From: Emcibacter sp.
GTDB lineage: Bacteria > Pseudomonadota > Alphaproteobacteria > Sphingomonadales > Emcibacteraceae
Length of the DNA stretch: 64,000 bases
Assembly: GCA_021774785.1 (NCBI GenBank)
Contig: JAJFIQ010000026.1
Coordinates: 620,001-684,000, forward strand
Direction: 5' to 3'
In this document: in pieces, positions 1-64,000 of the stretch
Layout of the letters: each line of letters begins with the position of its first letter
Position numbering within the stretch: the first letter of the stretch is position 1
Notes under the pieces: generated by a model
What the model saw: the letters and a program-made list of their open reading frames with translations, nothing else
Database searches by the model: none
What the model was told of the DNA's origin: nothing
Translations under genes and position numbers: made by a program

Positions 1-119
1 AAGCGTCTATGCTTAAAACTTATATCTCCGATCTGTAAGGATATAAAGAATCAGTTAATAATTTGTAACGCAAGTATACCATTTTACCTTTGTCACACCA
101 ATAGGGCGAATTTGCCTAG

Positions 120-159
120 TAAACCCCTATAAATACCCGTAAACTCCCATAAATATCAG
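120..159. repeat. Imperfect tandem 20-bp repeat in the upstream region
   Basis: Two adjacent 20-bp units (120-139 and 140-159) match at 16 of 20 positions and share the core TAAAC..CC.ATAAATA. They lie in the AT-rich, gene-free first 271 bases. A sequence at 223-231 differs from the DnaA-box consensus TTATCCACA at one position. No ORF, tRNA or clear promoter is visible in 1-271. The repeat is seen directly; any role as a protein-binding region is a guess. Confidence 0.4.
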
Positions 160-271
160 GAATTATAGCTATTCTTGCCCACTTTATGAGATCACATCTA
201 AACTAGCTATTGAACTCCTGCCCTATCCACATTAAATCTTATGTTCAGTCTTAACAAAATTTGGAAGAAAA

Positions 272-571
272 ATGGGCGGTTTCGCGTATGATTTGGCTTG
301 GTTGGTGGATGCCGTTTTTGGCGTTCTTACCTTTGGTCTGTTTGTTTATATTATCCTTGGTCTTTTGGTGTCTTTTGCGGTTGTAAATAGTCATAATCAG
401 GTTGTTGGCATGGTTATGGGAACCCTGCATCGCATTTTTGAGCCTATGCTGCGCCCGATCCGAAATCTGTTGCCCAGTCTTGGCGGTATTGATATTTCAC
501 CTGTTTTTCTGTTTATCGCCCTTGAATTTTCCAGTCGAATTCTGGTCCGATTTCTTGTTTCCCTAGCCTAG
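272..571 (+). CDS. YggT family membrane protein
   Basis: This 99-residue hydrophobic protein has two predicted membrane segments, roughly residues 12-38 and 72-97. Between them is a polar stretch containing RIFEPMLRPIRNLLP, the signature of the YggT family. YggT proteins are small inner-membrane proteins linked to osmotic tolerance and, in some bacteria, to cell division; the mechanism is unknown. The length is that of the short alphaproteobacterial form with one YggT repeat. The stop lies six bases before the next gene, a DUF167 protein, and yggT and DUF167 are neighbours in many proteobacteria, so the two are probably cotranscribed with folD. A GGAAGAAA stretch precedes the ATG. Confidence 0.88.
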   Translation: MGGFAYDLAWLVDAVFGVLTFGLFVYIILGLLVSFAVVNSHNQVVGMVMGTLHRIFEPMLRPIRNLLPSLGGIDISPVFLFIALEFSSRILVRFLVSLA

Positions 572-577
572 ACGACA

Positions 578-895
578 ATGCCCGTAACACCCCATGATGA
601 TGGTGTCCGGCTGGCGATTCGTCTGACCCCAAAGGCGTCAAAAAACAGATTTGGCCAGATGGCGCGCGCTGCGGATGGCACCCGTCACCTCAAGGCCTAT
701 GTCACCACCGTTCCCGAGGGCGGAAAAGCCAATAAAAGCCTGATAAAAATGCTGTCCAAGTCATTGAGGATGCCTGCGGGCAAATTTTCTGTTGCATCGG
801 GAGCAACAAATCGTAATAAACAGTTATTAATTAAAGGTGAGGCCCTGACGCTCACCCAGAAACTTGAGCAATGGATAAAGGAATTAAACCCGTGA
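578..895 (+). CDS. DUF167 (YggU) family protein
   Basis: This 105-residue soluble protein belongs to the DUF167/YggU family of unknown function. Recognisable features are the opening beta strand [16 protein letters not shown], the central [21 protein letters not shown], and the following [20 protein letters not shown]. The GKAN motif is the best conserved part of the family. It follows yggT by six bases. Its TGA overlaps the preferred GTG start of folD (892) in a GTGA junction, which suggests translational coupling. Confidence 0.87.
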
Positions 896-1788
896 GTGCA
901 GATGTGATTGATGGCAAGGCTTTCGCCGCAGCTTTAAAAGTGGGTGTAGCCGGACAAGTGAATATCCTGAAAGAAAAATATGGTTTGATCCCCGGTCTTG
1001 CCGTAGTGCTTGTGGGAGAAGACCCGGCAAGTCAGGTTTATGTGCGCAATAAAAATAAATCCACCAAGGAAGCGGGCATGAACAGCTATGAGCATCGTAT
1101 GGAACCGAGCGTCAGTGAGGCAGAATTGTTAAGTCTCGTGGCAGAGCTGAATCATGATCCGGCGGTTCATGGTATTCTGGTGCAATTGCCATTGCCCAAG
1201 CATATTAACGAAGCCGCTGTCATTGATGCTATTGCCCCGGAAAAGGATGTGGATGGTTTTCATGTGATCAATTCGGGCTTGCTAGCCACCGGTGGGCGCG
1301 GCATGGTTCCCTGCACGCCATTGGGCTGTGTGATGATGCTTAAAGACCGTTTGGGCGATATGAGCGGTCTGAATGCGGTAATCGTTGGCCGGTCAAATAT
1401 AGTCGGCAAGCCCATGGCGCAGTTGCTGCTCAATGAGAATTGCACCGTCACCATGGCCCACAGCCGGACAAGGGAATTGGACGCGGTTGTCAGACGGGCG
1501 GATATTGTGGTTGCGGCAGTTGGGGTTCCGGAGCTGGTCAAGGGTAATTGGATCAAGCCCGGTGCTACGGTCATTGATGTGGGTATCAACCGTGTTGAGA
1601 AAGAAGACGAGCAAGGTGTAAAGAAGACCAGACTGGTCGGCGATGTGGAATATGACAAGGCGGTACAGAATGCGGGTGCTATCACCCCGGTTCCCGGTGG
1701 TGTCGGTCCCATGACCATTGCGGTTCTGCTGAAAAATACCGTGACGGCGGCTTGTCGTCAGACCGGGGTTGAAGAGCCGGAAATTTAG
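892..1788 (+). CDS. folD: Bifunctional methylenetetrahydrofolate dehydrogenase/cyclohydrolase
   Basis: FolD interconverts 5,10-methylene-, 5,10-methenyl- and 10-formyl-tetrahydrofolate in the cytoplasm, supplying one-carbon units and NADPH. Visible family features are YVRNKNKST with the catalytic lysine region, VQLPLPKHI, the Rossmann segment [17 protein letters not shown] and the C-terminal signature [15 protein letters not shown]. An in-frame ATG exists at 871, but the GTG at 892 is preferred: AAGGAA lies eight bases upstream, and it forms a GTGA overlap with the DUF167 stop. This gives 298 residues, normal for the family. The gene is last in a probable yggT-DUF167-folD operon. No intrinsic terminator is obvious in the 109 bases before the MATE gene. 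Confidence 0.95.
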
Positions 1789-1897
1789 GTTATTACCCGT
1801 TTAATGGGATTAATTCTGGTGGCCAAGGCGCGCGATAAGCGCTCCCCATTCACAAAAAAAAGATGACAATATCTTTTCTTCCCCCTATGAAGAAATC

Positions 1898-3274
1898 ATG
1901 GCAAATTTACAGGATGAACATAACCCCTCATGGGTGAGGGAGCGGACGGCTCGGCAGTTCTCGGAACTGGTTCGGTTATCCTTTCCTATTGTACTACAGC
2001 GGCTGGGCATTATGACAATGGCCATTGTGGATACCATGATGGTCGGGCGGTTCTCAGCGCAGGAACTGGCCTATCAGAGCATCGGGTATGTGCCGGTGGC
2101 GACGGTTATTATTGTATCCATCGGGTTGATGATGGGGACCATGGTCCTGACATCCAATGCCTTTGGTGCCGAAGATTATAAAGAGTGTGGCCGTATCTGG
2201 CGGCGGTCTTTGCCTTATGGCTTTATCCTGGGCATGGTTGGTTTTGTTATCTGTATGTTTGGGGAGCCTGTGTTGATTATGCTCGGGCAACAGGCGGATA
2301 TTGCCAAAGGGGGCGGAGTGGTGATGCAGGCCGTTGCCCTTGGTATTCCTATGACAACTGTCATGCTGGCCTGTACCTTTTTTCTGGAAGGTATTAACCG
2401 GCCTTTGCCCGGTATGATCTTTATGTTGATTGCTAATCTGGTCAATATTTTCATGAACTGGATATTGGTTTACGGCCATCTGGGGTTCGCGCCCATGGGA
2501 GCGGAGGGGTCAGCCTGGGCCACGACAATTGTCCGCACATTTCTTGCCGTTGGTATGGTTCTCTTTATCCTGAGAATGAAAGGCCATGAGATTTACGGCA
2601 TTAGGGAAAAGATTGATCTCAGGCTTCATAAATGGAAACGGCTGCGGCATATCGGCTACGGCGCGGGTCTGACCAACGGCGCGGAACATATGGGCTTTGC
2701 GACTTTGGAGGTCTTTGCCGGATGGATTGGACCACTGACGCTGGGGGCCATGGCGATCGCCTTTAATGTTTATGGTATCCCCTATATGATATCTTACGGT
2801 ATTGCGGGGGCTACATCGGTCAGGATTGGCATTGCCCTGGGCCGCAATGATCATCGGGATCTTTTGCTGGCGGGTACATGCGGCATGATATTCAACGTTA
2901 TAATGATGTTACCTCTGTTGGCGGTACTGATAATTTTTCCTGAAAATATTGCGGGTTTCTTCACAACGGAGCCTGAGCTGGTCATGGTGGCCGTTCCCCT
3001 GATTATCCTATCGGCCTGGATGCTGTTATTTGACAGTTTGCAAACGGTGATTGGCAATGGCCTTCGGGGGCGGCGGGACGTCTGGGCACCAACAGCTCTA
3101 TATTTTTTCAGCTATATTATTGTAATGATCCCGCTGTCATATATTCTGGCCTTCACCTATGAGCGCGGCGCGGTTGGACTATTTGAAAGCACCGTGGTTG
3201 CTAGCATCATTTCATTCGTTCTGTTAACGGTGCGTTTTTATTATCTGTCTTATGGCGATTTCAAGCGGTCCTGA
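1898..3274 (+). CDS. MATE family efflux transporter
   Basis: This 458-residue integral membrane protein has about 12 predicted helices in two homologous halves, as in Na+- or H+-coupled MATE (NorM/DinF-type) exporters. The N-terminal part reads SFPIVLQRLGIMTMAIVDTMMVGRFS, a typical first MATE helix with the VDTxMVGR signature. The middle contains NLVNIFMNWILVYG. MATE pumps expel cationic drugs, dyes and metabolites from the cytoplasm; the substrate cannot be read from the sequence. It is the only plus-strand gene between folD and the convergent RND operon, with which its 3' end overlaps by 14 bases. ATG 1898 is the first good start after the AT-rich leader. Confidence 0.9.
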   Translation: MANLQDEHNPSWVRERTARQFSELVRLSFPIVLQRLGIMTMAIVDTMMVGRFSAQELAYQSIGYVPVATVIIVSIGLMMGTMVLTSNAFGAEDYKECGRIWRRSLPYGFILGMVGFVICMFGEPVLIMLGQQADIAKGGGVVMQAVALGIPMTTVMLACTFFLEGINRPLPGMIFMLIANLVNIFMNWILVYGHLGFAPMGAEGSAWATTIVRTFLAVGMVLFILRMKGHEIYGIREKIDLRLHKWKRLRHIGYGAGLTNGAEHMGFATLEVFAGWIGPLTLGAMAIAFNVYGIPYMISYGIAGATSVRIGIALGRNDHRDLLLAGTCGMIFNVIMMLPLLAVLIIFPENIAGFFTTEPELVMVAVPLIILSAWMLLFDSLQTVIGNGLRGRRDVWAPTALYFFSYIIVMIPLSYILAFTYERGAVGLFESTVVASIISFVLLTVRFYYLSYGDFKRS

Positions 3275-6200
3275 CGCGGATCAAGCCTTCTTTGCTTGCC
3301 AGTCGTTTCCGCGCACGGCGACTTACCCGGAGATAATAGAGGGTTGGTACAAATATCAGAGCCAGCAATGTCGCACCGACCATGCCGCCGGAAATGGCTG
3401 TGGCCAGCGGTGGCCACATGACCCCACCCCAGATTATTAACGGCATAAACCCGCCAATAGTGGTCAGGGTTGTGGAAATGATATGACGGGTGGCCCCCAA
3501 TACAATATCAACAATCACTTGCTTGTCACCGGTTCGGGCTTTCTCATTGGCGCGCAGGGCCGCCAGCACCACAATGCTGTCATTGATGGCAAGACCGATC
3601 AGTCCCATCGTCCCCATGATGCCGGTAAAACCCATGGGAAAACCAAATAACCAGATGGCCAAAAACGCCAGCCCCGAACTGAAAAAGGCTACCCCCCCGA
3701 TGATCAATGCTGACGTAAAGCTGTTAAACGCCAGCACCAGAATTCCCATCATGACCACCAGAAGGGGCAGAACAGTCGAAAATAATTCGCTCTGGGATTC
3801 AGACCGTTTTTCTGTCTCACCACCAAATTCAATCCGATAGCCAATTGGCATCTCAAAATTGGCATCACTCAGGCGGCGTTGAAAATCAGCCAGCGCCGTG
3901 CTGGGCAAACTATAGGGGGTGATGAACCCCTGAAGAATATTTAAGCGTTGCATATCCCGGCGGCTGACACTGTTATAGGCCGGAATTAATTCCAAAGTGC
4001 CAAGACTACTGAGCGGCACGCCGGACAGATGTTGGCCGCCTGTTGTCAGGCTCCCGCCCGCCGCCACAAGGGAATTGTTAAACAGGTAATTCAGATCCGA
4101 GCGATCGGTGCCGCCCACCTGAACCCGTACGGCAAGATTTTCACTGCCCTCCAGCACACTGCCGCCAATGTGGCCCTCAAGGGTATTATTAAGCTGTTCG
4201 GCAATCTGGTTTAATTTCAGACCAGCTGCCTCGGCAGCATCCTCATCGGGGATAAAGCTTAGTTTGGGTTGGCTCAGTGAAATTTTTGCACTGGTATAGG
4301 TGACAGTGTTTGTCCGTGCCATAATACTGCGGATTTCTTCACCCTTTTCAGATAAAATTTTCAGATCCTGACCATAAAGGAATACCTCAATGGGGGCTTC
4401 GAAGGGCGGACCCTGTTCAAAAGGAATGGCTAAAATCATAGCATCCGGTAGCCCCGCCATGAGTTCGCGTTGTAAGCGGGGCAGGATTTCTGCTGTGGCT
4501 TCTGGCGATGTTGTATTTACAAAGGCCCCTGCAAAACTATTCAATCCGGCCTGATTGAGAAAAGTATTGTAAAAAACGGCAGGAGGTGTTTCGGCAATCA
4601 CCCAGTAATCACTTTTTATTTCCGGGTATTTTGCCATAATATTCCGTGCCATGCCCACTTGCCTTGCTGTCTCTTCCAGACTGGCCTGCGGGGGCAAGGT
4701 CATTTGAATCTGAAATTGATCACGGTCCACGGGCGGGAAGAATTGCTGAACCAATGTGGTGCTCAGGACAAACCCAAGCAGGGGCAGGCTGATGGACAGC
4801 ATGAGGGCTTTTCTGGGATGATCCAGGCACCAGCTTAACGCGGAACGATATTTCTTCTTAAGACCTGTATGGCTATAGCCGCTCTGCAGGATACTGCATT
4901 TGGCCTGAAGTAACTCGCCCCGATCAAAATATCCCGCCAGTGCCGGAATGATGGTTAAAGCCAGAAACAGTGATGAAAATAGCGAAATAATAACCGCAAG
5001 GCCAATAGTGCCGATAAATTCACCGGTGGCACCGGGCGATAGGACGATGGGCATGAAGGTCAGTGAAGTGGTCATGGTTGATGCCAGCAGGGGAATGGTC
5101 AGATGCTTGACCATTTTTGAAATGGATGATGCTACATCGTGGCCCAGTATTCTGGATTTGCGATATTCATCCACGGCAACAATGGCATTATCGATTAACA
5201 GACCCAACGCAATGATCAGTCCGGTAATGGACATCTGATGTAGCGGTATATCCATAAAATGGAAGGTTGCCATAACCATCAAAACCGTCAGCGGCAATGC
5301 CGTCGCCACCAGTATGGCCGATCGCCAGCCCATCATGAAAATCATGATCAGGACGATGATCCCGGCCCCCAGAAAAACATTACCAAGCAGGGTAGACAGG
5401 CGATCTGTAGAGTAAACATCCTGATTAAAGATTACCTCTGCCTTCACGCCATCGGGCAGGGTTTTTCGGAACTGATCCAGTTCCGCCTGTAAGGTTGCAA
5501 CCCAGCGATCAACGCGAAGGCTGTCATTAACCTTGGCTCCCACGATGATGCCGCGTTTGCCATTTAGCAGAGCCATACTGTAGACTGGCGTACGGAAACC
5601 TTTATGGACCTTTGCCACGTCACTGACGCGCAGAAACTGACCTGTAGCAGTTTGTTTTAAAGGGATGTTGCGAATGCGGTCTTCCGATTTCAGTTCGCCG
5701 CCCACTTCCAGTATCAGGTCATGGCCCGACCCGCGCAATTGTCCGGCGGGAACTTTGGAATCCGTACGCGCAATGGCGTCCGATACGTCTTTCACAGTTA
5801 GTCCGACCGAGGCCAGCGCATCAGGGTCAATGGTGACAATATATTCTTCATCCAGTTCGCCAAAAACGTCGGTTTCTTCAGTGCCGGGGGTCGGCGAGAT
5901 AATGCGTTCAAGCTCCTTGGCGAAGCGGCCTAAAATATCGACCTGCGGTTCTGTGGGCATATCCCATGTCAGGCCAACCATAAAGGTAAAGACCGCACTT
6001 TCCCGATCCAGCAAATAGGGCGTGCCAGCACCTTCGGGTAGTTCTTGTTCCGCATCCTTCATCTTATCGCGTATCTGCGACCAGAGATTTTCAACATTTT
6101 CCTTTGGAACGGAATCTTCGAATTCAATACCCACCGTGGACATGCCCGTACGCGATGTGCTGCGCAAGCGTTTGATTTCATCAATTTCACTTAAGGCGGC

Positions 6201-6401
6201 TTCAATTTTTTCCGTGACCAATGCCTCAACCCTTTCCGCACTGGCACCGGGGAAGGCTGTATTTACCGCATCAAAACGATGGGTGAGGCTTGGGTCTTCC
6301 TGTCGCGGCAGAGAGGAAATAGCGGAAAGGCCGGCCACAAGAATAAGGCCGATGGTAAGGGTCGTCAGACGCCGGTTCCGGAAAAAAAGATTGCTCCACA
6401 T
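3261..6401 (-). CDS. RND efflux permease (HAE-1/AcrB-like)
   Basis: This 1046-residue inner-membrane transporter has the RND layout: an N-terminal helix, a large periplasmic loop with the PGAS..VE and P..EDP-type segments, helices 2-6, a second periplasmic loop and helices 7-12. The TM4 motif reads GLLIDNAIVAVDE, so only one acidic residue (about Asp404) occupies the place where AcrB has an Asp pair. The protein would export drugs, detergents or lipids through a tripartite complex driven by protons. It lies two bases downstream of its adaptor gene, in one operon. No outer-membrane TolC-type channel is encoded in the window, so the channel must come from elsewhere. The 3' end overlaps the MATE gene by 14 bases in a convergent arrangement. 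Confidence 0.93.
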   Translation of the reverse strand: MWSNLFFRNRRLTTLTIGLILVAGLSAISSLPRQEDPSLTHRFDAVNTAFPGASAERVEALVTEKIEAALSEIDEIKRLRSTSRTGMSTVGIEFEDSVPKENVENLWSQIRDKMKDAEQELPEGAGTPYLLDRESAVFTFMVGLTWDMPTEPQVDILGRFAKELERIISPTPGTEETDVFGELDEEYIVTIDPDALASVGLTVKDVSDAIARTDSKVPAGQLRGSGHDLILEVGGELKSEDRIRNIPLKQTATGQFLRVSDVAKVHKGFRTPVYSMALLNGKRGIIVGAKVNDSLRVDRWVATLQAELDQFRKTLPDGVKAEVIFNQDVYSTDRLSTLLGNVFLGAGIIVLIMIFMMGWRSAILVATALPLTVLMVMATFHFMDIPLHQMSITGLIIALGLLIDNAIVAVDEYRKSRILGHDVASSISKMVKHLTIPLLASTMTTSLTFMPIVLSPGATGEFIGTIGLAVIISLFSSLFLALTIIPALAGYFDRGELLQAKCSILQSGYSHTGLKKKYRSALSWCLDHPRKALMLSISLPLLGFVLSTTLVQQFFPPVDRDQFQIQMTLPPQASLEETARQVGMARNIMAKYPEIKSDYWVIAETPPAVFYNTFLNQAGLNSFAGAFVNTTSPEATAEILPRLQRELMAGLPDAMILAIPFEQGPPFEAPIEVFLYGQDLKILSEKGEEIRSIMARTNTVTYTSAKISLSQPKLSFIPDEDAAEAAGLKLNQIAEQLNNTLEGHIGGSVLEGSENLAVRVQVGGTDRSDLNYLFNNSLVAAGGSLTTGGQHLSGVPLSSLGTLELIPAYNSVSRRDMQRLNILQGFITPYSLPSTALADFQRRLSDANFEMPIGYRIEFGGETEKRSESQSELFSTVLPLLVVMMGILVLAFNSFTSALIIGGVAFFSSGLAFLAIWLFGFPMGFTGIMGTMGLIGLAINDSIVVLAALRANEKARTGDKQVIVDIVLGATRHIISTTLTTIGGFMPLIIWGGVMWPPLATAISGGMVGATLLALIFVPTLYYLRVSRRARKRLASKEGLIRVRTA

Positions 6402-6403
6402 GA

Positions 6404-7627
6404 TTAATTAGCCCCAGCAATACGAACAAGCTGGTCGGGAACAAGGCGGTGAATACCGCCGGAAATAATGCGGTCACCATCCTGCAATGTCCCCCGAACA
6501 AAAACGCGATTGGAATCAGTATAGAGAACCTGTAATTCCTGTCGGGACAGGGTGCCATATTCGAAGGAACCATTATATGGCCTCAGGCTATAGACGCTCC
6601 ACAACCCGCGACGGCTTTCGGCTAGGGCATCGCTCGGCAGCCAGAAACCCTTCTGCTGAATATGGGTATTCACGGTCAGTTGGGCCAGGTCCCCGGCTCT
6701 TATATCCATAGTGTCATCTGTCACATCAAAAATGGCGGTTACGGTACGGGTTGATTGATCCACCCTTCTTAGGATAGAACGCAATTTGGTCGTTATTTTT
6801 TTGCCTTGATAGCTAAAATCGTGGCTCTTTCCCGGTGTCAGTGCCATGGTTGCTGTTCCCGGTAACCCCACATGAATTTCAAGCTTGCGGTCTTCGATCA
6901 GACGTATCACAGGCATGCCGGCACTAAGCGCGGTTCCCTCATCCATATATCGGCGGATGACACTGCCATCAAAACGGGCGGTTAAGGTTGCCAGTTCCCG
7001 GTCAATTTCCAGACTTTTCAAGGCTGCTTCTGATCTTGTCACGGCGGCATTTGTGGCAACTTTGCGGGCTTTCAGGGCGATCAGATCAAATTTTACCTGA
7101 TCAAATTTTTGTTCGGAAACATGCTTTTTTTCCAGAAGAACCCTGTAACGGCCAAATGTTGCCTCGGCCCGGTCAAGAAGGGCCTTTGTCTCCACATTCA
7201 GAGCCTTCGCCTGAGCAAGGTCGGCATCCAGTTCTCTTTCGCGGGAATCAAAGCGCCGCATATCCAGTCGGGCCAGAATATCACCCTTTTTTACCTGTGC
7301 GCCTTCGTCAACTAGAACTTCTGCCAGAAGTCCGGCTTTGTCAAAACCATGATCACTTTCCCTGCCCGCCACGATGCTGCCGGAATATTTCTGCTTTATC
7401 TGATAGTGATCAACCGCCTTAAGTACAGTTGTGTTGACCATAAGTGCCTGAGCCAGCGCGGCTTGGTCATCATTCAGGCTAGCCAATGCCGATGACCGGG
7501 CAAAAAATAGGGTACTGCCTAGCACCACGAGGAGAATAGCACCCAGACCAAGGTGGAATTTATAGTGGCTATAAAATGAGGTTGGCGTTGTGATATCCTC
7601 ACCCTTGTAGTCATTATTTTCGGTCAT
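6404..7627 (-). CDS. RND efflux periplasmic adaptor (membrane fusion protein)
   Basis: This 407-residue adaptor would link the downstream RND permease to an outer-membrane channel. A short cytoplasmic N-terminus precedes one membrane anchor at about residues 26-44. A biotinyl-lipoyl-like half (LLAEVLVDEGAQVKKGDILARLD) follows, then an alpha-helical hairpin rich in Ala, Glu and Lys at about residues 125-200. The second lipoyl half, with LTARFDGSVIRRYMDEGTALSAG, and the beta-barrel and membrane-proximal domains complete it. There is no lipobox, so it is held by the N-terminal helix. It is the first gene of a two-gene minus-strand operon whose promoter region carries a 7665-7707 inverted repeat. 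Confidence 0.92.
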   Translation of the reverse strand: MTENNDYKGEDITTPTSFYSHYKFHLGLGAILLVVLGSTLFFARSSALASLNDDQAALAQALMVNTTVLKAVDHYQIKQKYSGSIVAGRESDHGFDKAGLLAEVLVDEGAQVKKGDILARLDMRRFDSRERELDADLAQAKALNVETKALLDRAEATFGRYRVLLEKKHVSEQKFDQVKFDLIALKARKVATNAAVTRSEAALKSLEIDRELATLTARFDGSVIRRYMDEGTALSAGMPVIRLIEDRKLEIHVGLPGTATMALTPGKSHDFSYQGKKITTKLRSILRRVDQSTRTVTAIFDVTDDTMDIRAGDLAQLTVNTHIQQKGFWLPSDALAESRRGLWSVYSLRPYNGSFEYGTLSRQELQVLYTDSNRVFVRGTLQDGDRIISGGIHRLVPDQLVRIAGAN

Positions 7628-7664
7628 TTAATAAATCTCACGATAAAAATAGAATCACCCATTA

Positions 7665-7707
7665 TGTTTACAGTGACAACATATCAGATATATATGCACT
7701 GTCAACA
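7665..7707. promoter_or_regulatory. Inverted-repeat candidate operator (TetR/AcrR style) at the RND promoter
   Basis: TGTTTACAGTG at 7665-7675 and its inverted partner TGTTGACAGTG (complement of 7697-7707) match at 10 of 11 positions and are separated by 21 bases. One arm covers the -35 box of the minus-strand promoter and the other lies just past its -10. TetR-family repressors commonly control RND pumps from sites like this, but no regulator gene is present nearby, so it would act in trans. Symmetry is seen; the regulator class is inferred. Confidence 0.5.
7678..7705 (-). promoter_or_regulatory. Candidate sigma-70 promoter of the RND operon
   Basis: Read on the minus strand, a perfect TTGACA (complement of 7700-7705) is followed after 16 bases by TATGTT (complement of 7678-7683). 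It drives towards the adaptor gene starting at 7627, about 50 bases downstream. The whole element is enclosed by the 7665-7707 inverted repeat, so a bound repressor would block it. Consensus match is seen in the sequence; activity is inferred. Confidence 0.55.
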
Positions 7708-7727
7708 TCAATCGTGAAATATGCTTT

Positions 7728-7756
7728 TTGACAAGACCCCATGAAATAAATAACAT
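7728..7756 (+). promoter_or_regulatory. Candidate sigma-70 promoter of the acyltransferase gene
   Basis: TTGACA at 7728-7733 is separated by exactly 17 bases from TAACAT at 7751-7756. It points to the acyltransferase ATG at 7790, leaving a short leader of about 27 bases. The -35 is perfect and the -10 matches at four of six positions. It lies 20 bases from the divergent RND promoter region. Confidence 0.55.
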
Positions 7757-7789
7757 GGCATCAAAACTTGAAGAATCTGAGTATGTTAT

Positions 7790-8518
7790 ATGAGTCAAAT
7801 CCGTTCCCTGATTTTTAATTTTCTATTTTGGACCACGGCACCGTTGTATGTTGTACTTGTACTGGTGCCGGTGTCTTTTCTCAAATCTCCAAAACCCATG
7901 CGGCGATGTTTATCGCTTTGGTTCAATACGGTGTTCTTCCTGCTGGATAAAATCAGCGGCATCACGGTGGAAGAGCGGGGTATTGAAAATCTACCCACCG
8001 ACAAGGGATTCATTCTATGCTGTAAACATATGAGCAATCTGGAAGCTCTGATCACCTATCGTCGCATGCCAAACCTGACAGCACTTGCCAAGGCTGAACT
8101 GTTCAAAGTCTTTGGTTTCAAGCAGGTTCTGGAAAAAATGGAGGTAATATCCATTAATCGGGGCAAGGGCGAAGCAAAGGATAAAACCGGGGAAATAGCA
8201 CGAATACTGGTAAAGCAGAAAATCCCACTGCTATTATTTGTCGAGGGTACGCGGATTCCTGTGGGCAAGAGGAAAAAATTAAAGTCCGGTGTCTATTATA
8301 TGCAAAATGAGGTTGATATTCCGGTAATCTGTGCATCTACCAACACCGGGGCTCACTGGCTGAAGGGTAGCCCCTTTAACAAGCCGGGCACGATTGTAAT
8401 GGAATATCATCCCGCTATAGAACGGGGATTAGACAAGCCGGAATTTATGGAGAGGATCAAACAGGATGTGGTCATCCATAGTGAAAAGCTAATAGGGGTA
8501 GACGGTCAGGACGAATAA
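7790..8518 (+). CDS. 1-acyl-sn-glycerol-3-phosphate acyltransferase family protein (PlsC-like)
   Basis: This 242-residue membrane-associated acyltransferase probably acylates lysophosphatidate or a related glycerolipid at the inner membrane. An N-terminal hydrophobic segment (about residues 8-30) is followed by the catalytic motif KHMSNLEA, an H-x4-E form of the usual H-x4-D, and by LFVEGTR, equivalent to the FPEGTR substrate-binding motif. The H-x4-E variant is common in alphaproteobacterial members. It is transcribed alone and divergently from the RND operon. Its last codons form the left arm of the 8501-8530 hairpin shared with the convergent outer-membrane protein gene. The exact lipid substrate is not certain. 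Confidence 0.85.
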   Translation: MSQIRSLIFNFLFWTTAPLYVVLVLVPVSFLKSPKPMRRCLSLWFNTVFFLLDKISGITVEERGIENLPTDKGFILCCKHMSNLEALITYRRMPNLTALAKAELFKVFGFKQVLEKMEVISINRGKGEAKDKTGEIARILVKQKIPLLLFVEGTRIPVGKRKKLKSGVYYMQNEVDIPVICASTNTGAHWLKGSPFNKPGTIVMEYHPAIERGLDKPEFMERIKQDVVIHSEKLIGVDGQDE

Positions 8519-8530
8519 GCCCTGACCGTC
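8501..8530. terminator. Hairpin between convergent genes
   Basis: A perfect 10-bp stem (8501-8510 with 8521-8530) with a 10-base loop spans the stop codon of the acyltransferase and ends 11 bases from the stop of the convergent outer-membrane protein gene. Neither side has a U-tract, so it is at best a weak bidirectional terminator or an mRNA 3'-end stabiliser. Confidence 0.45.
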
Positions 8531-8540
8531 TTGATAAAGA

Positions 8541-9209
8541 TTAATCCATATGTAGAATTACGCCGATTTTGATCACTTGGGTGCTGGGGTCAAAGCGGAA
8601 GCTGTCACCACCATTTATCCAGGTGAGGGCAGAATGTTCTGTTCTGGCATACTCTACCCGAATGGCAATATCTTCCATAATCATAAATTCTAACCCGGCA
8701 CCATAACGGTAGCCGCCTTTGCTTGCTGACTGATCATTAAGGAAGCCTTGGCTGCTGAACTTCATGGAAGTATAGCCGCCCAAACCATAAATCAGGATAT
8801 TTTCCGATACGGTCATACCGATGCGTCCCGTGACATCAAAGGAGAAACCGGCTTTCAGGCCCATTTCAGCCGTGCCATCAGAAATACTTGCCGTGCCACC
8901 ATTAACACCCAGTCCGCCCTCGATACCCACATACATAGGGCCCAAGATATTAGTGCCAATCCCGCCATATAGCACGCCGCCATACCCGGCACTTTCGTCT
9001 ATGGACGAGATGCCGTTGAATATGTTAATTGTCGGCTCAAGTATTTCAAATGTAGCATTTGAAGTAACTTTGGAATAGTTCGCATTAAAGCCAAGATAAA
9101 GACCTTCAAACGGATTACCGTCCAGCCCGGCCTGAGCCTGGTTTGTCATCAGGCTGGTCATAGCCAGAGCAGATGCGCTGAGCAGGGCAATTTTAGATTT
9201 GTTAAACAT
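8541..9209 (-). CDS. Outer-membrane beta-barrel protein
   Basis: From ATG 9209 the protein has 222 residues and begins with a clear signal peptide ending QAQA (about residue 27). The mature part alternates polar and hydrophobic residues. It ends in a strand with terminal aromatic and hydrophobic residues (VIKIGVILHMD), and contains FEGLYLGFNANYSKV and RYGAGLEFMIMEDIAIRVEYARTEH, as in OmpA/OmpX- or porin-family eight-strand barrels. An upstream in-frame ATG at 9338 would add 43 basic residues before the signal peptide and is unlikely. The gene stands alone on the minus strand, convergent with the acyltransferase. Function is unknown; it may be structural or surface-exposed. Confidence 0.8.
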   Translation of the reverse strand: MFNKSKIALLSASALAMTSLMTNQAQAGLDGNPFEGLYLGFNANYSKVTSNATFEILEPTINIFNGISSIDESAGYGGVLYGGIGTNILGPMYVGIEGGLGVNGGTASISDGTAEMGLKAGFSFDVTGRIGMTVSENILIYGLGGYTSMKFSSQGFLNDQSASKGGYRYGAGLEFMIMEDIAIRVEYARTEHSALTWINGGDSFRFDPSTQVIKIGVILHMD

Positions 9210-9389
9210 TACTATTAAGTTTCCCTTTTTTAGATATTTCACTTGGGTGTTATAATCAGGTAGCTGTCTTTTTTTGTTCTTATTACATTTTTTTGCTGTT
9301 CTGGAAACAAGAACTTGACTCTTGGGTAAAATCACCATATTTTCCGCTCGTTATCAAGGATTTGCAGAAGAATTGCGTCCAAGGATGCC

Positions 9390-9419
9390 CACCAGTCAGC
9401 GAAGGTTCGCCCACTGGTG
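9390..9419. other. Strong intergenic hairpin
   Basis: Seven base pairs (9390-9396 with 9413-9419), a 2x2 internal mismatch and an inner GCGA/TCGC stem make a 30-base hairpin. There is no U-run on either side, so it is not a normal intrinsic terminator. It lies in the leader region of ffh, about 220 bases upstream of its start. Confidence 0.5.
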
Positions 9420-9491
9420 CGTTTGTGTTATGTGATTTTTGCAGCCGCTGTGTTTCATGTTGTTATAGATAACGCAGATATAAGACGAATA

Positions 9492-9626
9492 AGAAGACAG
9501 CCTTGAGCGCGTTTCATGGTGTTTGAAGAACACCGGAAACAAAACCAAGAAAGAGAACATAGAAGACAGCCTTGAGCGCGTTTCATGGTGTTTGAAGAAC
9601 ACCGGAAACAAAACCAAGAAAGAGAA
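9492..9626 (+). repeat. Tandem duplicated 66-bp hairpin element in the ffh leader
   Basis: Two identical 66-bp copies (9492-9557 and 9561-9626) are separated by CAT, giving a 69-bp period. Each contains a stem-loop: GTTTC, then GGTGTT, a TGAAG loop, AACACC, and GAAAC. The second copy runs into the ribosome-binding region of ffh and supplies AAGAAAGAG before its ATG at 9636. Perfect identity implies a recent duplication or selection for both copies. It could be a 5'-UTR regulatory structure; the period divisible by three is not coding evidence, since no plausible protein spans it. Confidence 0.75.
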
Positions 9627-9635
9627 TAACTAAAA

Positions 9636-11000
9636 ATGTTTGACAGTTTAAGCGATAAGCTAGGCGGTATATTTGACAAGCTGAAAGGACGCGGCGCTCT
9701 GAAAGAGGGTGACGTCAGGGAAGCTATGCGGGAAGTGCGTATTGCACTGTTGGAGGCCGATGTTGCCCTACCCGTGGTCAAAGATTTCATTGCCAGTGTA
9801 ACAGACCGCGCTGTCGGACAGGAAGTTATGAAGTCCGTCTCCCCCGGTCAGATGGTCGTCAAGATCGTTAATGATCAACTGGTGGAAATGCTGGGCAGTG
9901 ATACGGTCGGTATCAGCCTTGCGGCGGTGGCGCCGGTTCCGATCCTGATGGTTGGTCTGCAGGGTTCCGGTAAAACCACTTCTGCGGCCAAGATTGCCAA
10001 ACGGCTTAAAGAAAAAGAAAATAAAAAAGTCATGATGGCTTCGCTGGACATTTATCGTCCGGCGGCTATGGAGCAACTGAAAGTTCTAGGCCAGCAGATT
10101 GATGTGCCCACCCTGCCGATCATTGAGGGCCAGCTGCCCGTCGATATTGCAAAGCGGGCCATGACGGCGGCCAAGCTACAGGGCATGGATGTTGTGCTGC
10201 TGGATACGGCGGGTCGTCTGCATATTGATCAGACCCTGATGTCAGAGGTAATCGGGGTTCGTAATGCCACCGACCCTCACGAGACATTGCTGGTAGTGGA
10301 TAGTTTGACCGGACAGGATGCGGTCAATGTGGCGCAATCCTTCAGCGACCAGATCGGCATTACCGGTGTGGTTCTGACCCGTATGGATGGTGATGGACGC
10401 GGTGGTGCGGCATTGAGTATGCGGGCCGTTACCGGACAGCCGATCAAACTGGTTGGTATCGGTGAAAAGCTTGAAGACATGGAAGAATTTCATCCCGAAC
10501 GCGTGGCATCACGTATTCTGGGTATGGGCGATGTGGTTTCCCTTGTGGAAAAGGCCGCCGAGACCATTGAGGCCGAAGACGCCGAAAAAATGATCAAAAA
10601 GATGAAGAGGGGCCAGTTCGATTTTGATGATCTGCGGTCCCAGCTTCGTCAGATGAAAAAGTTGGGTGGCATGTCAAGTATTCTGGGCATGTTGCCCGGT
10701 ATCGGCAAGGCGCAGAAACAGATGGCCAGTGCCAATGTTGATGACAATCTCCTGAAACGGCAGGAAGCGATCATCAACAGCATGACACCTCTGGAAAGAG
10801 GCCGTCCTAAATTATTGAACGCGTCGCGCAAGAAAAGAATTGCCGCCGGTTCAGGCTCAACCGTGCAAGAGGTCAACAAGCTGATCAAGATGCAGAAACA
10901 GATGGCGGGTATGATGAAGAAGATGGGTAAAATGGGTGGCAAGGGCATGCCCCTGCCGGGTCAGATACCCCCCGGAATGGAAGGGTTGCTTCCGAAGTAA
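9636..11000 (+). CDS. ffh: Signal recognition particle protein Ffh
   Basis: Ffh binds signal sequences of nascent inner-membrane proteins and, with SRP RNA and FtsY, targets ribosomes to SecYEG or YidC. The 454 residues comprise an N domain (about 1-95), a GTPase G domain with the P-loop GLQGSGKTTSAAK at 108-120, DTAGRL and TRMDGDGRGG, and a methionine-rich M domain from about residue 325. The C-terminus is a run of Met, Gly and Lys. Length is typical. It starts a conserved cluster with rpsP, rimM, trmD and rplS. The leader carries a perfect tandem duplication, which is unusual for this gene. Confidence 0.97.
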   Translation: MFDSLSDKLGGIFDKLKGRGALKEGDVREAMREVRIALLEADVALPVVKDFIASVTDRAVGQEVMKSVSPGQMVVKIVNDQLVEMLGSDTVGISLAAVAPVPILMVGLQGSGKTTSAAKIAKRLKEKENKKVMMASLDIYRPAAMEQLKVLGQQIDVPTLPIIEGQLPVDIAKRAMTAAKLQGMDVVLLDTAGRLHIDQTLMSEVIGVRNATDPHETLLVVDSLTGQDAVNVAQSFSDQIGITGVVLTRMDGDGRGGAALSMRAVTGQPIKLVGIGEKLEDMEEFHPERVASRILGMGDVVSLVEKAAETIEAEDAEKMIKKMKRGQFDFDDLRSQLRQMKKLGGMSSILGMLPGIGKAQKQMASANVDDNLLKRQEAIINSMTPLERGRPKLLNASRKKRIAAGSGSTVQEVNKLIKMQKQMAGMMKKMGKMGGKGMPLPGQIPPGMEGLLPK

Positions 11001-11069
11001 ATTTAACTCGGGGAATAATTCCTCATAAATTAAAAACGATGTATTTAAACAAAGAAAGGATTAGCCGGA

Positions 11070-11465
11070 ATGGCTGTTAAAATTAGATTGGCTCGTGGGG
11101 GCGCAAAGAAACGCCCTTATTACCGTATTGTTGTTGCCGATGTGCGTTCACCGCGCGATGGTCGTTATATTGAGAAAGTGGGAACCCATAACCCGCTTCT
11201 GCCAAAAGATCACGAAGACCGTGTTAATCTGGTCGAAGACCGGATTAAATATTGGCTGGAACAGGGCGCACAGCCTACTGACCGTGTAGCCCGTTTTCTG
11301 GATGCGGCCGGCCTGTACAAGCGTGAAGCCAGCAATAACCCTAACAAAGCCAAGGCAGGTGCCAAGGCTCTGGAACGTGTTGAAGAGAAAAAAGCCAAAG
11401 CTGAAGCTGCTGCGGCACCCGCTCCTGTTGAAGAAGCGCCAGCCGAAGAAACTGCCGAGGCCTAA
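11070..11465 (+). CDS. rpsP: Small-subunit ribosomal protein bS16
   Basis: The N-terminal 80 residues are canonical bS16: [24 protein letters not shown], then [14 protein letters not shown] and [24 protein letters not shown]. bS16 helps fold the body of the 30S subunit. The C-terminal extension, about 35-40 residues rich in Ala, Glu and Pro, is common in alphaproteobacteria and brings the total to 131. AAAGGA lies upstream of the ATG. It is followed 12 bases later by rimM, whose product binds the 30S subunit during maturation. Confidence 0.97.
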
Positions 11466-11477
11466 GGACGTAAGCTC

Positions 11478-12077
11478 ATGTCGCGACCTCAATATGTGCA
11501 TTCCCGACGTGAAGAACCCGAGATTGGTCCTGAATGGATTTCAATCGGGGTGATCGTTGGTGCTGTCGGGGTCAAAGGGGCTACACGCCTAAAGGTCTTT
11601 ACTGATGATCTGGAAACGTTGCTGGCACAGGGGGCTGTTACCATCTTCCCTGATCTTCATAGCCGGGGCGAGCAGCGTGATGTCAAGCTGATGCATAAAA
11701 TCAAGGTGGGCTATGCCTGCCAGATTTCAGGTGTCAGTGATCGGGATCAGGCAGAAGGCTTAAAAGGTGTGAAGCTTTATGTGTCGCGGGATAATTTGCC
11801 TAATATTGAAGAAGAAGGCAGTTATTATTACGAAGACATGGAAGGCCTTATCGCCCGCGAATTGGATGGCAAGCCCTTCGGTGTGGTTCAGGCCATTTAT
11901 AATTTCGGTGCCGGAGATTTGTTGGAGGTGAAACTGGATGATGTTCAGAATAGCCCCGCATCCGGTACAAAGATGTACCCCTTTCGGGACGCTATTGTTC
12001 CGGAAGTGAATATTGATGGTGGGTTTCTGGTGATTGATCGCGCTGCTTACGGCGAAGATCAGGAAGACGATGACTGA
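11478..12077 (+). CDS. rimM: Ribosome maturation factor RimM
   Basis: RimM assists late assembly of the 30S head, acting with bS19. The 199-residue protein has an N-terminal RimM beta-barrel ([24 protein letters not shown]) and a C-terminal PRC-barrel ([36 protein letters not shown]), in the usual order. It ends in an acidic tail. Its stop overlaps the trmD start by eight bases, so the two are likely translationally coupled. Confidence 0.95.
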
Positions 12078-12789
12078 GTCGGTCTGGACAGCACAGGTCT
12101 TGACCCTTCACCCGGAAATGTTTCCGGGGCCGCTCGGTGTCTCGCTTGCGGGCAAGGCATTGGACAAGGGGCTATGGGCCATGAATGTGACCCAGATCAG
12201 GGACTATGCGACCGATAAACATCGCAATGTGGACGATACGCCGTCAGGCGGTGGTCCGGGCATGGTGATGCGGGCCGATGTTCTGGCGGCTGCCATAGAC
12301 GATGTGAGCTGTGATGGTAAAAATAGTGATGAATGGCCTTTGGTCTATTTATCACCGCGAGGCAAAAGACTGGATCGGGATTTGATCCGGGAATTTGCCG
12401 GCAAAAAAGGTATAACGCTTCTTTGTGGCCGGTTTGAGGGCGTAGATGAGCGGGTTCTGGAAGCACGGAATATACAAGAGGTCAGCCTCGGTGATTTTGT
12501 GCTTTCCGGCGGGGAATTGGCGGCCATGGCATTAGTGGATGCGGTGGTGCGGACTATCCCCGGGGTGATCGGTGATGCGGACACCCTGACTGAAGAGAGT
12601 TTTGAAGTGGGATTGCTTGAATATCCCCACTATACCCGACCCAAGGTTTGGGAAGGGAGAGAGATACCGGAAGTGCTGCAATCGGGGCACCATGGCAAAA
12701 TAAAGGAATGGCGGACGGGCCAGTCAGAAAAGCTGACCAAGACACGTCGTCCAGACCTTTGGGAAAAGTATATTCGTCCCCAGAAATGA
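12070..12789 (+). CDS. trmD: tRNA (guanine-N1-)-methyltransferase TrmD
   Basis: TrmD uses S-adenosylmethionine to methylate G37 next to the anticodon, preventing +1 frameshifting. The ATG at 12070 gives 239 residues and has AGGAAG upstream at 12061-12066. An in-frame ATG at 12034 lies within rimM and adds a non-conserved prefix. Family landmarks are [52 protein letters not shown] and YPHYTRP, which together build the SPOUT trefoil-knot cofactor site. Confidence 0.96.
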
Positions 12790-12870
12790 GGATGTAAATG
12801 ATGCGAAATAAAGATGTTGGAATTTAAAGACCCTTGCTATATAAGCGGGTCAGCGAAAAGAGAGACTGTT

Positions 12871-13287
12871 ATGAATATTGTAGAAAAATTTGAAAAAGAG
12901 CAGATTGCCAAGCTCACAGACGGTAAGGAAATACCTGAGTTTGCGGCTGGTGATACTTTGCGGGTTAACGTGAAAGTTATCGAAGGTACACGTGAGCGTA
13001 TTCAGGCCTATGAAGGGGTTTGCATTGCACGCTCCAACCGGGCGTTGAATTCATCCTTCACGGTCCGTAAAATTTCTTACGGTGAAGGGGTTGAGCGTGT
13101 CTTCCCATTATATTCACCAAATGTGGATAGCATTGAAGTTATCCGTCGTGGTAAAGTACGGCGTGCGAAACTCTACTATCTTCGTCCTCTACGCGGCAAG
13201 AAAGCCCGTATTGCGGAAAGAAAAGACTGGATGAAAAAACCAACGGCGACAACAACTGAGGCAATTACCACCTCAGAGGAAGCCTGA
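12871..13287 (+). CDS. rplS: Large-subunit ribosomal protein bL19
   Basis: bL19 lies at the 30S-50S interface. The ATG at 12871 ([15 protein letters not shown]) gives 138 residues and the conserved core [45 protein letters not shown] and [14 protein letters not shown]. The ATG at 12814 would add 19 non-conserved residues. The C-terminus has a Thr/Glu-rich tail of about 20 residues. A strong intrinsic terminator follows at 13342-13373, closing the ffh-rpsP-rimM-trmD-rplS unit. Confidence 0.96.
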
Positions 13288-13341
13288 TCGACTTAAGTTT
13301 TAAGAAAATCCGGGCTTTAATACAAGAGCCCTAAAAAGAAC

Positions 13342-13373
13342 AAGGGGCTCGACTTATAACGAGCCCCTTTTTT
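13342..13373 (+). terminator. Intrinsic terminator after rplS
   Basis: A 10-bp G+C-rich stem (13342-13351 with 13360-13369) and an eight-base loop are followed by T residues to 13373. This is the clearest intrinsic terminator of the window. It separates the ribosomal cluster from the leucine genes; leuC starts 15 bases later, so leuC must have its own promoter overlapping this region or depend on read-through. Confidence 0.9.
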
Positions 13374-13387
13374 ATTATGGATATTTT

Positions 13388-14797
13388 ATGGCCAAAACTT
13401 TATATGACAAATTATGGCAAAGTCACATTGTTGAACAGCAGGATGACGGCAACTGCCTGATTTATATTGATCGTCAGATCATTCATGAGGTTACTAGCCC
13501 CCAAGCCTTTGAAGGACTGCGGGCGGCGGGCCGGAAATTGGCTCACCCTGATGCCATGCTGGCGGTGCCTGATCATAATGTACCAACCAGTGCCGACCGG
13601 GCCACAGCGGTCAATGCCAAGGATAGCCAGATTCAACTGGATACATTAGCTGAGAACTGCGCGGAATTTGGGGTGAACTATATTCCTATGCTGGATGCCC
13701 GACAGGGTATTGTTCATATCGTGGGGCCTGAACAGGGCTTTACCCAACCCGGAATGACCATTGTTTGCGGTGACAGCCATACCTCTACCCACGGTGCTTT
13801 TGGCGCCTTGGCCTTTGGTATCGGAACTTCCGAGGTCGAGCATGTCATGGCGACACAAACGCTGGTGCTGAAGCGTCAGAAGAATATGCGTATTGATGTG
13901 GACGGTGTTGTTGCTGCGGGAATCACGGCCAAAGATATTGCCCTTGCCATCATTGGCGAGATCGGCACAGCCGGTGGCACGGGATATGTCATTGAATTTA
14001 CGGGCTCGGCCATACGTGACCTTTCCATGGAAGGGCGCATGACCCTATGTAATATGTCCATTGAGGCTGGGGCGCGGTCTGGTCTGGTGGCCCCCGATCA
14101 GGTGACCTATGATTATGTCATGGGTCGGCCACAGGCACCTAAAGGTGCGGCCTTTGAACAGGCGGTTGCTTATTGGAATACACTCGTTACGGACGACGGT
14201 TCCCTATATGACAAGGAAATTTACCTGAAGGCCGAAGATATTGCACCACAGGTTACCTGGGGAACCAGTCCGGAAAATGTTTTGCCGATCACAGGCGTTG
14301 TACCGAATCCCGATGACGTGCGGGATGCGGAACGCAAAATCGCCATGCAGCGGGCCTTGGACTATATGGGGCTTGATGCTGGGACAAAATTACAGGATGT
14401 AACCATTGAACGGGTGTTTATTGGTTCCTGTACCAATGGCCGGATAGAAGATTTCCGCGCCGTGGCAGAGGTGGTTAAAGGGAAAAGGGTCCATGCTAAT
14501 GTGGTGGCTTGGGCGGTACCGGGGTCGGGACTGGTTAAACTACAGGCCGAAGAAGAAGGGCTGGATCAGGTTTTAATTGATGCCGGCTTTGACTGGCGCG
14601 AGCCGGGATGCTCAATGTGTCTGGCTATGAATGCGGACAAATTGGGGCCGCATGAGCGCTGTGCCTCTACTTCCAACCGTAATTTTGAGGGTCGGCAGGG
14701 GCCGAAAGGTCGTACTCATCTGATGTCACCCGCCATGGCGGCGGCGGCGGCTTTAACCGGTCATTTGACCGATATAAGGAGCTTTGAGCATGGATAA
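13388..14797 (+). CDS. leuC: 3-isopropylmalate dehydratase large subunit
   Basis: With LeuD, LeuC isomerises 2-isopropylmalate to 3-isopropylmalate in leucine synthesis using a 4Fe-4S cluster. The 469-residue length is standard. Visible motifs include [28 protein letters not shown], split by family alignments into substrate and cluster segments, the cluster cysteine in [14 protein letters not shown] and the pair in [10 protein letters not shown]. The gene ends 8 bases inside leuD. No leuA is in the window. Confidence 0.97.
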
Positions 14798-15404
14798 GTT
14801 CACAAAATTAAGCGCGGTAGCAGCCCCCCTGCCTATGCCCAATATTGATACCGACATGATTATCCCCCAGAAGCATCTGAAAACCATCAAGCGTACGGGT
14901 CTTGGGAAATTTTCTTTTTCCAATATCCGTTATCATGATGACGGGTCGGAGCGGGAAGATTTTGTCCTTAATCAGACGGCTTACCGGAATGCAGAAATTC
15001 TGGTGACGGGGGAGAATTTCGGCTGCGGTTCCAGCCGCGAGCATGCGCCTTGGGCCTTGAAGGATTTCGGCATTAAATGTATCATTGCACCAAGTTTTGC
15101 CGATATATTTTACGGCAATTGTTTCAAGAATGGAATCCTGCCCATAATATTGCCGCAGGCGGTCATTGACCTGTTGCTGGATGATGCGAGCCGGGGGGCC
15201 AATGCCATCATTACCGTTGACCTTGAACGCCAAGAAATCTCCGGTCCGGACGGTGGCAAAATATCTTTTGAAGTTGACCCTTACCGGCGTCATTGTCTGC
15301 TTAATGGGTTGGATGATATTGGTCTGACACTGGAAAAGAAAGACGTTATTCAGGATTTTGAAGCGAAAAAGAGATTAAGCCAACCTTGGTTATTTAAGGA
15401 TTAG
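14790..15404 (+). CDS. leuD: 3-isopropylmalate dehydratase small subunit
   Basis: LeuD is the swivelling small subunit that closes the LeuC active site. The 204-residue protein has the expected [34 protein letters not shown] and [21 protein letters not shown] segments. ATG 14790 is chosen because AAGGAG (14776-14781) lies eight bases upstream; a TTG at 14784 is too close to it. The 8-bp overlap with leuC suggests coupled translation of the two subunits. Confidence 0.96.
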
Positions 15405-15408
15405 AAAT

Positions 15409-16506
15409 ATGAGTAAAGAACACTCACTTTTGATATTGCCGGGGGATGGGATCGGGCCGGAAATTATGGCACAGGCCCGCCGTATCATTGACTGGTTAGG
15501 CGCAAACCGTGGTCTGAATTTCACCGTTCATGAGGATCATGTGGGCGGGGCGGCCTATGATGCCTACGGTAAACCCTTGTCAGATGGCGCGCTCGCGCTT
15601 GCCAAACAAGTGGACGCCGTATTACTCGGTGCTGTTGGCGGGCCGAAATGGGACGGAGTTGATTATGACAAACGCCCGGAAGCCGGACTGCTGATCCTGC
15701 GGAAGGAACTGGAGCTGTTCGCCAATCTGCGCCCGGCCATTTGTTTCGATGCGCTGGTGGATGCGTCCAGCCTGAAGCCTGAACTGGTCAGTGGCCTTGA
15801 TATTATGATCGTGCGGGAACTTACCGGCGGTGTGTATTTTGGTGAACCGCGCGGCATTGAAGAATTAGAAAACGGCGAACGCCGGGGCGTTAATACGCAG
15901 GTCTATACCACATCGGAGATTCACCGAATTGCCCATGTGGCCTTTGATATGGCAGGCAAGCGGGCTGGTCGGGTAACGTCATCGGAAAAAGCCAATGTCA
16001 TGGAAAGCGGTCTTTTGTGGCGGGAAGAAGTGACCAAGGTTGCAGAAAATTATCCTGATATTGCACTTGATCACATGCTGGCTGACAGCTGTGCCATGCA
16101 ACTGGTGCGGGCGCCAAAACAGTTTGATGTGATCGTGACCGATAATTTATTCGGTGATCTTCTGAGCGATGTGGCTGCCATGCTGACAGGCTCATTGGGC
16201 ATGCTGCCTTCAGCGGCACTGGGTGTCAAAGGGGGATGCGCCATGTATGAGCCGGTTCACGGCAGTGCGCCGGATATTGCCGGACAGGGATTAGCCAACC
16301 CCATAGCCACTATTCTGAGCCTCGCCATGGCCCTGCGCTATACTTATGACTGTAGTGCGGAAGCGCAGCTTATTGAGGGTGCGGTGCAAAAGGTGCTAGA
16401 AGGCGGGCTGCGTACGGCGGATATTATGCAGCCGGGCAAGGCTAAAGTTTCAACCTCCGTAATGGGGGACAGTATTTTAAGGGCTATGGACAGTCTGAAC
16501 ACATAA
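15409..16506 (+). CDS. leuB: 3-isopropylmalate dehydrogenase
   Basis: LeuB oxidatively decarboxylates 3-isopropylmalate to 2-oxoisocaproate with NAD+. The 365-residue protein has the isocitrate/isopropylmalate dehydrogenase pattern: [11 protein letters not shown] near the N-terminus, [29 protein letters not shown], the metal-binding signature [27 protein letters not shown] and [18 protein letters not shown]. It begins four bases after leuD, in one operon, and asd follows 18 bases later. Confidence 0.97.
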
Positions 16507-16524
16507 AGAATTTGGAGTTAAAAA

Positions 16525-17544
16525 ATGTCGTATAAAGTTGCCGTTGTGGGCGCGACCGGAAATGTTGGCCGGGAAATGTTGAATATATTGGCGGAACGTC
16601 AGTTTCCGGTTTCGCAAGTCGTGCCATTGGCCTCGCGTCGTTCACTGGGTCAGGAGGTTACCTTCGGAGACAAGACCATAAAGACAAAATGTCTTGATGA
16701 TTATGATTTTTCAGACACTGATATTGCCCTGATGTCTGCGGGTGGCGCCATTTCCAAAAAATGGGGTGAGAAGGTCGGCGCACAAGGCTGTGTCGTGATT
16801 GATAACAGCTCCCACTTCCGCATGGACCCGGATGTACCATTAATCGTGCCGGAAGTGAACGGAGACGCGCTTGCAGGCTATACCAAGAAGAATATTATCG
16901 CCAACCCCAACTGTTCCACGGCACAGATGATGGTTGCTCTAAAGCCGCTTCATGATTATGCCGAAATCAAGCGTGTTGTGGTGTCAACCTATCAGTCTGT
17001 TTCCGGTAGCGGCAAGGCCGCCATGGATGAGCTATGGTCACAAACACGGGCGATTTATGTCAATGATCCCATTGAGCCCGATGTTTATCCAAAACAGATC
17101 GCCTTTAATGTGATCCCGCATATCGATGTCTTTATGGACAGCGGCGACACCAAGGAAGAATGGAAAATGGTCGCGGAGACGGCAAAAATCCTCGACCCGG
17201 ATATTCGGGTGACCGCTACTTGCGTTCGGGTTCCCGTATTCCTCTGCCATGCGGAATCCATTAATATAGAATTTGCAAAGCCGGTGGATGAGGAAGAAAT
17301 TCGTGAAATTTTGCGCACCGCGCCCGGTCTTATGGTTGTGGACAAGCGAGAGGATGGCGGTTATGTGACGCCTGTTGACTGTGCCGGAGATTTTGCCACC
17401 TATGTCAGCCGTATACGTCGTGATACAACGGTGAAGAACGGTATTAATCTATGGTGCGTTTCCGATAACCTTCTGAAAGGTGCAGCTTTGAATGCGATTC
17501 AGATCGCAGAGAAGCTGTGTAACGATTATCTGAAAAAAGCATAA
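16525..17544 (+). CDS. asd: Aspartate-semialdehyde dehydrogenase
   Basis: Asd reduces aspartyl phosphate to aspartate semialdehyde, the branch point to lysine/diaminopimelate, methionine and threonine. The 339-residue protein has the NADP-binding start VAVVGATGNVGREML, the catalytic cysteine in NPNCSTAQMM (Cys130), the SVSGSGKAAMDEL loop and a conserved CVRVPV..CH region. It is last in leuCDB-asd and is closed by a terminator at 17588-17623. GGAG lies upstream of the ATG. Confidence 0.97.
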   Translation: MSYKVAVVGATGNVGREMLNILAERQFPVSQVVPLASRRSLGQEVTFGDKTIKTKCLDDYDFSDTDIALMSAGGAISKKWGEKVGAQGCVVIDNSSHFRMDPDVPLIVPEVNGDALAGYTKKNIIANPNCSTAQMMVALKPLHDYAEIKRVVVSTYQSVSGSGKAAMDELWSQTRAIYVNDPIEPDVYPKQIAFNVIPHIDVFMDSGDTKEEWKMVAETAKILDPDIRVTATCVRVPVFLCHAESINIEFAKPVDEEEIREILRTAPGLMVVDKREDGGYVTPVDCAGDFATYVSRIRRDTTVKNGINLWCVSDNLLKGAALNAIQIAEKLCNDYLKKA

Positions 17545-17587
17545 TCGAATATTCTGAATTAGGGGGGCTGATCAGAAGATAATTTTG

Positions 17588-17623
17588 AAAAGAGATAGGT
17601 GTTTTCATCTATCTCTTTTTTTT
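17588..17623 (+). terminator. Intrinsic terminator after asd
   Basis: An 11-bp stem (17588-17598 with 17609-17619) and a 10-base loop run directly into a T-tract ending at 17623. It separates the leu-asd operon from the peptidase genes. Confidence 0.88.
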
Positions 17624-17702
17624 GTCACTTCATCGTATTTTAGGCATGACAATTCCTGCGTATTTGTTAACGTCGTTCCCAAAATTGTATCGGAGTATCA
17701 AA

Positions 17703-19526
17703 TTGTCTTATCAGTCATATATCAAAAGTAAAATCGCCGTCGGTTTTTTCACTATTCTCATGAGCAGCTCTACGGCATTTGCTGTTGATAAGGCTCCCGT
17801 TGAAATCAATGATTTTTTTCAGGAAGTATTTGAAGAAGGCCTGATGGATTCGCCGGAAAGCCTGACCTATACCCGCTTTATGGAACAGCAGGGAAAATCA
17901 TGGCGACATGATAAGCTTGATGATAAATCGCTGGCCCATGAAGAAAAAAATATGGCTCTGGACCATCATAACTATGATCTTCTTATGGCTTATGATGTGG
18001 CATCGCTGAATAGGAACGAACGCCTTTCCGCCCGGCTCATGCGCTGGCAGATGGAAAATGATTTTGAACTCGATAAATACCGTTTTCATGGTTATGGCAT
18101 CACCCAGCTTGATGGCCTGATGAATGATTACCCGCTGTTCATGAACGGCTATCATCAGATTGCTTCAGTGGCCGATGCGGAGGATTATATTGCCCGCCTA
18201 CATGGTGTGACGGCACAGTTTGACCATATGTTGATCCGCATGAAAATCCAGCAGGAAAAAGGCATTATTTTACCAAAATCTTTGCTGGGCAAGGTTATTG
18301 AAGCCAATAAGGCCTTCACGGCACAGGCCGTGCGCGAAAATATCCTCTTTAAAAGCTTCGCGGGGAAAGTTGACAGCCTGAAGGACCTTAACGATGGGGA
18401 TAAGAAAGATCTTTTAAATAAAGCACAACAGGCCATAACGCGGGCGGTTTATCCAGCCTATAATCAAGCGCTGGTCTTTTTAAATGAACAATATGAGATT
18501 GCCAGCAGTGATGCGGGTGTCTGGAAGTTACCTGACGGGGATAATTACTATCAGGCAAAAATTAAGGAAAGCACCACCACCAATTTGACGGCGGCTGAAA
18601 TCCATAAACTGGGCCTTTCCGAAGTAGCGCGTATTCAGACAGAGATTATGACGATCCTGAAAAAAGAAGGTTATGACATGGCGCAGGGCTTTGAAGTCCT
18701 GATACAGAAAATGGCCGACAAACAAGAATTTTATTATAGTGATGACGATCAGGGCCGCGCCCAGATATTAAAGGATTACGCCACTATCATTGAAGAAGTG
18801 AATGCCACTGTCGCCACTGTCTTTAATGTGAAACCAAAAGTGGGTGTTGAGGTTCGGCGGGTACCGAAATTTTCTGAAAAATCAGCCCCCGGTGCCTATT
18901 ATTCTGATCCCGCACTGGATGGTTCACGGCCCGGCATCTTCTGGGCCAATCTCTATGATATAAAGGCGACACCGAAATACGGTATGCGGACACTGGCCTA
19001 TCATGAGGCCGTTCCGGGCCATCATTTCCAGATTGCCATCGCGCAGGAGATGAAAGACCTGCCCATGTTCCGAAAATACAGCTTTTATAATGCTTATGTG
19101 GAGGGCTGGGCGCTATATTCAGAACGGCTCGCCAAGGAACTGGGACTACAGGACAATAGTTTTGATGATATTGGACGTCTTCAGGCGGAACTCTTCCGGG
19201 CGGTTCGTCTGGTGGTTGACACTGGCCTGCATTATAAAAGATGGACCCGGGAAGAAGCCATAGATTACATGTTCCGTAATACGGGCTATGCCATGTCAGA
19301 TGTGGTGGCCGAAATCGAACGTTATATGGTTTGGCCGGGACAGGCATTGGGCTATAAGATGGGCATGCTGAAAATTCTGGAACTCAGGACACAAGCTAAA
19401 GCCGCGCTGGGCAAGGATTTTGATATTCGGGCTTTCCATGATGTCATTTTGACGAATGGGTCGTTACCGTTGGAAATTTTAAAAGAGCAGGTGGACGATT
19501 ATATCGCCCATACTAAGGAGCATTAA
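17703..19526 (+). CDS. DUF885 family exported metallopeptidase-like protein
   Basis: This protein of about 607 residues belongs to the DUF885 family, whose members resemble M32/M3-type zinc peptidases. The motif AYHEAVPGHHFQIA supplies HExxPGHH, the usual metal-binding region of the family. An N-terminal signal peptide ends near SSSTAFA, so it acts in the periplasm or outside. TTG 17703 is preferred because GGAG at 17692-17695 is well placed and the result is a compact signal peptide; the ATG at 17646 (626 residues) and the TTG at 17622, inside the terminator T-tract, are alternatives. An M2-peptidase lipoprotein gene follows 33 bases later, probably cotranscribed. Substrate is unknown. Confidence 0.82.
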   Translation: MSYQSYIKSKIAVGFFTILMSSSTAFAVDKAPVEINDFFQEVFEEGLMDSPESLTYTRFMEQQGKSWRHDKLDDKSLAHEEKNMALDHHNYDLLMAYDVASLNRNERLSARLMRWQMENDFELDKYRFHGYGITQLDGLMNDYPLFMNGYHQIASVADAEDYIARLHGVTAQFDHMLIRMKIQQEKGIILPKSLLGKVIEANKAFTAQAVRENILFKSFAGKVDSLKDLNDGDKKDLLNKAQQAITRAVYPAYNQALVFLNEQYEIASSDAGVWKLPDGDNYYQAKIKESTTTNLTAAEIHKLGLSEVARIQTEIMTILKKEGYDMAQGFEVLIQKMADKQEFYYSDDDQGRAQILKDYATIIEEVNATVATVFNVKPKVGVEVRRVPKFSEKSAPGAYYSDPALDGSRPGIFWANLYDIKATPKYGMRTLAYHEAVPGHHFQIAIAQEMKDLPMFRKYSFYNAYVEGWALYSERLAKELGLQDNSFDDIGRLQAELFRAVRLVVDTGLHYKRWTREEAIDYMFRNTGYAMSDVVAEIERYMVWPGQALGYKMGMLKILELRTQAKAALGKDFDIRAFHDVILTNGSLPLEILKEQVDDYIAHTKEH

Positions 19527-19559
19527 CAGATAGATTAACCATAGGGATAAGGGATTATT

Positions 19560-21356
19560 ATGATTAGAAAAACGAGTTTACTGGTGCTTGCCATGATGTT
19601 GGCAGGTTGTGAAGTTGAGGTGGATACCGACAAGAAATCCGCAGCAACAGCGGCGGATGCCAAAGCCTTTGTGGCGGCGGTGGAAAAAGACCTTACCGAA
19701 AGAGGTTTGTTCGAAGCGCAGGTCGCATGGGTTAACGCCAATTTTATTACCGAGGACACCAATGCTATCGTGGCTAAGGTCGATGCGGAAATGACAGCGT
19801 TGCGGGTGAAATATGCCGGTGAGGCAAAGAAATATAATGATCTGGTGCTGGAACCGGTTCTGCGCCGCAAGCTGGAAAGCATCAAACTGGGCATCAATGT
19901 ACCTGCTCCGGCCAATGCTGCTGAGAATAAGGAAATGGCTAAGATCAATGCCAGTCTGAGCAGTCTATATGCCACCGGAAAAGACCCCAAGGGCCGCAAT
20001 CTGGGCGAACTGAGCAAGGTTATGGCTACGTCGCGCAGCCATGAAGAATTGCTCGAAGCATGGACAGGATGGCGTACGGTATCCCCTGTGATGCGTGATA
20101 AATATGCCCGCATGGTGGAGATTGGTAATAAGGGTGCAAATGAGCTTGGTTATCCTGATGTGGGTTATATGTGGCGGTCTAAATATGACATGCCAGCCGA
20201 TGATTTCCGGGCTGAAGCCGATCGTCTCTGGGGACAGGTCAAGCCGCTTTATGATTCCCTTCAATGCCATGTACGGGCCAAGCTTAATGATCAGTATGGT
20301 GATGATGTTGTGACCAAAGACGGCCCTATTCCAGCCCATCTTCTGGGTAATATGTGGGCGCAGTCATGGGGTAATATCTATGACATGGTCGCTCCGGAAA
20401 CCAATGATGCCGGTTATAATCTGACCGAGCAGTTGGTAAAAGCCGGATATGATGAAAAACAGATGGTCAAATCCGGTGAAAATTTCTTCACCTCACTGGG
20501 TTTTGACCCGCTGCCGGATACTTTCTGGTCACGGTCCCTGATCACTAAGCCGCAGGACCGGGAGGTTGCCTGTCATGCCAGCGCATGGAGTATGGACAGC
20601 CAGGATGATATCCGCATCAAAATGTGTACTACCATTACCGCAGAAGATTTTGATACGGTTCATCACGAACTGGGTCATAATTTCTATCAGCGGGCTTATA
20701 AAGCGCAGGATTATTATCACCAGACCGGAGCCAATGGCGGTTTTCATGAAGCCATCGGTGATACGGTCGTGCTCAGCATTACCCCTGAATATTTGAAACA
20801 GGTGGGTTTGCTGGATCAGGTGCCAAGTGCTGACGGGGATTTGGGCCTGCTCATGAACCGGGCTCTGGAAAAAGTAGCTTTTTTGCCCTTTGGTCTGTTG
20901 ATGGACCAGTGGCGGTGGCAGGTTTTCAATGGTGAATTGACACCGGAAAATTATAACAAAGGCTGGTGGGCCCTGCGTGAAAAATATCAGGGTGTGAAAG
21001 CGCCGGTGGACAGAGAGGCGGATGCCTTTGACCCGGGGGCAAAATATCATATCCCCAATAATGTGTCCTATACCCGTTATTTCATCGCCCATATCCTACA
21101 GTTTCAGTTCCATAAAGCGGCCTGTGAAATGGCGGGCGTAGAGGGTCCCCTGCATCGTTGTACCATTTATGGCAACAAGGAAGTGGGCGCCAAATTCAAC
21201 GCTATGCTGGAAATGGGTGCGAGCCAGCCCTGGCCTGATGCATTGGAAGCCTTCATCGGCACGCGCCAGATGGACGGTAGCGCGGTTCTGGAATATTTCG
21301 CCCCGCTTAAACTATGGCTGGACGAGCAGAACAAAGGCCGCAGTTGCGGTTGGTAA
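19560..21356 (+). CDS. M2 family (angiotensin-converting-enzyme-like) dipeptidyl carboxypeptidase lipoprotein
   Basis: This 598-residue protein starts with a lipoprotein signal peptide whose lipobox is LAGC with Cys17. It carries the M2 zinc motif in HHELGHNFYQRAY, followed by GGFHEAIGDTVVLS, which supplies the third zinc ligand (Glu) and matches the ACE pattern. M2 enzymes remove C-terminal dipeptides. The Cys17-Glu-Val-Glu start of the mature protein predicts outer-membrane or periplasmic anchoring. It lies directly after the DUF885 gene; both would degrade peptides in the periplasm. A terminator at 21374-21406 is shared with the convergent GFA gene. Confidence 0.92.
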   Translation: MIRKTSLLVLAMMLAGCEVEVDTDKKSAATAADAKAFVAAVEKDLTERGLFEAQVAWVNANFITEDTNAIVAKVDAEMTALRVKYAGEAKKYNDLVLEPVLRRKLESIKLGINVPAPANAAENKEMAKINASLSSLYATGKDPKGRNLGELSKVMATSRSHEELLEAWTGWRTVSPVMRDKYARMVEIGNKGANELGYPDVGYMWRSKYDMPADDFRAEADRLWGQVKPLYDSLQCHVRAKLNDQYGDDVVTKDGPIPAHLLGNMWAQSWGNIYDMVAPETNDAGYNLTEQLVKAGYDEKQMVKSGENFFTSLGFDPLPDTFWSRSLITKPQDREVACHASAWSMDSQDDIRIKMCTTITAEDFDTVHHELGHNFYQRAYKAQDYYHQTGANGGFHEAIGDTVVLSITPEYLKQVGLLDQVPSADGDLGLLMNRALEKVAFLPFGLLMDQWRWQVFNGELTPENYNKGWWALREKYQGVKAPVDREADAFDPGAKYHIPNNVSYTRYFIAHILQFQFHKAACEMAGVEGPLHRCTIYGNKEVGAKFNAMLEMGASQPWPDALEAFIGTRQMDGSAVLEYFAPLKLWLDEQNKGRSCGW

Positions 21357-21373
21357 GCTAAATTAATGATGTT

Positions 21374-21406
21374 AAAAAGGTAGGCTCAAATGGGCCTGCC
21401 TTTTTT
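21374..21406. terminator. Bidirectional terminator between the M2 peptidase and GFA genes
   Basis: A stem from AAAAAGGTAGGC (21374-21385) with GCCTGCCTTTTTT (21394-21406), containing one G-U pair, has an A-tract on the left and a T-tract on the right. It can therefore end transcription from both strands. The right side overlaps the stop codon of the GFA gene. Confidence 0.85.
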
Positions 21407-21836
21407 AATGAAAGACGATTTTGCCGATCCATCGTTTTTTTCGGCGGGCAAGGCGGTCTTCAGTCTTTTCCGCGTCATAGCTGAATTTCTGGTCACCGTC
21501 CTGTAATTGACCATTGTTATTCAGGCAATTCACATTAAGTACCGCATAAGTATTACCGTCAATTTCCGAGGTGATTAAAGGCATTGTGCCACAGGTTTTG
21601 CAGAAGATAAAGTCCGCTGTTTTGTGACCAAAGCGATAACAATTGATATTGTCTTTCTCGGATATGGTTACATTCAATATACCCTTTGGGTCACTGGTAT
21701 AGCGCGCGCCCTGTTTTCGACAGAAACGACAGGTGCAGCATCGGTGGATTATTTTAGGTACGGCAATATCCGTATCAAATATGAAATGGATATTGCCGCA
21801 ATGACAGCCGCCTTTATGGTGATGTTTCTTGGTCAA
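21405..21836 (-). CDS. GFA/CENP-V domain zinc protein
   Basis: This 143-residue protein has the GFA (glutathione-dependent formaldehyde-activating enzyme-like) fold. The zinc ligands are seen as GGCHCGNIHF near the N-terminus, CCTCRFCRKQGA and FCKTCGTMP. Members bind zinc and often act on glutathione adducts, but most are uncharacterised, so no reaction is assigned. The gene starts one base after the M28 peptidase gene on the same strand and is probably cotranscribed with it. An N-terminal run of His and Lys precedes the first zinc pair. Confidence 0.88.
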   Translation of the reverse strand: MTKKHHHKGGCHCGNIHFIFDTDIAVPKIIHRCCTCRFCRKQGARYTSDPKGILNVTISEKDNINCYRFGHKTADFIFCKTCGTMPLITSEIDGNTYAVLNVNCLNNNGQLQDGDQKFSYDAEKTEDRLARRKKRWIGKIVFH

Positions 21837-21837
21837 T

Positions 21838-23238
21838 TCACTTCCTGAAATCTATTCCCGATTGGGCGGCGAAATAGCTGAAGATGGTATAAACGGCAGT
21901 ATTCTGCTTCAGGGCTTCAGCATCCACTTTGTCCAGCGTGTCGTTTTCCGTATGGTGATAGTCAAAATATGTCATGCCATCTGGGCTGAAATTCACCGCC
22001 GGCATACCGCGCTTGCCCAGCGCGCTCATATCCGATTGTCCCTTGGCATCATTCTTGGGGCTTAAAGACACCCCGAGTGGCGCCAGTAATTCCGCCAATT
22101 CCCGAATAGCGTTCAGGGCAGATGGCCCAACGCCGGGCTTCATTTCATAAATCCGACCAGTGCCGAAATCCCATTCTGCTCCGATCACATGATTTCCCAT
22201 GTCATGGCCGTGGGTTTTGACATATTGTTTGGCCCCCACAAGCCCCACTTCTTCCGCAGCGAACAGGATAACCCGGATTGTACGTTTCGGACGTTGCGGC
22301 AGATTTGCAATATAATGGGTGGCGGCCAGTGTGATAGAGACACCGATGCCGTCATCTACGGCCCCGGTACCTACGTCCCAGCTATCCAGATGGGCGCCCA
22401 TCACCACATATTCATCGGGACTCTCGCTACCGGTAATTTCGCCGATAACATTGGCTGTGGTGACCGGAACATCATCTTTTCGCTCTGCTGTCAGCTTCAG
22501 GAAAACCTTAACCGGATTGCCGCGCGCGATCTGCCGCGAGAGCAAATCCGCATCGGGGTTGGACAGGGCGGCACCAGGAATTTTTGCCGTGCCTTCTATA
22601 TATTGAAGGCCACCCGTATGGCCAATGCGATCATCATCGGTCCCAACGGACCGCATAATCAGGGCAATGGCTCCCTTGGCGGCGGCATAGCTGGGACCGG
22701 CGGCCCGGGTTTTCACCGCTGGCCCATATCCGGAACCGTCAATTTTCCGTTCCATGCGATATGATACATAAGCAATTTTTCCGTTTAGGCTATCCGGTTC
22801 TGCGGAAGAAAGTTCGGCAAAATTCTTAAATTCCACTACTTCGGCTGTGATGCCGTCCACGGGCGTAGCCACGCTGCCGCCAAGGGCGATGGCAACCATT
22901 CTTTGGGGGTAGGGGGCGATGATGCGGGCCTCTGCTGTGCCCCTGATCCATTGATGATGAATGACCTCTTCAGTCCATACCCTGTCAAAGCCCAGCTGTT
23001 TCATCTTGGCAACCGCCCATTTGACGGCTAGCTTGTCACCGGGGGTGCCCACCCTTCTTGGCCCAACCTCGGTGGTTAGCGATTCGTCAATGTCGTAGGC
23101 CAGATTAGATGAAAGTGCGGTATTTTTCAGAGCCAGAATTCGTTCCTTGTCCTGATCCGATAAGGAGTCGGCATTAGCGCAAAAAATCATCAAGACTGAA
23201 ATTATACTGGAAATAGTTATTTTTTTAAGATTGATCAT
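21838..23238 (-). CDS. M28 family exported metallopeptidase
   Basis: The 466-residue protein has a signal peptide (MINLKKITISSIISVLMIFCANA) and the M28 aminopeptidase/carboxypeptidase layout. A PA-like insert (about residues 110-235) is followed by the di-zinc domain with VVMGAHLDSWDVGTGAVDDGIGV, FAAEEVGLVGAKQY and the late HHTENDTLDKVD histidine. It resembles plasma glutamate carboxypeptidase and bacterial aminopeptidases that trim peptides in the periplasm. It is first in a two-gene operon with the GFA protein. A perfect 24-bp inverted repeat sits 26 bases upstream of its start codon. Confidence 0.92.
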   Translation of the reverse strand: MINLKKITISSIISVLMIFCANADSLSDQDKERILALKNTALSSNLAYDIDESLTTEVGPRRVGTPGDKLAVKWAVAKMKQLGFDRVWTEEVIHHQWIRGTAEARIIAPYPQRMVAIALGGSVATPVDGITAEVVEFKNFAELSSAEPDSLNGKIAYVSYRMERKIDGSGYGPAVKTRAAGPSYAAAKGAIALIMRSVGTDDDRIGHTGGLQYIEGTAKIPGAALSNPDADLLSRQIARGNPVKVFLKLTAERKDDVPVTTANVIGEITGSESPDEYVVMGAHLDSWDVGTGAVDDGIGVSITLAATHYIANLPQRPKRTIRVILFAAEEVGLVGAKQYVKTHGHDMGNHVIGAEWDFGTGRIYEMKPGVGPSALNAIRELAELLAPLGVSLSPKNDAKGQSDMSALGKRGMPAVNFSPDGMTYFDYHHTENDTLDKVDAEALKQNTAVYTIFSYFAAQSGIDFRK

Positions 23239-23263
23239 AAAATATTATCCCTTGTTATGGCTT

Positions 23264-23327
23264 TAGGCAACGTACTAATAAATTATGTGCGCGCAGAATT
23301 GTGCATAATTTATTAGTACGTTGCCTA
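23264..23327. repeat. Perfect 24-bp inverted repeat with 16-base spacer
   Basis: TAGGCAACGTACTAATAAAT plus TATG at 23264-23287 is repeated in exact reverse complement at 23304-23327, with a G+C-rich 16-base spacer. It lies in the 246-base divergent gap between the M28 peptidase and the CoA-lyase genes, 26 bases upstream of the M28 start codon. There is no T-tract, so it is not a typical terminator. It could be an operator, a long-stem mRNA leader, or a remnant of a palindromic mobile element. Confidence 0.85.
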
Positions 23328-23484
23328 GTTTTATCGGGTGAGAAAACTAAATCAACCTGTATTTCATATCTAAACATTATTGCAATGCAGCATCTTGTCA
23401 TGCGCGACTATAAAATATATAAGCATGTTATAAAAATGATGAGTATTGTGAAATAATATATCAATATTGGTAAGGATACACCCC

Positions 23485-24360
23485 ATGAGTAATCAGATCA
23501 GACCCCGCAGAAGCGTTTTATATATGCCCGGCTCTAACCCGCGCGCACTGGAAAAAGCAAAAGAGCTGGCGGCGGATTGCCTGATACTGGATCTTGAAGA
23601 TGCGGTGGCGGTCGCGGCAAAGCAGGATGCACGAACACTTGTGGCTGATGCGGTCAAGGCGGGTGGCTACGGTTCGCGGGAACTGATCATACGTATCAAT
23701 AGTATGGATAGCGAGTGGGCCGCAGATGATTTGAAAGCGGCCTGTGCGGCGGGGCCAGATGCGATCCTGCTGCCCAAGGTGGAAAATGCTGACATGGTGT
23801 TGCAGACCGAAAAAATGATGATAGAGTTTGGTGCCCCTGAAAAAACTAAAATCTGGTGTATGATGGAAACACCGCGTGCCATGCTAAATGCGGCAGAAAT
23901 TGCAGGCAGCTCGGATAATCTCACGTGTTTTGTTATGGGGACCAGTGATCTGGTCAAAGATCTTCATGCCCATCATACGATCATGCGACTGCCGGTGCTG
24001 ACCGCTTTGGGGTTATGTATGCTGGCGGCGCGGGCGGAAAATATTGAAATACTGGACGGGGTTTATCTGGACCTTGGTGATGAAGAGGGTTTCCGGGCAA
24101 GTTGTCTGCAAGGACTGGAATTTGGCTTTGATGGTAAAACCCTGATCCATCCAAAACAACTGGCCGGAGCTAATGAAACCTTTGCCCCGTCATCATCAGA
24201 GCTTGAATTTGCCCGGCGGATCATTGAGGCCTTCGGTGAGGCCGAAACCCAGGGCAAGGGTGTGGTGCTGTTGGACGGCAAGCTGATAGAAAATCTGCAT
24301 GTGGAAAATGCCCGGCGGCTTGTGGCATTATCCGAAGCTATTGGAGGGATGAATGACTAA
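23485..24360 (+). CDS. HpcH/HpaI (CitE-like) CoA ester lyase or malyl-CoA thioesterase
   Basis: This 291-residue TIM-barrel protein belongs to the CitE/malyl-CoA lyase family. It shows RRSVLYMPGSNPRALEKA, LDLEDAVA with metal-binding acids, LLPKVENADM, and FDGKTLIHPKQL near the end. The short length and partner gene suggest the Mcl2-type (3S)-malyl-CoA thioesterase of the ethylmalonyl-CoA pathway rather than the longer malyl/beta-methylmalyl-CoA lyase, but the reaction cannot be settled from sequence alone. ATG 23485 is preferred: AAGGA at 23472-23476 is eight bases upstream; a TTG at 23467 has none. The stop overlaps the next gene by eight bases. Confidence 0.85.
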   Translation: MSNQIRPRRSVLYMPGSNPRALEKAKELAADCLILDLEDAVAVAAKQDARTLVADAVKAGGYGSRELIIRINSMDSEWAADDLKAACAAGPDAILLPKVENADMVLQTEKMMIEFGAPEKTKIWCMMETPRAMLNAAEIAGSSDNLTCFVMGTSDLVKDLHAHHTIMRLPVLTALGLCMLAARAENIEILDGVYLDLGDEEGFRASCLQGLEFGFDGKTLIHPKQLAGANETFAPSSSELEFARRIIEAFGEAETQGKGVVLLDGKLIENLHVENARRLVALSEAIGGMND

Positions 24361-25408
24361 AACTTTCACCGGCAATTATTTTGAAGATTTCACACTGGGA
24401 CAGATCATCCGTCATGCCACACCACGGACGATCACATCCGGTGATGTCAGTTTATATTCGGCCCTTTACGGCATGCGCTTTGCTCTGCAATCCTCCGATG
24501 AGTTTGCCAGAAGTTCCGGCCTTGCGCGATCGCCTGTAGATGACCTGCTTACCTTTCATATTGTTTTTGGCAAGACGGTTCCCGACATTTCCATCAATGC
24601 GGTGGCTAATCTGGGTTATGCCGATTGCCGATTTCTCGGGCCGGTTTATCCGGGGGATACTTTAAGCGCCACCAGCGAAGTGATCGGACTGAAAGAAAAT
24701 TCAAACGGCAAGACAGGCAATGTTTATGTGCGTACCTATGGTACCAACCAAAAGGGCGAAGAAGTGCTGGAATATGTCCGCTGGGTCATGGTCAACAAAC
24801 GAGATGCCGCAAGCCCGGCACCGGAAACGGTTATACCGGAACTGCCCAGTGCGGTGACAGCAGACAAGTTAATTGTACCGGAAAAGCTGCTTTTCCAAAA
24901 ATATGATACCGCCCTGTCAGGCTCTGAATATTTTTGGGAAGATTATAAAGTGGGTGAGAGAATTAGCCATGTGGACGGTATGACCATAGAGGCCGCTGAC
25001 CATATGCTCGCCACAAGGCTTTATCAGAATACGGCCAAGGTTCATTTTAATTTTCATGCCATGAAGGATGGGCGGCTTGGAGAACGGATTGTTTATGGCG
25101 GCCATGTTATCTCCTTGGCACGGGGTTTGAGCTTCAATGGTCTTGGCAACGGGCAGAATATACTGGCTATCAATAGTGGTCGGCATGTGAACCCCTGTAT
25201 CGCAGGCGATACGGTTTATGCCTGGTCGGAAGTATTGGATAAGGCAACGTTTAAAAGTAGATCGGATGTGGCGGCATTAAGATGCAGGCTGGTGGCGCTG
25301 AAGGATAAGACGCCGGACGGTTTTACCTATATGATAGATGACGGAAAATATAATTCTTCTGTATTGTTGGATCTGGATGTTTGGCTGTTGGTTCCTAAGA
25401 AAGCGTAA
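24353..25408 (+). CDS. MaoC-family hydratase, probable mesaconyl-CoA hydratase
   Basis: This 351-residue protein has two MaoC-like hot-dog domains, about residues 1-150 and 190-350. Segments such as YFEDFTLGQIIRHATPRTI, YSALYGMRFALQSSDEFA, KTVPDISINAVANLGYADCRF and SEVIGLKENSNGKTG match mesaconyl-CoA hydratase (Mch) as I remember it. Mch hydrates mesaconyl-CoA to beta-methylmalyl-CoA in the ethylmalonyl-CoA pathway for acetyl-CoA assimilation. The 8-bp overlap with the malyl-CoA lyase/thioesterase-like gene supports a joint role. No crotonyl-CoA carboxylase/reductase or ethylmalonyl-CoA mutase is in the window. Confidence 0.85.
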   Translation: MTKTFTGNYFEDFTLGQIIRHATPRTITSGDVSLYSALYGMRFALQSSDEFARSSGLARSPVDDLLTFHIVFGKTVPDISINAVANLGYADCRFLGPVYPGDTLSATSEVIGLKENSNGKTGNVYVRTYGTNQKGEEVLEYVRWVMVNKRDAASPAPETVIPELPSAVTADKLIVPEKLLFQKYDTALSGSEYFWEDYKVGERISHVDGMTIEAADHMLATRLYQNTAKVHFNFHAMKDGRLGERIVYGGHVISLARGLSFNGLGNGQNILAINSGRHVNPCIAGDTVYAWSEVLDKATFKSRSDVAALRCRLVALKDKTPDGFTYMIDDGKYNSSVLLDLDVWLLVPKKA

Positions 25409-25527
25409 TATTTTATACTTATAGCAATGTAGTACTTGCCCTACGGGGATAATCGTTTTAAGAACAAAGAAGAGTTGGGTGTGCGCGTAGATATGAACCC
25501 GCGCAATTTATGAAGAGGGAATAGTAT

Positions 25528-25914
25528 ATGGCAACCACAAAGCGGCCAACCTCGCCGCATCTCCAGATATATAAATGGGGTCCGCATATGGCTCTGTCTA
25601 TTCTGCATCGGGTTTCGGGCGTTGCCCTTGGCGGTGGCACATTATTATTGGCATGGTGGCTGATGGCCCTTGCCTCTGGCCCTGACGCTTACGAGCAATT
25701 TCAATATTGCATGAGCACAATCTTGGGCAAAGCGGCCCTGATGGGCTTCACCCTGTCACTGATGCTTCATTTATGTAACGGCATTCGTCATTTATTCTGG
25801 GATATGGGTATGGGTTTTGACGTAGAAACCACAGCCCGTACCAACATGCTGGTCTTTCTTGGCACGGTGGTCCTTACGGTCCTGTCCTGGGTCATCGGTT
25901 ATGGTTTGATATAG
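25528..25914 (+). CDS. sdhC: Succinate dehydrogenase cytochrome b556 subunit
   Basis: SdhC is one of two membrane anchors of complex II and contributes to the heme b and quinone site. The 128 residues contain three membrane helices (about 29-52, 67-90 and 107-127). The family signature PHLQIYKWGPHMALSILHRVSG and the later LMLHLCNGIRHLFWDMG, with the heme-ligand histidine region, are present. GAGGGAATAG precedes the ATG. The 119-base gap upstream must contain the promoter of sdhCDAB, but no strong -35/-10 pair is apparent. Confidence 0.95.
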   Translation: MATTKRPTSPHLQIYKWGPHMALSILHRVSGVALGGGTLLLAWWLMALASGPDAYEQFQYCMSTILGKAALMGFTLSLMLHLCNGIRHLFWDMGMGFDVETTARTNMLVFLGTVVLTVLSWVIGYGLI

Positions 25915-25925
25915 GGAGAGCGCTC

Positions 25926-26300
25926 ATGAGTATGAATACCCCGATTAGTAAAGTACGTGGACTGGGCAGCGCGAAGAGCGGCACCGACCACTGGTGGATA
26001 CAGAAGATCGCCGCCGTGTCCCTTATTCCCCTGACCATTTGGTTTGTGGCCTCAATAGTGCAAATGACAAATGCTGATTATTTCACGGTCAGAGCCTGGC
26101 TGGCCTCACCTATCTCGGCAACCCTGATGCTGTTGTATATTGTTATTGGACTGTATCATCTGCGCCTTGGATTGCAGGCGGTGGTAGAGGATTATGTCGT
26201 GGGGGGCGGCATGAAAGTTTTTCTTCAATTTTCCATTCTTTTTGGATGCACCGTCATTGCGGTGGGTTCTATTTTCTCCGTTTTAAAAATTGCATTGTAG
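25926..26300 (+). CDS. sdhD: Succinate dehydrogenase hydrophobic membrane anchor subunit
   Basis: This 124-residue protein has three helices (about 33-52, 62-82 and 97-118). Landmarks are GLGSAKSGTDHWWIQKIAAVSLIPL at the N-terminus and YHLRLGLQAVVEDYV, containing the conserved histidine and the Asp-Tyr pair of the heme and quinone region. With SdhC it anchors the catalytic SdhAB subunits. It lies 11 bases after sdhC and 9 before sdhA. Confidence 0.94.
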   Translation: MSMNTPISKVRGLGSAKSGTDHWWIQKIAAVSLIPLTIWFVASIVQMTNADYFTVRAWLASPISATLMLLYIVIGLYHLRLGLQAVVEDYVVGGGMKVFLQFSILFGCTVIAVGSIFSVLKIAL

Positions 26301-26309
26301 GGCCCGAAA

Positions 26310-28097
26310 ATGAGCAAGACATATGAATTAATTGATCACGTCTATGATGCCATTGTGATCGGTGCTGGCGGCGCGGGGCTTCGGGCGGCCATGGGCATTG
26401 CCGAGTCGGGCCTGAAAACGGCCTGTATCTCCAAGGTATTCCCCACTCGCTCCCATACTGTTGCGGCACAGGGCGGCATCGCGGCGTCACTTGGCAATAT
26501 GGGGCCCGATAAATGGCAATGGCATATGTATGACACGGTTAAGGGCTCCGACTGGCTCGGTGATCAGGACGCCATTGAATATATGGTCCGCCAAGCCCCC
26601 GATGCGGTTTACGAGCTGGAACATTTCGGCGTGCCTTTCTCGCGCACGGAAGAAGGCAAAATTTATCAGCGGCCTTTTGGTGGTATGACAACGGAATTCG
26701 GTGAAGGTGATCCGGCACAGCGTACCTGTGCAGCGGCGGACCGGACCGGACATGCCATGCTCCATTCGCTCTATCAGCAGTCTTTGAAATATGACACCGA
26801 CTTTTACGTGGAGTTTTTCGCCATCGACCTGATCATGGTGGACGGTGAATGTCGCGGCGTGATCTGTCTGGATATGAATACGGGCAAGCTGCATCGCTTC
26901 CGCTCTCATATGACGGTTCTGGCGACCGGCGGATATAACCGCACTTATTTCTCGGCCACATCCGCCCATACCTGTACCGGTGATGGTGGCGGCATGGTTC
27001 AGCGGGCGGGTCTTCCCCTGCAGGATCTTGAATTTGTCCAATTCCACCCCACTGGTGTTTATGGTGCTGGCGTATTGATTACTGAAGGTGCGCGCGGTGA
27101 AGGCGGCTATCTTGTAAATTCCGAAGGCGAGCGCTTCATGGAACGTTACGCCCCGTCCGCAAAAGATCTGGCATCCCGCGATGTTGTCAGCCGGGCCATG
27201 TCTCTGGAAATAAGAGAAGGGCGCGGTGTCGGTGAACATAAGGATCATATCTTCCTGCATCTGGATCATCTCTCACCTGAAATGCTGGCCGAACGTCTGC
27301 CGGGGATTTCAGAATCGGCGCGAATTTTCTCGGGCGTTGATGTGACCAAGGCCCCCATACCGGTTGTGCCAACAGCCCATTATAATATGGGCGGAATTCC
27401 GTGTAATTATCACGGTGAAGTATTGAACCCGTCAGATGATGATCCGGACCGGATAGTGCCGGGCTTGATGGCGGTCGGCGAAGCGGCCTGTGTCTCGGTT
27501 CATGGTGCGAATCGTTTGGGGTCCAACAGCCTGATCGACTTGGTTGTCTTTGGCCGGGCAGCGGCACATCGGGCGGCAGAGGTCGTCAAACCCATGACCG
27601 CCCACGCACCATTGCCCGACGATCATGCGGATCTGGCCTTGGGCCGTCTGGAAAAATACCGCATGGCTGACGGCAGCACCACAACCGCAGAAATTCGTGA
27701 CAAGATGCAGCGCATGATGCAGAGCCACTGCGCGGTCTTCCGTCAGCAGGATACGCTGGATAAAGGTGTCGATGGCATTGACGAGATTTATGCCATGCTG
27801 GCAGATGTTAAAACTTCCGACCGCTCGCTGATCTGGAACAGTGACCTGATCGAGACAATGGAACTTGAAAATCTTCTGATGCATGCGGTGACCACCATGC
27901 ATTCTGCTGCCAACCGCCATGAGAGCCGCGGTGCCCATGCGCGGGAAGATTATGCTGACCGTAACGATGGGGAATGGATGAAACATACCATCGCGCGCCT
28001 TACTGATGGCAAGGTGGACATTACCTATCGTCCGGTTCATGACTATACCTTGACCGATGAAATTGATTATATCAAACCTAAAGCACGGGTGTATTAA
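26310..28097 (+). CDS. sdhA: Succinate dehydrogenase flavoprotein subunit
   Basis: SdhA oxidises succinate to fumarate with covalently bound FAD. The 595-residue protein has the dinucleotide fold [16 protein letters not shown], the flavin-attachment segment [17 protein letters not shown], the active-site [21 protein letters not shown] and the C-terminal [12 protein letters not shown]. Length is typical. It is third in sdhCDAB; sdhB follows after three bases. Long opposite-strand reading frames within it are codon-bias shadows. Confidence 0.98.
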
Positions 28098-28100
28098 GAT

Positions 28101-28883
28101 ATGGCTGAATTTAGACTTCCCAAAAATTCCACTGTGAAAAAGGGAAAATATTTCAAAGCGGATGACGGGGCCACCAACGTCCGTAAATATAACATCTATC
28201 GCTGGAATGAAGAAGACGGCGAAAATCCGCGCATCGACACCTATGAAGTTGATATGGATAAATGCGGCCCTATGGTGCTGGACGGTCTGATCAAGATCAA
28301 GAATGAGATCGACCCCACACTGACCTTCCGCCGTTCCTGCCGCGAGGGGGTTTGCGGCTCCTGCGCCATGAATATTGCCGGCACCAATACACTGGCCTGC
28401 ACGAAGGATAATGACGAGATCAAGGGCGATATCAATATCTATCCGCTTCCCCATATGGAAGTGGTCAAGGATCTGGTCACGGACCTCACTCATTTTTATG
28501 CGCAATATTCATCAATCAAACCGTGGATGCAAACGGTCAGTCCCACACCAAGCGGTGCCGAACGGCTGCAAAGCCCTGAAGACCGCGCCAAGCTGGACGG
28601 TCTGTATGAATGTGTGCTTTGTGCCAGCTGCTCCACAAGCTGCCCCAGCTATTGGTGGAACAGTGAAAAATATCTCGGTCCCGCAGTATTATTGCAAGCC
28701 TATCGTTGGCTGATCGATAGCCGGGACGAGGCCACGGGCGAACGTCTGGACGATCTGGAAGACCCTTTTCGGCTCTACCGCTGTCACACAATCATGAACT
28801 GCACCAACACCTGCCCCAAGGGTCTCAACCCCGCCAAAGCCATCGCCGAGATTAAAAAGATGATGGTGGAGCGTCAGGGGTAG
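28101..28883 (+). CDS. sdhB: Succinate dehydrogenase iron-sulfur subunit
   Basis: SdhB carries electrons from FAD to quinone through three Fe-S clusters. The 260 residues include the 2Fe-2S ligands in [18 protein letters not shown], the 4Fe-4S set [15 protein letters not shown] and the 3Fe-4S set [17 protein letters not shown]. It is the last gene of sdhCDAB. No clear terminator follows in the 250-base gap before the next gene; that gap contains a TTGACA box at 28981-28986 without a convincing -10 or a downstream plus-strand gene for more than 400 bases. Confidence 0.98.
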
Positions 28884-29133
28884 GATAGAGCTAAGCCAGT
28901 TCTGTTTGATCGTGGAAGAAATACAGGGTATTTAGAAAATAAATTCGAATAAACTGATCTTATCAGACAATAATGTTTGTTTGACAGATTGTATGTCCGG
29001 GTAGATATATTTATCCGGTTAATAAACGGACTGGATGAAATATAGAAAATTCCGGACCAGCCGCCAATAAGACCATGAATGGCATCAAGATCGGCTGAAC
29101 TCCATCAACGCCATTTCTGAAATCAATAATATT

Positions 29134-29352
29134 TTACTGATAATTGGGAATTTCGACTATGTCGACGATGACAAAGCCCTTATGTTCGGGGTGGCGGCGA
29201 CGGATAATTTTTCGGGCCTGATCTTTATCTTTGGCCTCTATCATCAGAAACCGCTGGTCGGCCCAGCCGTCATCAAACTGCGGATGCCTTTTGTTATCCC
29301 GAACATAGTCCCGGACTTCTTTGTTATAAATTGTTATTTCATATTCATTCAT
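29134..29352 (-). CDS. Small conserved-looking hypothetical protein
   Basis: This 72-residue protein is not one I can name. It is rich in charged and aromatic residues and has the pattern of a small alpha/beta protein: EYEITIYNKEVRDYVRDN, a WADQRFLMIEAKDKDQARKII helix-like stretch, and a final strand GFVIVDIVEIPNYQ. There is no signal peptide, membrane segment or cysteine pair. It is transcribed alone, divergently from zapE. The strong amphipathic pattern and the good in-frame length suggest a real gene. Confidence 0.65.
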   Translation of the reverse strand: MNEYEITIYNKEVRDYVRDNKRHPQFDDGWADQRFLMIEAKDKDQARKIIRRRHPEHKGFVIVDIVEIPNYQ

Positions 29353-29455
29353 GACGTGGGCCGTTAATTAATTATTCTCTTCTTTATATAATATAGTAAA
29401 GTAAAACAATGGTGAATTTATCCATGCCTGATATATTATTTAGTGAAAGCATATT

Positions 29456-30613
29456 TTGTCTGATCCTTTAAGCCGATACACCCAAATGCTGGCGTCCGGT
29501 GAGCTGCGTCCCGATGAGCATCAGGGGCAGATTATCACCAAGCTACAGGCCCTCCACATTGATCTGATTGGCTATGCGGAAAAAACATCAAAAAAGAAAA
29601 ATTTATGGAACCGGCTGTTGCCGGTGAATGGTAAGGAAAATTTTCCCAAAGGACTATATGTATACGGCGATGTGGGGCGGGGAAAATCCATGATTATGGA
29701 TCTATTTTTTGCCTCGGCACCGCTCACATCCAAAAGAAGGGTGCATTTCCATGCCTTTATGCTGGAACTTCATCAGGCCATACATGACTGGCGTTATATG
29801 GACGGTGCCTCTCGCAAAAAACTGCATGGCACCACTGCCGATGACCCGATCCCGCCACTGGCCGAAAAGATCGCCAAAAGTAGCCTTCTGCTGTGTTTCG
29901 ATGAATTTCAGGTGCATGATGTGACCGATGCCATGATTCTGGGGCGGCTGTTTACCAATTTGTTGGCGCGGGGTGTTGTGATGGTGCTGACCTCTAACCG
30001 TCCACCCGTTGATCTTTATCTGGGCGGACTTAACCGGGAATTATTCCTGCCCACCATCGACATGATTACGGAAAAGATGGATGTGTCCAGCCTGAGTGGT
30101 CCCATTGATTACCGTATGGAACGCATGAAGGGGATACAGGTTTATTATCACCCGCTCGGTGATGTGGCGACAAAAGCCTTGTCGAAGGCATTCTGGAAGA
30201 TGACCGACCATGAGGTGGCGGACCGTACGAAGGTCGGTCCCGAGGTGTTGGAAGTACAAGGTCGGAAAATCCATGTTCCAGTGGCGGATAAGGGGGTTGC
30301 GGTTTTCTCTTTCAAGAAGCTTTGCGGGGCGGCATTGGGCGCGTCGGATTATCTGGAGATTGCCTGGCATTATCATACAGTGATCATGGTGGGTATTCCG
30401 AAGCTTGGGCCGGAAATGCGAAATGAAGCTAAACGCTTTGTCACTTTCATTGATGTGCTCTATGAAAATAATGTTAAATTCCTCTGTTGTGCCGAAGTGG
30501 CGGCAGAAGAATTATACCCGGAAGGTCACGGTCATTTTGAATTTCAGCGTACCGTTTCACGCCTCATAGAAATGCAAAGTGAGGAATATCTGGCAAAGGG
30601 GCATGCGGTTTAA
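29456..30613 (+). CDS. zapE: AFG1/ZapE family ATPase
   Basis: ZapE is an AAA-type ATPase of the AFG1 family, linked to cell division under stress and to membrane protein quality control. The 385-residue protein has an N-terminal helical part, the Walker A GLYVYGDVGRGKSMIMDLFF, RVHFHAFMLELHQ, Walker B LLCFDEFQVHD and TSNRPPVDLY. The start is a TTG; no ATG lies in frame nearby, and the first residues MSDPLSRYTQML resemble the family N-terminus. It stands alone between the small divergent gene and mdh. Confidence 0.9.
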   Translation: MSDPLSRYTQMLASGELRPDEHQGQIITKLQALHIDLIGYAEKTSKKKNLWNRLLPVNGKENFPKGLYVYGDVGRGKSMIMDLFFASAPLTSKRRVHFHAFMLELHQAIHDWRYMDGASRKKLHGTTADDPIPPLAEKIAKSSLLLCFDEFQVHDVTDAMILGRLFTNLLARGVVMVLTSNRPPVDLYLGGLNRELFLPTIDMITEKMDVSSLSGPIDYRMERMKGIQVYYHPLGDVATKALSKAFWKMTDHEVADRTKVGPEVLEVQGRKIHVPVADKGVAVFSFKKLCGAALGASDYLEIAWHYHTVIMVGIPKLGPEMRNEAKRFVTFIDVLYENNVKFLCCAEVAAEELYPEGHGHFEFQRTVSRLIEMQSEEYLAKGHAV

Positions 30614-30687
30614 CAAAATATTATGATAATCACGCTAGAAGGGACAGAAGTATAAATGGAGAAATATATTGGGGTTAAAATATCTTG

Positions 30688-30708
30688 TATATGAACCGTT
30701 CAGTAAAC
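30688..30708 (+). promoter_or_regulatory. Direct-repeat site A upstream of mdh
   Basis: This 21-base sequence matches site B (30825-30845) at 18 of 21 positions and contains a symmetric GAACCGTTC. The pair lies in the 294-base gene-free leader of mdh. Repetition with the same orientation suggests binding sites for one regulator of the mdh-suc operon; the regulator is unknown. Confidence 0.4.
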
Positions 30709-30824
30709 TATTGGTGGGAGACCATCCCTTATGAATGAAGAGAAAAGTGACATAATGGTTGCGCAACCAGCCTTTTCGCGCTACATCCATAAGAGATAAA
30801 TGCATTAAAGGTCAGAATATTTAA

Positions 30825-30845
30825 TATATGTACTGTTCTGTAAAC
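30825..30845 (+). promoter_or_regulatory. Direct-repeat site B upstream of mdh
   Basis: This is the second copy of the 21-base motif, 137 bases from site A and 62 bases before the mdh start codon. It shares TATATG, GTTC and GTAAAC with site A but has lost the perfect GAAC/GTTC symmetry. The rest of 30614-30907 holds no ORF or terminator that I can support. Confidence 0.4.
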
Positions 30846-30853
30846 CCAAGTAG

Positions 30854-31873
<1,020 letters not shown>

Positions 31874-31891
31874 AGAAAAGGTGAGAGACAG

Positions 31892-33061
31892 ATGAATATC
31901 CATGAATATCAGGCAAAAGGCCTGTTGAAGTCATACGGCGCCCCAACTTTACGGGGTGGTGTTGCCTATACGGCGCAGGAAGCAGAACAGATTGCCAAGG
32001 ATCTTGGCGGTCCGATCTGGGTTGTAAAAGCACAAATTCATGCGGGTGGGCGCGGCAAAGGCGGCGGTGTCAAGGTGGTTAAATCCATTGCCGACGTGAA
32101 AAAAATTGCCGGTGAAATGATTGGCATGACTTTGGTCACCCATCAGACCGGACCCGAGGGCAAGGAAGTCAAGCGTGTCTATATTGAAGACGGCTGCAAT
32201 ATCGCCAATGAACTTTATGTGAGCATTCTGGTTGATCGGGGCTCAAGCCGGGTGGCGATCATGGCCTCATCCGAAGGCGGCATGGATATTGAAGAAGTGG
32301 CTGCAGAAACACCAGAAAAAATTGTTACTATCTCCATTGATCCCGCATCAGGCTTGTCCGGCTTTCATTGCCGGAAAGTGGCGTTTGGTCTGGGGCTAGA
32401 AGGCAAGGTTGCCGGCAAGGCGGCCAAGGTAATTGCAACCCTTTATGAAACCTTCATGGCCAAGGATGCCTCCATGCTGGAGATCAACCCGCTGGTCGTT
32501 ACCGCAGATGACGATATTGTTGTTCTGGATGCGAAAATGGGTTTTGACGGCAACAGCCTGTTCCGTCATCCTGATGTGGTTGAGCTGCGCGATCCGGACG
32601 AAGAAGATCCCATGGAACTTGAAGCTGCCAAGCATGAGCTAAATTATATCAAGCTGGACGGCAGCATTGGCTGTATGGTCAATGGTGCGGGTCTGGCTAT
32701 GGCAACAATGGATATTATCAAGCTTAAGGGTGGTTCTCCTGCCAACTTCCTTGATGTTGGTGGTGGCGCTACCAAGGAACGGGTAACCGAAGCGTTTAAA
32801 ATCATTCTCAGCGACAGCAATGTGGAAGGTATTCTTGTGAATATCTTTGGCGGCATTATGCGCTGTGATGTGATCGCCGAGGGCGTTGTCGCGGCGGCGA
32901 AAGAAGTCTCGCTTTCTGTACCGTTAGTGGTGCGCCTTGAAGGGACGAATGTAGAACTTGGTAAAAAAATCATGGCTGATAGCGGCCTGCCGATCATCTC
33001 TGCAGATGATATGGGGGATGCTGCCCAAAAAGTCGTAAATGCTGTGAAGGAGGCATCGTAA
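31892..33061 (+). CDS. sucC: Succinyl-CoA synthetase beta subunit
   Basis: SucC provides the ATP-grasp domain and part of the CoA site of succinyl-CoA synthetase, which makes ATP or GTP from succinyl-CoA. The 389 residues start [18 protein letters not shown] and contain [18 protein letters not shown], the metal-binding LEINPLVVT and the nucleotide-loop region [14 protein letters not shown]. The final TAA shares its last A with the ATG of sucD. It follows mdh by 18 bases. Confidence 0.97.
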
Positions 33062-33936
33062 TGTCCATATATATTAATGCAGAAACAAAAGTAATCTGTC
33101 AGGGCTTTACAGGCGCGCAAGGCACATTTCATTCTGAGCAGGCCATCGCTTATGGTACTAAGATGGTTGGCGGTGTGACACCGGGCAAGGGCGGGGGAAC
33201 CCATCTGGACCTGCCTATCTTTAACACGGTTGATGAAGCGGTATCGGTCACTGGTGCCAATGCGTCCGTCATTTACGTGCCACCCCCCTTTGCAGCTGAT
33301 GCCATATTGGAAGCCATCGATGCGGGTATAGAACTTGCGGTATGCATTACCGAGGGCATTCCCGTGTTGGATATGGTCAGGGTAAAGCGGGCTTTGCAGG
33401 GTTCTGGCACCCGTCTGGTTGGCCCTAACTGTCCGGGCGTTATCACACCGGGCGAATGCAAGATCGGTATTATGCCCGGCCATATTCATAATCCGGGTAA
33501 GGTGGGCATTGTTTCTCGCTCCGGCACATTGACTTATGAAGCCGTGGGTCAGACAACGGCTGTTGGCCTTGGCCAAAGCACTTGCGTCGGTATTGGCGGA
33601 GACCCTGTGAATGGCACCAACTTCATTGACGTGCTTGACGGTTTCCTCGGTGACGATGACACGGATAGTATCATCATGATCGGTGAAATTGGTGGTTCTG
33701 CGGAAGAAGAAGCAGCAGAATTCCTTAAAGAATCCAAAATCAAGAAACCTGTGGTTGGCTTTATTGCGGGCCGCACGGCCCCTCCCGGCCGGACTATGGG
33801 CCATGCCGGTGCTATTGTTTCCGGTGGCAAGGGCGGTGCTGAAGATAAAATTGAAGCCATGAAGAGTGCCGGAATTACGGTAACGGCCTCTCCGGCAGAA
33901 CTTGGCACAACTTTGTTAGGGGTTTTGAAAGGTTAA
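33061..33936 (+). CDS. sucD: Succinyl-CoA synthetase alpha subunit
   Basis: SucD binds CoA and carries the phosphorylated histidine. The 291-residue protein has [31 protein letters not shown], the [21 protein letters not shown] segment and the active-site histidine in [18 protein letters not shown]. The one-base overlap with sucC suits stoichiometric synthesis. sucA starts 40 bases downstream. Confidence 0.98.
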
Positions 33937-33976
33937 TCAACTAAGGATAGTGTGCAACAAAAAAAGAGCCTGATAC

Positions 33977-36919
33977 ATGAGTGATTATCTGGACACGGAA
34001 AGTGTGATCAATGGTTCCAGTGGAGCCTTCGTCGAAGACCTGTTTGCCAGCTATACCAAGGACCCCACATCGGTGGACAGTTCATGGGCTGACTATTTTG
34101 ACAGCCTTGCGGAAGATGCCAAAATGCTGTTGAATGCGGGGGTGGATAAACCCGCTGCCTCATGGGAGCGGCCGGACTGGGATCATAAGGTCAAATCCGA
34201 GCAGGATGATTATCTGGCCGCCCTTGATCCGGGTTATCTGGAAAAAATGCCCAGCCGGAAAAGAACAGGGGCCGCGTCCGAGGAAGAAATCCGCGCCGCC
34301 ACCACCGATACCATCCGTTGTCTGATGATGATACGCACCTATCGGGTGCGCGGCCATCTTCATGCCAAACTTGACCCATTGGAACTGGAAGACCGTCCTT
34401 TACAGACCGAACTGGACCCGGCCACCTATGGCTTTGGTGAAGATGATATGGATCGTCCGATCTTTCTGGATCATGTTCTGGGGTTAGAGGTTGCCTCATT
34501 GCGTGAAGTTCTGACTATTCTGGAGCGGACCTATTGTTCCAGTGTGGGTGTGGAATTCATGCATATTAACGAGCCGGAAGAAAAGGCGTGGATTCAGTCC
34601 CGCATTGAAGGCCGTGACAAGGAAATTCATTTCACCGATCAGGGTAAAATGGCCATTCTTCAAAAACTGGCAGAAGCCGATGGTTTCGAGCAGTATCTGG
34701 CAAAAAAATATATTGGCACCAAGCGTTTTGGCCTTGATGGCGGGGAATCGCTTATTCCCGCATTGGAAGCCATTATCAAGACCGGCGGACATAACGGTGT
34801 TGAGGAAATTGTTATTGGTATGCCTCACCGGGGCCGCCTTAATGTGCTTGCCAATGTGATGAGCAAACCGATCCGGGCCATATTCCATGAATTCCACGGT
34901 GGCTCATACAAGCCCGACGAAGTGGAAGGGTCTGGCGATGTGAAATATCATCTGGGGGCTTCTTCTGACCGTTCGTTCGATGGTAATGACGTGCATTTGT
35001 CCCTGACCCCGAACCCGTCCCATCTGGAAGCGGTTAATCCGGTGGCCCTGGGCAAAACCCGCGCCAAACTCACGCACCGCCATGATACCACAGGCAAAAG
35101 TGTTCTGACCCTTTTGATGCATGGCGACGCCGCTTTTTCAGGGCAGGGTCTGGTGGCGGAATGTTTTGCCTTTAGTGGCCTGAAAGGTTATCAGACCGGC
35201 GGTACCATTCATGTGATTGTCAATAATCAGATCGGCTTTACAACGTCGCCTCATTATTCCCGCTCCTCCCCCTATCCGTCTGATATGGCCAAGGCGGTAC
35301 AGGCCCCGGTCTTCCACGTGAACGGAGATGATCCGGAAGCGGTGGTTTTCGTCATGAAGCTGGCGACAGAATTTCGCCAGACATTCAATTCTGATGTTGT
35401 GGTTGATATGTTCTGTTATCGGCGGTTTGGCCATAATGAGGGAGATGAGCCTTCTTTCACCCAGCCGCTTATGTACAAGCGTATCAAAAATCATAATACA
35501 ACCCGTAAGATTTATGCGGAACGGCTGATTCGAGAGGGCTTGATTACGCAAGAGCAGTCCGACCAGATGGTTAAGGATGTGGTCAGTTATCTTGATGTGG
35601 AAATGCAGGCTGCTGACAGCTATAAAGTGGACAAGGCGGATTGGTTTGCCGGTCGCTGGTCTGGCTACGAACGGGATTCTGATGATGTACGCCGTTCTGC
35701 GGGCACCGGGGTTCATGTGGATGAGTTGCAAGATATTGGTCGTATTTTAACCACGGTTCCCGATGGCTTTAATGTCCATCGGACCCTGAAACGTATATTG
35801 GATGCCAAGGCAAATACTCTTGATACAGGCACGGGCATTGACTGGGCCACGGCGGAGGCATTGGCCTTTGGAACCCTGATCCGGGAAGGACATCGGGTTA
35901 GGCTTTCCGGTCAGGACAGCCAGCGCGGCACTTTCTCCCACCGCCATTCCGTCTTTATCGATCAGGAAACCGAAGAACGCTATACACCGCTCCGCAATGT
36001 GTCGGATGGCTCCGACCCCCATGCCACATACGAGGTTATCGACAGTGCCTTGTCCGAAGTGGGCGTGCTGGGATTTGAATATGGCTATACCATGGCCGAG
36101 CCGGATGCATTGATTCTATGGGAAGCTCAATTTGGTGATTTTGCCAATGGCGCCCAGATGATATTTGACCAGTTTATTTCATCCGGTGAGGCAAAATGGC
36201 TGCGCATGAGCGGGCTTGTGATCCTGCTGCCCCACGGCTTTGAGGGACAGGGGCCGGAACATTCGTCGGCGCGGCTGGAACGTTATCTTCAGCTTTGTGC
36301 CGAAGACAATATGCAGGTGGCTAATTGCACGACACCAGCCAACTATTACCATATTCTGCGCCGTCAGATGAAACGCAAATTCCGCAAGCCATTGATTATG
36401 ATGACGCCAAAATCCTTGCTGCGTCATAAAATGTCAGTATCTAATCTTGTGGATTTGGGTGAAGAAACCGAATTCCACCGCCTGTTGTGGGATTCAGCAC
36501 AGAGCGACCCCCATCTTAGCATCAAGCTTAAGGCGGACAAGGATATCAAGCGGGTTATTTTATGCTCGGGCAAGGTCTATTTTGATCTTCTGGAACAGCG
36601 CGATAAGCGGGAAATGGCGGATACTTATCTACTACGTGTGGAACAGCTTTACCCCTATCCCCATGAGGCAATAGTTAGGGAACTTTCCCGTTTCAAAAAT
36701 GCTGAAACCGTTACTTGGTGTCAGGAAGAACCGAAAAATATGGGATCATGGTCATTCATTGAACCGCTTTTGGAAGAAAGTCTGGCTGAATGTAAAATGA
36801 CTCCGACCAGAGCGAAATATGCCGGACGCCGTGCGGCGGCATCACCCGCCACCGGACAGATGAGCTTACATTTAAAACAACAAAAAGACCTGGTGGATCA
36901 GGCCTTGAAGATAAAATAA
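33977..36919 (+). CDS. sucA: 2-oxoglutarate dehydrogenase E1 component
   Basis: E1o decarboxylates 2-oxoglutarate with thiamine diphosphate and transfers the succinyl group to the lipoyl arm of E2. The 980-residue protein shows the expected N-terminal E2-binding segment (SGAFVEDLFASYTKDP), VEEIVIGMPHRGRLNVLANV, the ThDP-binding GDAAFSGQGLVAE..NNQIGFT region, RFGHNEGDEPSFTQP, and the C-terminal pyrimidine-domain LPHGFEGQGPEHSSAR. Length is typical. It is followed by sucB after 33 bases. Confidence 0.98.
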   Translation: MSDYLDTESVINGSSGAFVEDLFASYTKDPTSVDSSWADYFDSLAEDAKMLLNAGVDKPAASWERPDWDHKVKSEQDDYLAALDPGYLEKMPSRKRTGAASEEEIRAATTDTIRCLMMIRTYRVRGHLHAKLDPLELEDRPLQTELDPATYGFGEDDMDRPIFLDHVLGLEVASLREVLTILERTYCSSVGVEFMHINEPEEKAWIQSRIEGRDKEIHFTDQGKMAILQKLAEADGFEQYLAKKYIGTKRFGLDGGESLIPALEAIIKTGGHNGVEEIVIGMPHRGRLNVLANVMSKPIRAIFHEFHGGSYKPDEVEGSGDVKYHLGASSDRSFDGNDVHLSLTPNPSHLEAVNPVALGKTRAKLTHRHDTTGKSVLTLLMHGDAAFSGQGLVAECFAFSGLKGYQTGGTIHVIVNNQIGFTTSPHYSRSSPYPSDMAKAVQAPVFHVNGDDPEAVVFVMKLATEFRQTFNSDVVVDMFCYRRFGHNEGDEPSFTQPLMYKRIKNHNTTRKIYAERLIREGLITQEQSDQMVKDVVSYLDVEMQAADSYKVDKADWFAGRWSGYERDSDDVRRSAGTGVHVDELQDIGRILTTVPDGFNVHRTLKRILDAKANTLDTGTGIDWATAEALAFGTLIREGHRVRLSGQDSQRGTFSHRHSVFIDQETEERYTPLRNVSDGSDPHATYEVIDSALSEVGVLGFEYGYTMAEPDALILWEAQFGDFANGAQMIFDQFISSGEAKWLRMSGLVILLPHGFEGQGPEHSSARLERYLQLCAEDNMQVANCTTPANYYHILRRQMKRKFRKPLIMMTPKSLLRHKMSVSNLVDLGEETEFHRLLWDSAQSDPHLSIKLKADKDIKRVILCSGKVYFDLLEQRDKREMADTYLLRVEQLYPYPHEAIVRELSRFKNAETVTWCQEEPKNMGSWSFIEPLLEESLAECKMTPTRAKYAGRRAAASPATGQMSLHLKQQKDLVDQALKIK

Positions 36920-36952
36920 ACTCTAGGATAAAGAGAAAAAGGAGTAGGGCCT

Positions 36953-38143
36953 ATGGCCATTGAAATTCACGTTCCAGTACTTGGCGAATCCGTCACGGAA
37001 GCAACCGTTGGCAAATGGTTCAAGTCTGTTGGCGATGCGGTTGCCGTCGATGAACCTATTTGTGAATTGGAAACCGACAAGGTGGCTCTTGAAGTGAATG
37101 CCACAGCCAGCGGTGCCTTGTCCGATATTGTGGCCCAGGAAGGCGAAACAGTCGGCGTTGGCGCGCTGCTGGCCAAAATCGATGAAACGGCCCACGGTAA
37201 AACCGCCGCGAAACCGGCCCCTAAACTAGAGGCTGCACCGGCCCCTGCGGCAGCCGTATCTGCACCAACGGGTGGTGTTCGGGCATCTGCGGCAAAGGTG
37301 GCGGCAGAAAAAGCCGTGGACCTTAGCAAGATTGTCGGTTCTGGCCCGGATGGTGTTGTAACCAAGGCGGATGTGCTGAATTTCCTTGAGCATGGCGCGG
37401 CGGCTCCGGCTGCCCCTGTGTCTGTTGTCCGGGAAGAGATATTGCCACGGGAAGAAGTTGTTCCCATGACCCGCCTGCGCCGGACCATCGCAAAGCGTCT
37501 GAAAGATGCCCAGAATACCGCCGCTATGCTGACCACCTATAACGAGGTGGATATGTCGGCCGTTATCGCCCTGCGCAATCAATATAAGGATATGTTTGAA
37601 AAGAAACATGGCTCCAAACTTGGTTTCATGTCGTTCTTTGTTAAGGCCTGCGTTCAGGCGTTGAGAGAAATTCCGGAAGTTAATGCGGAAGTCCGCGATG
37701 ATGCCATCGTCTATAAGAATTATTACCATGTTGGGGTTGCGGCCAGTACCCCGGCGGGACTTGTGGTGCCTGTGGTGCGCGACTGTCAGGACCGCAGTTT
37801 TTCCGATGTGGAAAAAGAAATAGTCCGTCTTGGTGGCCGCGCCCGTGAGGGCAAGCTCAGCATGGATGAAATGCAGGGTGGTACTTTCACCATTTCTAAC
37901 GGCGGCATCTTTGGCTCGCTCCTGTCTTCTCCGATCCTGAATGCGCCCCAGTCCGGTATCCTTGGCATGCATGCCATCAAGGAACGGGTCATGGTCGAAA
38001 ATGGTCAGATGGTGATCAAGCCGATGATGTATCTGGCATTGAGCTATGACCACCGTGTGGTGGATGGCAAGGGGGCCGTGACTTTCCTTGTCCGGGTGAA
38101 AGAATGTCTGGAAGATCCGCAACGTCTGGTTCTGGATTTATAA
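36953..38143 (+). CDS. sucB: 2-oxoglutarate dehydrogenase E2 (dihydrolipoyl succinyltransferase)
   Basis: E2o transfers the succinyl group to CoA and forms the core of the complex. The 396-residue protein has one lipoyl domain with Lys43 in [12 protein letters not shown], an Ala/Pro-rich linker (about 85-100), a peripheral-subunit-binding domain ([32 protein letters not shown], shown by its RAS and G-DG parts) and a catalytic domain ending in [17 protein letters not shown] with the active-site histidine. GGAG lies before the ATG. Confidence 0.97.
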
Positions 38144-38148
38144 CTAGT

Positions 38149-38204
38149 CATTTCATTTAAGTGAAATGGCAAGGGTGCAAGGGCGCCCCGCCGACCATTC
38201 GGCG
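38149..38204. repeat. Two adjacent hairpins between sucB and lpd
   Basis: CATTTCA..TGAAATG forms a 7-bp stem at 38149-38168, and CGCCGA..TCGGCG forms a 6-bp stem at 38189-38204 with loop CCAT. Both lie in the 125-base gap. No T-tract follows either, so they may tune mRNA processing between sucB and lpd rather than stop transcription. Confidence 0.45.
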
Positions 38205-38268
38205 TAGCCTGCGGGACAATTGAACGCCCAAATAAGGGAATCTTGTTTGGATAAAAAAGGAATACACA

Positions 38269-39675
38269 ATGTCTGATAATTTTGATGTGGTCATCATTGG
38301 TGGCGGTCCGGGTGGATATGTCTGTGCCATACGGGCGGCACAACTGGGTCTGAAAGTCGCTTGTGTTGAAATGCGCGGGGTGCTTGGTGGCACATGTCTG
38401 AATGTGGGTTGTATGCCGTCAAAGGCTTTGTTACATGCGTCTGAACTTTTTGAGGAAGCCAACCACGGCATGGCTAAATTTGGCATCAAGACAGGGAAAG
38501 TCTCCATTGATATTGCAGAACTGATGGCATCCAAGGATGAAACCGTAAAGGGTCTGACTGATGGGGTGGCTTATCTGTTGAAAAAGAACAAGGTCGATTA
38601 TATCGAAGGCCGTGGTTCTATCCCTGCTCAAGGCAAGGTCAAGGTCGACCTGAGTGCGGGCGGCGAGCGTATGTTGGCCACCAAGAATATCGTAATAGCT
38701 ACGGGGTCCGATGTGGCGGGCCTGCCGGACATTGATATTGATGAAAAACAGATTGTGTCATCTACGGGGGCATTGAACCTGCCAAAGGTCCCAAAACATA
38801 TGGTGGTCATTGGTGGCGGTGTCATCGGTTTGGAGCTGGGATCGGTTTGGAAACGTCTGGGCGCAGAGGTTACGGTTGTCGAATTTATGGATCGGATCAC
38901 GCCGGAAATGGACGGCGAAGTCAGCAAGACTTTCGCTCGTATTCTGAAAAAACAGGGTTTTAAATTCAAGCTGAAATCAAAAGTAACCGCTGTCAAGAAA
39001 ACCAAAACATCGGTCAGTGTTTCTGTGGAACCTGCCGCAGGCGGGGAAGCGGTGCAAATCAAATGTGACACTGTTCTGGTAGCCGTTGGCCGCAAGCCTT
39101 ATACTGCAGGTTTGGGATTACAAGAAGCGGGTGTCAAGATGACCGATCGGGGGCAGGTGGAAATTGACGGACATTTCCAGACCAATATTGCTGGTATTTA
39201 TGCCATTGGTGATGTGGTGCGCGGCGCCATGCTCGCCCATAAAGCCGAGGATGAAGGCACCGCAGTTGCAGAAATCATTGCGGGTTTTGCAGGACATGTG
39301 AATTATGATGCCATACCGGGCGTGATCTATACCATGCCCGAAGTGGCCAGTGTCGGTAAGACCGAAGAAGCGCTGAAAGCAGATGGTGTGGACTATACAG
39401 TGGGTAAATTCCCTTTCACCGCCAATAGCCGCGCCAAGGCCAATCGCCAGACGGACGGGTTTGTCAAAATTCTAAGCTGTGCCACCTCAGATAAAATTCT
39501 CGGGGCGCATATCATCGGGGCTGATGCGGGCAATATGATTGCTGAACTGACTTTGGCTGTGGAAAAAGGTATCACCGCCGAAGATCTGGCCTATACCTGT
39601 CATGCACACCCCACAGAAACCGAAGCTGTGCGCGAAGCGGCTATGGCAACGGACGGTAGAGCCGTTCATATGTGA
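38269..39675 (+). CDS. lpdA: Dihydrolipoyl dehydrogenase (E3)
   Basis: E3 reoxidises dihydrolipoamide on E2 with FAD and NAD+. The 468-residue flavoprotein has the FAD fold [21 protein letters not shown], the redox disulfide [17 protein letters not shown], the NAD fold [38 protein letters not shown] and the C-terminal histidine-glutamate pair in [14 protein letters not shown]. Position after sucAB points to the 2-oxoglutarate complex, although E3 may also serve others. Its end overlaps convergent glpD by 10 bases. Confidence 0.97.
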
Positions 39676-41120
39676 TGCATGAGCCATTCTTCGAGCTGTG
39701 CAACATTTTCATCAGACCAGGTGAGGCCGAGCTTTGTGCGTCGCCATAATATGTCATCGGCCGTGATGGCCCATTCCCGGGTGATCAGAAAGCGCGCTTC
39801 ATAGTCATATAATCCGGGGCCAATCAGCTTAGCATCCGGTCCACGTCCTTTCAGCATTTCATCCATGCGGGTGCCATAATGATGAGCGTATCTGGCGCAG
39901 AGTTTTTTATCCAGCCAGGGATAATCCTCTTGCTTCGTCCGGATATATTCTTTCATGTCCCGAATATCACCGCCGGGAAGGGCAGCGTGTTCTGTCCAAT
40001 GCTCCGCCATCTGGGGAAAAAATTCCTCCAGCCTTTTCAGGGCTTCTTCTGCCAAATGTCGAAAGGTGGTGATCTTGCCGCCAAAGACAGACAATAGTGG
40101 TGCCCCGGCATCTTCCCGCAGGGCCAGGACAAAGTCCCGTGTTACCGCGCTGGCTTCCTGGGTGGCGTCATCATACAGAGGCCTGACACCTGCATAATGA
40201 GAGACAACATCATCCGCTGACAGGGTTTCTTTAAAATAAGCATTAATATGGTGACAGAGATAATCAATTTCTTGCTTAGATATCGTAACCGTGGCGGGAT
40301 CACCTGTGAAAGGGACATCAGTCGTACCGATCAGGGTAAAGTCTTGCTCGTAAGGGATGGCAAAGATAATCCGGTTATCTTTATTCTGAAGAATGTAAGA
40401 ATCCTGCCCATCATATAATTTGGGTATAATGATATGGCTGCCCTTGACCAGCCGCAGGCGATTATGGGCGGGCAGGGAAAGGCCATCATTAATAATATCT
40501 GATACCCATGGCCCGGCCGCATTTATAATAACCTTGGCCGCAATTTTTCTCTTGCCGGATATTTCAGCTTGCCAGCAATCACCGTTATTTTGTGCGGATA
40601 TAAATTTTGTCCGGGTCAAAATTTCTGCACCATGATCCTTGGCATCCAGTGCATTCAGCACCACAAGCCGGGCATCATCAACCCAGCAATCATAATAGGT
40701 GAAGGCATCTGTGAAGCGGTCAAGAAGCGGACTATCTTTCTTTAGCTTGATCTGTTTCGAGCCGCCCAAAGTTTTCCGCATCCCCATATGATCATAGAGA
40801 AATAATCCAAGCCGAATCAGCCATTTGGGCCGCAAATGTTTTTCATGGGGCAGAATAAACTTCATGGGGTGGATGATATGAGGGGCTGCACGCAGTAATA
40901 TTTCTCTCTCGTTCAGGGCCTTTCTGACTAGTAAAAATTCGTAATATTCAAGGTAGCGTAATCCGCCGTGAATAAGTTTGGTACTGCGGGATGATGTGGC
41001 AGAGGCCAGATCATCCATTTCCACCAATATTACTTTCAGGCCACGCCCAGCCGCATCGCGCGCGATACCTGTGCCGTTAATGCCGCCGCCGATAATCAGC
41101 AGGTCATAATCAGCATCCAT
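39666..41120 (-). CDS. glpD: Glycerol-3-phosphate dehydrogenase (aerobic, FAD-dependent)
   Basis: GlpD oxidises glycerol 3-phosphate to dihydroxyacetone phosphate at the inner membrane and passes electrons to quinone. The 484-residue protein opens with the FAD-binding fold [30 protein letters not shown], followed by the family motif [20 protein letters not shown]. Later segments include [30 protein letters not shown] and [18 protein letters not shown]. It is transcribed divergently from glpK, with 73 bases between, and converges on lpdA. Confidence 0.95.
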
Positions 41121-41193
41121 TATTTAATTCCAATATTTCACTCATTGTATGTATATTAATCAGAATAAGAAATTTCACAACAGGGAGTTATAG

Positions 41194-42684
41194 GTGAGCC
41201 GCTATCTTCTGGCCCTTGATCAGGGCACAACCAGTACCCGCGCCATGATCTTTGATGATCAGGGGCAGGTTATCTCTTCTCATCAAACCGAATTTACCCA
41301 ATATTTTCCCAACGATGGCTGGGTCGAACATGATGGCATGGAAATCATCCATACCGTGATGGATGTTGTGGCTCAGGCCCTGAACAGCCTGCCTGTTGGT
41401 ACCGCACCGGTGGCAATGGGCATCACCAATCAGAGGGAAACCACACTAATCTGGGACCGGGAAACGGGTGAGCCTATCTATCCGGCGATTGTCTGGCAGG
41501 ATCGCCGAACGGCGGATTTATGTGATAAAATGAAGCAGGAAGGACTGGAGAATAAGGTCAGTGAAAAGACAGGGCTTTTGCTGGACCCCTATTTTTCCGC
41601 AACAAAAGTAAAATGGATTTTAGATAATGTGACCGGCGCAAGGGCGCGGGCAGAAAAGGGCGAACTGGCCTTTGGTACGGTGGACAGTTTTATTGTATGG
41701 CACCTGACCAAGGGAAAAATTCACGCCACCGATGTGACAAATGCCTCCCGAACCATGCTATATAATATCCGGGATATGGCATGGGACAAGGAATTGTTGC
41801 AGATGTTTGATGTGCCGCGTGCTATATTACCTTCTGTCCATGCCTGTGATCATCATTTCGGTGACGTGGATGCAAGTCTGTTCGGTCAAACTATTCCCAT
41901 AACAGCCATCGCCGGTGATCAGCAGGCAGCCCTTATAGGTCAAAATTGTATGCAAGCGGGGCAAATCAAATGTACCTATGGCACTGGCGGTTTCATTATG
42001 ATGAATACGGGTGATAAAATTATCCAGTCACAAAATCGGCTTCTGTCTACGGTAGCCTATCAGATACAGGGCGAAGTCGCTTATGCTCTTGAGGGTAGCT
42101 TCTTTTGTGCCGGCTCTGCGGTGCAGTGGTTGCGTGATGGTCTCAAGATTATTGACACCGCATCCGAGACTGAAGAACTGGCCCGGTCCATCAATAGCAG
42201 TGATGGTGTTTATATGGTGCCGGCTTTTACCGGGCTCGGTGCTCCACATTGGAACCCAGCGGCAAGGGGAACGCTGTTTGGTCTAAGCCGGGCAACGGGA
42301 AAAGCCGAAATTGCGCGGGCCACATTGGAATCCATTGGTTTTCAAACGGCGGATTTGCTGGAAACCATGCAACAGGACACAGATATGTCCTTTGACGCCC
42401 TTAAAGTGGACGGCGGTATGGTGAACAACGGGTGGTTGCTGCAGTTCCTGGCAGATATTATGCAGATCGAAGTCATACGGCCAAAGGTAACTGAGACAAC
42501 GGCATTTGGTGTGGCATTGCTCGCCGGTATCGGGATCGGGTTGTTTAATAAGGTTAATAAATTGTCAACATTTTACCGCTACCATAATAGGATAACACCG
42601 AAAATGGTTATTGATGAAACTATTTTGCAAAAGAACAATTGGAGAAATGCTGTAAAATCAACCTGTTACTATGCCGCAAAATAA
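41194..42684 (+). CDS. glpK: Glycerol kinase
   Basis: GlpK phosphorylates glycerol to glycerol 3-phosphate, the substrate of divergent GlpD. The 496-residue FGGY-family kinase starts at GTG 41194 with GGGAG upstream. It has the ATPase phosphate loop LALDQGTTSTRAMIFD, ITNQRETTLIWDRETGEPIYPAIVWQDRRT, GDQQAALIGQNC, the TYGTGGFIMMNTG loop and the C-terminal VDGGMVNNGWLLQFLADIM. No glycerol facilitator or glpR regulator is in the window. Confidence 0.96.
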   Translation: MSRYLLALDQGTTSTRAMIFDDQGQVISSHQTEFTQYFPNDGWVEHDGMEIIHTVMDVVAQALNSLPVGTAPVAMGITNQRETTLIWDRETGEPIYPAIVWQDRRTADLCDKMKQEGLENKVSEKTGLLLDPYFSATKVKWILDNVTGARARAEKGELAFGTVDSFIVWHLTKGKIHATDVTNASRTMLYNIRDMAWDKELLQMFDVPRAILPSVHACDHHFGDVDASLFGQTIPITAIAGDQQAALIGQNCMQAGQIKCTYGTGGFIMMNTGDKIIQSQNRLLSTVAYQIQGEVAYALEGSFFCAGSAVQWLRDGLKIIDTASETEELARSINSSDGVYMVPAFTGLGAPHWNPAARGTLFGLSRATGKAEIARATLESIGFQTADLLETMQQDTDMSFDALKVDGGMVNNGWLLQFLADIMQIEVIRPKVTETTAFGVALLAGIGIGLFNKVNKLSTFYRYHNRITPKMVIDETILQKNNWRNAVKSTCYYAAK

Positions 42685-42749
42685 AAAATATTTTGATGTT
42701 CACGGAATTGTTATCTGGCGGTATAGTTTTTTTCTTCATGGAGAAATGA

Positions 42750-42776
42750 ATATAGTATATAAGAATAATACTATAT
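42750..42776. promoter_or_regulatory. Candidate ArsR-family operator
   Basis: A 9-bp inverted repeat (ATATAGTAT at 42750-42758 and its complement at 42768-42776) with a 9-base spacer lies 76 bases upstream of the ArsR-family gene. AT-rich interrupted dyads of this kind are typical ArsR/SmtB operators, so it may mediate autoregulation. The dyad is seen; binding is inferred. Confidence 0.45.
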
Positions 42777-42852
42777 AAAAAATAAATATAATGTTTCATA
42801 TAAGAAACGCATTAAATATTACTTGGCAGAATCAACAAAATGGTAAAATGGG

Positions 42853-43188
42853 ATGACTAAATTAGTAGATATTATCGACTTGGATAAACTTCAACATAAT
42901 TCTTTTGAAGCAGCAGATTTTCTTAAAACATTAGCAAATTCGAACCGACTGGTGATCTTGAGCCGACTTCTTGGTAAAGAGACATGTGTTGGTGACTTGG
43001 AAAAAAATCTTAATATTTCCCAGTCCGCTTTATCACAGCACCTAAGCCGTATGCGGGCAGAGGGCCTTGTGTCAACACGTCGGGAAAGTCAGCAGATTTT
43101 TTATCGCATTAAAGACCCACGTGTGGCTGAGATGCTGAAATTAACTTATGATTTATTTTGTCATGAGGAATTGGCGCAAGCTGTATAG
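42853..43188 (+). CDS. ArsR-family transcriptional regulator, BigR/SqrR-like
   Basis: This 111-residue winged-helix protein aligns with the persulfide-sensing BigR/SqrR/YgaV branch: ADFLKTLANSNRLVILSRLL, VGDLEKNLNISQSALSQHLSRMRAEGLVSTRRESQQIFYRI and a C-terminal LFCHEE. In BigR the two sensing cysteines are 66 residues apart. Here the C-terminal Cys103 is kept, but the first position is Ser37 (VILSRL), and a different cysteine (Cys45) is present. It may therefore sense a different signal, or use Cys45. No sulfide-oxidation gene is adjacent. A terminator follows at 43270-43302. Confidence 0.85.
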   Translation: MTKLVDIIDLDKLQHNSFEAADFLKTLANSNRLVILSRLLGKETCVGDLEKNLNISQSALSQHLSRMRAEGLVSTRRESQQIFYRIKDPRVAEMLKLTYDLFCHEELAQAV

Positions 43189-43269
43189 TTTTATTTCCGG
43201 TTAAACGGTAAAACAGACAAGTACTAATATAACGGTGCTTGGGTTTAGATAACTATATTCAAAATTATT

Positions 43270-43302
43270 AAAACCAGCCGTTATCGGCTGGTTTTTCTTT
43301 TG
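43270..43302 (+). terminator. Intrinsic terminator after the ArsR-family gene
   Basis: An 11-bp stem (43270-43280 with 43285-43295), a TTAT loop and a T-rich tail form a good rho-independent terminator. It closes the single-gene ArsR unit. Confidence 0.88.
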
Positions 43303-43365
43303 ACATAATACTATTCCTGATAATAAACTCTCAAGTATAAATTATAATGTTGATTTGGGGGTGTT

Positions 43366-45303
43366 ATGTTACGTCATTTTTTCCTTTTTATATTATCCTT
43401 CCAACTTATTCTGGCCAATGCGTATGGCGAAGACCTGAAGCTGTCTATTTCTGCGGAGGCTTTCGGTCAACGTGAAAATTTTTTGAAGATAAAACTTTCA
43501 CCCAACGGCAACCGTATGGCATCTTTAAGAAGTTACAAAGGTAAAATAAGCCTTGTAACCCAAAGCCTTGATCCGTCGGTGAATGGCCAGAGTTATGTAA
43601 CCACCTTTAAAGAGGGCGAGTTTAAATGGTTCCGTTGGCTTAATAACGACCGTCTTGCTGTAAGTATTCGTTTTCCGTCAAGGCGGTATGGAAGTGATTC
43701 TATAGAAACCCGACTTTTTGCGCAGGACTGGGACAGGAAAAATCCGATTAATCTGATAAAACGTCAAAAACGTATGCGATCGCGTGAACTTACACGTTGG
43801 GTGTCCCAGCTACAGGATGATGTGGTTAGTTTTCTACCGGATGATCCTGATCATATCTTACTTGCCCTTGATGGTGACAGGGTGAATTACCCAGATGTTT
43901 ATAAAATTAATGTCCATACAGGTGACCGGGCAAGGGTCGTGAAAAGCCGGGCCAGTGTCATGGACTGGATGGCTGATAAAAAAGGCGTCGTGAGGCTTGG
44001 CATCAGCCAGTATAAAAGTAAAAACCGATTGATTTACCGGGAAGATGAAGGTGAATCGTGGAAGACGATTGCTAAATATGATGTCATTGATGATGATATT
44101 CCGTTTCATCCGGTGGGTTTTAGTCCTGATCCAAAAGTAATCTATGTGTCTAAATTGAACGAAAAAGGTTTTCAGGCCTATTATAAGTATAATCTGGAGC
44201 GGGGCGAGTTTGGGGAAAAGATAGCTGGTAAAGATGATGCAAATGTTACCTCTATCGATATTGATGAAGCGGGTAATATTCGAAGTTATACATATCTTGA
44301 CCAAGTCTATCATAGGGTAAATAAAGATAAACTATGGCAAAGCATGGCAAAGATGCTAGACAAGAATTTTCCTGATCAGGATGCCTATGTTACATCTTAT
44401 AGCAAAGATAAAAAAAAATTCGTCATCCATGTTTCCTCTCCGACCAATCCGGGCGATTATTATTTTCTGGATCTGAATACGGTCAGTTTGGGTTGGTATG
44501 CGGAAACTTATTATAAATTGGATGTTAGCAAGTTAAGCCCTATGAAACCGGTGACATATCAGGCGCGGGATGGTCTTGATATTCCGGCCTATCTGTCTTT
44601 GCCTATTGGTGTTAAAGACCCTAAAAACTTACCGACAATCATCATGCCTCACGGAGGGCCTTTTGCTAGGGATTCTTATGGTTTTGACTATTGGGTGCAG
44701 TTTCTGACCACGCGGGGTTATGCGGTACTGCAAATGAATTATCGGGGATCAACCGGATATGGGGCATATTATGAGGAATTGGGCCGTAATGAATGGGGAG
44801 GAAAGATGTTGGATGACATCAATGATGGTGCCCGTTGGATGATTGAGCAGGGGTATAGTGACCCAGGTCGAATGTGCATAGTGGGCGGTAGTTATGGTGG
44901 ATATGCCGCATTACAAACTTTGATAAAGGAGCCGGACCTTTATAAATGTTCTGTCGCTTTTGCACCAGTAACAAGCATGGCTATATTATTTAGAAATGCT
45001 AAAAAATATATAGGCTTAAAAGATAGGTATTTACCCTATATCCGTAATGAGGAAGGCTCGCTTTCCGATATTTCCCCCTATAGTAATATTGATAAAATCA
45101 ATGTGCCGGTGCTTCTCGTACATGAAACAGAAGACCGGAGCGTGGATTATAAACATGGGGAAATGTTCGCAAAACGTATGAAGAAGAAAAAGAAAGACAT
45201 ACGCTTTATCACTCTGGAAGAGGGTGATCATCACCTAAGCCAGCAAAAACACCGGATAAAATTCTTGCAGGAAATGGAAAAATTTCTTGAGAAAAACCTT
45301 TGA
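43366..45303 (+). CDS. S9 family (prolyl oligopeptidase-type) exported peptidase
   Basis: The 645-residue protein has a signal peptide (about residues 1-21), an N-terminal beta-propeller-like region, and a C-terminal alpha/beta-hydrolase domain from about residue 390. The catalytic serine is in CIVGGSYGGYAAL, the aspartate in HETEDRSVDY and the histidine in LEEGDHHLS. HGGPFARDSYGFD provides the oxyanion region. Members of the acylaminoacyl/dipeptidyl peptidase branch cut short peptides. It is transcribed alone and ends one base from the convergent MAPEG gene. Confidence 0.92.
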   Translation: MLRHFFLFILSFQLILANAYGEDLKLSISAEAFGQRENFLKIKLSPNGNRMASLRSYKGKISLVTQSLDPSVNGQSYVTTFKEGEFKWFRWLNNDRLAVSIRFPSRRYGSDSIETRLFAQDWDRKNPINLIKRQKRMRSRELTRWVSQLQDDVVSFLPDDPDHILLALDGDRVNYPDVYKINVHTGDRARVVKSRASVMDWMADKKGVVRLGISQYKSKNRLIYREDEGESWKTIAKYDVIDDDIPFHPVGFSPDPKVIYVSKLNEKGFQAYYKYNLERGEFGEKIAGKDDANVTSIDIDEAGNIRSYTYLDQVYHRVNKDKLWQSMAKMLDKNFPDQDAYVTSYSKDKKKFVIHVSSPTNPGDYYFLDLNTVSLGWYAETYYKLDVSKLSPMKPVTYQARDGLDIPAYLSLPIGVKDPKNLPTIIMPHGGPFARDSYGFDYWVQFLTTRGYAVLQMNYRGSTGYGAYYEELGRNEWGGKMLDDINDGARWMIEQGYSDPGRMCIVGGSYGGYAALQTLIKEPDLYKCSVAFAPVTSMAILFRNAKKYIGLKDRYLPYIRNEEGSLSDISPYSNIDKINVPVLLVHETEDRSVDYKHGEMFAKRMKKKKKDIRFITLEEGDHHLSQQKHRIKFLQEMEKFLEKNL

Positions 45304-45304
45304 C

Positions 45305-45736
45305 TTAAACCATCAACAGCAGCCGCACCCACATGGCAAGGACGGTGACCATGCCGCAGAAAAAGATCAGCAGTCGATGATATATATGATTATAGGTGGT
45401 GTGGATGAAGGCCTGCACCAGCCGTAATGAAAAGAAAATATACCCCATATAAACGAATATCATATCGTCTAGTTTTAGGGCCAGTATGGTGATACAGACG
45501 GCATAAAACAATACGGGGACTTCATAAAGATTGGCCCATTGTCGGGTGGCTTTCTGCATATAAGAGGGCGGCGTACCGTTATTATGTTCCTTGAAATAAC
45601 TGGCTTTGACATCACCTTCTTGTACGGCTTTTTTTCTTCCGGTAATCAAAATACTGGAATAAAGTAATGTGAAGATGGCCAAAAGACCCATGGGATAAAT
45701 GATACTCATATTTTCAGTCCTTATTGTAATTTGCAC
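45305..45736 (-). CDS. MAPEG family membrane protein
   Basis: This 143-residue protein has four hydrophobic segments and the MAPEG-like features RQWANLYEVPVLFYAVCITILAL and SLRLVQAFIHTTYNHIYHRLLIFF. MAPEG proteins include microsomal glutathione transferases, but most bacterial members have no known substrate. It is a single gene converging on the S9 peptidase with one base between them. Confidence 0.87.
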   Translation of the reverse strand: MQITIRTENMSIIYPMGLLAIFTLLYSSILITGRKKAVQEGDVKASYFKEHNNGTPPSYMQKATRQWANLYEVPVLFYAVCITILALKLDDMIFVYMGYIFFSLRLVQAFIHTTYNHIYHRLLIFFCGMVTVLAMWVRLLLMV

Positions 45737-45838
45737 CTGACCTTAACAAAATAATCAAATAAAAGTAAATTAATTTGGCTTTCAGGCCATTGATAGCTAC
45801 TGTTGCAGAAAATGCTGCTTTGAAGGGGATATATTTAT

Positions 45839-46987
45839 ATGAGTTCTATTCCTGAATTCACCTGCCAAAAACATCTTTTTGATATTCCGGAGGGCGTTAC
45901 CTATCTTAATGCCGCCTATATGTCGCCGATATTTAAACAGGCCGCCTTGCTGGGACAACAGTCGGTAGCGAAAAAAATGCATCCCTGGAAAATTGGTATA
46001 GCGGATTTTTTTACTCCGCCAAACCGCGCCTGTCAGCTCATGGCAGAAATGATCGGTGCCAATGGGGGCGATGTGGCTGTGATCCCCTCGGTTTCCTACG
46101 GTATTGCACTCGCGGCTAAAAATTTACCCCTGTTAAAGGGTCAGAAAATTCTGGTACTGGCGGATCAGTTTCCGTCCAATATCTATCCGTGGCAGGAAAT
46201 GGCCAAGGCCCATCAGGCAGAGGTGGTTACAATTGCCCGGCCCGCAGATGGCAACTGGACCGGACCATTATGTGATGCCATTGATCAGGATACGGCTATC
46301 GTCGCCTGCCCACATGCTCATTGGACAGATGGCAGCCTTGTTGATCTGGTCAGGGTGGGGACCGTTGCCCGTGCAAATGGGGCGGCACTTGTGCTGGATT
46401 TGACCCAGTCCTTGGGCATGATGCCTTTTTCAGTGCGGGATGTTGATCCGGATTTTATGATTGTCGCCACCTATAAATGGCTGCTTGGTCCCTATAGCTA
46501 CGGATTTGTTTATGTGGCACCCCGTCATCACGGCGGATTGCCGCTGGAGGAAGGCTGGATTGCCCGCAAGGGATCAGAGGATTTCGCAAGGCTAGTGGAT
46601 TATCAGCCGGAATATCAACCGGATGCCGGGCGTTTTAACATGGGCGAACGCAGTAATTTTATGCTCACCCCCATTGCTATTCATGCATTAGAGAAGCTCA
46701 ATGAATGGGGTACGGAGGCCATATCAGGCTACCTGTCCGGGCTGACAGATATGATAGCAGAACGCGCACTGGCTATTGGTCTGAAAGTTGCCGACAAAGC
46801 CCATCGCTCCCCCCATTTAATCGGTCTTGATTTTGCTGGTGGTGTCCCAGAAGCTCTAACGGCTTACCTTGCGGAACGAAAAATATTTGTCAGCGTGCGT
46901 GGCGACAGCATCCGGGTAGCACCCCATGTTTATAACGATGAGAAAGACGTGGAAAATCTGTTTTCCGCTTTGGAGGATTTCTTGTGA
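45839..46987 (+). CDS. Class V aminotransferase-fold protein, kynureninase-like
   Basis: This 382-residue PLP enzyme of the class V fold has GVTYLNAAYMSPIFKQA at the N-terminus, AIVACPHAHWTDGSLVDL, a VLDLTQSLGMMPF cofactor aspartate segment and the PLP lysine in IVATYKWLLGPYSYGF. The pattern resembles kynureninase and cysteine desulfurase relatives. The substrate is uncertain. Its stop forms a GTGA overlap with the CYTH gene downstream, so the two are translated together, an unusual partnership. Confidence 0.85.
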   Translation: MSSIPEFTCQKHLFDIPEGVTYLNAAYMSPIFKQAALLGQQSVAKKMHPWKIGIADFFTPPNRACQLMAEMIGANGGDVAVIPSVSYGIALAAKNLPLLKGQKILVLADQFPSNIYPWQEMAKAHQAEVVTIARPADGNWTGPLCDAIDQDTAIVACPHAHWTDGSLVDLVRVGTVARANGAALVLDLTQSLGMMPFSVRDVDPDFMIVATYKWLLGPYSYGFVYVAPRHHGGLPLEEGWIARKGSEDFARLVDYQPEYQPDAGRFNMGERSNFMLTPIAIHALEKLNEWGTEAISGYLSGLTDMIAERALAIGLKVADKAHRSPHLIGLDFAGGVPEALTAYLAERKIFVSVRGDSIRVAPHVYNDEKDVENLFSALEDFL

Positions 46988-47520
46988 TCAAGGGTTTGTT
47001 TGGCAAACAGCAGAAGGTCAATGTGGAAATTGAACGCAAGTTTTTGCTGATAGACAAGCCTGAGACGAAGCCCACACACCGCCATAAAATACGTCAGGGC
47101 TATATCGCCCGTGAAGGTGGTAATGTGGTTCGCATCCGCCAAAAGGATGATCATTATATCCTATCGATAAAGACCCCGGCCAAAGGCATTGGCCGCCATG
47201 AAATAGAAATATCCGTTGAAGCTCATGAAGCGGAGGTTTTATTCGCTGCCTGCGCTCAGCCTTTAATTATAAAGACGCGTGAAATTTACCCTATGGGCGA
47301 TCATATATGGGAAATAGATATTTTCGCTGGTGCTAATAAAGGCTTAATCGTCGCTGAAGTGGAACTTGCGTCCGAAGATGAAAAGATCACCCTGCCTGAC
47401 TGGATCGGGCCGGAGGTAACAGGATTTCAAAAATATTATAACGCTAATCTGTCGGTGAACCCTTTCAAGAACTGGGGTGTGAAATATACGGATTTGGTGG
47501 CGCGGATGGCGTGCGTATAA
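46984..47520 (+). CDS. CYTH domain protein
   Basis: This 178-residue protein begins its domain with VNVEIERKFLLID, the ExExK signature of CYTH/triphosphate tunnel metalloenzymes. It continues with arginine- and lysine-rich strands (KIRQGYIAREGGNVVRIRQ, HYILSIKTPAKGIGRHEIEIS). Members hydrolyse inorganic triphosphate or act on adenylyl phosphates. The start is a GTG overlapping the previous stop. A C-terminal FQKYYNANLSVNPF segment is the usual end of the bacterial CYTH domain. Confidence 0.9.
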   Translation: MIKGLFGKQQKVNVEIERKFLLIDKPETKPTHRHKIRQGYIAREGGNVVRIRQKDDHYILSIKTPAKGIGRHEIEISVEAHEAEVLFAACAQPLIIKTREIYPMGDHIWEIDIFAGANKGLIVAEVELASEDEKITLPDWIGPEVTGFQKYYNANLSVNPFKNWGVKYTDLVARMACV

Positions 47521-47551
47521 TTGTTAGTTATTAAGAACGGAAAGTGTGAAA

Positions 47552-48946
47552 ATGAAAATATTATTTATCTTTATTCTTACTTTATTTGTTATGAGCGGTG
47601 CTAACGCCGACGGTGTTCAGGATACGGCCCATGCGAAAAAGACTTTGGAAATTTATTCTAAGGTGATCTCTATGCGCACAGCAGCCGGACGCGGGAAAGT
47701 ACCGGAAATGGCAAATTATCTGGCATCCGAACTAAGGGCAGCAGGGTTTGAAGATAAGGATATTCATATTTTGCCAAAGGGGGAAACCGCTGCGCTGGTC
47801 GTTCGTTACGCCGGGGACGGCTCATCGGGCAAGAAGCCAATTTTATTGATCGGTCATATGGATGTGGTGGATGCCTTGCGGGAAGACTGGGAACGCCCAC
47901 CGTTTGAATTAACCAAGGATGATGATTTTTTTTATGGTCGGGGTACAATTGATAACAAGCTTGGCGTTAGCAATGTTACGTCTACTTTTATCCGCCTGAA
48001 AAAGGAAGGGTTTGTTCCGACCCGCGATTTGGTCATAGCTTTTTCCGGTGATGAGGAAACCGCCATGGATTCGACCAGAATGCTGGCCCATGACCGCAAA
48101 GACCTTACCGATGCCGAGTTTGCACTTAATTCTGATGCCGGGGGTGGTGACTTGAGGACGGATGGCAAGGCATTAACCTATCGCGTGCAGGTGGCAGAAA
48201 AAACCTATGTTACATACGAGCTTACCGTACGTAATCCCGGTGGGCACAGCTCTCGCCCACGGCTTGATAATGCCATATATGACTTAATGGATGCGCTTAA
48301 GAAGATACAAAATTATCGCTTCCCGGTGATGTCTTCCAAAATGACACGGGATTATTTCCGCATTGTAGGTAAACAACGGGGTGGGGAGCTTGGTGATGTC
48401 ATGATCCGTTTTGCCGATAATCCCGCTGATGAAAAAGCCGCTGACCGACTGTTTAGGGAATCCTCTTATGTGGGAACCACGCGCACCACATGCGTCACCA
48501 CCAGACTGCGCGCGGGACATGCGGATAATGCCCTGCCGCAATCGGCGACAGCAACAGTGAATTGTCGCATCTTCCCCGGTGTGAGTGTCGCGGCGGTTAA
48601 GAAAACACTGCAAGACCTGGTAGCCAATGATGCGATGGAATTTACCGTTCTGGGCAGACCGACGGAAAGCCCCATATCGGAACTTCGTAATGATGTTATG
48701 GCGGCTCTGAGCAAATCGGTTCATGGCCGTTATCCCGGCGTGACCATCATGGGATATATGGAATCCGGTGGTACGGATGGCATGCATTTCCGCTCAGCAG
48801 GTATTCCGACCGTGGCCATTTCCAGCAGATTTATGAATCCCGATGATATGTTTGCCCATGGTCTTAACGAACGTCTTCCGATCAAGACATTTTACGGGGG
48901 GCTGGATCACTGGACAATCATCCTCAAGGCACTTGCCGGAAAATAA
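47552..48946 (+). CDS. M20 family exported metallopeptidase
   Basis: From ATG 47552 the 464-residue protein has a signal peptide (MKILFIFILTLFVMSGANA) and the M20/M25/M40 layout. Zinc ligands are in ILLIGHMDVVDA, GRGTIDNKLGVSNV, and FSGDEETAMDSTRM, with NPGGHSSRPRLDNA in the dimerisation domain. The GTG at 47546 leaves only one base after GGAAAG, so the ATG is preferred. It probably hydrolyses small peptides or acylated amino acids in the periplasm. It ends 60 bases from the convergent J-domain gene. Confidence 0.9.
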   Translation: MKILFIFILTLFVMSGANADGVQDTAHAKKTLEIYSKVISMRTAAGRGKVPEMANYLASELRAAGFEDKDIHILPKGETAALVVRYAGDGSSGKKPILLIGHMDVVDALREDWERPPFELTKDDDFFYGRGTIDNKLGVSNVTSTFIRLKKEGFVPTRDLVIAFSGDEETAMDSTRMLAHDRKDLTDAEFALNSDAGGGDLRTDGKALTYRVQVAEKTYVTYELTVRNPGGHSSRPRLDNAIYDLMDALKKIQNYRFPVMSSKMTRDYFRIVGKQRGGELGDVMIRFADNPADEKAADRLFRESSYVGTTRTTCVTTRLRAGHADNALPQSATATVNCRIFPGVSVAAVKKTLQDLVANDAMEFTVLGRPTESPISELRNDVMAALSKSVHGRYPGVTIMGYMESGGTDGMHFRSAGIPTVAISSRFMNPDDMFAHGLNERLPIKTFYGGLDHWTIILKALAGK

Positions 48947-49006
48947 ACGTTTGCTGGAAATATCATATTCTCACTGGGAAAATATTATACAGATATCAAA
49001 GAAAAA

Positions 49007-49504
49007 TTACTTCACGGTCAGGACTTCATAAGCCGTAATGATCTGTTGGAATTTGATGGCGGCATCACTGTCCCCCAGATTGGTGTCGGGGTGATAGAGT
49101 TTGGCCATGCGGCGGTAGGCTGTTTTAATTTCGGCTGGCGTGGCATCATCGTCAAGGTCAAGGATGATCAGCGCATCTGTGCGGCGGCGGTCTTTGCCAT
49201 AGGTTTCTTCGCCAATATCATAGGCGCCACTGGTTTTATATCCCTTAGCGGTGCGCATTTCTTCCTGTGCGCGTTTAAAGGCCTCGTCTTTGCTCAGGCC
49301 TTCGAAATAATTCCAGTTGCGGTTAAATTCCGCTATATGGGTTTCGCAGAATTGCCATTTATCCTGGCTGTCCGGCGATTTAGGAGCGGGAAATTCACCT
49401 TTGCTATCACAACCGTCATGGTCACACATGCGGACTTGTATGGGGTCCCGTTCAGTTTCATATCCGTTCCAGCGGGGGAAGGTTGATGCTTTAGATTTTC
49501 TCAT
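49007..49504 (-). CDS. J-domain (DnaJ-like) protein
   Basis: This 165-residue soluble protein has a C-terminal J domain (about residues 105-165) with the HPD motif in MAKLYHPDTNLGDSDAAIKFQQIITAYEVL. The N-terminal 100 residues contain CDHDGCDSKGEFPAPK and WQFCETHIAEFNRNWNYFEGLSKDEA, the pattern of an alphaproteobacterial J-domain subfamily with a cysteine/histidine-rich front half. It would stimulate an Hsp70. It stands alone on the minus strand, just before the 702-base non-coding stretch. Confidence 0.9.
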   Translation of the reverse strand: MRKSKASTFPRWNGYETERDPIQVRMCDHDGCDSKGEFPAPKSPDSQDKWQFCETHIAEFNRNWNYFEGLSKDEAFKRAQEEMRTAKGYKTSGAYDIGEETYGKDRRRTDALIILDLDDDATPAEIKTAYRRMAKLYHPDTNLGDSDAAIKFQQIITAYEVLTVK

Positions 49505-49568
49505 ATGTCGTGTCTTAATGTCTTAAATGATTCTGCACAAGTAACCAGTATATCCAAAAGATATTAAT

Positions 49569-49595
49569 AAAAAAAGCCCCACCTTTCAGCAGAGC
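49569..49595 (-). terminator. Minus-strand intrinsic terminator
   Basis: On the minus strand, a 7-bp stem with wobble pairs (49595-49589 with 49582-49576) is followed by seven U residues (49575-49569). A longer alternative pairs 49625-49630 with 49576-49581. It lies 22 bases after the stop of the frameshifted ORF, which argues that this strand is, or was, transcribed. Confidence 0.55.
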
Positions 49596-49616
49596 CTATT
49601 TTATCTGATACGGGCC

Positions 49617-49825
49617 TTAAAGCATGGGGCCGGCGTCCCTCACCTTATTATCCGTATTGACCTTGCCCCACGAGATATTATCTTTCGAATTTTCTTCTTT
49701 GGCCATAAAATTGTCATTGGCGGAACGGCGCGTATGAACCCCTGTTTTACAACAGGGGCACTGCCGTTTCCGACGATGCCCGAACCTTGTTTGATGCTAT
49801 GTTCGTAAAGAACTTCCGCACCCAT
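49617..49825 (-). pseudogene. Small ORF apparently split by a -1 frameshift in a GGGG run
   Basis: An ATG at 49825 opens MGAEVLYEHSIKQGSGIV..APVVKQG. After GGGG (complement of 49739-49742) the frame becomes poor, while the -1 frame continues as VHTRRSANDNFMAKEENS..DNKVRDAGPML to a stop at 49617-49619. One added G would give an uninterrupted 69-residue protein, and a terminator follows at once. The family is unknown to me. A sequencing error, a real mutation or slippage on GGG are all possible. Confidence 0.4.
49721..49772. other. Nested hairpin inside the disrupted ORF
   Basis: An outer 9-bp stem (49721-49729 with 49763-49772, one bulged base) encloses an inner perfect 8-bp stem (49739-49746 with 49751-49758). 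On the minus strand the inner loop is GTAA, a GNRA-type tetraloop. It could be a structured RNA or a frameshift-related element. The pairing is seen directly. Confidence 0.5.
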
Positions 49826-50206
49826 ATTCCAATAAATATTTTATCATTGGATATAGTATGAAGGTCAAGCCCGATGGCGGTTTTATATTTACCGATATTA
49901 TTTATTTTAGCCGTCGTCTTGAATTTTTTTTATTTCTCAATTTTGCCTTAGTTGAGACCTAAGTTCTGATGAGAATTTTTATGCCGTATTTTTACGGTCA
50001 CATATTTTAATATCCTGAGGGAATCGCTCATATGAGATTTGAAATCAAGCATCAATCGTAATAAAAATGATACTTTTGTAAAGCTTTGAAAAATATATAT
50101 AATATATTCAATCATAGGGTGACGTATCTTTCTGGATTTACTTACCATAGGAAATAAATCGTGCTAATCTTTGCAGGATTCGTTCCCAGAAGAGGAAAAC
50201 AACTAA

Positions 50207-50923
50207 ATGGCTCCGAAAATAATACTTGTAGATGATGATCAAAATATTCTCACCTCCGTCAGCATGGCCTTGGAAGCAGAAGGTTTTGAGGTGACGACCT
50301 ATCCCGATGGATCGGCGGCACTGGACGGTTTCGATGTTAATCAACCGGATCTTGCGGTGCTGGATATTAAAATGCCGCGTATGGACGGAATGGAGCTGTT
50401 ACGCAGGCTTAGGGCAAAATATGATTTTCCAGTTATATTCCTGACCTCCAAGGACGACGAAATTGATGAAATGCTGGGCCTGAAGATGGGTGCTGATGAC
50501 TATATCACCAAGCCCTTTTCCCAACGGTTGTTGATTGAACGGATCAAGACTATCCTAAGGCGGGTAGATGCGGTACGAAAAATTGGTCAGAAATCAGGGT
50601 CAGAGAAGGAAGATGATGACGGTGTTCTCATTCGTGGGCGACTGAAACTTGACCCCATACGTCATATCTGTGAATGGGATGGCAATGATGTGCGGCTGAC
50701 GGTAACGGAATTTTTGATACTGGAGGCTCTGGGCCATCGTCCGGGCCATGTGAAAAGCCGTGATCAACTGATGGATATTGCCTATAATGACGATGTTTAT
50801 GTGGATGACCGCACCATTGACAGCCATATCAAACGGCTCCGTAAAAAATTCCGCAAAGTGGATGTGGAATTCGACGGCATAGAAACATTATATGGTGTCG
50901 GATACCGATATAGTGAAAGCTAA
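50207..50923 (+). CDS. chvI: Response regulator ChvI
   Basis: This 238-residue OmpR-type regulator has a receiver domain with the acidic pocket VDDDQN, phospho-acceptor Asp53 in [15 protein letters not shown] and LTSKDDE/TKPFS switch residues. The C-terminal winged helix has [34 protein letters not shown]. Identity as ChvI rests on the following ChvG-like kinase and the hprK-PTS genes, a conserved alphaproteobacterial order. The pair responds to envelope stress or acid in relatives. The kinase gene overlaps its 3' end. Confidence 0.93.
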
Positions 50924-52577
50924 AGCAGAATCAGAAGATGAAAGTAGCGGGCTGAAACTATTGCGCCCTCAGCGGCGGGTATCGCCGCTAACTTTTCGGA
51001 TTCTGGTGGTAAATTTGATTGCTCTTGGTTTTCTTGCTGTTGGCATTCTATATATTGATCAATATCAGGAAACCATGATCCAATCGCGCATAGATGCGCT
51101 GGTTAAAGATGCGGAAGTGATGGCCGGTGCCCTGGGTGAGGCGGCCACAGCAGCCACGGACAAAAGTGAATTGCGTATCAAGCCCGCAGAACAGATTATC
51201 GTCCGCGTGGTTGGCGTGACCCATAACCGCACCCGCCTGTTTGGTCTGGACGGTAATTTATGGATTGATAGCCGGGATCTGGCGGTTGACCAGTCGGTAC
51301 TCATCGATGAACTGCCCCGGCATGAGGGCTGGAGTTCATTCTGGATCCGGTGGGCGAATGAACTGACACAACTGCTGGACCGTTTGCACAGTCGCTATAA
51401 TATGGAGCTCTACCACGAGGTGAAGGACCAGATAGCCGCTCATTATCCTGAAGTGGAATTTGCCTTGGAAGGGTATAATGGATATCGGATCAGGCGGTTG
51501 TCTGATGGTTCGGAGGTCATAACGGTCGCTGTTCCGGTTCAGCGTTTCCGGCGGGTGCTGGGGGCTTTACTCCTGTCCCGGGATACGCGTGATATACGCG
51601 AAGCAGTCCAAAATACCAGAATGACCTTCCTCAAGTTCTTTGGCGTTGTGCTGTTGCTTACCCTGTTGCTGTCGTTATTTCTGGCCAGAACCATTGTTCA
51701 GCCCATATTACGACTCGCGCGATCTGCTGACCGGATCAGTGCCGGAACCCATACCGGTGCCGATATTCCCGATTATTCTTCCCGTAATGATGAGGTGGGT
51801 GACCTGTCCCGGTCCCTGAAGGATATGACATTGGTGCTGGCACAACAGATTGATGCGGTGGCAGCCTTTGCTGCCGACGTTTCCCATGAGCTGAAAAACC
51901 CCCTGACATCGCTCAGGAGTGCAGTGGAAACATTGTATCTTGCAAAAGATGATGCGGCCAAGGCCAAATTACTGGGCATTATCAAGGATGATGTGGGACG
52001 ACTTGATCGGTTGATCACGGATATATCCAATGTGTCCCGGCTGGATGCTGAAATGTCGCGTAGCAAGATGAAAGAGGTCAACCTGAAAAGCATGTTGGAA
52101 ACATTGGTTGATCTTTATGATCCCTCGCAAAGTGAATCCATACCGACTTTGCATCTGGAAATTATTGGACAAAAGGGTCGGAGAAATTCAAGCAAGGCCT
52201 TTAACGTGAGCGGTCTGGAAGGACAGCTTGGCCAGTTGTTCCGTAATTTGATAGATAATGCCATTTCTTTTTCGCAGGCGGATGGCAATATATGGATCAG
52301 ACTTCGTCAGACTAAGGGCATGGTGCAAGTGGTGATCGAGGATGAAGGGCAGGGAATTCCTGAAGACAAGCTGGAAGATATTTTTGATCGTTTTTATACG
52401 GAACGTCCAAAGACAGAGGCCTTTGGCAAACATTCGGGGCTGGGACTGAGTATCTGTAAACAGATTGTGGAAGCCCACGGCGGTGCTATTATTGCCGAAA
52501 ACCGTCGTCGAACCACGGGCGCCCGCTTTATCGTTCAGCTCCGTCATCTGGCGGGCAAGGGGGAGGCCACATCATGA
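50892..52577 (+). CDS. chvG: Sensor histidine kinase ChvG
   Basis: This 561-residue inner-membrane kinase has two membrane segments (about residues 35-57 and 240-262) flanking a periplasmic sensor region. A HAMP linker follows, then the H-box [20 protein letters not shown] with His332, the N-box [12 protein letters not shown] and the G-boxes [18 protein letters not shown] and [16 protein letters not shown]. It phosphorylates ChvI. The ATG lies 32 bases inside chvI; a GTG at 50913 is an alternative start without a clear ribosome-binding site. The stop overlaps hprK in an ATGA junction. Confidence 0.93.
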
Positions 52578-53008
52578 CGCTCATTCATGCGACGGGAATT
52601 TTTTTTGCGGGGAAGGGTGTTATGATCAAGGGGCCGTCCGGGGTCGGAAAGTCGGATCTTGCCTTGAGAATGATGGCATTGGGGGCGGAATTGGTCGGGG
52701 ATGATTATGTTATGGTTACGGGCAATAATAAAGGCCGTCTTACCATGGAATCTGCGCCTAATATTGCGGGCAAAATAGAGGTGCGCAATGTGGGTATTCT
52801 GGAAGTTTCTTTTAGGCCAAAAGCAGAAATTGATCTGGTTTTATGCCTTGTCACGGCGGAAGAGGCACAGCATCTTGAACGGATGCCGGAACAGAAAAAA
52901 ATGACAGTTGAAGGTATAGATATACCCTGTCTCGATTTTTACGGTTTAGAGGTCACCGCCCCGGAAAAACTTAAGGCAGCCATTAAAATATTATCGCAGA
53001 AATATTGA
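52574..53008 (+). CDS. hprK: HPr kinase/phosphorylase, short alphaproteobacterial form
   Basis: This 144-residue protein is the catalytic domain only, lacking the N-terminal domain of Firmicute HprK, as usual in alphaproteobacteria. It has the P-loop IKGPSGVGKSDLALRMM, ELVGDDYV and the HPrK signature APNIAGKIEVRNVGILEV. It would phosphorylate a serine of HPr and remove it, linking carbon or energy state to the PTS relay. It sits between chvG and rapZ. Confidence 0.93.
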   Translation: MTLIHATGIFFAGKGVMIKGPSGVGKSDLALRMMALGAELVGDDYVMVTGNNKGRLTMESAPNIAGKIEVRNVGILEVSFRPKAEIDLVLCLVTAEEAQHLERMPEQKKMTVEGIDIPCLDFYGLEVTAPEKLKAAIKILSQKY

Positions 53009-53060
53009 CTCTGGCCACTTACTGGACTTTACTTTGATTTTGGGGGATCAGGACAAGAAT

Positions 53061-53966
53061 ATGAACAAGTCAGAAAAAAACAAGGCCATGAAATTATACC
53101 TGATAACCGGATTATCAGGGGCGGGTAAATCGTCAGCATTGAAAGTGCTTGAGGATCTGGATTATGAGGCCATTGACAATCTACCCGTATCGCTGTTGCA
53201 CAATGTAGTGGATATGGTGCTTTCAGACAATGATAGCGGTCAGCATCCGGCACTTGCCATTGGTATTGATGCCCGCACACGGCATTTTCAGCCAGAAATA
53301 ATTCTTGATAGTCTGACTGAACTCAGGGCGCGAAAGGATATAATTCTAAAAATTCTCTATTTTGACAGCAGTAATGAGGTTCTGGCTAAACGCTTCACCG
53401 AAACACGCCGCAAGCACCCCTTGGCTACAGGCCGTCAGGTCACGGATGGTATTATTCAGGAGCGCCGGATGATGGGTGTGCTGCGGGCGGAAGCAGATTT
53501 TGTTTTTGATACATCGGACCTTGGTTCTCAGGAATTGCGCCAGATATTGCGCCAACAGTTTGAGCGTCAGCATGGTAACGATTTGAGCATTATGATCTCC
53601 TCATTTGCCTTTCCAAGGGGGCTGCCCCGAGATGCGGACCTGGTGTTTGATGTGCGCTTTCTGCGTAACCCCCATTATGTGGAAGAGCTCAAGCCATTGA
53701 CCGGACTGGACCAGGAAATACAGAATTATGTGGCTCAGGATGAGAGATTTGCCGAATTCTGTGACAAAATAAGTGACTTGATCTTTTTCACGTTGCCTGA
53801 GTATAAGAAGGAAGGGAAGTCATATTTAAAAATTGCCTTTGGCTGCACGGGAGGACGACACCGGTCCGTATTTATGGCCGAAAAAATGGCAATGTTATTA
53901 AATGACCACGGGTTTAAAGCAAACCTGTATCATAGGGAATTGAAGCTGGAAAAGCTTATAAACTGA
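53061..53966 (+). CDS. rapZ: RNase adapter/nucleotide-binding protein RapZ
   Basis: ATG 53061 gives 301 residues, with AGGA at 53050-53053. RapZ has an N-terminal P-loop (LITGLSGAGKSSALKVLEDLDYEAIDNLP) and a C-terminal domain with FGCTGGRHRSVFMAEKMA. In enterobacteria RapZ guides RNase E to the GlmZ small RNA; no such RNA is known here, so only the family is assigned. A TTG at 53034 would extend the N-terminus. The gene precedes the PTS IIA gene. Confidence 0.94.
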   Translation: MNKSEKNKAMKLYLITGLSGAGKSSALKVLEDLDYEAIDNLPVSLLHNVVDMVLSDNDSGQHPALAIGIDARTRHFQPEIILDSLTELRARKDIILKILYFDSSNEVLAKRFTETRRKHPLATGRQVTDGIIQERRMMGVLRAEADFVFDTSDLGSQELRQILRQQFERQHGNDLSIMISSFAFPRGLPRDADLVFDVRFLRNPHYVEELKPLTGLDQEIQNYVAQDERFAEFCDKISDLIFFTLPEYKKEGKSYLKIAFGCTGGRHRSVFMAEKMAMLLNDHGFKANLYHRELKLEKLIN

Positions 53967-53988
53967 CATAACGGAGGATGAAATATAA

Positions 53989-54396
53989 ATGATTGGAATG
54001 GTAGTTGTAACCCATGGGCGTTTGGCGGAAGAATTTGTTTCCGCTATGGAACATGTGGTCGGCCCTCAAAAAGCGGTCCGGGCCATATGTATTGGTCCCG
54101 ACGATGATATGGAACAGCGACGGCAGGATATTCTCAATGCGGTTAAGGATGCGGATCAGGGCGACGGCGTGATCCTGCTCACTGATATGTTCGGGGGGAC
54201 ACCTTCCAATCTTGCCATTTCAATCATGGAAAATGCCAATGTGGAAGTTATTGCGGGCATAAATCTTCCCATGTTGATCAAGCTTGCCAGCGTCCGCATG
54301 GTTTGTTCAATGGATGAGGCCATCAATGCTGCACAGGATTCAGGGCGAAAATATATCAATATCGCCTCTCAGGTATTATCCGGGGATAATAGGTGA
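53989..54396 (+). CDS. PTS EIIA component, mannose family
   Basis: This 135-residue EIIA-Man type protein has the phosphorylatable His9 in GMVVVTHGRLAEEF and the later DGVILLTDMFGGTPSNLAISIM. It has no fused EIIB and there is no EIIC/EIID in the window, so it is probably regulatory, as in other alphaproteobacterial incomplete PTS systems. Its stop overlaps the HPr start in a GTGA junction. Confidence 0.93.
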   Translation: MIGMVVVTHGRLAEEFVSAMEHVVGPQKAVRAICIGPDDDMEQRRQDILNAVKDADQGDGVILLTDMFGGTPSNLAISIMENANVEVIAGINLPMLIKLASVRMVCSMDEAINAAQDSGRKYINIASQVLSGDNR

Positions 54397-54686
54397 GTGA
54401 GAACGGAACAGCCCAGCCGCCCGACATTCGAAAACTTATAATTCAGAATGAACGTGGCCTACACGCCCGGGCCTCGGCAAAATTTGTCGGCGTTGCGGAG
54501 AAATTCGATACGGAAATTCTGGTCTCCAAGGATGGTACAGAAGTTGTTGGAACCTCCATCATGGGATTAATGATGCTGGCCGCGGCCAAAGGTGAAATAG
54601 TGACTTTGAAGGGCGCAGGAAGTCTGGCAACAGATGCGCTGGATGCGTTGGAGCAATTAATTATTAATAAGTTTGGTGAAGATTAG
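54393..54686 (+). CDS. HPr phosphocarrier
   Basis: This 97-residue HPr has the active histidine at position 24 in NERGLHARASAKFVGVA, and Ser55 in VVGTSIMGLMMLAAAKG, the site that HprK modifies. The first 13 residues are an extra tail. The start is a GTG. It completes hprK-rapZ-EIIA-HPr; enzyme I (ptsP) is not present here. Confidence 0.94.
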   Translation: MSENGTAQPPDIRKLIIQNERGLHARASAKFVGVAEKFDTEILVSKDGTEVVGTSIMGLMMLAAAKGEIVTLKGAGSLATDALDALEQLIINKFGED

Positions 54687-54817
54687 TAATTCCTTAAGTA
54701 TTTTCCTATATGTAATATAACAATATAAACATTTCTTTATGCTTGTGATGGTGGTGATCTGCTGTTATAAGCATGCCTTAGGTTATATTTTGTCCATTAG
54801 AGGAAGAAACAAACGTC

Positions 54818-56113
54818 ATGAGTGACTTTACCGATTATAAAATTGCAGATATTTCTCTGGCCGAATGGGGCCGCAAGGAAGTTAATATTGCTGAAACTGA
54901 AATGCCGGGCCTTATGGCGTTGCGGGAAGAATTTGGACCTAGCCAGCCATTGAAGGGTGCGCGCGTTGCCGGTTGTTTACATATGACTATTCAGACGGCG
55001 GTTTTGATGGAAACCCTGATAGCCCTTGGCGCGGAAATTCGCTGGTCAAGCTGTAATATTTTCTCAACTCAGGATCAGGCTGCGGCCGCCATGGCTGCGG
55101 CAGATATCCCTACCTTTGCCTGGAAAGGACTGACTGAGGAAGAATTTCTCTGGTGTATTCGGGAAACTATTGTTGGCCCCGATGGCTGGCGTCCTAATAT
55201 CATTCTGGACGATGGTGGTGATCTGACGGCCATGATTTATGATGATTTCCCGGAACTGCTGGAAGATATTCGCGGCATTTCCGAAGAAACCACTACAGGT
55301 GTTTTGCGTTTGTATCAAATGGAACAGGAAGGCAAGCTGAACGTTCCGGCGATCAATGTCAATGACAGCGTCACCAAATCAAAATTTGATAATCTTTATG
55401 GTTGTCGGGAAAGTCTGGTGGACGGTATCAAGCGCGCTACGGATGTAATGGTTGCGGGCAAGATTGCTGTTATCGGCGGTTATGGTGATGTGGGTAAAGG
55501 GTCCGCTGCCAGCCTGCGTAATCAGGGGGCAAGGGTTCTGATCACTGAGATTGATCCCATCTGTGCCTTGCAGGCCGCCATGGAAGGCTATGAAGTTGTC
55601 ACCATGGATGAGGCAGCAAAGCTCGGGGATATTTTTGTCACCTGTACCGGTAATAAGGACATTATCACCATTGATCATATGCGTGATATGAAAGACCGGG
55701 CAATCGTATGTAATATTGGTCATTTTGATTCAGAAATTCAGATTGCCGCACTGGAAAATTATCAGTGGGAAGAAGTTAAGCCACAGGTTGATGAAGTGAT
55801 CTTCCCAGATGGTAAGCGGCTGATAGTACTGGCTAAGGGCCGTCTGGTTAATCTGGGCTGTGCCACAGGTCATCCCAGTTTTGTTATGAGCGCATCCTTT
55901 ACCAATCAGGTTATGGCTCAGATGGAATTATGGACTAACTCAGCCAATTATGACAATAAGGTCTATGTGCTGCCGAAACATCTGGATGAGAAGGTTGCGG
56001 CATTGCATCTGGAAAAGCTTGGCGTGAATCTGACCACACTTTCCAAAGAACAGGCAGATTATATCAACGTGAGTGTTGATGGCCCGTTCAAACCGGAACA
56101 TTACCGCTATTAA
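54818..56113 (+). CDS. ahcY: Adenosylhomocysteinase
   Basis: AhcY hydrolyses S-adenosylhomocysteine to adenosine and homocysteine. The 431-residue protein has [43 protein letters not shown], the NAD-binding [19 protein letters not shown] and the C-terminal PDGPF-like signature [11 protein letters not shown]. It lacks the insertion of about 40 residues found in many bacterial enzymes. No SAH riboswitch could be identified in the 131 bases upstream. A strong hairpin follows at 56137-56170. Confidence 0.97.
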
Positions 56114-56136
56114 GTTTCTGTCATAATCAGATATTA

Positions 56137-56170
56137 CGGGGTCTGGACTTGTCATCAAGTTCAGACCCCG
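56137..56170. repeat. Strong hairpin after ahcY
   Basis: A 15-bp stem, including one G-U pair, with a TCAT loop spans 56137-56170, between ahcY and divL. It lacks a T-tract on both strands, so it is either a weak terminator or a REP-like palindrome. Confidence 0.6.
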
Positions 56171-56216
56171 AATGATTCCGGCTCAAAACAAGCTTCCCTT
56201 TTCACACTGATAGTTT

Positions 56217-58745
56217 ATGATTACGTCATTAAAGCATGTGGAAGGGTTTATGGTCATCTGGCCGTTGAAATTATTAAGCAGGAAATTGATTCTCTTAACT
56301 GTCATATTATTTGGCGGGGCCATGCCGTCAATTGCGGCACCGGTTGCCCCCGAAAACCCTGACAGCACATATGTATTATATATAGCGCTATTTTGTTTTC
56401 TGACCCTATGTCTTATTTTCTGGATGATGTGGGACCGCAGAGCCGTGAAAAATAAATTAACACAGGCAATGCAGTCACTATATAGGCAATCCCTGTTGCT
56501 GAAATCCCAGAGTGGTGTTTCGTTGCTATGGGACGAGGATGGGAAATTATCTTCTGTTGATGAGGTTAAGCAATGGTTTGGTATTGAGGGAAAGGGTGAT
56601 AATCTGCACTGTTTACGGCAACAGGAAATGGCTTTTTCAGATGAACAATTTGATGATCTAAATGAGAATATTGAAAAGCTTCTGTCTCATGGTGAACTAT
56701 TTCGTAAACCGTATTTTCTGGAAGCTCCAAAAAGAAACATTATTGTCCGGGGTGAGCCGCTATTGGACGGTATTCTTACCATGGGGTCAATCGTCTGGTT
56801 TCGGGATACGACATTAGAAGAAAATATTGCAGCCTTTCAGGGGGAGGATGCCCGCGGCATCAGCAACCGGCTTAATTTCTTTGAAAATGCCGGTAACCTG
56901 ATCCGTTTCCCCATGTGGGTGCGGGACGAGAATCTGAAATTAATTATGGTCAATAAAGCCTATGTGGATGCGGTGGAGGGGGAGAGTGCTGAACAGGTGC
57001 TTTCACAGGGGTTGGAATTGGTTGCTAACGCTATTGGTAAAACCGCTCAGGATATTGCTGATATTTCCGGAAAAATTAACGAGACCTATAGTGAAAAACA
57101 TTTTGTTGTAATTCGGAGCGAACGCCGGGCCGTTGATATTCATAATACACCCGTTCAGATTGATAAAAACCGAACTGGATGCATGAGTTATGCGCTGGAT
57201 ATAACAGAGCTTGAAAAGGCACGGGGGGAGCTTATTCATCATACGGAATCCCATTCCGAAACGCTTAATAAATTATCGACGGCGGTGGCTATTTTTACCT
57301 CTGGCAAACGGCTCGAATATTATAACAGAGCCTTCAGTCGTCTGTGGCACTTGCCGGAAGGGCTGTTATTCAGTCACCCTCACCACGGTGAAGTATTGGA
57401 AGCAATGCGTGAAGCGCGCCGCTTGCCGGAGCAGGCGAATTTTCCGGAATGGAAGGCCGGACAGCTCGAAGCCTATACCCAACTTTTCGAACCCATAGAG
57501 GAAATGTGGCATCTGCCCGATAATACCTCTCTCAGGGTAGTCTCCCAACCCCACCCCCTTGGCGGACTGTTGATTTTTTATGAGGATGTTACCGATCATT
57601 TCGCTTTGGAGCGGGATTATAACACCCTGTTTGCGGTTCAACGGGAAACCCTGAACAACCTGCATGAAGGCATTGCAGTTTTTGGTATTGATGGCTGTCT
57701 GCAATTGTATAATGAGGCCTTTGCAGACATATGGAAGCTGGGTCGGGATATGCTGGATGCCAAACCCCATACCATGGAAGTGATGGATGCCTTTGCTGAC
57801 AATTATGGCAGTAGTGATCAGATAACGGAACTGAAGGATCTGATCGTTGGTGGGGAAGTGAAGAAAGAAGTATCTTCGGGCCAGTTAAAAAGGCGGGATA
57901 ACAGTGTGCTCAATTATTCTGCGGTTCCCCTGCCAGATGGCGCCATGCTGATCACCTTCATCGATGTGTCCGATAGTTTTGCCATCGAGAGGGTTTTGCG
58001 TCAGCGAAATCAGGCATTGGAGGAAGCGGATAAAATCAAAACAGATTTTCTTGCTCATATGTCCTATGAGCTACGCACGCCATTGAATAGTATTATTGGC
58101 TTTTCCGAATTGCTGGAAAAGGAATATCAGGGCCCGTTAAACGATGTTCAGCATGACTATATGCATAGTATTTTATCGGCCTCAGGCCAGTTGCTGGAGC
58201 TGTTTAACGATATCCTCGATCTATCGGTCATAGAGGCGGGGGGCCTGACCCTTGATGTTGACAATTTTGAGCTGCCCGAAGTGATGACACAGGTGATCGA
58301 ACAGTTGCAGGAACGCATCAAAGTCAAAGATTTAGATATTATCCTGAATTGCCCGGATAAAATAAAACCGGTTTGGGGTGATGCCAAGCGTATTCAGCAT
58401 ACGATCTATAACCTGTTAAGTAATGCGGTGAAATTCACACCGGCTCTTGGTACGATAATATTGGCCGTTTCTCAGAATAATCTGAATTACACAATCAGCA
58501 TTCAGGACAGCGGTGTCGGCATTAAGCCGGAAGAGCTTGATAGAATATTTGAGAAATTCTTTACCGGCAGTAACGCGCTGTCCGAACAGGGGGCGGGACT
58601 TGGACTGTCTCTGGTTGAGAGTTTTGTTGAATTGCATGGCGGTAAGGTTGATGTTCAGTCTAGCCTGAATGTGGGTACTAAAGTTTCTATAATTCTACCA
58701 ATGCAGGTTGGCATGGAAGCCCAGGTCAGCATGGTGGGAGAGTAG
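56217..58745 (+). CDS. divL: DivL-like PAS sensor kinase with Tyr in the H-box
   Basis: This 842-residue protein has N-terminal hydrophobic segments (about 24-41 and 53-72), several PAS-like domains (about 215-560), and a kinase module. The H-box reads FLAHMSYELRTPLNSIIGF: the phospho-acceptor histidine is replaced by Tyr617, as in Caulobacter DivL, a cell-cycle regulator of CckA. The N-box IYNLLSNAVKFTP and G-boxes DSGVGIKPEELDRIFEKF and GAGLGLSLVESFVELHGG are intact. ATG 56250, with GGAAGGG just before it, is a good alternative start. tsaE follows after five bases. Confidence 0.88.
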   Translation: MITSLKHVEGFMVIWPLKLLSRKLILLTVILFGGAMPSIAAPVAPENPDSTYVLYIALFCFLTLCLIFWMMWDRRAVKNKLTQAMQSLYRQSLLLKSQSGVSLLWDEDGKLSSVDEVKQWFGIEGKGDNLHCLRQQEMAFSDEQFDDLNENIEKLLSHGELFRKPYFLEAPKRNIIVRGEPLLDGILTMGSIVWFRDTTLEENIAAFQGEDARGISNRLNFFENAGNLIRFPMWVRDENLKLIMVNKAYVDAVEGESAEQVLSQGLELVANAIGKTAQDIADISGKINETYSEKHFVVIRSERRAVDIHNTPVQIDKNRTGCMSYALDITELEKARGELIHHTESHSETLNKLSTAVAIFTSGKRLEYYNRAFSRLWHLPEGLLFSHPHHGEVLEAMREARRLPEQANFPEWKAGQLEAYTQLFEPIEEMWHLPDNTSLRVVSQPHPLGGLLIFYEDVTDHFALERDYNTLFAVQRETLNNLHEGIAVFGIDGCLQLYNEAFADIWKLGRDMLDAKPHTMEVMDAFADNYGSSDQITELKDLIVGGEVKKEVSSGQLKRRDNSVLNYSAVPLPDGAMLITFIDVSDSFAIERVLRQRNQALEEADKIKTDFLAHMSYELRTPLNSIIGFSELLEKEYQGPLNDVQHDYMHSILSASGQLLELFNDILDLSVIEAGGLTLDVDNFELPEVMTQVIEQLQERIKVKDLDIILNCPDKIKPVWGDAKRIQHTIYNLLSNAVKFTPALGTIILAVSQNNLNYTISIQDSGVGIKPEELDRIFEKFFTGSNALSEQGAGLGLSLVESFVELHGGKVDVQSSLNVGTKVSIILPMQVGMEAQVSMVGE

Positions 58746-58750
58746 GTCAA

Positions 58751-59245
58751 GTGCGGACTCCGGAATTAATAGCAGAGATAACACTGGCTGATGTTAGTGC
58801 CACGAGAGAATTTGCCACCCGTTTTGCGCCGCTATTGCAGAGGGGTGATATGGTGGCTTTTGATGGCTCACTCGGGGCGGGTAAAACCGAATTTTGCCGG
58901 GCAATCATTCATGCACTGGGGTTTGAGGATGATGTGCCTAGCCCCACATTCACCCTGGTACAGACCTATGAACCACCACCGGATGATCAGATAACTCCTA
59001 CAATATGGCATATGGATATGTATCGCCTGGAAAGTCCGGAAGAAGCCATTGAGCTTGGCATAGAAGAGGCCTTCGATACTGCTGCGAGCTTGATAGAATG
59101 GCCGGCAAAGCTCGGGCATTATCTGCCTGAGGGCTTTCTTACTTTCCGCTTAGATATTGCCGCTGACGGCAAGACACGAAAACTGACAATCATTGGGGAC
59201 GACGTATGGAAATCCAGATTAGGGAAACTATTGTCTCATGACTGA
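58751..59245 (+). CDS. tsaE: tRNA threonylcarbamoyladenosine biosynthesis protein TsaE
   Basis: TsaE is the ATPase that works with TsaB and TsaD to make t6A37 in tRNAs. The 164 residues show the P-loop FDGSLGAGKTEFCRAI, PSPTFTLVQTYE, HMDMYRLESPEEAIELGIEEAF and LIEWPAKLGHYLP. The start is a GTG. It overlaps the AmgK-MurU gene by eight bases. TsaE next to a phosphotransferase and a nucleotidyltransferase is a familiar alphaproteobacterial order. Confidence 0.95.
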   Translation: MRTPELIAEITLADVSATREFATRFAPLLQRGDMVAFDGSLGAGKTEFCRAIIHALGFEDDVPSPTFTLVQTYEPPPDDQITPTIWHMDMYRLESPEEAIELGIEEAFDTAASLIEWPAKLGHYLPEGFLTFRLDIAADGKTRKLTIIGDDVWKSRLGKLLSHD

Positions 59246-60959
59246 CCGTATGTTAATTAGTGCTCAATTTCTGAAACGTTATGGTTGGGGGGATGCCAAG
59301 CGGTCACCATTGGCCGATGATGCCTCTTTCCGGCGGTATGAACGGTTGACACGGGGCGGTGACAGTGCCGTATTGATGGACGCACCACCAGAATTTGAGG
59401 ATGTTCGACCCTTTATGGCCGTGACGCAATATCTGCAAAAGGCGGGACTTGCGGCACCAAAGGTGATGGCCAGTGACGAAGACAATGGATTTTTACTGCT
59501 GGAAGATATGGGTAATGATTTATTCGCCTGCGTGATGGTTGACGATCCGGCACAGGAAAAGCCGCTTTACCAACTGGCTGTCAATGGCCTTGTCCATCTG
59601 CATAGGGCAGCTCCACCAACAGATATTCCATCCTATGATGCGAATTTATTGCTGACAGAACTATCCCTGTTTACGGATTGGTATCTGCCGGCATTGAGGG
59701 GTCAGGCCCTGTCTGATCAGGAAAGATATGAGTTCTTACAGTTATGGCAGGATATTTTACCCCATGTAACCCAGAATCTTAATTGCCTTGCCTTAAGGGA
59801 TTATCATGCAGAAAACCTCATGCTCAGATCAGGGCAGGCGGGTCTGGCAAAGCTTGGACTTCTGGATTTTCAGGATGCTACAATCGGACATAAAGCCTAT
59901 GATCTGGTATCTCTGCTTCAGGATGCGCGGCGAGATGTATCCCCTGATCTGGAACAGGAAATACTTGATGACTATATAAAGGCCACCGGGACGGACGGAC
60001 AAAAATTCCGCCTTGCTTATGCCATCCTTGGTGTGCAACGCAATGCCAAGATCATCGGTATTTTCACCCGGCTCTGTATGCGGGATGGCAAAGCAGCTTA
60101 TCTTGATAAAATTCCACGGGTCTGGGCCTTGTTGGCGCGGAATTTTGTCCATCCTGTTCTGTCGCCTGTTAAGGTATGGATGGATGATCATATTCCATCG
60201 GAAATAAGGTCACAGAATTTCTCGCCAAAGCCCTTCATGCCCCAAAATGCCATGATCCTTGCTGCGGGTTTGGGCAAGCGTATGCGGCCTCTGTCTGATG
60301 ATTGCCCCAAACCCTTGATCACTGTCGCGGGAAAGGAGCTATTGTCTTATTCACTGGATGGGCTATGTGCTGCCGGGGTAAGGGATGTGGTGATCAATAT
60401 GCATTATCTGGCGGATCAGATGGAACAGTTTGTCAAACAGCATCATGATCATCGGATGATGCTTACTCTGTCCGATGAGCGGGAACAGCTCTTGAATAGT
60501 GGCGGCGGTGTGAAAAACGCCCTTGAAAAATTGGGAAATTCACCTTTTCTTATCCTGAATAGCGACATGATCTGGCGCGATGGGTCATGCCAGATGCTAC
60601 ATCGGATGGCGGCTTTCTGGCAAGACGACCGCATGGATATAATGATGCTGTTGGTGCCACGCCATAAAGCATTTGGTTATGATGCTGCCGGGGACTATCA
60701 TCGGGATGATCAGGGCCGCCTGACCGCCCGGGGAAAAGATAGCACCGCCGATTATGTTTACAGTGGTATCATGATCATGAAACCGGAATGTTTTGAGGGG
60801 TCACAAGAAGGGGCTTTTTCCCTGCGCCAGCAATTTGATAATGCCGAAAAACAAGGTCGGTTATTTGGTATCATTCACGATGGGGAATGGTATCATGTGG
60901 GCACACCGGAATCCCGGGATAAATTGGAGGAAATATTTACCAGATGCCAAGGCGGCTAA
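59238..60959 (+). CDS. AmgK-MurU fusion: anomeric amino-sugar kinase and MurNAc-1-P uridylyltransferase
   Basis: One 573-residue ORF contains two enzymes that are usually separate. Residues 1 to about 330 are an aminoglycoside-phosphotransferase fold with the catalytic loop CLALRDYHAENLM and GLLDFQDA, as in AmgK, which phosphorylates MurNAc at the anomeric carbon. From about residue 334, MPQNAMILAAGLGKRMRPLSDDCPKPL starts a nucleotidyltransferase like MurU, which makes UDP-MurNAc. Together they recycle peptidoglycan sugar, bypassing de novo UDP-MurNAc synthesis. An internal ATG at 60237 could in principle give MurU alone. The gene overlaps tsaE and addB. Confidence 0.85.
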   Translation: MTDRMLISAQFLKRYGWGDAKRSPLADDASFRRYERLTRGGDSAVLMDAPPEFEDVRPFMAVTQYLQKAGLAAPKVMASDEDNGFLLLEDMGNDLFACVMVDDPAQEKPLYQLAVNGLVHLHRAAPPTDIPSYDANLLLTELSLFTDWYLPALRGQALSDQERYEFLQLWQDILPHVTQNLNCLALRDYHAENLMLRSGQAGLAKLGLLDFQDATIGHKAYDLVSLLQDARRDVSPDLEQEILDDYIKATGTDGQKFRLAYAILGVQRNAKIIGIFTRLCMRDGKAAYLDKIPRVWALLARNFVHPVLSPVKVWMDDHIPSEIRSQNFSPKPFMPQNAMILAAGLGKRMRPLSDDCPKPLITVAGKELLSYSLDGLCAAGVRDVVINMHYLADQMEQFVKQHHDHRMMLTLSDEREQLLNSGGGVKNALEKLGNSPFLILNSDMIWRDGSCQMLHRMAAFWQDDRMDIMMLLVPRHKAFGYDAAGDYHRDDQGRLTARGKDSTADYVYSGIMIMKPECFEGSQEGAFSLRQQFDNAEKQGRLFGIIHDGEWYHVGTPESRDKLEEIFTRCQGG

Positions 60960-63928
60960 AAAAAGCTCCGGAACTTTATACTCTAGCCCCCCATAGATCA
61001 TTTGTGGATGGATTAGTTCAGGGTATCCGCGCCCGATTTGGTGATGACCCCATAAGCCTAAGTGACGTGTTGATTTTACTGCCTAACCGCCGGGCCGTAC
61101 GCTCTTTGCGGGATGCCTTTCTCAGGGCCGCAGATGGTAAATCCCTGTTGCTGCCGCGTATTGAACCCATTGGCGACGTAGATGAGGATGATCTGTTTTT
61201 GTCGGGCAATCTGCCTCAGGCCACGTGGGATATGGATCTCGCGCCACCAATTCCAGCCCATATGCGCCAAATGCTATTGATGGATATCATCGAGCGCTGG
61301 TATCAAAGTCGGGGGGAGACTCCGCCGGAATCGGCCCAATGCGCCATCCTTGCTCAGGCACTGGCCCAATTTCTGGATCATGTGCAGACTGAACAATTGA
61401 CCTTCAGGGATCTGGAAAATCTGGTGCCGTCGGAATATGCATCCCACTGGCAACAGACACTGGATTTTTTGAAAATACTGACTGAAAACTGGCCGGATAT
61501 TTTGGGACTAACCGGATTTTCCGATGTGGCTGCGCGGCGGAATATCCTATTGGAGGGCTTACGGGAAAAATGGCTTGAAAACCCACCTAAACATCCGATC
61601 ATAGCCGCCGGTTCAACGGGTTCTATTCCGGCCACGGCAAATTTGCTCGGGGTAATCGCCTGTCTGCCCAAAGGTATGGTCGTCCTACCCGGACTTGATC
61701 TTACTATGGACGGGGAAAGCTGGACGTTCCTGGATGATACCCACCCACAGGCGACCATGAAAAACCTGCTCTCTATTATTGGTGCCGGACGGGATGTGGT
61801 GGAAAATTGGCTTGATACAGATACAGAAGCATCAGCACGGGATCAGCTTCTACAGGAAGTGATGCGTCCGGCGGAAACCACCGATCAATGGCGGAGCCTT
61901 GATCTGAACCTTGAGAAGGCCAGTTGTGATTTTATCCGCCTTGATGCGCCCGGACCCCGGGAAGAGGCAGGTATGATCGCCCTCATGCTGCGCGAGGTGC
62001 TGGAGACGCAGGGCAGGACCGCCGCTTTGGTTACAACGGACCGCCAACTGGCGCGGCGTGTCGCGGGGGAGATGAAACGCTGGGGTCTGACCATTGATGA
62101 CAGTGCCGGAATTCCGTTGCTCAATAGCCCCACAGGCGTCTATTTAAGATTAACCGCCCAGATGGTTGGCGAGGGCGTGGCTCCTGTGGCCCTCTTGTCC
62201 GTTTTGAAGCACCCTCTCACGGCCGGGGGACAGGATGTTGGAAGTTTCCGCAAAATGACCCGGTCTCTGGAAGAAAAAATTCTGCGTGGTCCGCGTCCTG
62301 CTGCAGGTTGTGGGGGGGTATCACATGCCATAAAGAAGGGCGACCTGAAAGATTGGTGGCAGGGTGTGAGCGATCTTATCACCCCCTTTGAGAAGGTCAT
62401 GCAGCAGTCACAGGCATCCTTTGAAGAGATATTGATCAGCCATGTGGAAATGGTCGAGCGGCTCAGCGCATCCGATGACCGTAGCGGGCCGGAGCGATTA
62501 TGGAAAGGTGATGCGGGTGATGCGGCGGCAAAGCTGATCGAGGATTTACAGCTAGCGGCCCTCTATCTTCCCGCCATAAAACCTGAAAATTATCCGGCCT
62601 TGCTTGAGGTTTTCATGGCCAGCATTACCGTTCGGCCCAAATACGGTCTGCACCCCCGGCTTAACATCCTTTCACCATTGGAGGCGCGACTGCAACAGGC
62701 TGACCTTGTAATATTGGCCGGACTGAATGAGGGAAGCTGGCCACCGGAATCGCCGTCCGACCCGTGGATGAGCCGTCCCATGCGCGAGGATTTCGGTCTG
62801 CCGTCACTGGAGCGGAAAATTGGCCTTAGCGCCCATGATTTTGTTCAGGCCGCATCCTCGGCCCAAGTGGTCATGACCCGTTCGATAAAGCTAGATAGCA
62901 CCCCGACGGTAAAATCCCGATGGTTAAGCCGTATGGATGCCATTGCACCGGACATCGCCAAGGCCGCTGATATATCCCAATGGCTTGACTGGTATCATGC
63001 CCTTGACCAACCTGTGGAAGATAAGAAGATTTCGCCGCCGCGACCAACCCCGCCCGTGGCCGCCCGTCCCCGTAGTCTGTCGGTGACCCGTATCCAGAAA
63101 TGGATGCAGGACCCCTATAGCATTTATGCGCGGTATATTCTGAAGCTAAAGACCCTTGATTCGCTGGACGCTGACCCGGGGGCCGCTGACAAAGGCACAA
63201 TCATTCATGATGCGCTGGATGATTTTATGCAGAAATATTCAGATGAGCTTCCGCCCGATGCCGTCACCCGGCTTGTTAAATTTGGAGCGGTAAGATTTGA
63301 AGATTATCTTGATCGACCAACAGTGCGCGCCTTTTGGTGGCCCCGTTTCATTCATGTGGCGGAATGGTTCGTGGAAACAGAAAAGGTAAGGCGTTTAACC
63401 TCCAGGACTGTCGCAACAGAAGTAACAGCAAGACAGGATTTTGACCTGCCTGGCGGGCGGTTCACTCTGACCGCCAAGGCGGACCGTATTGATCAGATGA
63501 GTGACGGCAGCTATAGCATCATTGATTATAAAACCGGTAAAAATGCTACGGCACGTGAATTATATGCCGGATATGCGCCGCAATTACCGCTGGAAGGTCT
63601 CATGGCTCAAAACGGTAACTTTGATGGCCTTGTGGCGGGGACGGTTAGTGATCTGTCCTATTGGCAGTTGAAGGGCGGAGAAGAGGTGGCAAAAATTACC
63701 AACTTCAACTTGACGTCCCGTGCCAAGATGGATGTGGCAGCGGTGATCACGTCATCTTATGATGGTCTGGTGCGGCTGGTGACCACTTTTGATATGCCCG
63801 ATACAGCCTATTTGAATAATCCCCGCCCCGATAATCTGGGCTACGGCGAATATGACCATCTTGCCCGCACCAAAGAATGGCAGGGCAATGACCTGGGCGA
63901 TGTGGGTCAGGGGGAGGAGACGGAATGA
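60944..63928 (+). CDS. addB: Double-strand break repair protein AddB
   Basis: AddB pairs with AddA to process double-strand DNA ends for RecA. The 994-residue protein is of the alphaproteobacterial type: LLPNRRAVRSLRDAFL near the N-terminus, a helicase-like middle part with a degenerate P-loop, ILAGLNEGSWPPESPSDPWMSRPMR, and a C-terminal PD-(D/E)xK nuclease with GTIIHDALDDF and SIIDYKTGKN (Asp861, Lys863). It starts 16 bases inside the AmgK-MurU gene and ends in an ATGA junction with addA. Confidence 0.95.
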   Translation: MPRRLKKAPELYTLAPHRSFVDGLVQGIRARFGDDPISLSDVLILLPNRRAVRSLRDAFLRAADGKSLLLPRIEPIGDVDEDDLFLSGNLPQATWDMDLAPPIPAHMRQMLLMDIIERWYQSRGETPPESAQCAILAQALAQFLDHVQTEQLTFRDLENLVPSEYASHWQQTLDFLKILTENWPDILGLTGFSDVAARRNILLEGLREKWLENPPKHPIIAAGSTGSIPATANLLGVIACLPKGMVVLPGLDLTMDGESWTFLDDTHPQATMKNLLSIIGAGRDVVENWLDTDTEASARDQLLQEVMRPAETTDQWRSLDLNLEKASCDFIRLDAPGPREEAGMIALMLREVLETQGRTAALVTTDRQLARRVAGEMKRWGLTIDDSAGIPLLNSPTGVYLRLTAQMVGEGVAPVALLSVLKHPLTAGGQDVGSFRKMTRSLEEKILRGPRPAAGCGGVSHAIKKGDLKDWWQGVSDLITPFEKVMQQSQASFEEILISHVEMVERLSASDDRSGPERLWKGDAGDAAAKLIEDLQLAALYLPAIKPENYPALLEVFMASITVRPKYGLHPRLNILSPLEARLQQADLVILAGLNEGSWPPESPSDPWMSRPMREDFGLPSLERKIGLSAHDFVQAASSAQVVMTRSIKLDSTPTVKSRWLSRMDAIAPDIAKAADISQWLDWYHALDQPVEDKKISPPRPTPPVAARPRSLSVTRIQKWMQDPYSIYARYILKLKTLDSLDADPGAADKGTIIHDALDDFMQKYSDELPPDAVTRLVKFGAVRFEDYLDRPTVRAFWWPRFIHVAEWFVETEKVRRLTSRTVATEVTARQDFDLPGGRFTLTAKADRIDQMSDGSYSIIDYKTGKNATARELYAGYAPQLPLEGLMAQNGNFDGLVAGTVSDLSYWQLKGGEEVAKITNFNLTSRAKMDVAAVITSSYDGLVRLVTTFDMPDTAYLNNPRPDNLGYGEYDHLARTKEWQGNDLGDVGQGEETE

Positions 63929-64000
63929 CGTCACCAACAGATGAACAGGCCCGCGCCTCTGATCCGGGCGCATCCGTATGGGTGGCGGCATCTGCCGGTA
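63925..64000 (+). CDS. addA: AddA helicase-nuclease, 5' fragment
   Basis: Only 25 codons are inside the window: MTSPTDEQARASDPGASVWV followed by AASAG. The end is the start of the AddA Walker A region, which normally continues as GTGKT. The ATG overlaps the addB stop in an ATGA junction with GGGGAGG upstream. The protein runs beyond the right edge. Confidence 0.88.
   Translation, partial: MTSPTDEQARASDPGASVWVAASAG

Follow-up and report, generated by a model that had tools for sequence, protein, structure and literature searches.

In this study, we examined a perfect palindrome in the window (the whole stretch of 64,000 nucleotides analysed here), and our findings support, with a probability of roughly 85%, a model that explains this repeat as a non-autonomous, MITE-like foldback element in its miniature form, inserted at a TA. 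The palindromic element spans positions 23264 to 23327 (minus strand; 64 bp, the TA at each end included) and is a short form of a family of elements of about 275 nt. The palindrome is perfect, it is absent or decayed in the relatives that could be assessed, one of these displays an empty site at TA, and its sequence is homologous to the end of the long elements. The arms (24 nt each, delimited by inverted-repeat detection) lie at 23264-23287 and 23304-23327, the second being the exact complement of the first (24/24 positions, 100%) across a spacer of 16 nt, precisely the geometry given in the initial annotation; with two mismatches allowed, pairing extends to 27 columns, 25 of them paired. 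The ends read TAGGC...GCCTA. At spacers of up to 40, no longer perfect arm exists in the whole window, and 50 first-order Markov sequences of window length yielded a maximum arm of 15. Folding is unusually stable, both for the RNA of 23254-23337 (84 bases; z = -8.8) and for the 64 bases as DNA (z = -8.2), with 0 of 200 shuffles as good in either case. Directly outside the stem the longest run of T has four residues (plus strand), in line with the lack of a T-tract remarked on earlier.

The palindrome occupies a divergent region, as had been proposed. Downstream of it lies an M28 peptidase gene (21838-23238, minus strand, start codon at 23238; PF04389, E 1.7e-33) and on the other side a gene of the HpcH/HpaI aldolase/citrate lyase family (23485-24360, plus strand; PF03328, E 4.8e-50). 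Between the element and the M28 start codon, the motif AAGGGAT (23247-23253, minus strand) is kept in most aligned orthologs and is, from its sequence and this alignment, the likely ribosome-binding site of the peptidase gene. The palindrome is probably a hairpin in the 5' leader of this gene, and a gene-specific operator or leader hairpin, regulating the M28 peptidase or the divergent gene, would suit its position some 25 nt upstream of the start codon, its very stable fold and its perfect arms. We nevertheless regard such a role as quite improbable, given the orthologous sites. A 321-bp query over the region matched 14 of the 16 genus genomes, own included; both neighbours were recovered by blastn in seven of the 13 others, which were aligned and form the assessed set, the remaining six showing the downstream side only. 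In the alignment, the intact palindrome occurs in none of the seven assessable regions (0/7), the element being missing, decayed or replaced, while a block at 23378-23425 (TATTGCAATGCAGCATCTTG...ATAAAATATATAA; alignment of the window and seven orthologs) is conserved. In addition, related copies occur at other loci in other genomes, where few of the adjoining genes are identified. Judged from these seven relatives, the palindrome is not a conserved promoter feature, and the gene-specific regulation suggested at the outset is not supported; the conserved block is instead, from the alignment, probably the real regulatory DNA of the intergenic region, where a regulator of the HpcH/HpaI-MaoC genes may bind. 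In two genomes (G005 and G009) the same block forms an imperfect inverted repeat. As for the stable leader hairpin also put forward in the initial annotation, the fold makes it possible, but it would be a side effect: the element may carry its hairpin passively in the probable M28 leader, with any effect on expression incidental.

The reading that has gained support is the remaining one, the trace of a palindromic element, since the repeat is intact at none of the seven orthologous sites, has relatives at other loci, and meets an empty site with a single TA in genome G015. The sequence there, ...GCTGTAGTTTTATC, aligns with the joined window flanks, ...GCTTTAGTTTTATC, and a single TA stands in place of the element with its two TAs in the window (left copy 23264-23265, right copy 23326-23327). 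The target-site duplication is therefore TA on both sides, and being only 2 bp long it is weak evidence by itself; the clean single-TA junction is seen in this one ortholog and is less clean in the others. At the orthologous site of G003, a one-arm remnant persists with its end (CACATAATTAATGAGTCTACGGCCTA), the rest being gone. This remnant arm differs from the window arm, so two separate insertions may have struck the same place. A further ortholog region (L017, G007:C131) contains several tandem units of about 20 bp (CTGGGTTAGAAAATTA...) near the place that the palindrome occupies in the window.

How does so short a palindrome relate to the long elements? A profile of seven full-length copies (nhmmer; a test set of 23 sequences, the window copy lying outside the profile) matches the window at 23327-23268 (minus strand, profile positions 2-61, E 5.8e-5). 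The window copy consists of the terminal repeats and the first inner motif of the long elements, the latter (CCATTCTGCGCNNGCATAATTT, two mismatches) being retained at 23280-23301 (minus strand; G000:C19:643280-643301 in own-genome numbering), where it spans spacer and inner arm. A modelled internal deletion of the G012:C243 element (38 left and 25 right positions kept) agrees with the window in 55 of 64 columns (score 45), and that of the G015:C121 element in 53 of 64, while 100 shuffled palindromes score at most 12.5. CATAAT(T) occurs at either end of the lost part, which makes it a plausible point of deletion or recombination; a full-length element of about 275 nt would have lost its middle between these two repeats near its ends. 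A deletion form of intermediate size was also observed: a 203-bp variant (L220, G198:C15, 1430-1632, minus strand), which is without much of the second hairpin. The palindrome might instead consist of the two ends of a full insertion sequence, joined by loss of the whole middle and foreign to the structured family, as the resemblance of its terminal sequences to IS5-family ends could suggest. We see a slim chance of this: the inner motif of the ~275-nt family persists in the spacer (again with two mismatches in CCATTCTGCGCNNGCATAATTT), and G012 and G004 likewise have forms of 63 bp. This explanation is already disfavoured.

Relatives of the miniature element are found in other genomes of the genus. 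Short copies at other loci have 22 (G012:C47) and 16 (G004:C20) of 24 outer positions paired, and a hybrid copy, likewise at another locus (G003:C167), has 11 of 24. When the named genome contigs were scanned for the end pattern, the single matching contig was G012:C243, which holds a 275-nt copy bounded on its two sides by TTAGGCAGCGTACTCATTAATTATG and the complement of it, with two further inverted repeats inside. Six further full-length copies come from G015, G013, G007 (two), G005 and the own genome, and the seven together (alignment A1) measure 266-276 nt. The terminal repeats of the long relatives measure about 25 bp and are flanked by TA; terminal repeats are paired at 22-25 of 26 positions in 19 of the 23 copies measured, the other four giving no usable value as their ends were set too far in or unset. 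In the own genome, no second copy of the 24-nt arm was found, yet there is one full-length cousin (G000:C19 near 436 kb), so the arm search, proposed initially as a check, gave an ambiguous answer. With one short and one full-length copy in the searches run, the genome bears no sign of recent activity. The full-length member (about 266 nt; G000:C19:436003-436268, L043:1483-1748) lies outside the window and adjoins, upstream, a frame that by eye resembles SecA. Two end patterns were discarded as evidence: the motif TAGGGTCAGGANC, present in 13 of 16 genus genomes, marks mostly single sites without the element and does not serve as a copy count, and the pattern TAGGCNRCGTACTCATTAA (three mismatches) failed in most genomes to outperform its reversed control and served only to choose places to read. 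The end motif of type-B elements, TAGGGTCAGGACC, stands alone, with the remainder of the element lacking, at L073, L076, L081, L084 and L094, apparently, by eye, the same site in four genomes (G005, G006, G008 and G015). Among plasmids, the window palindrome gave one chance match, and the long element of G012 and two class-level elements gave none; among phages, the G012 element gave four chance matches of 27 bases, all in one phage group, and one class-level element none; two patterns had no match in viral contigs.

The long elements share a conspicuous architecture. Each of the seven genus copies folds over its whole length (-122 to -172 kcal/mol), and their consensus fold (RNAalifold) comprises 116 pairs, arranged as an outer helix and two internal hairpins, that is, a three-way junction. 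In the alignment 93.5% of cells pair, and 53 of the 116 pairs are changed on both sides, whereas shuffles average 26.8 such pairs (none of 500 reaching 53) and slid structures have 10 to 14; the shuffles ignore relatedness, and the slid control favours the structure because it was derived from the same sequences. The lettered cells include 714 Watson-Crick and 39 G-U pairs and 52 unpaired, with 110 cells changed on both sides. So few G-U pairs beside 110 double changes suggest that mirrored correction at the DNA level explains the pattern at least as well as selection on RNA. In the window palindrome, each of the three arm differences from G012:C243 has its mirror image in the opposite arm. 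As the two arms thus change together from copy to copy, template switching or conversion between them may keep the arms symmetric. The window copy leaves no room for a gene; the longest stop-free stretches reach 46-90 codons in the seven genus copies and 69-95 in 19 class-level copies, so that the long relatives may contain a small frame, although the folding over the whole length and the mirrored changes argue against one. In most of the class-level copies (alignment A3, below) the stretches of 69-95 codons span nearly the whole element, which may reflect G+C content or a small gene. At the gathering score, Rfam gave no match in the window region or in 18 loci that contain long or partial elements; its best matches, mir-722 (36.3 bits, gathering 81, E 6.7e-4) and mir-3173 (39.1 bits, gathering 84, E 6.2e-4), fall below half of the gathering score, are animal and plant microRNA look-alikes, and were rejected.

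Beyond the genus, a covariance model of the first hairpin block (R1), whose matches are relatives of the long form, matches eight of 32 family genomes at E 0.01, six of which had supplied training copies (G009 and G022 had not), and nine of 289 class genomes at E 0.001, own included. The window copy is not found by R1, being without most of the modelled stem. From 28 class-level loci (L204-L231), 19 entered an alignment (A3, from six genomes), after we dropped short and in part misplaced loci (L206, L207, L208, L214, L223 and L226), one for its bounds (L218), one with an extra insert (L219) and the 203-bp variant (L220). These 19 copies are about 270 nt long, end near TAGAGC...GCTCTA and, on their own alignment, display the same outer helix and two hairpins (74 pairs); 43 of the 74 pairs are changed on both sides, a count that none of 500 shuffles attains (mean 31.1) and that falls to 16 to 23 in slid structures. 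Sequence profiles connect the two groups in part. Profile A3 (E up to 10) matches five of ten long genus and family copies (L062, the best at E 4.2e-8, L168, L162, L154 and L028) and misses the other five and the window copy, and the genus profile A1 matches two of five class copies (L225, E 5.1e-6; L217, E 0.018). In G005 the region between the M28 and HpcH/HpaI genes itself contains an insertion of 265 bp (L019:482-746, G005:C7), with 33-bp terminal repeats (97%), two internal hairpins and TA flanks, which matches profile A3 at E 4.4e-10. As it sits at a different point from the window palindrome, two lineages of the genus carry superfamily members in one intergenic region. We tentatively suggest, at somewhat less than even odds, that the palindrome is the smallest member of an old alphaproteobacterial superfamily of elements of about 270 nt, with a full three-way-junction fold, loops conserved across families, stems rewritten on both sides, and ends swapped among insertion-sequence types (TAGGC, TAGGGTC, TAGAGC, TATACCAACG). 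The TAGAGC...GCTCTA pattern, tried for short forms, has no numerical support, control matches outnumbering forward ones in seven of seven class genomes; some matches in G371 contain, by eye, AACAGAATTGATTC, like the end of the long element.

At least one GANTC occurs in 14 of the 19 class-level elements, at a density of 4.1 per kb compared with 2.3 per kb in the flanks. GANTC is the sequence methylated by CcrM, and Chen and Shapiro reportedly described, in 2003, CcrM-associated intergenic repeats (CIR) of Caulobacter. A review cites long intergenic repeats of this kind in Caulobacter and other alphaproteobacteria (PMC10969869). The full-length elements may be these CIR repeats; the window copy differs in having no GANTC in its 64 bp.

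Which transposase could have moved such elements? They share with the IS5 family the ends TAGG... and the TA at the flanks, and in several IS5-like loci the right end overlaps the transposase stop codon; they differ in being without a transposase gene and in that the ends are only partly alike. The window arm (TAGGCAACGTACTAATAA) agrees with the IS5-family end TAGGCCGTAGACTCATAA at 12 of 18 positions (counted by eye), and no intact insertion sequence with exactly the ends of the window copy was found; given this moderate likeness, the partner is one that we infer. Since the ends resemble those of such insertion sequences, an IS5-family (DDE) transposase acting in trans would have recognised them. 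In G004, a frame ending in RIWMRFNESTA and a stop closes on the insertion-sequence end TTTAATGAGTCTACGGCCTAA, to which the end of the G003 remnant (TAGGCCGTAGACTCATTAA) is identical over 19 of 19 bases. This 32-residue frame aligns with positions 234-258 of 258 of the IS5-family transposase model NF033580 (E 4.3e-5), which, the piece being short, is below the model cut-off. Relatives of the G004 C-terminus occur in 19 of 147 genomes of the order, several of the loci having paired TAGG... ends. For two of these relatives (G118 and G036) the N-terminal half was checked, and it scored above the cut-offs of both Pfam DUF4096 and NCBIfam IS5. The other end type, TAGGGTCAGGACCTATTGAT, is followed in G005 by a broken DUF4096 gene. 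The own genome, searched with one domain model and one short peptide, gave no match to PF13340 or to the G004 C-terminus. The window copy is thus probably a relic, and with no partner transposase detected in its host it would now be immobile.

Among the closest known systems are the prokaryotic MITEs; as treated in the review (PMC10969869), which gives QMITE2 of Coxiella burnetii as an example, they have terminal inverted repeats and a short target duplication, lie between genes, are predicted to form a stable stem-loop when transcribed, and are believed to depend for their movement on a related insertion sequence. The window element is likewise short (64 bp), with terminal inverted repeats, a target-site duplication and dispersed copies, relatives of the long form, at unrelated loci. 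It departs from the MITEs of that account (PMC10969869) in its length of only 64 bp, almost all of it stem, and in having long relatives with a common three-way junction, in whose helices the variation consists of mirrored changes. Integron attC sites have conserved inverse-core and core boxes, which the ends of the palindrome do not resemble by look. REP palindromes are served by a REP-associated tyrosine transposase, and an origin of this type is, to our mind, scarcely credible for the window copy. It shares with them the character of a short intergenic palindrome, but REPs are palindromes of 20-40 bp with a GTAG or CGTC tag at the foot of the stem (PMC3733652), whereas the window copy has TAGGC/GCCTA there, measures 64 bp, and belongs with long relatives whose TA-flanked terminal repeats are of about 25 bp. 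A literature search, with most subscription journals outside its coverage, returned nothing naming the ~275-nt elements.

Overall, the repeat is nothing unusual in kind, most likely a miniature mobile element of palindromic form, and the family behind it is what is of interest. The tempting 'giant operator' is removed and replaced by a testable history of insertion at TA, internal deletion and arm-to-arm correction. The larger family constitutes a natural archive of the ways in which long palindromes remain perfect in bacterial chromosomes, and in which elements lacking a transposase of their own retain or change partners. If the superfamily reading is true, its members would be structured parasites, surviving by self-templated palindrome repair and changed transposase partners.
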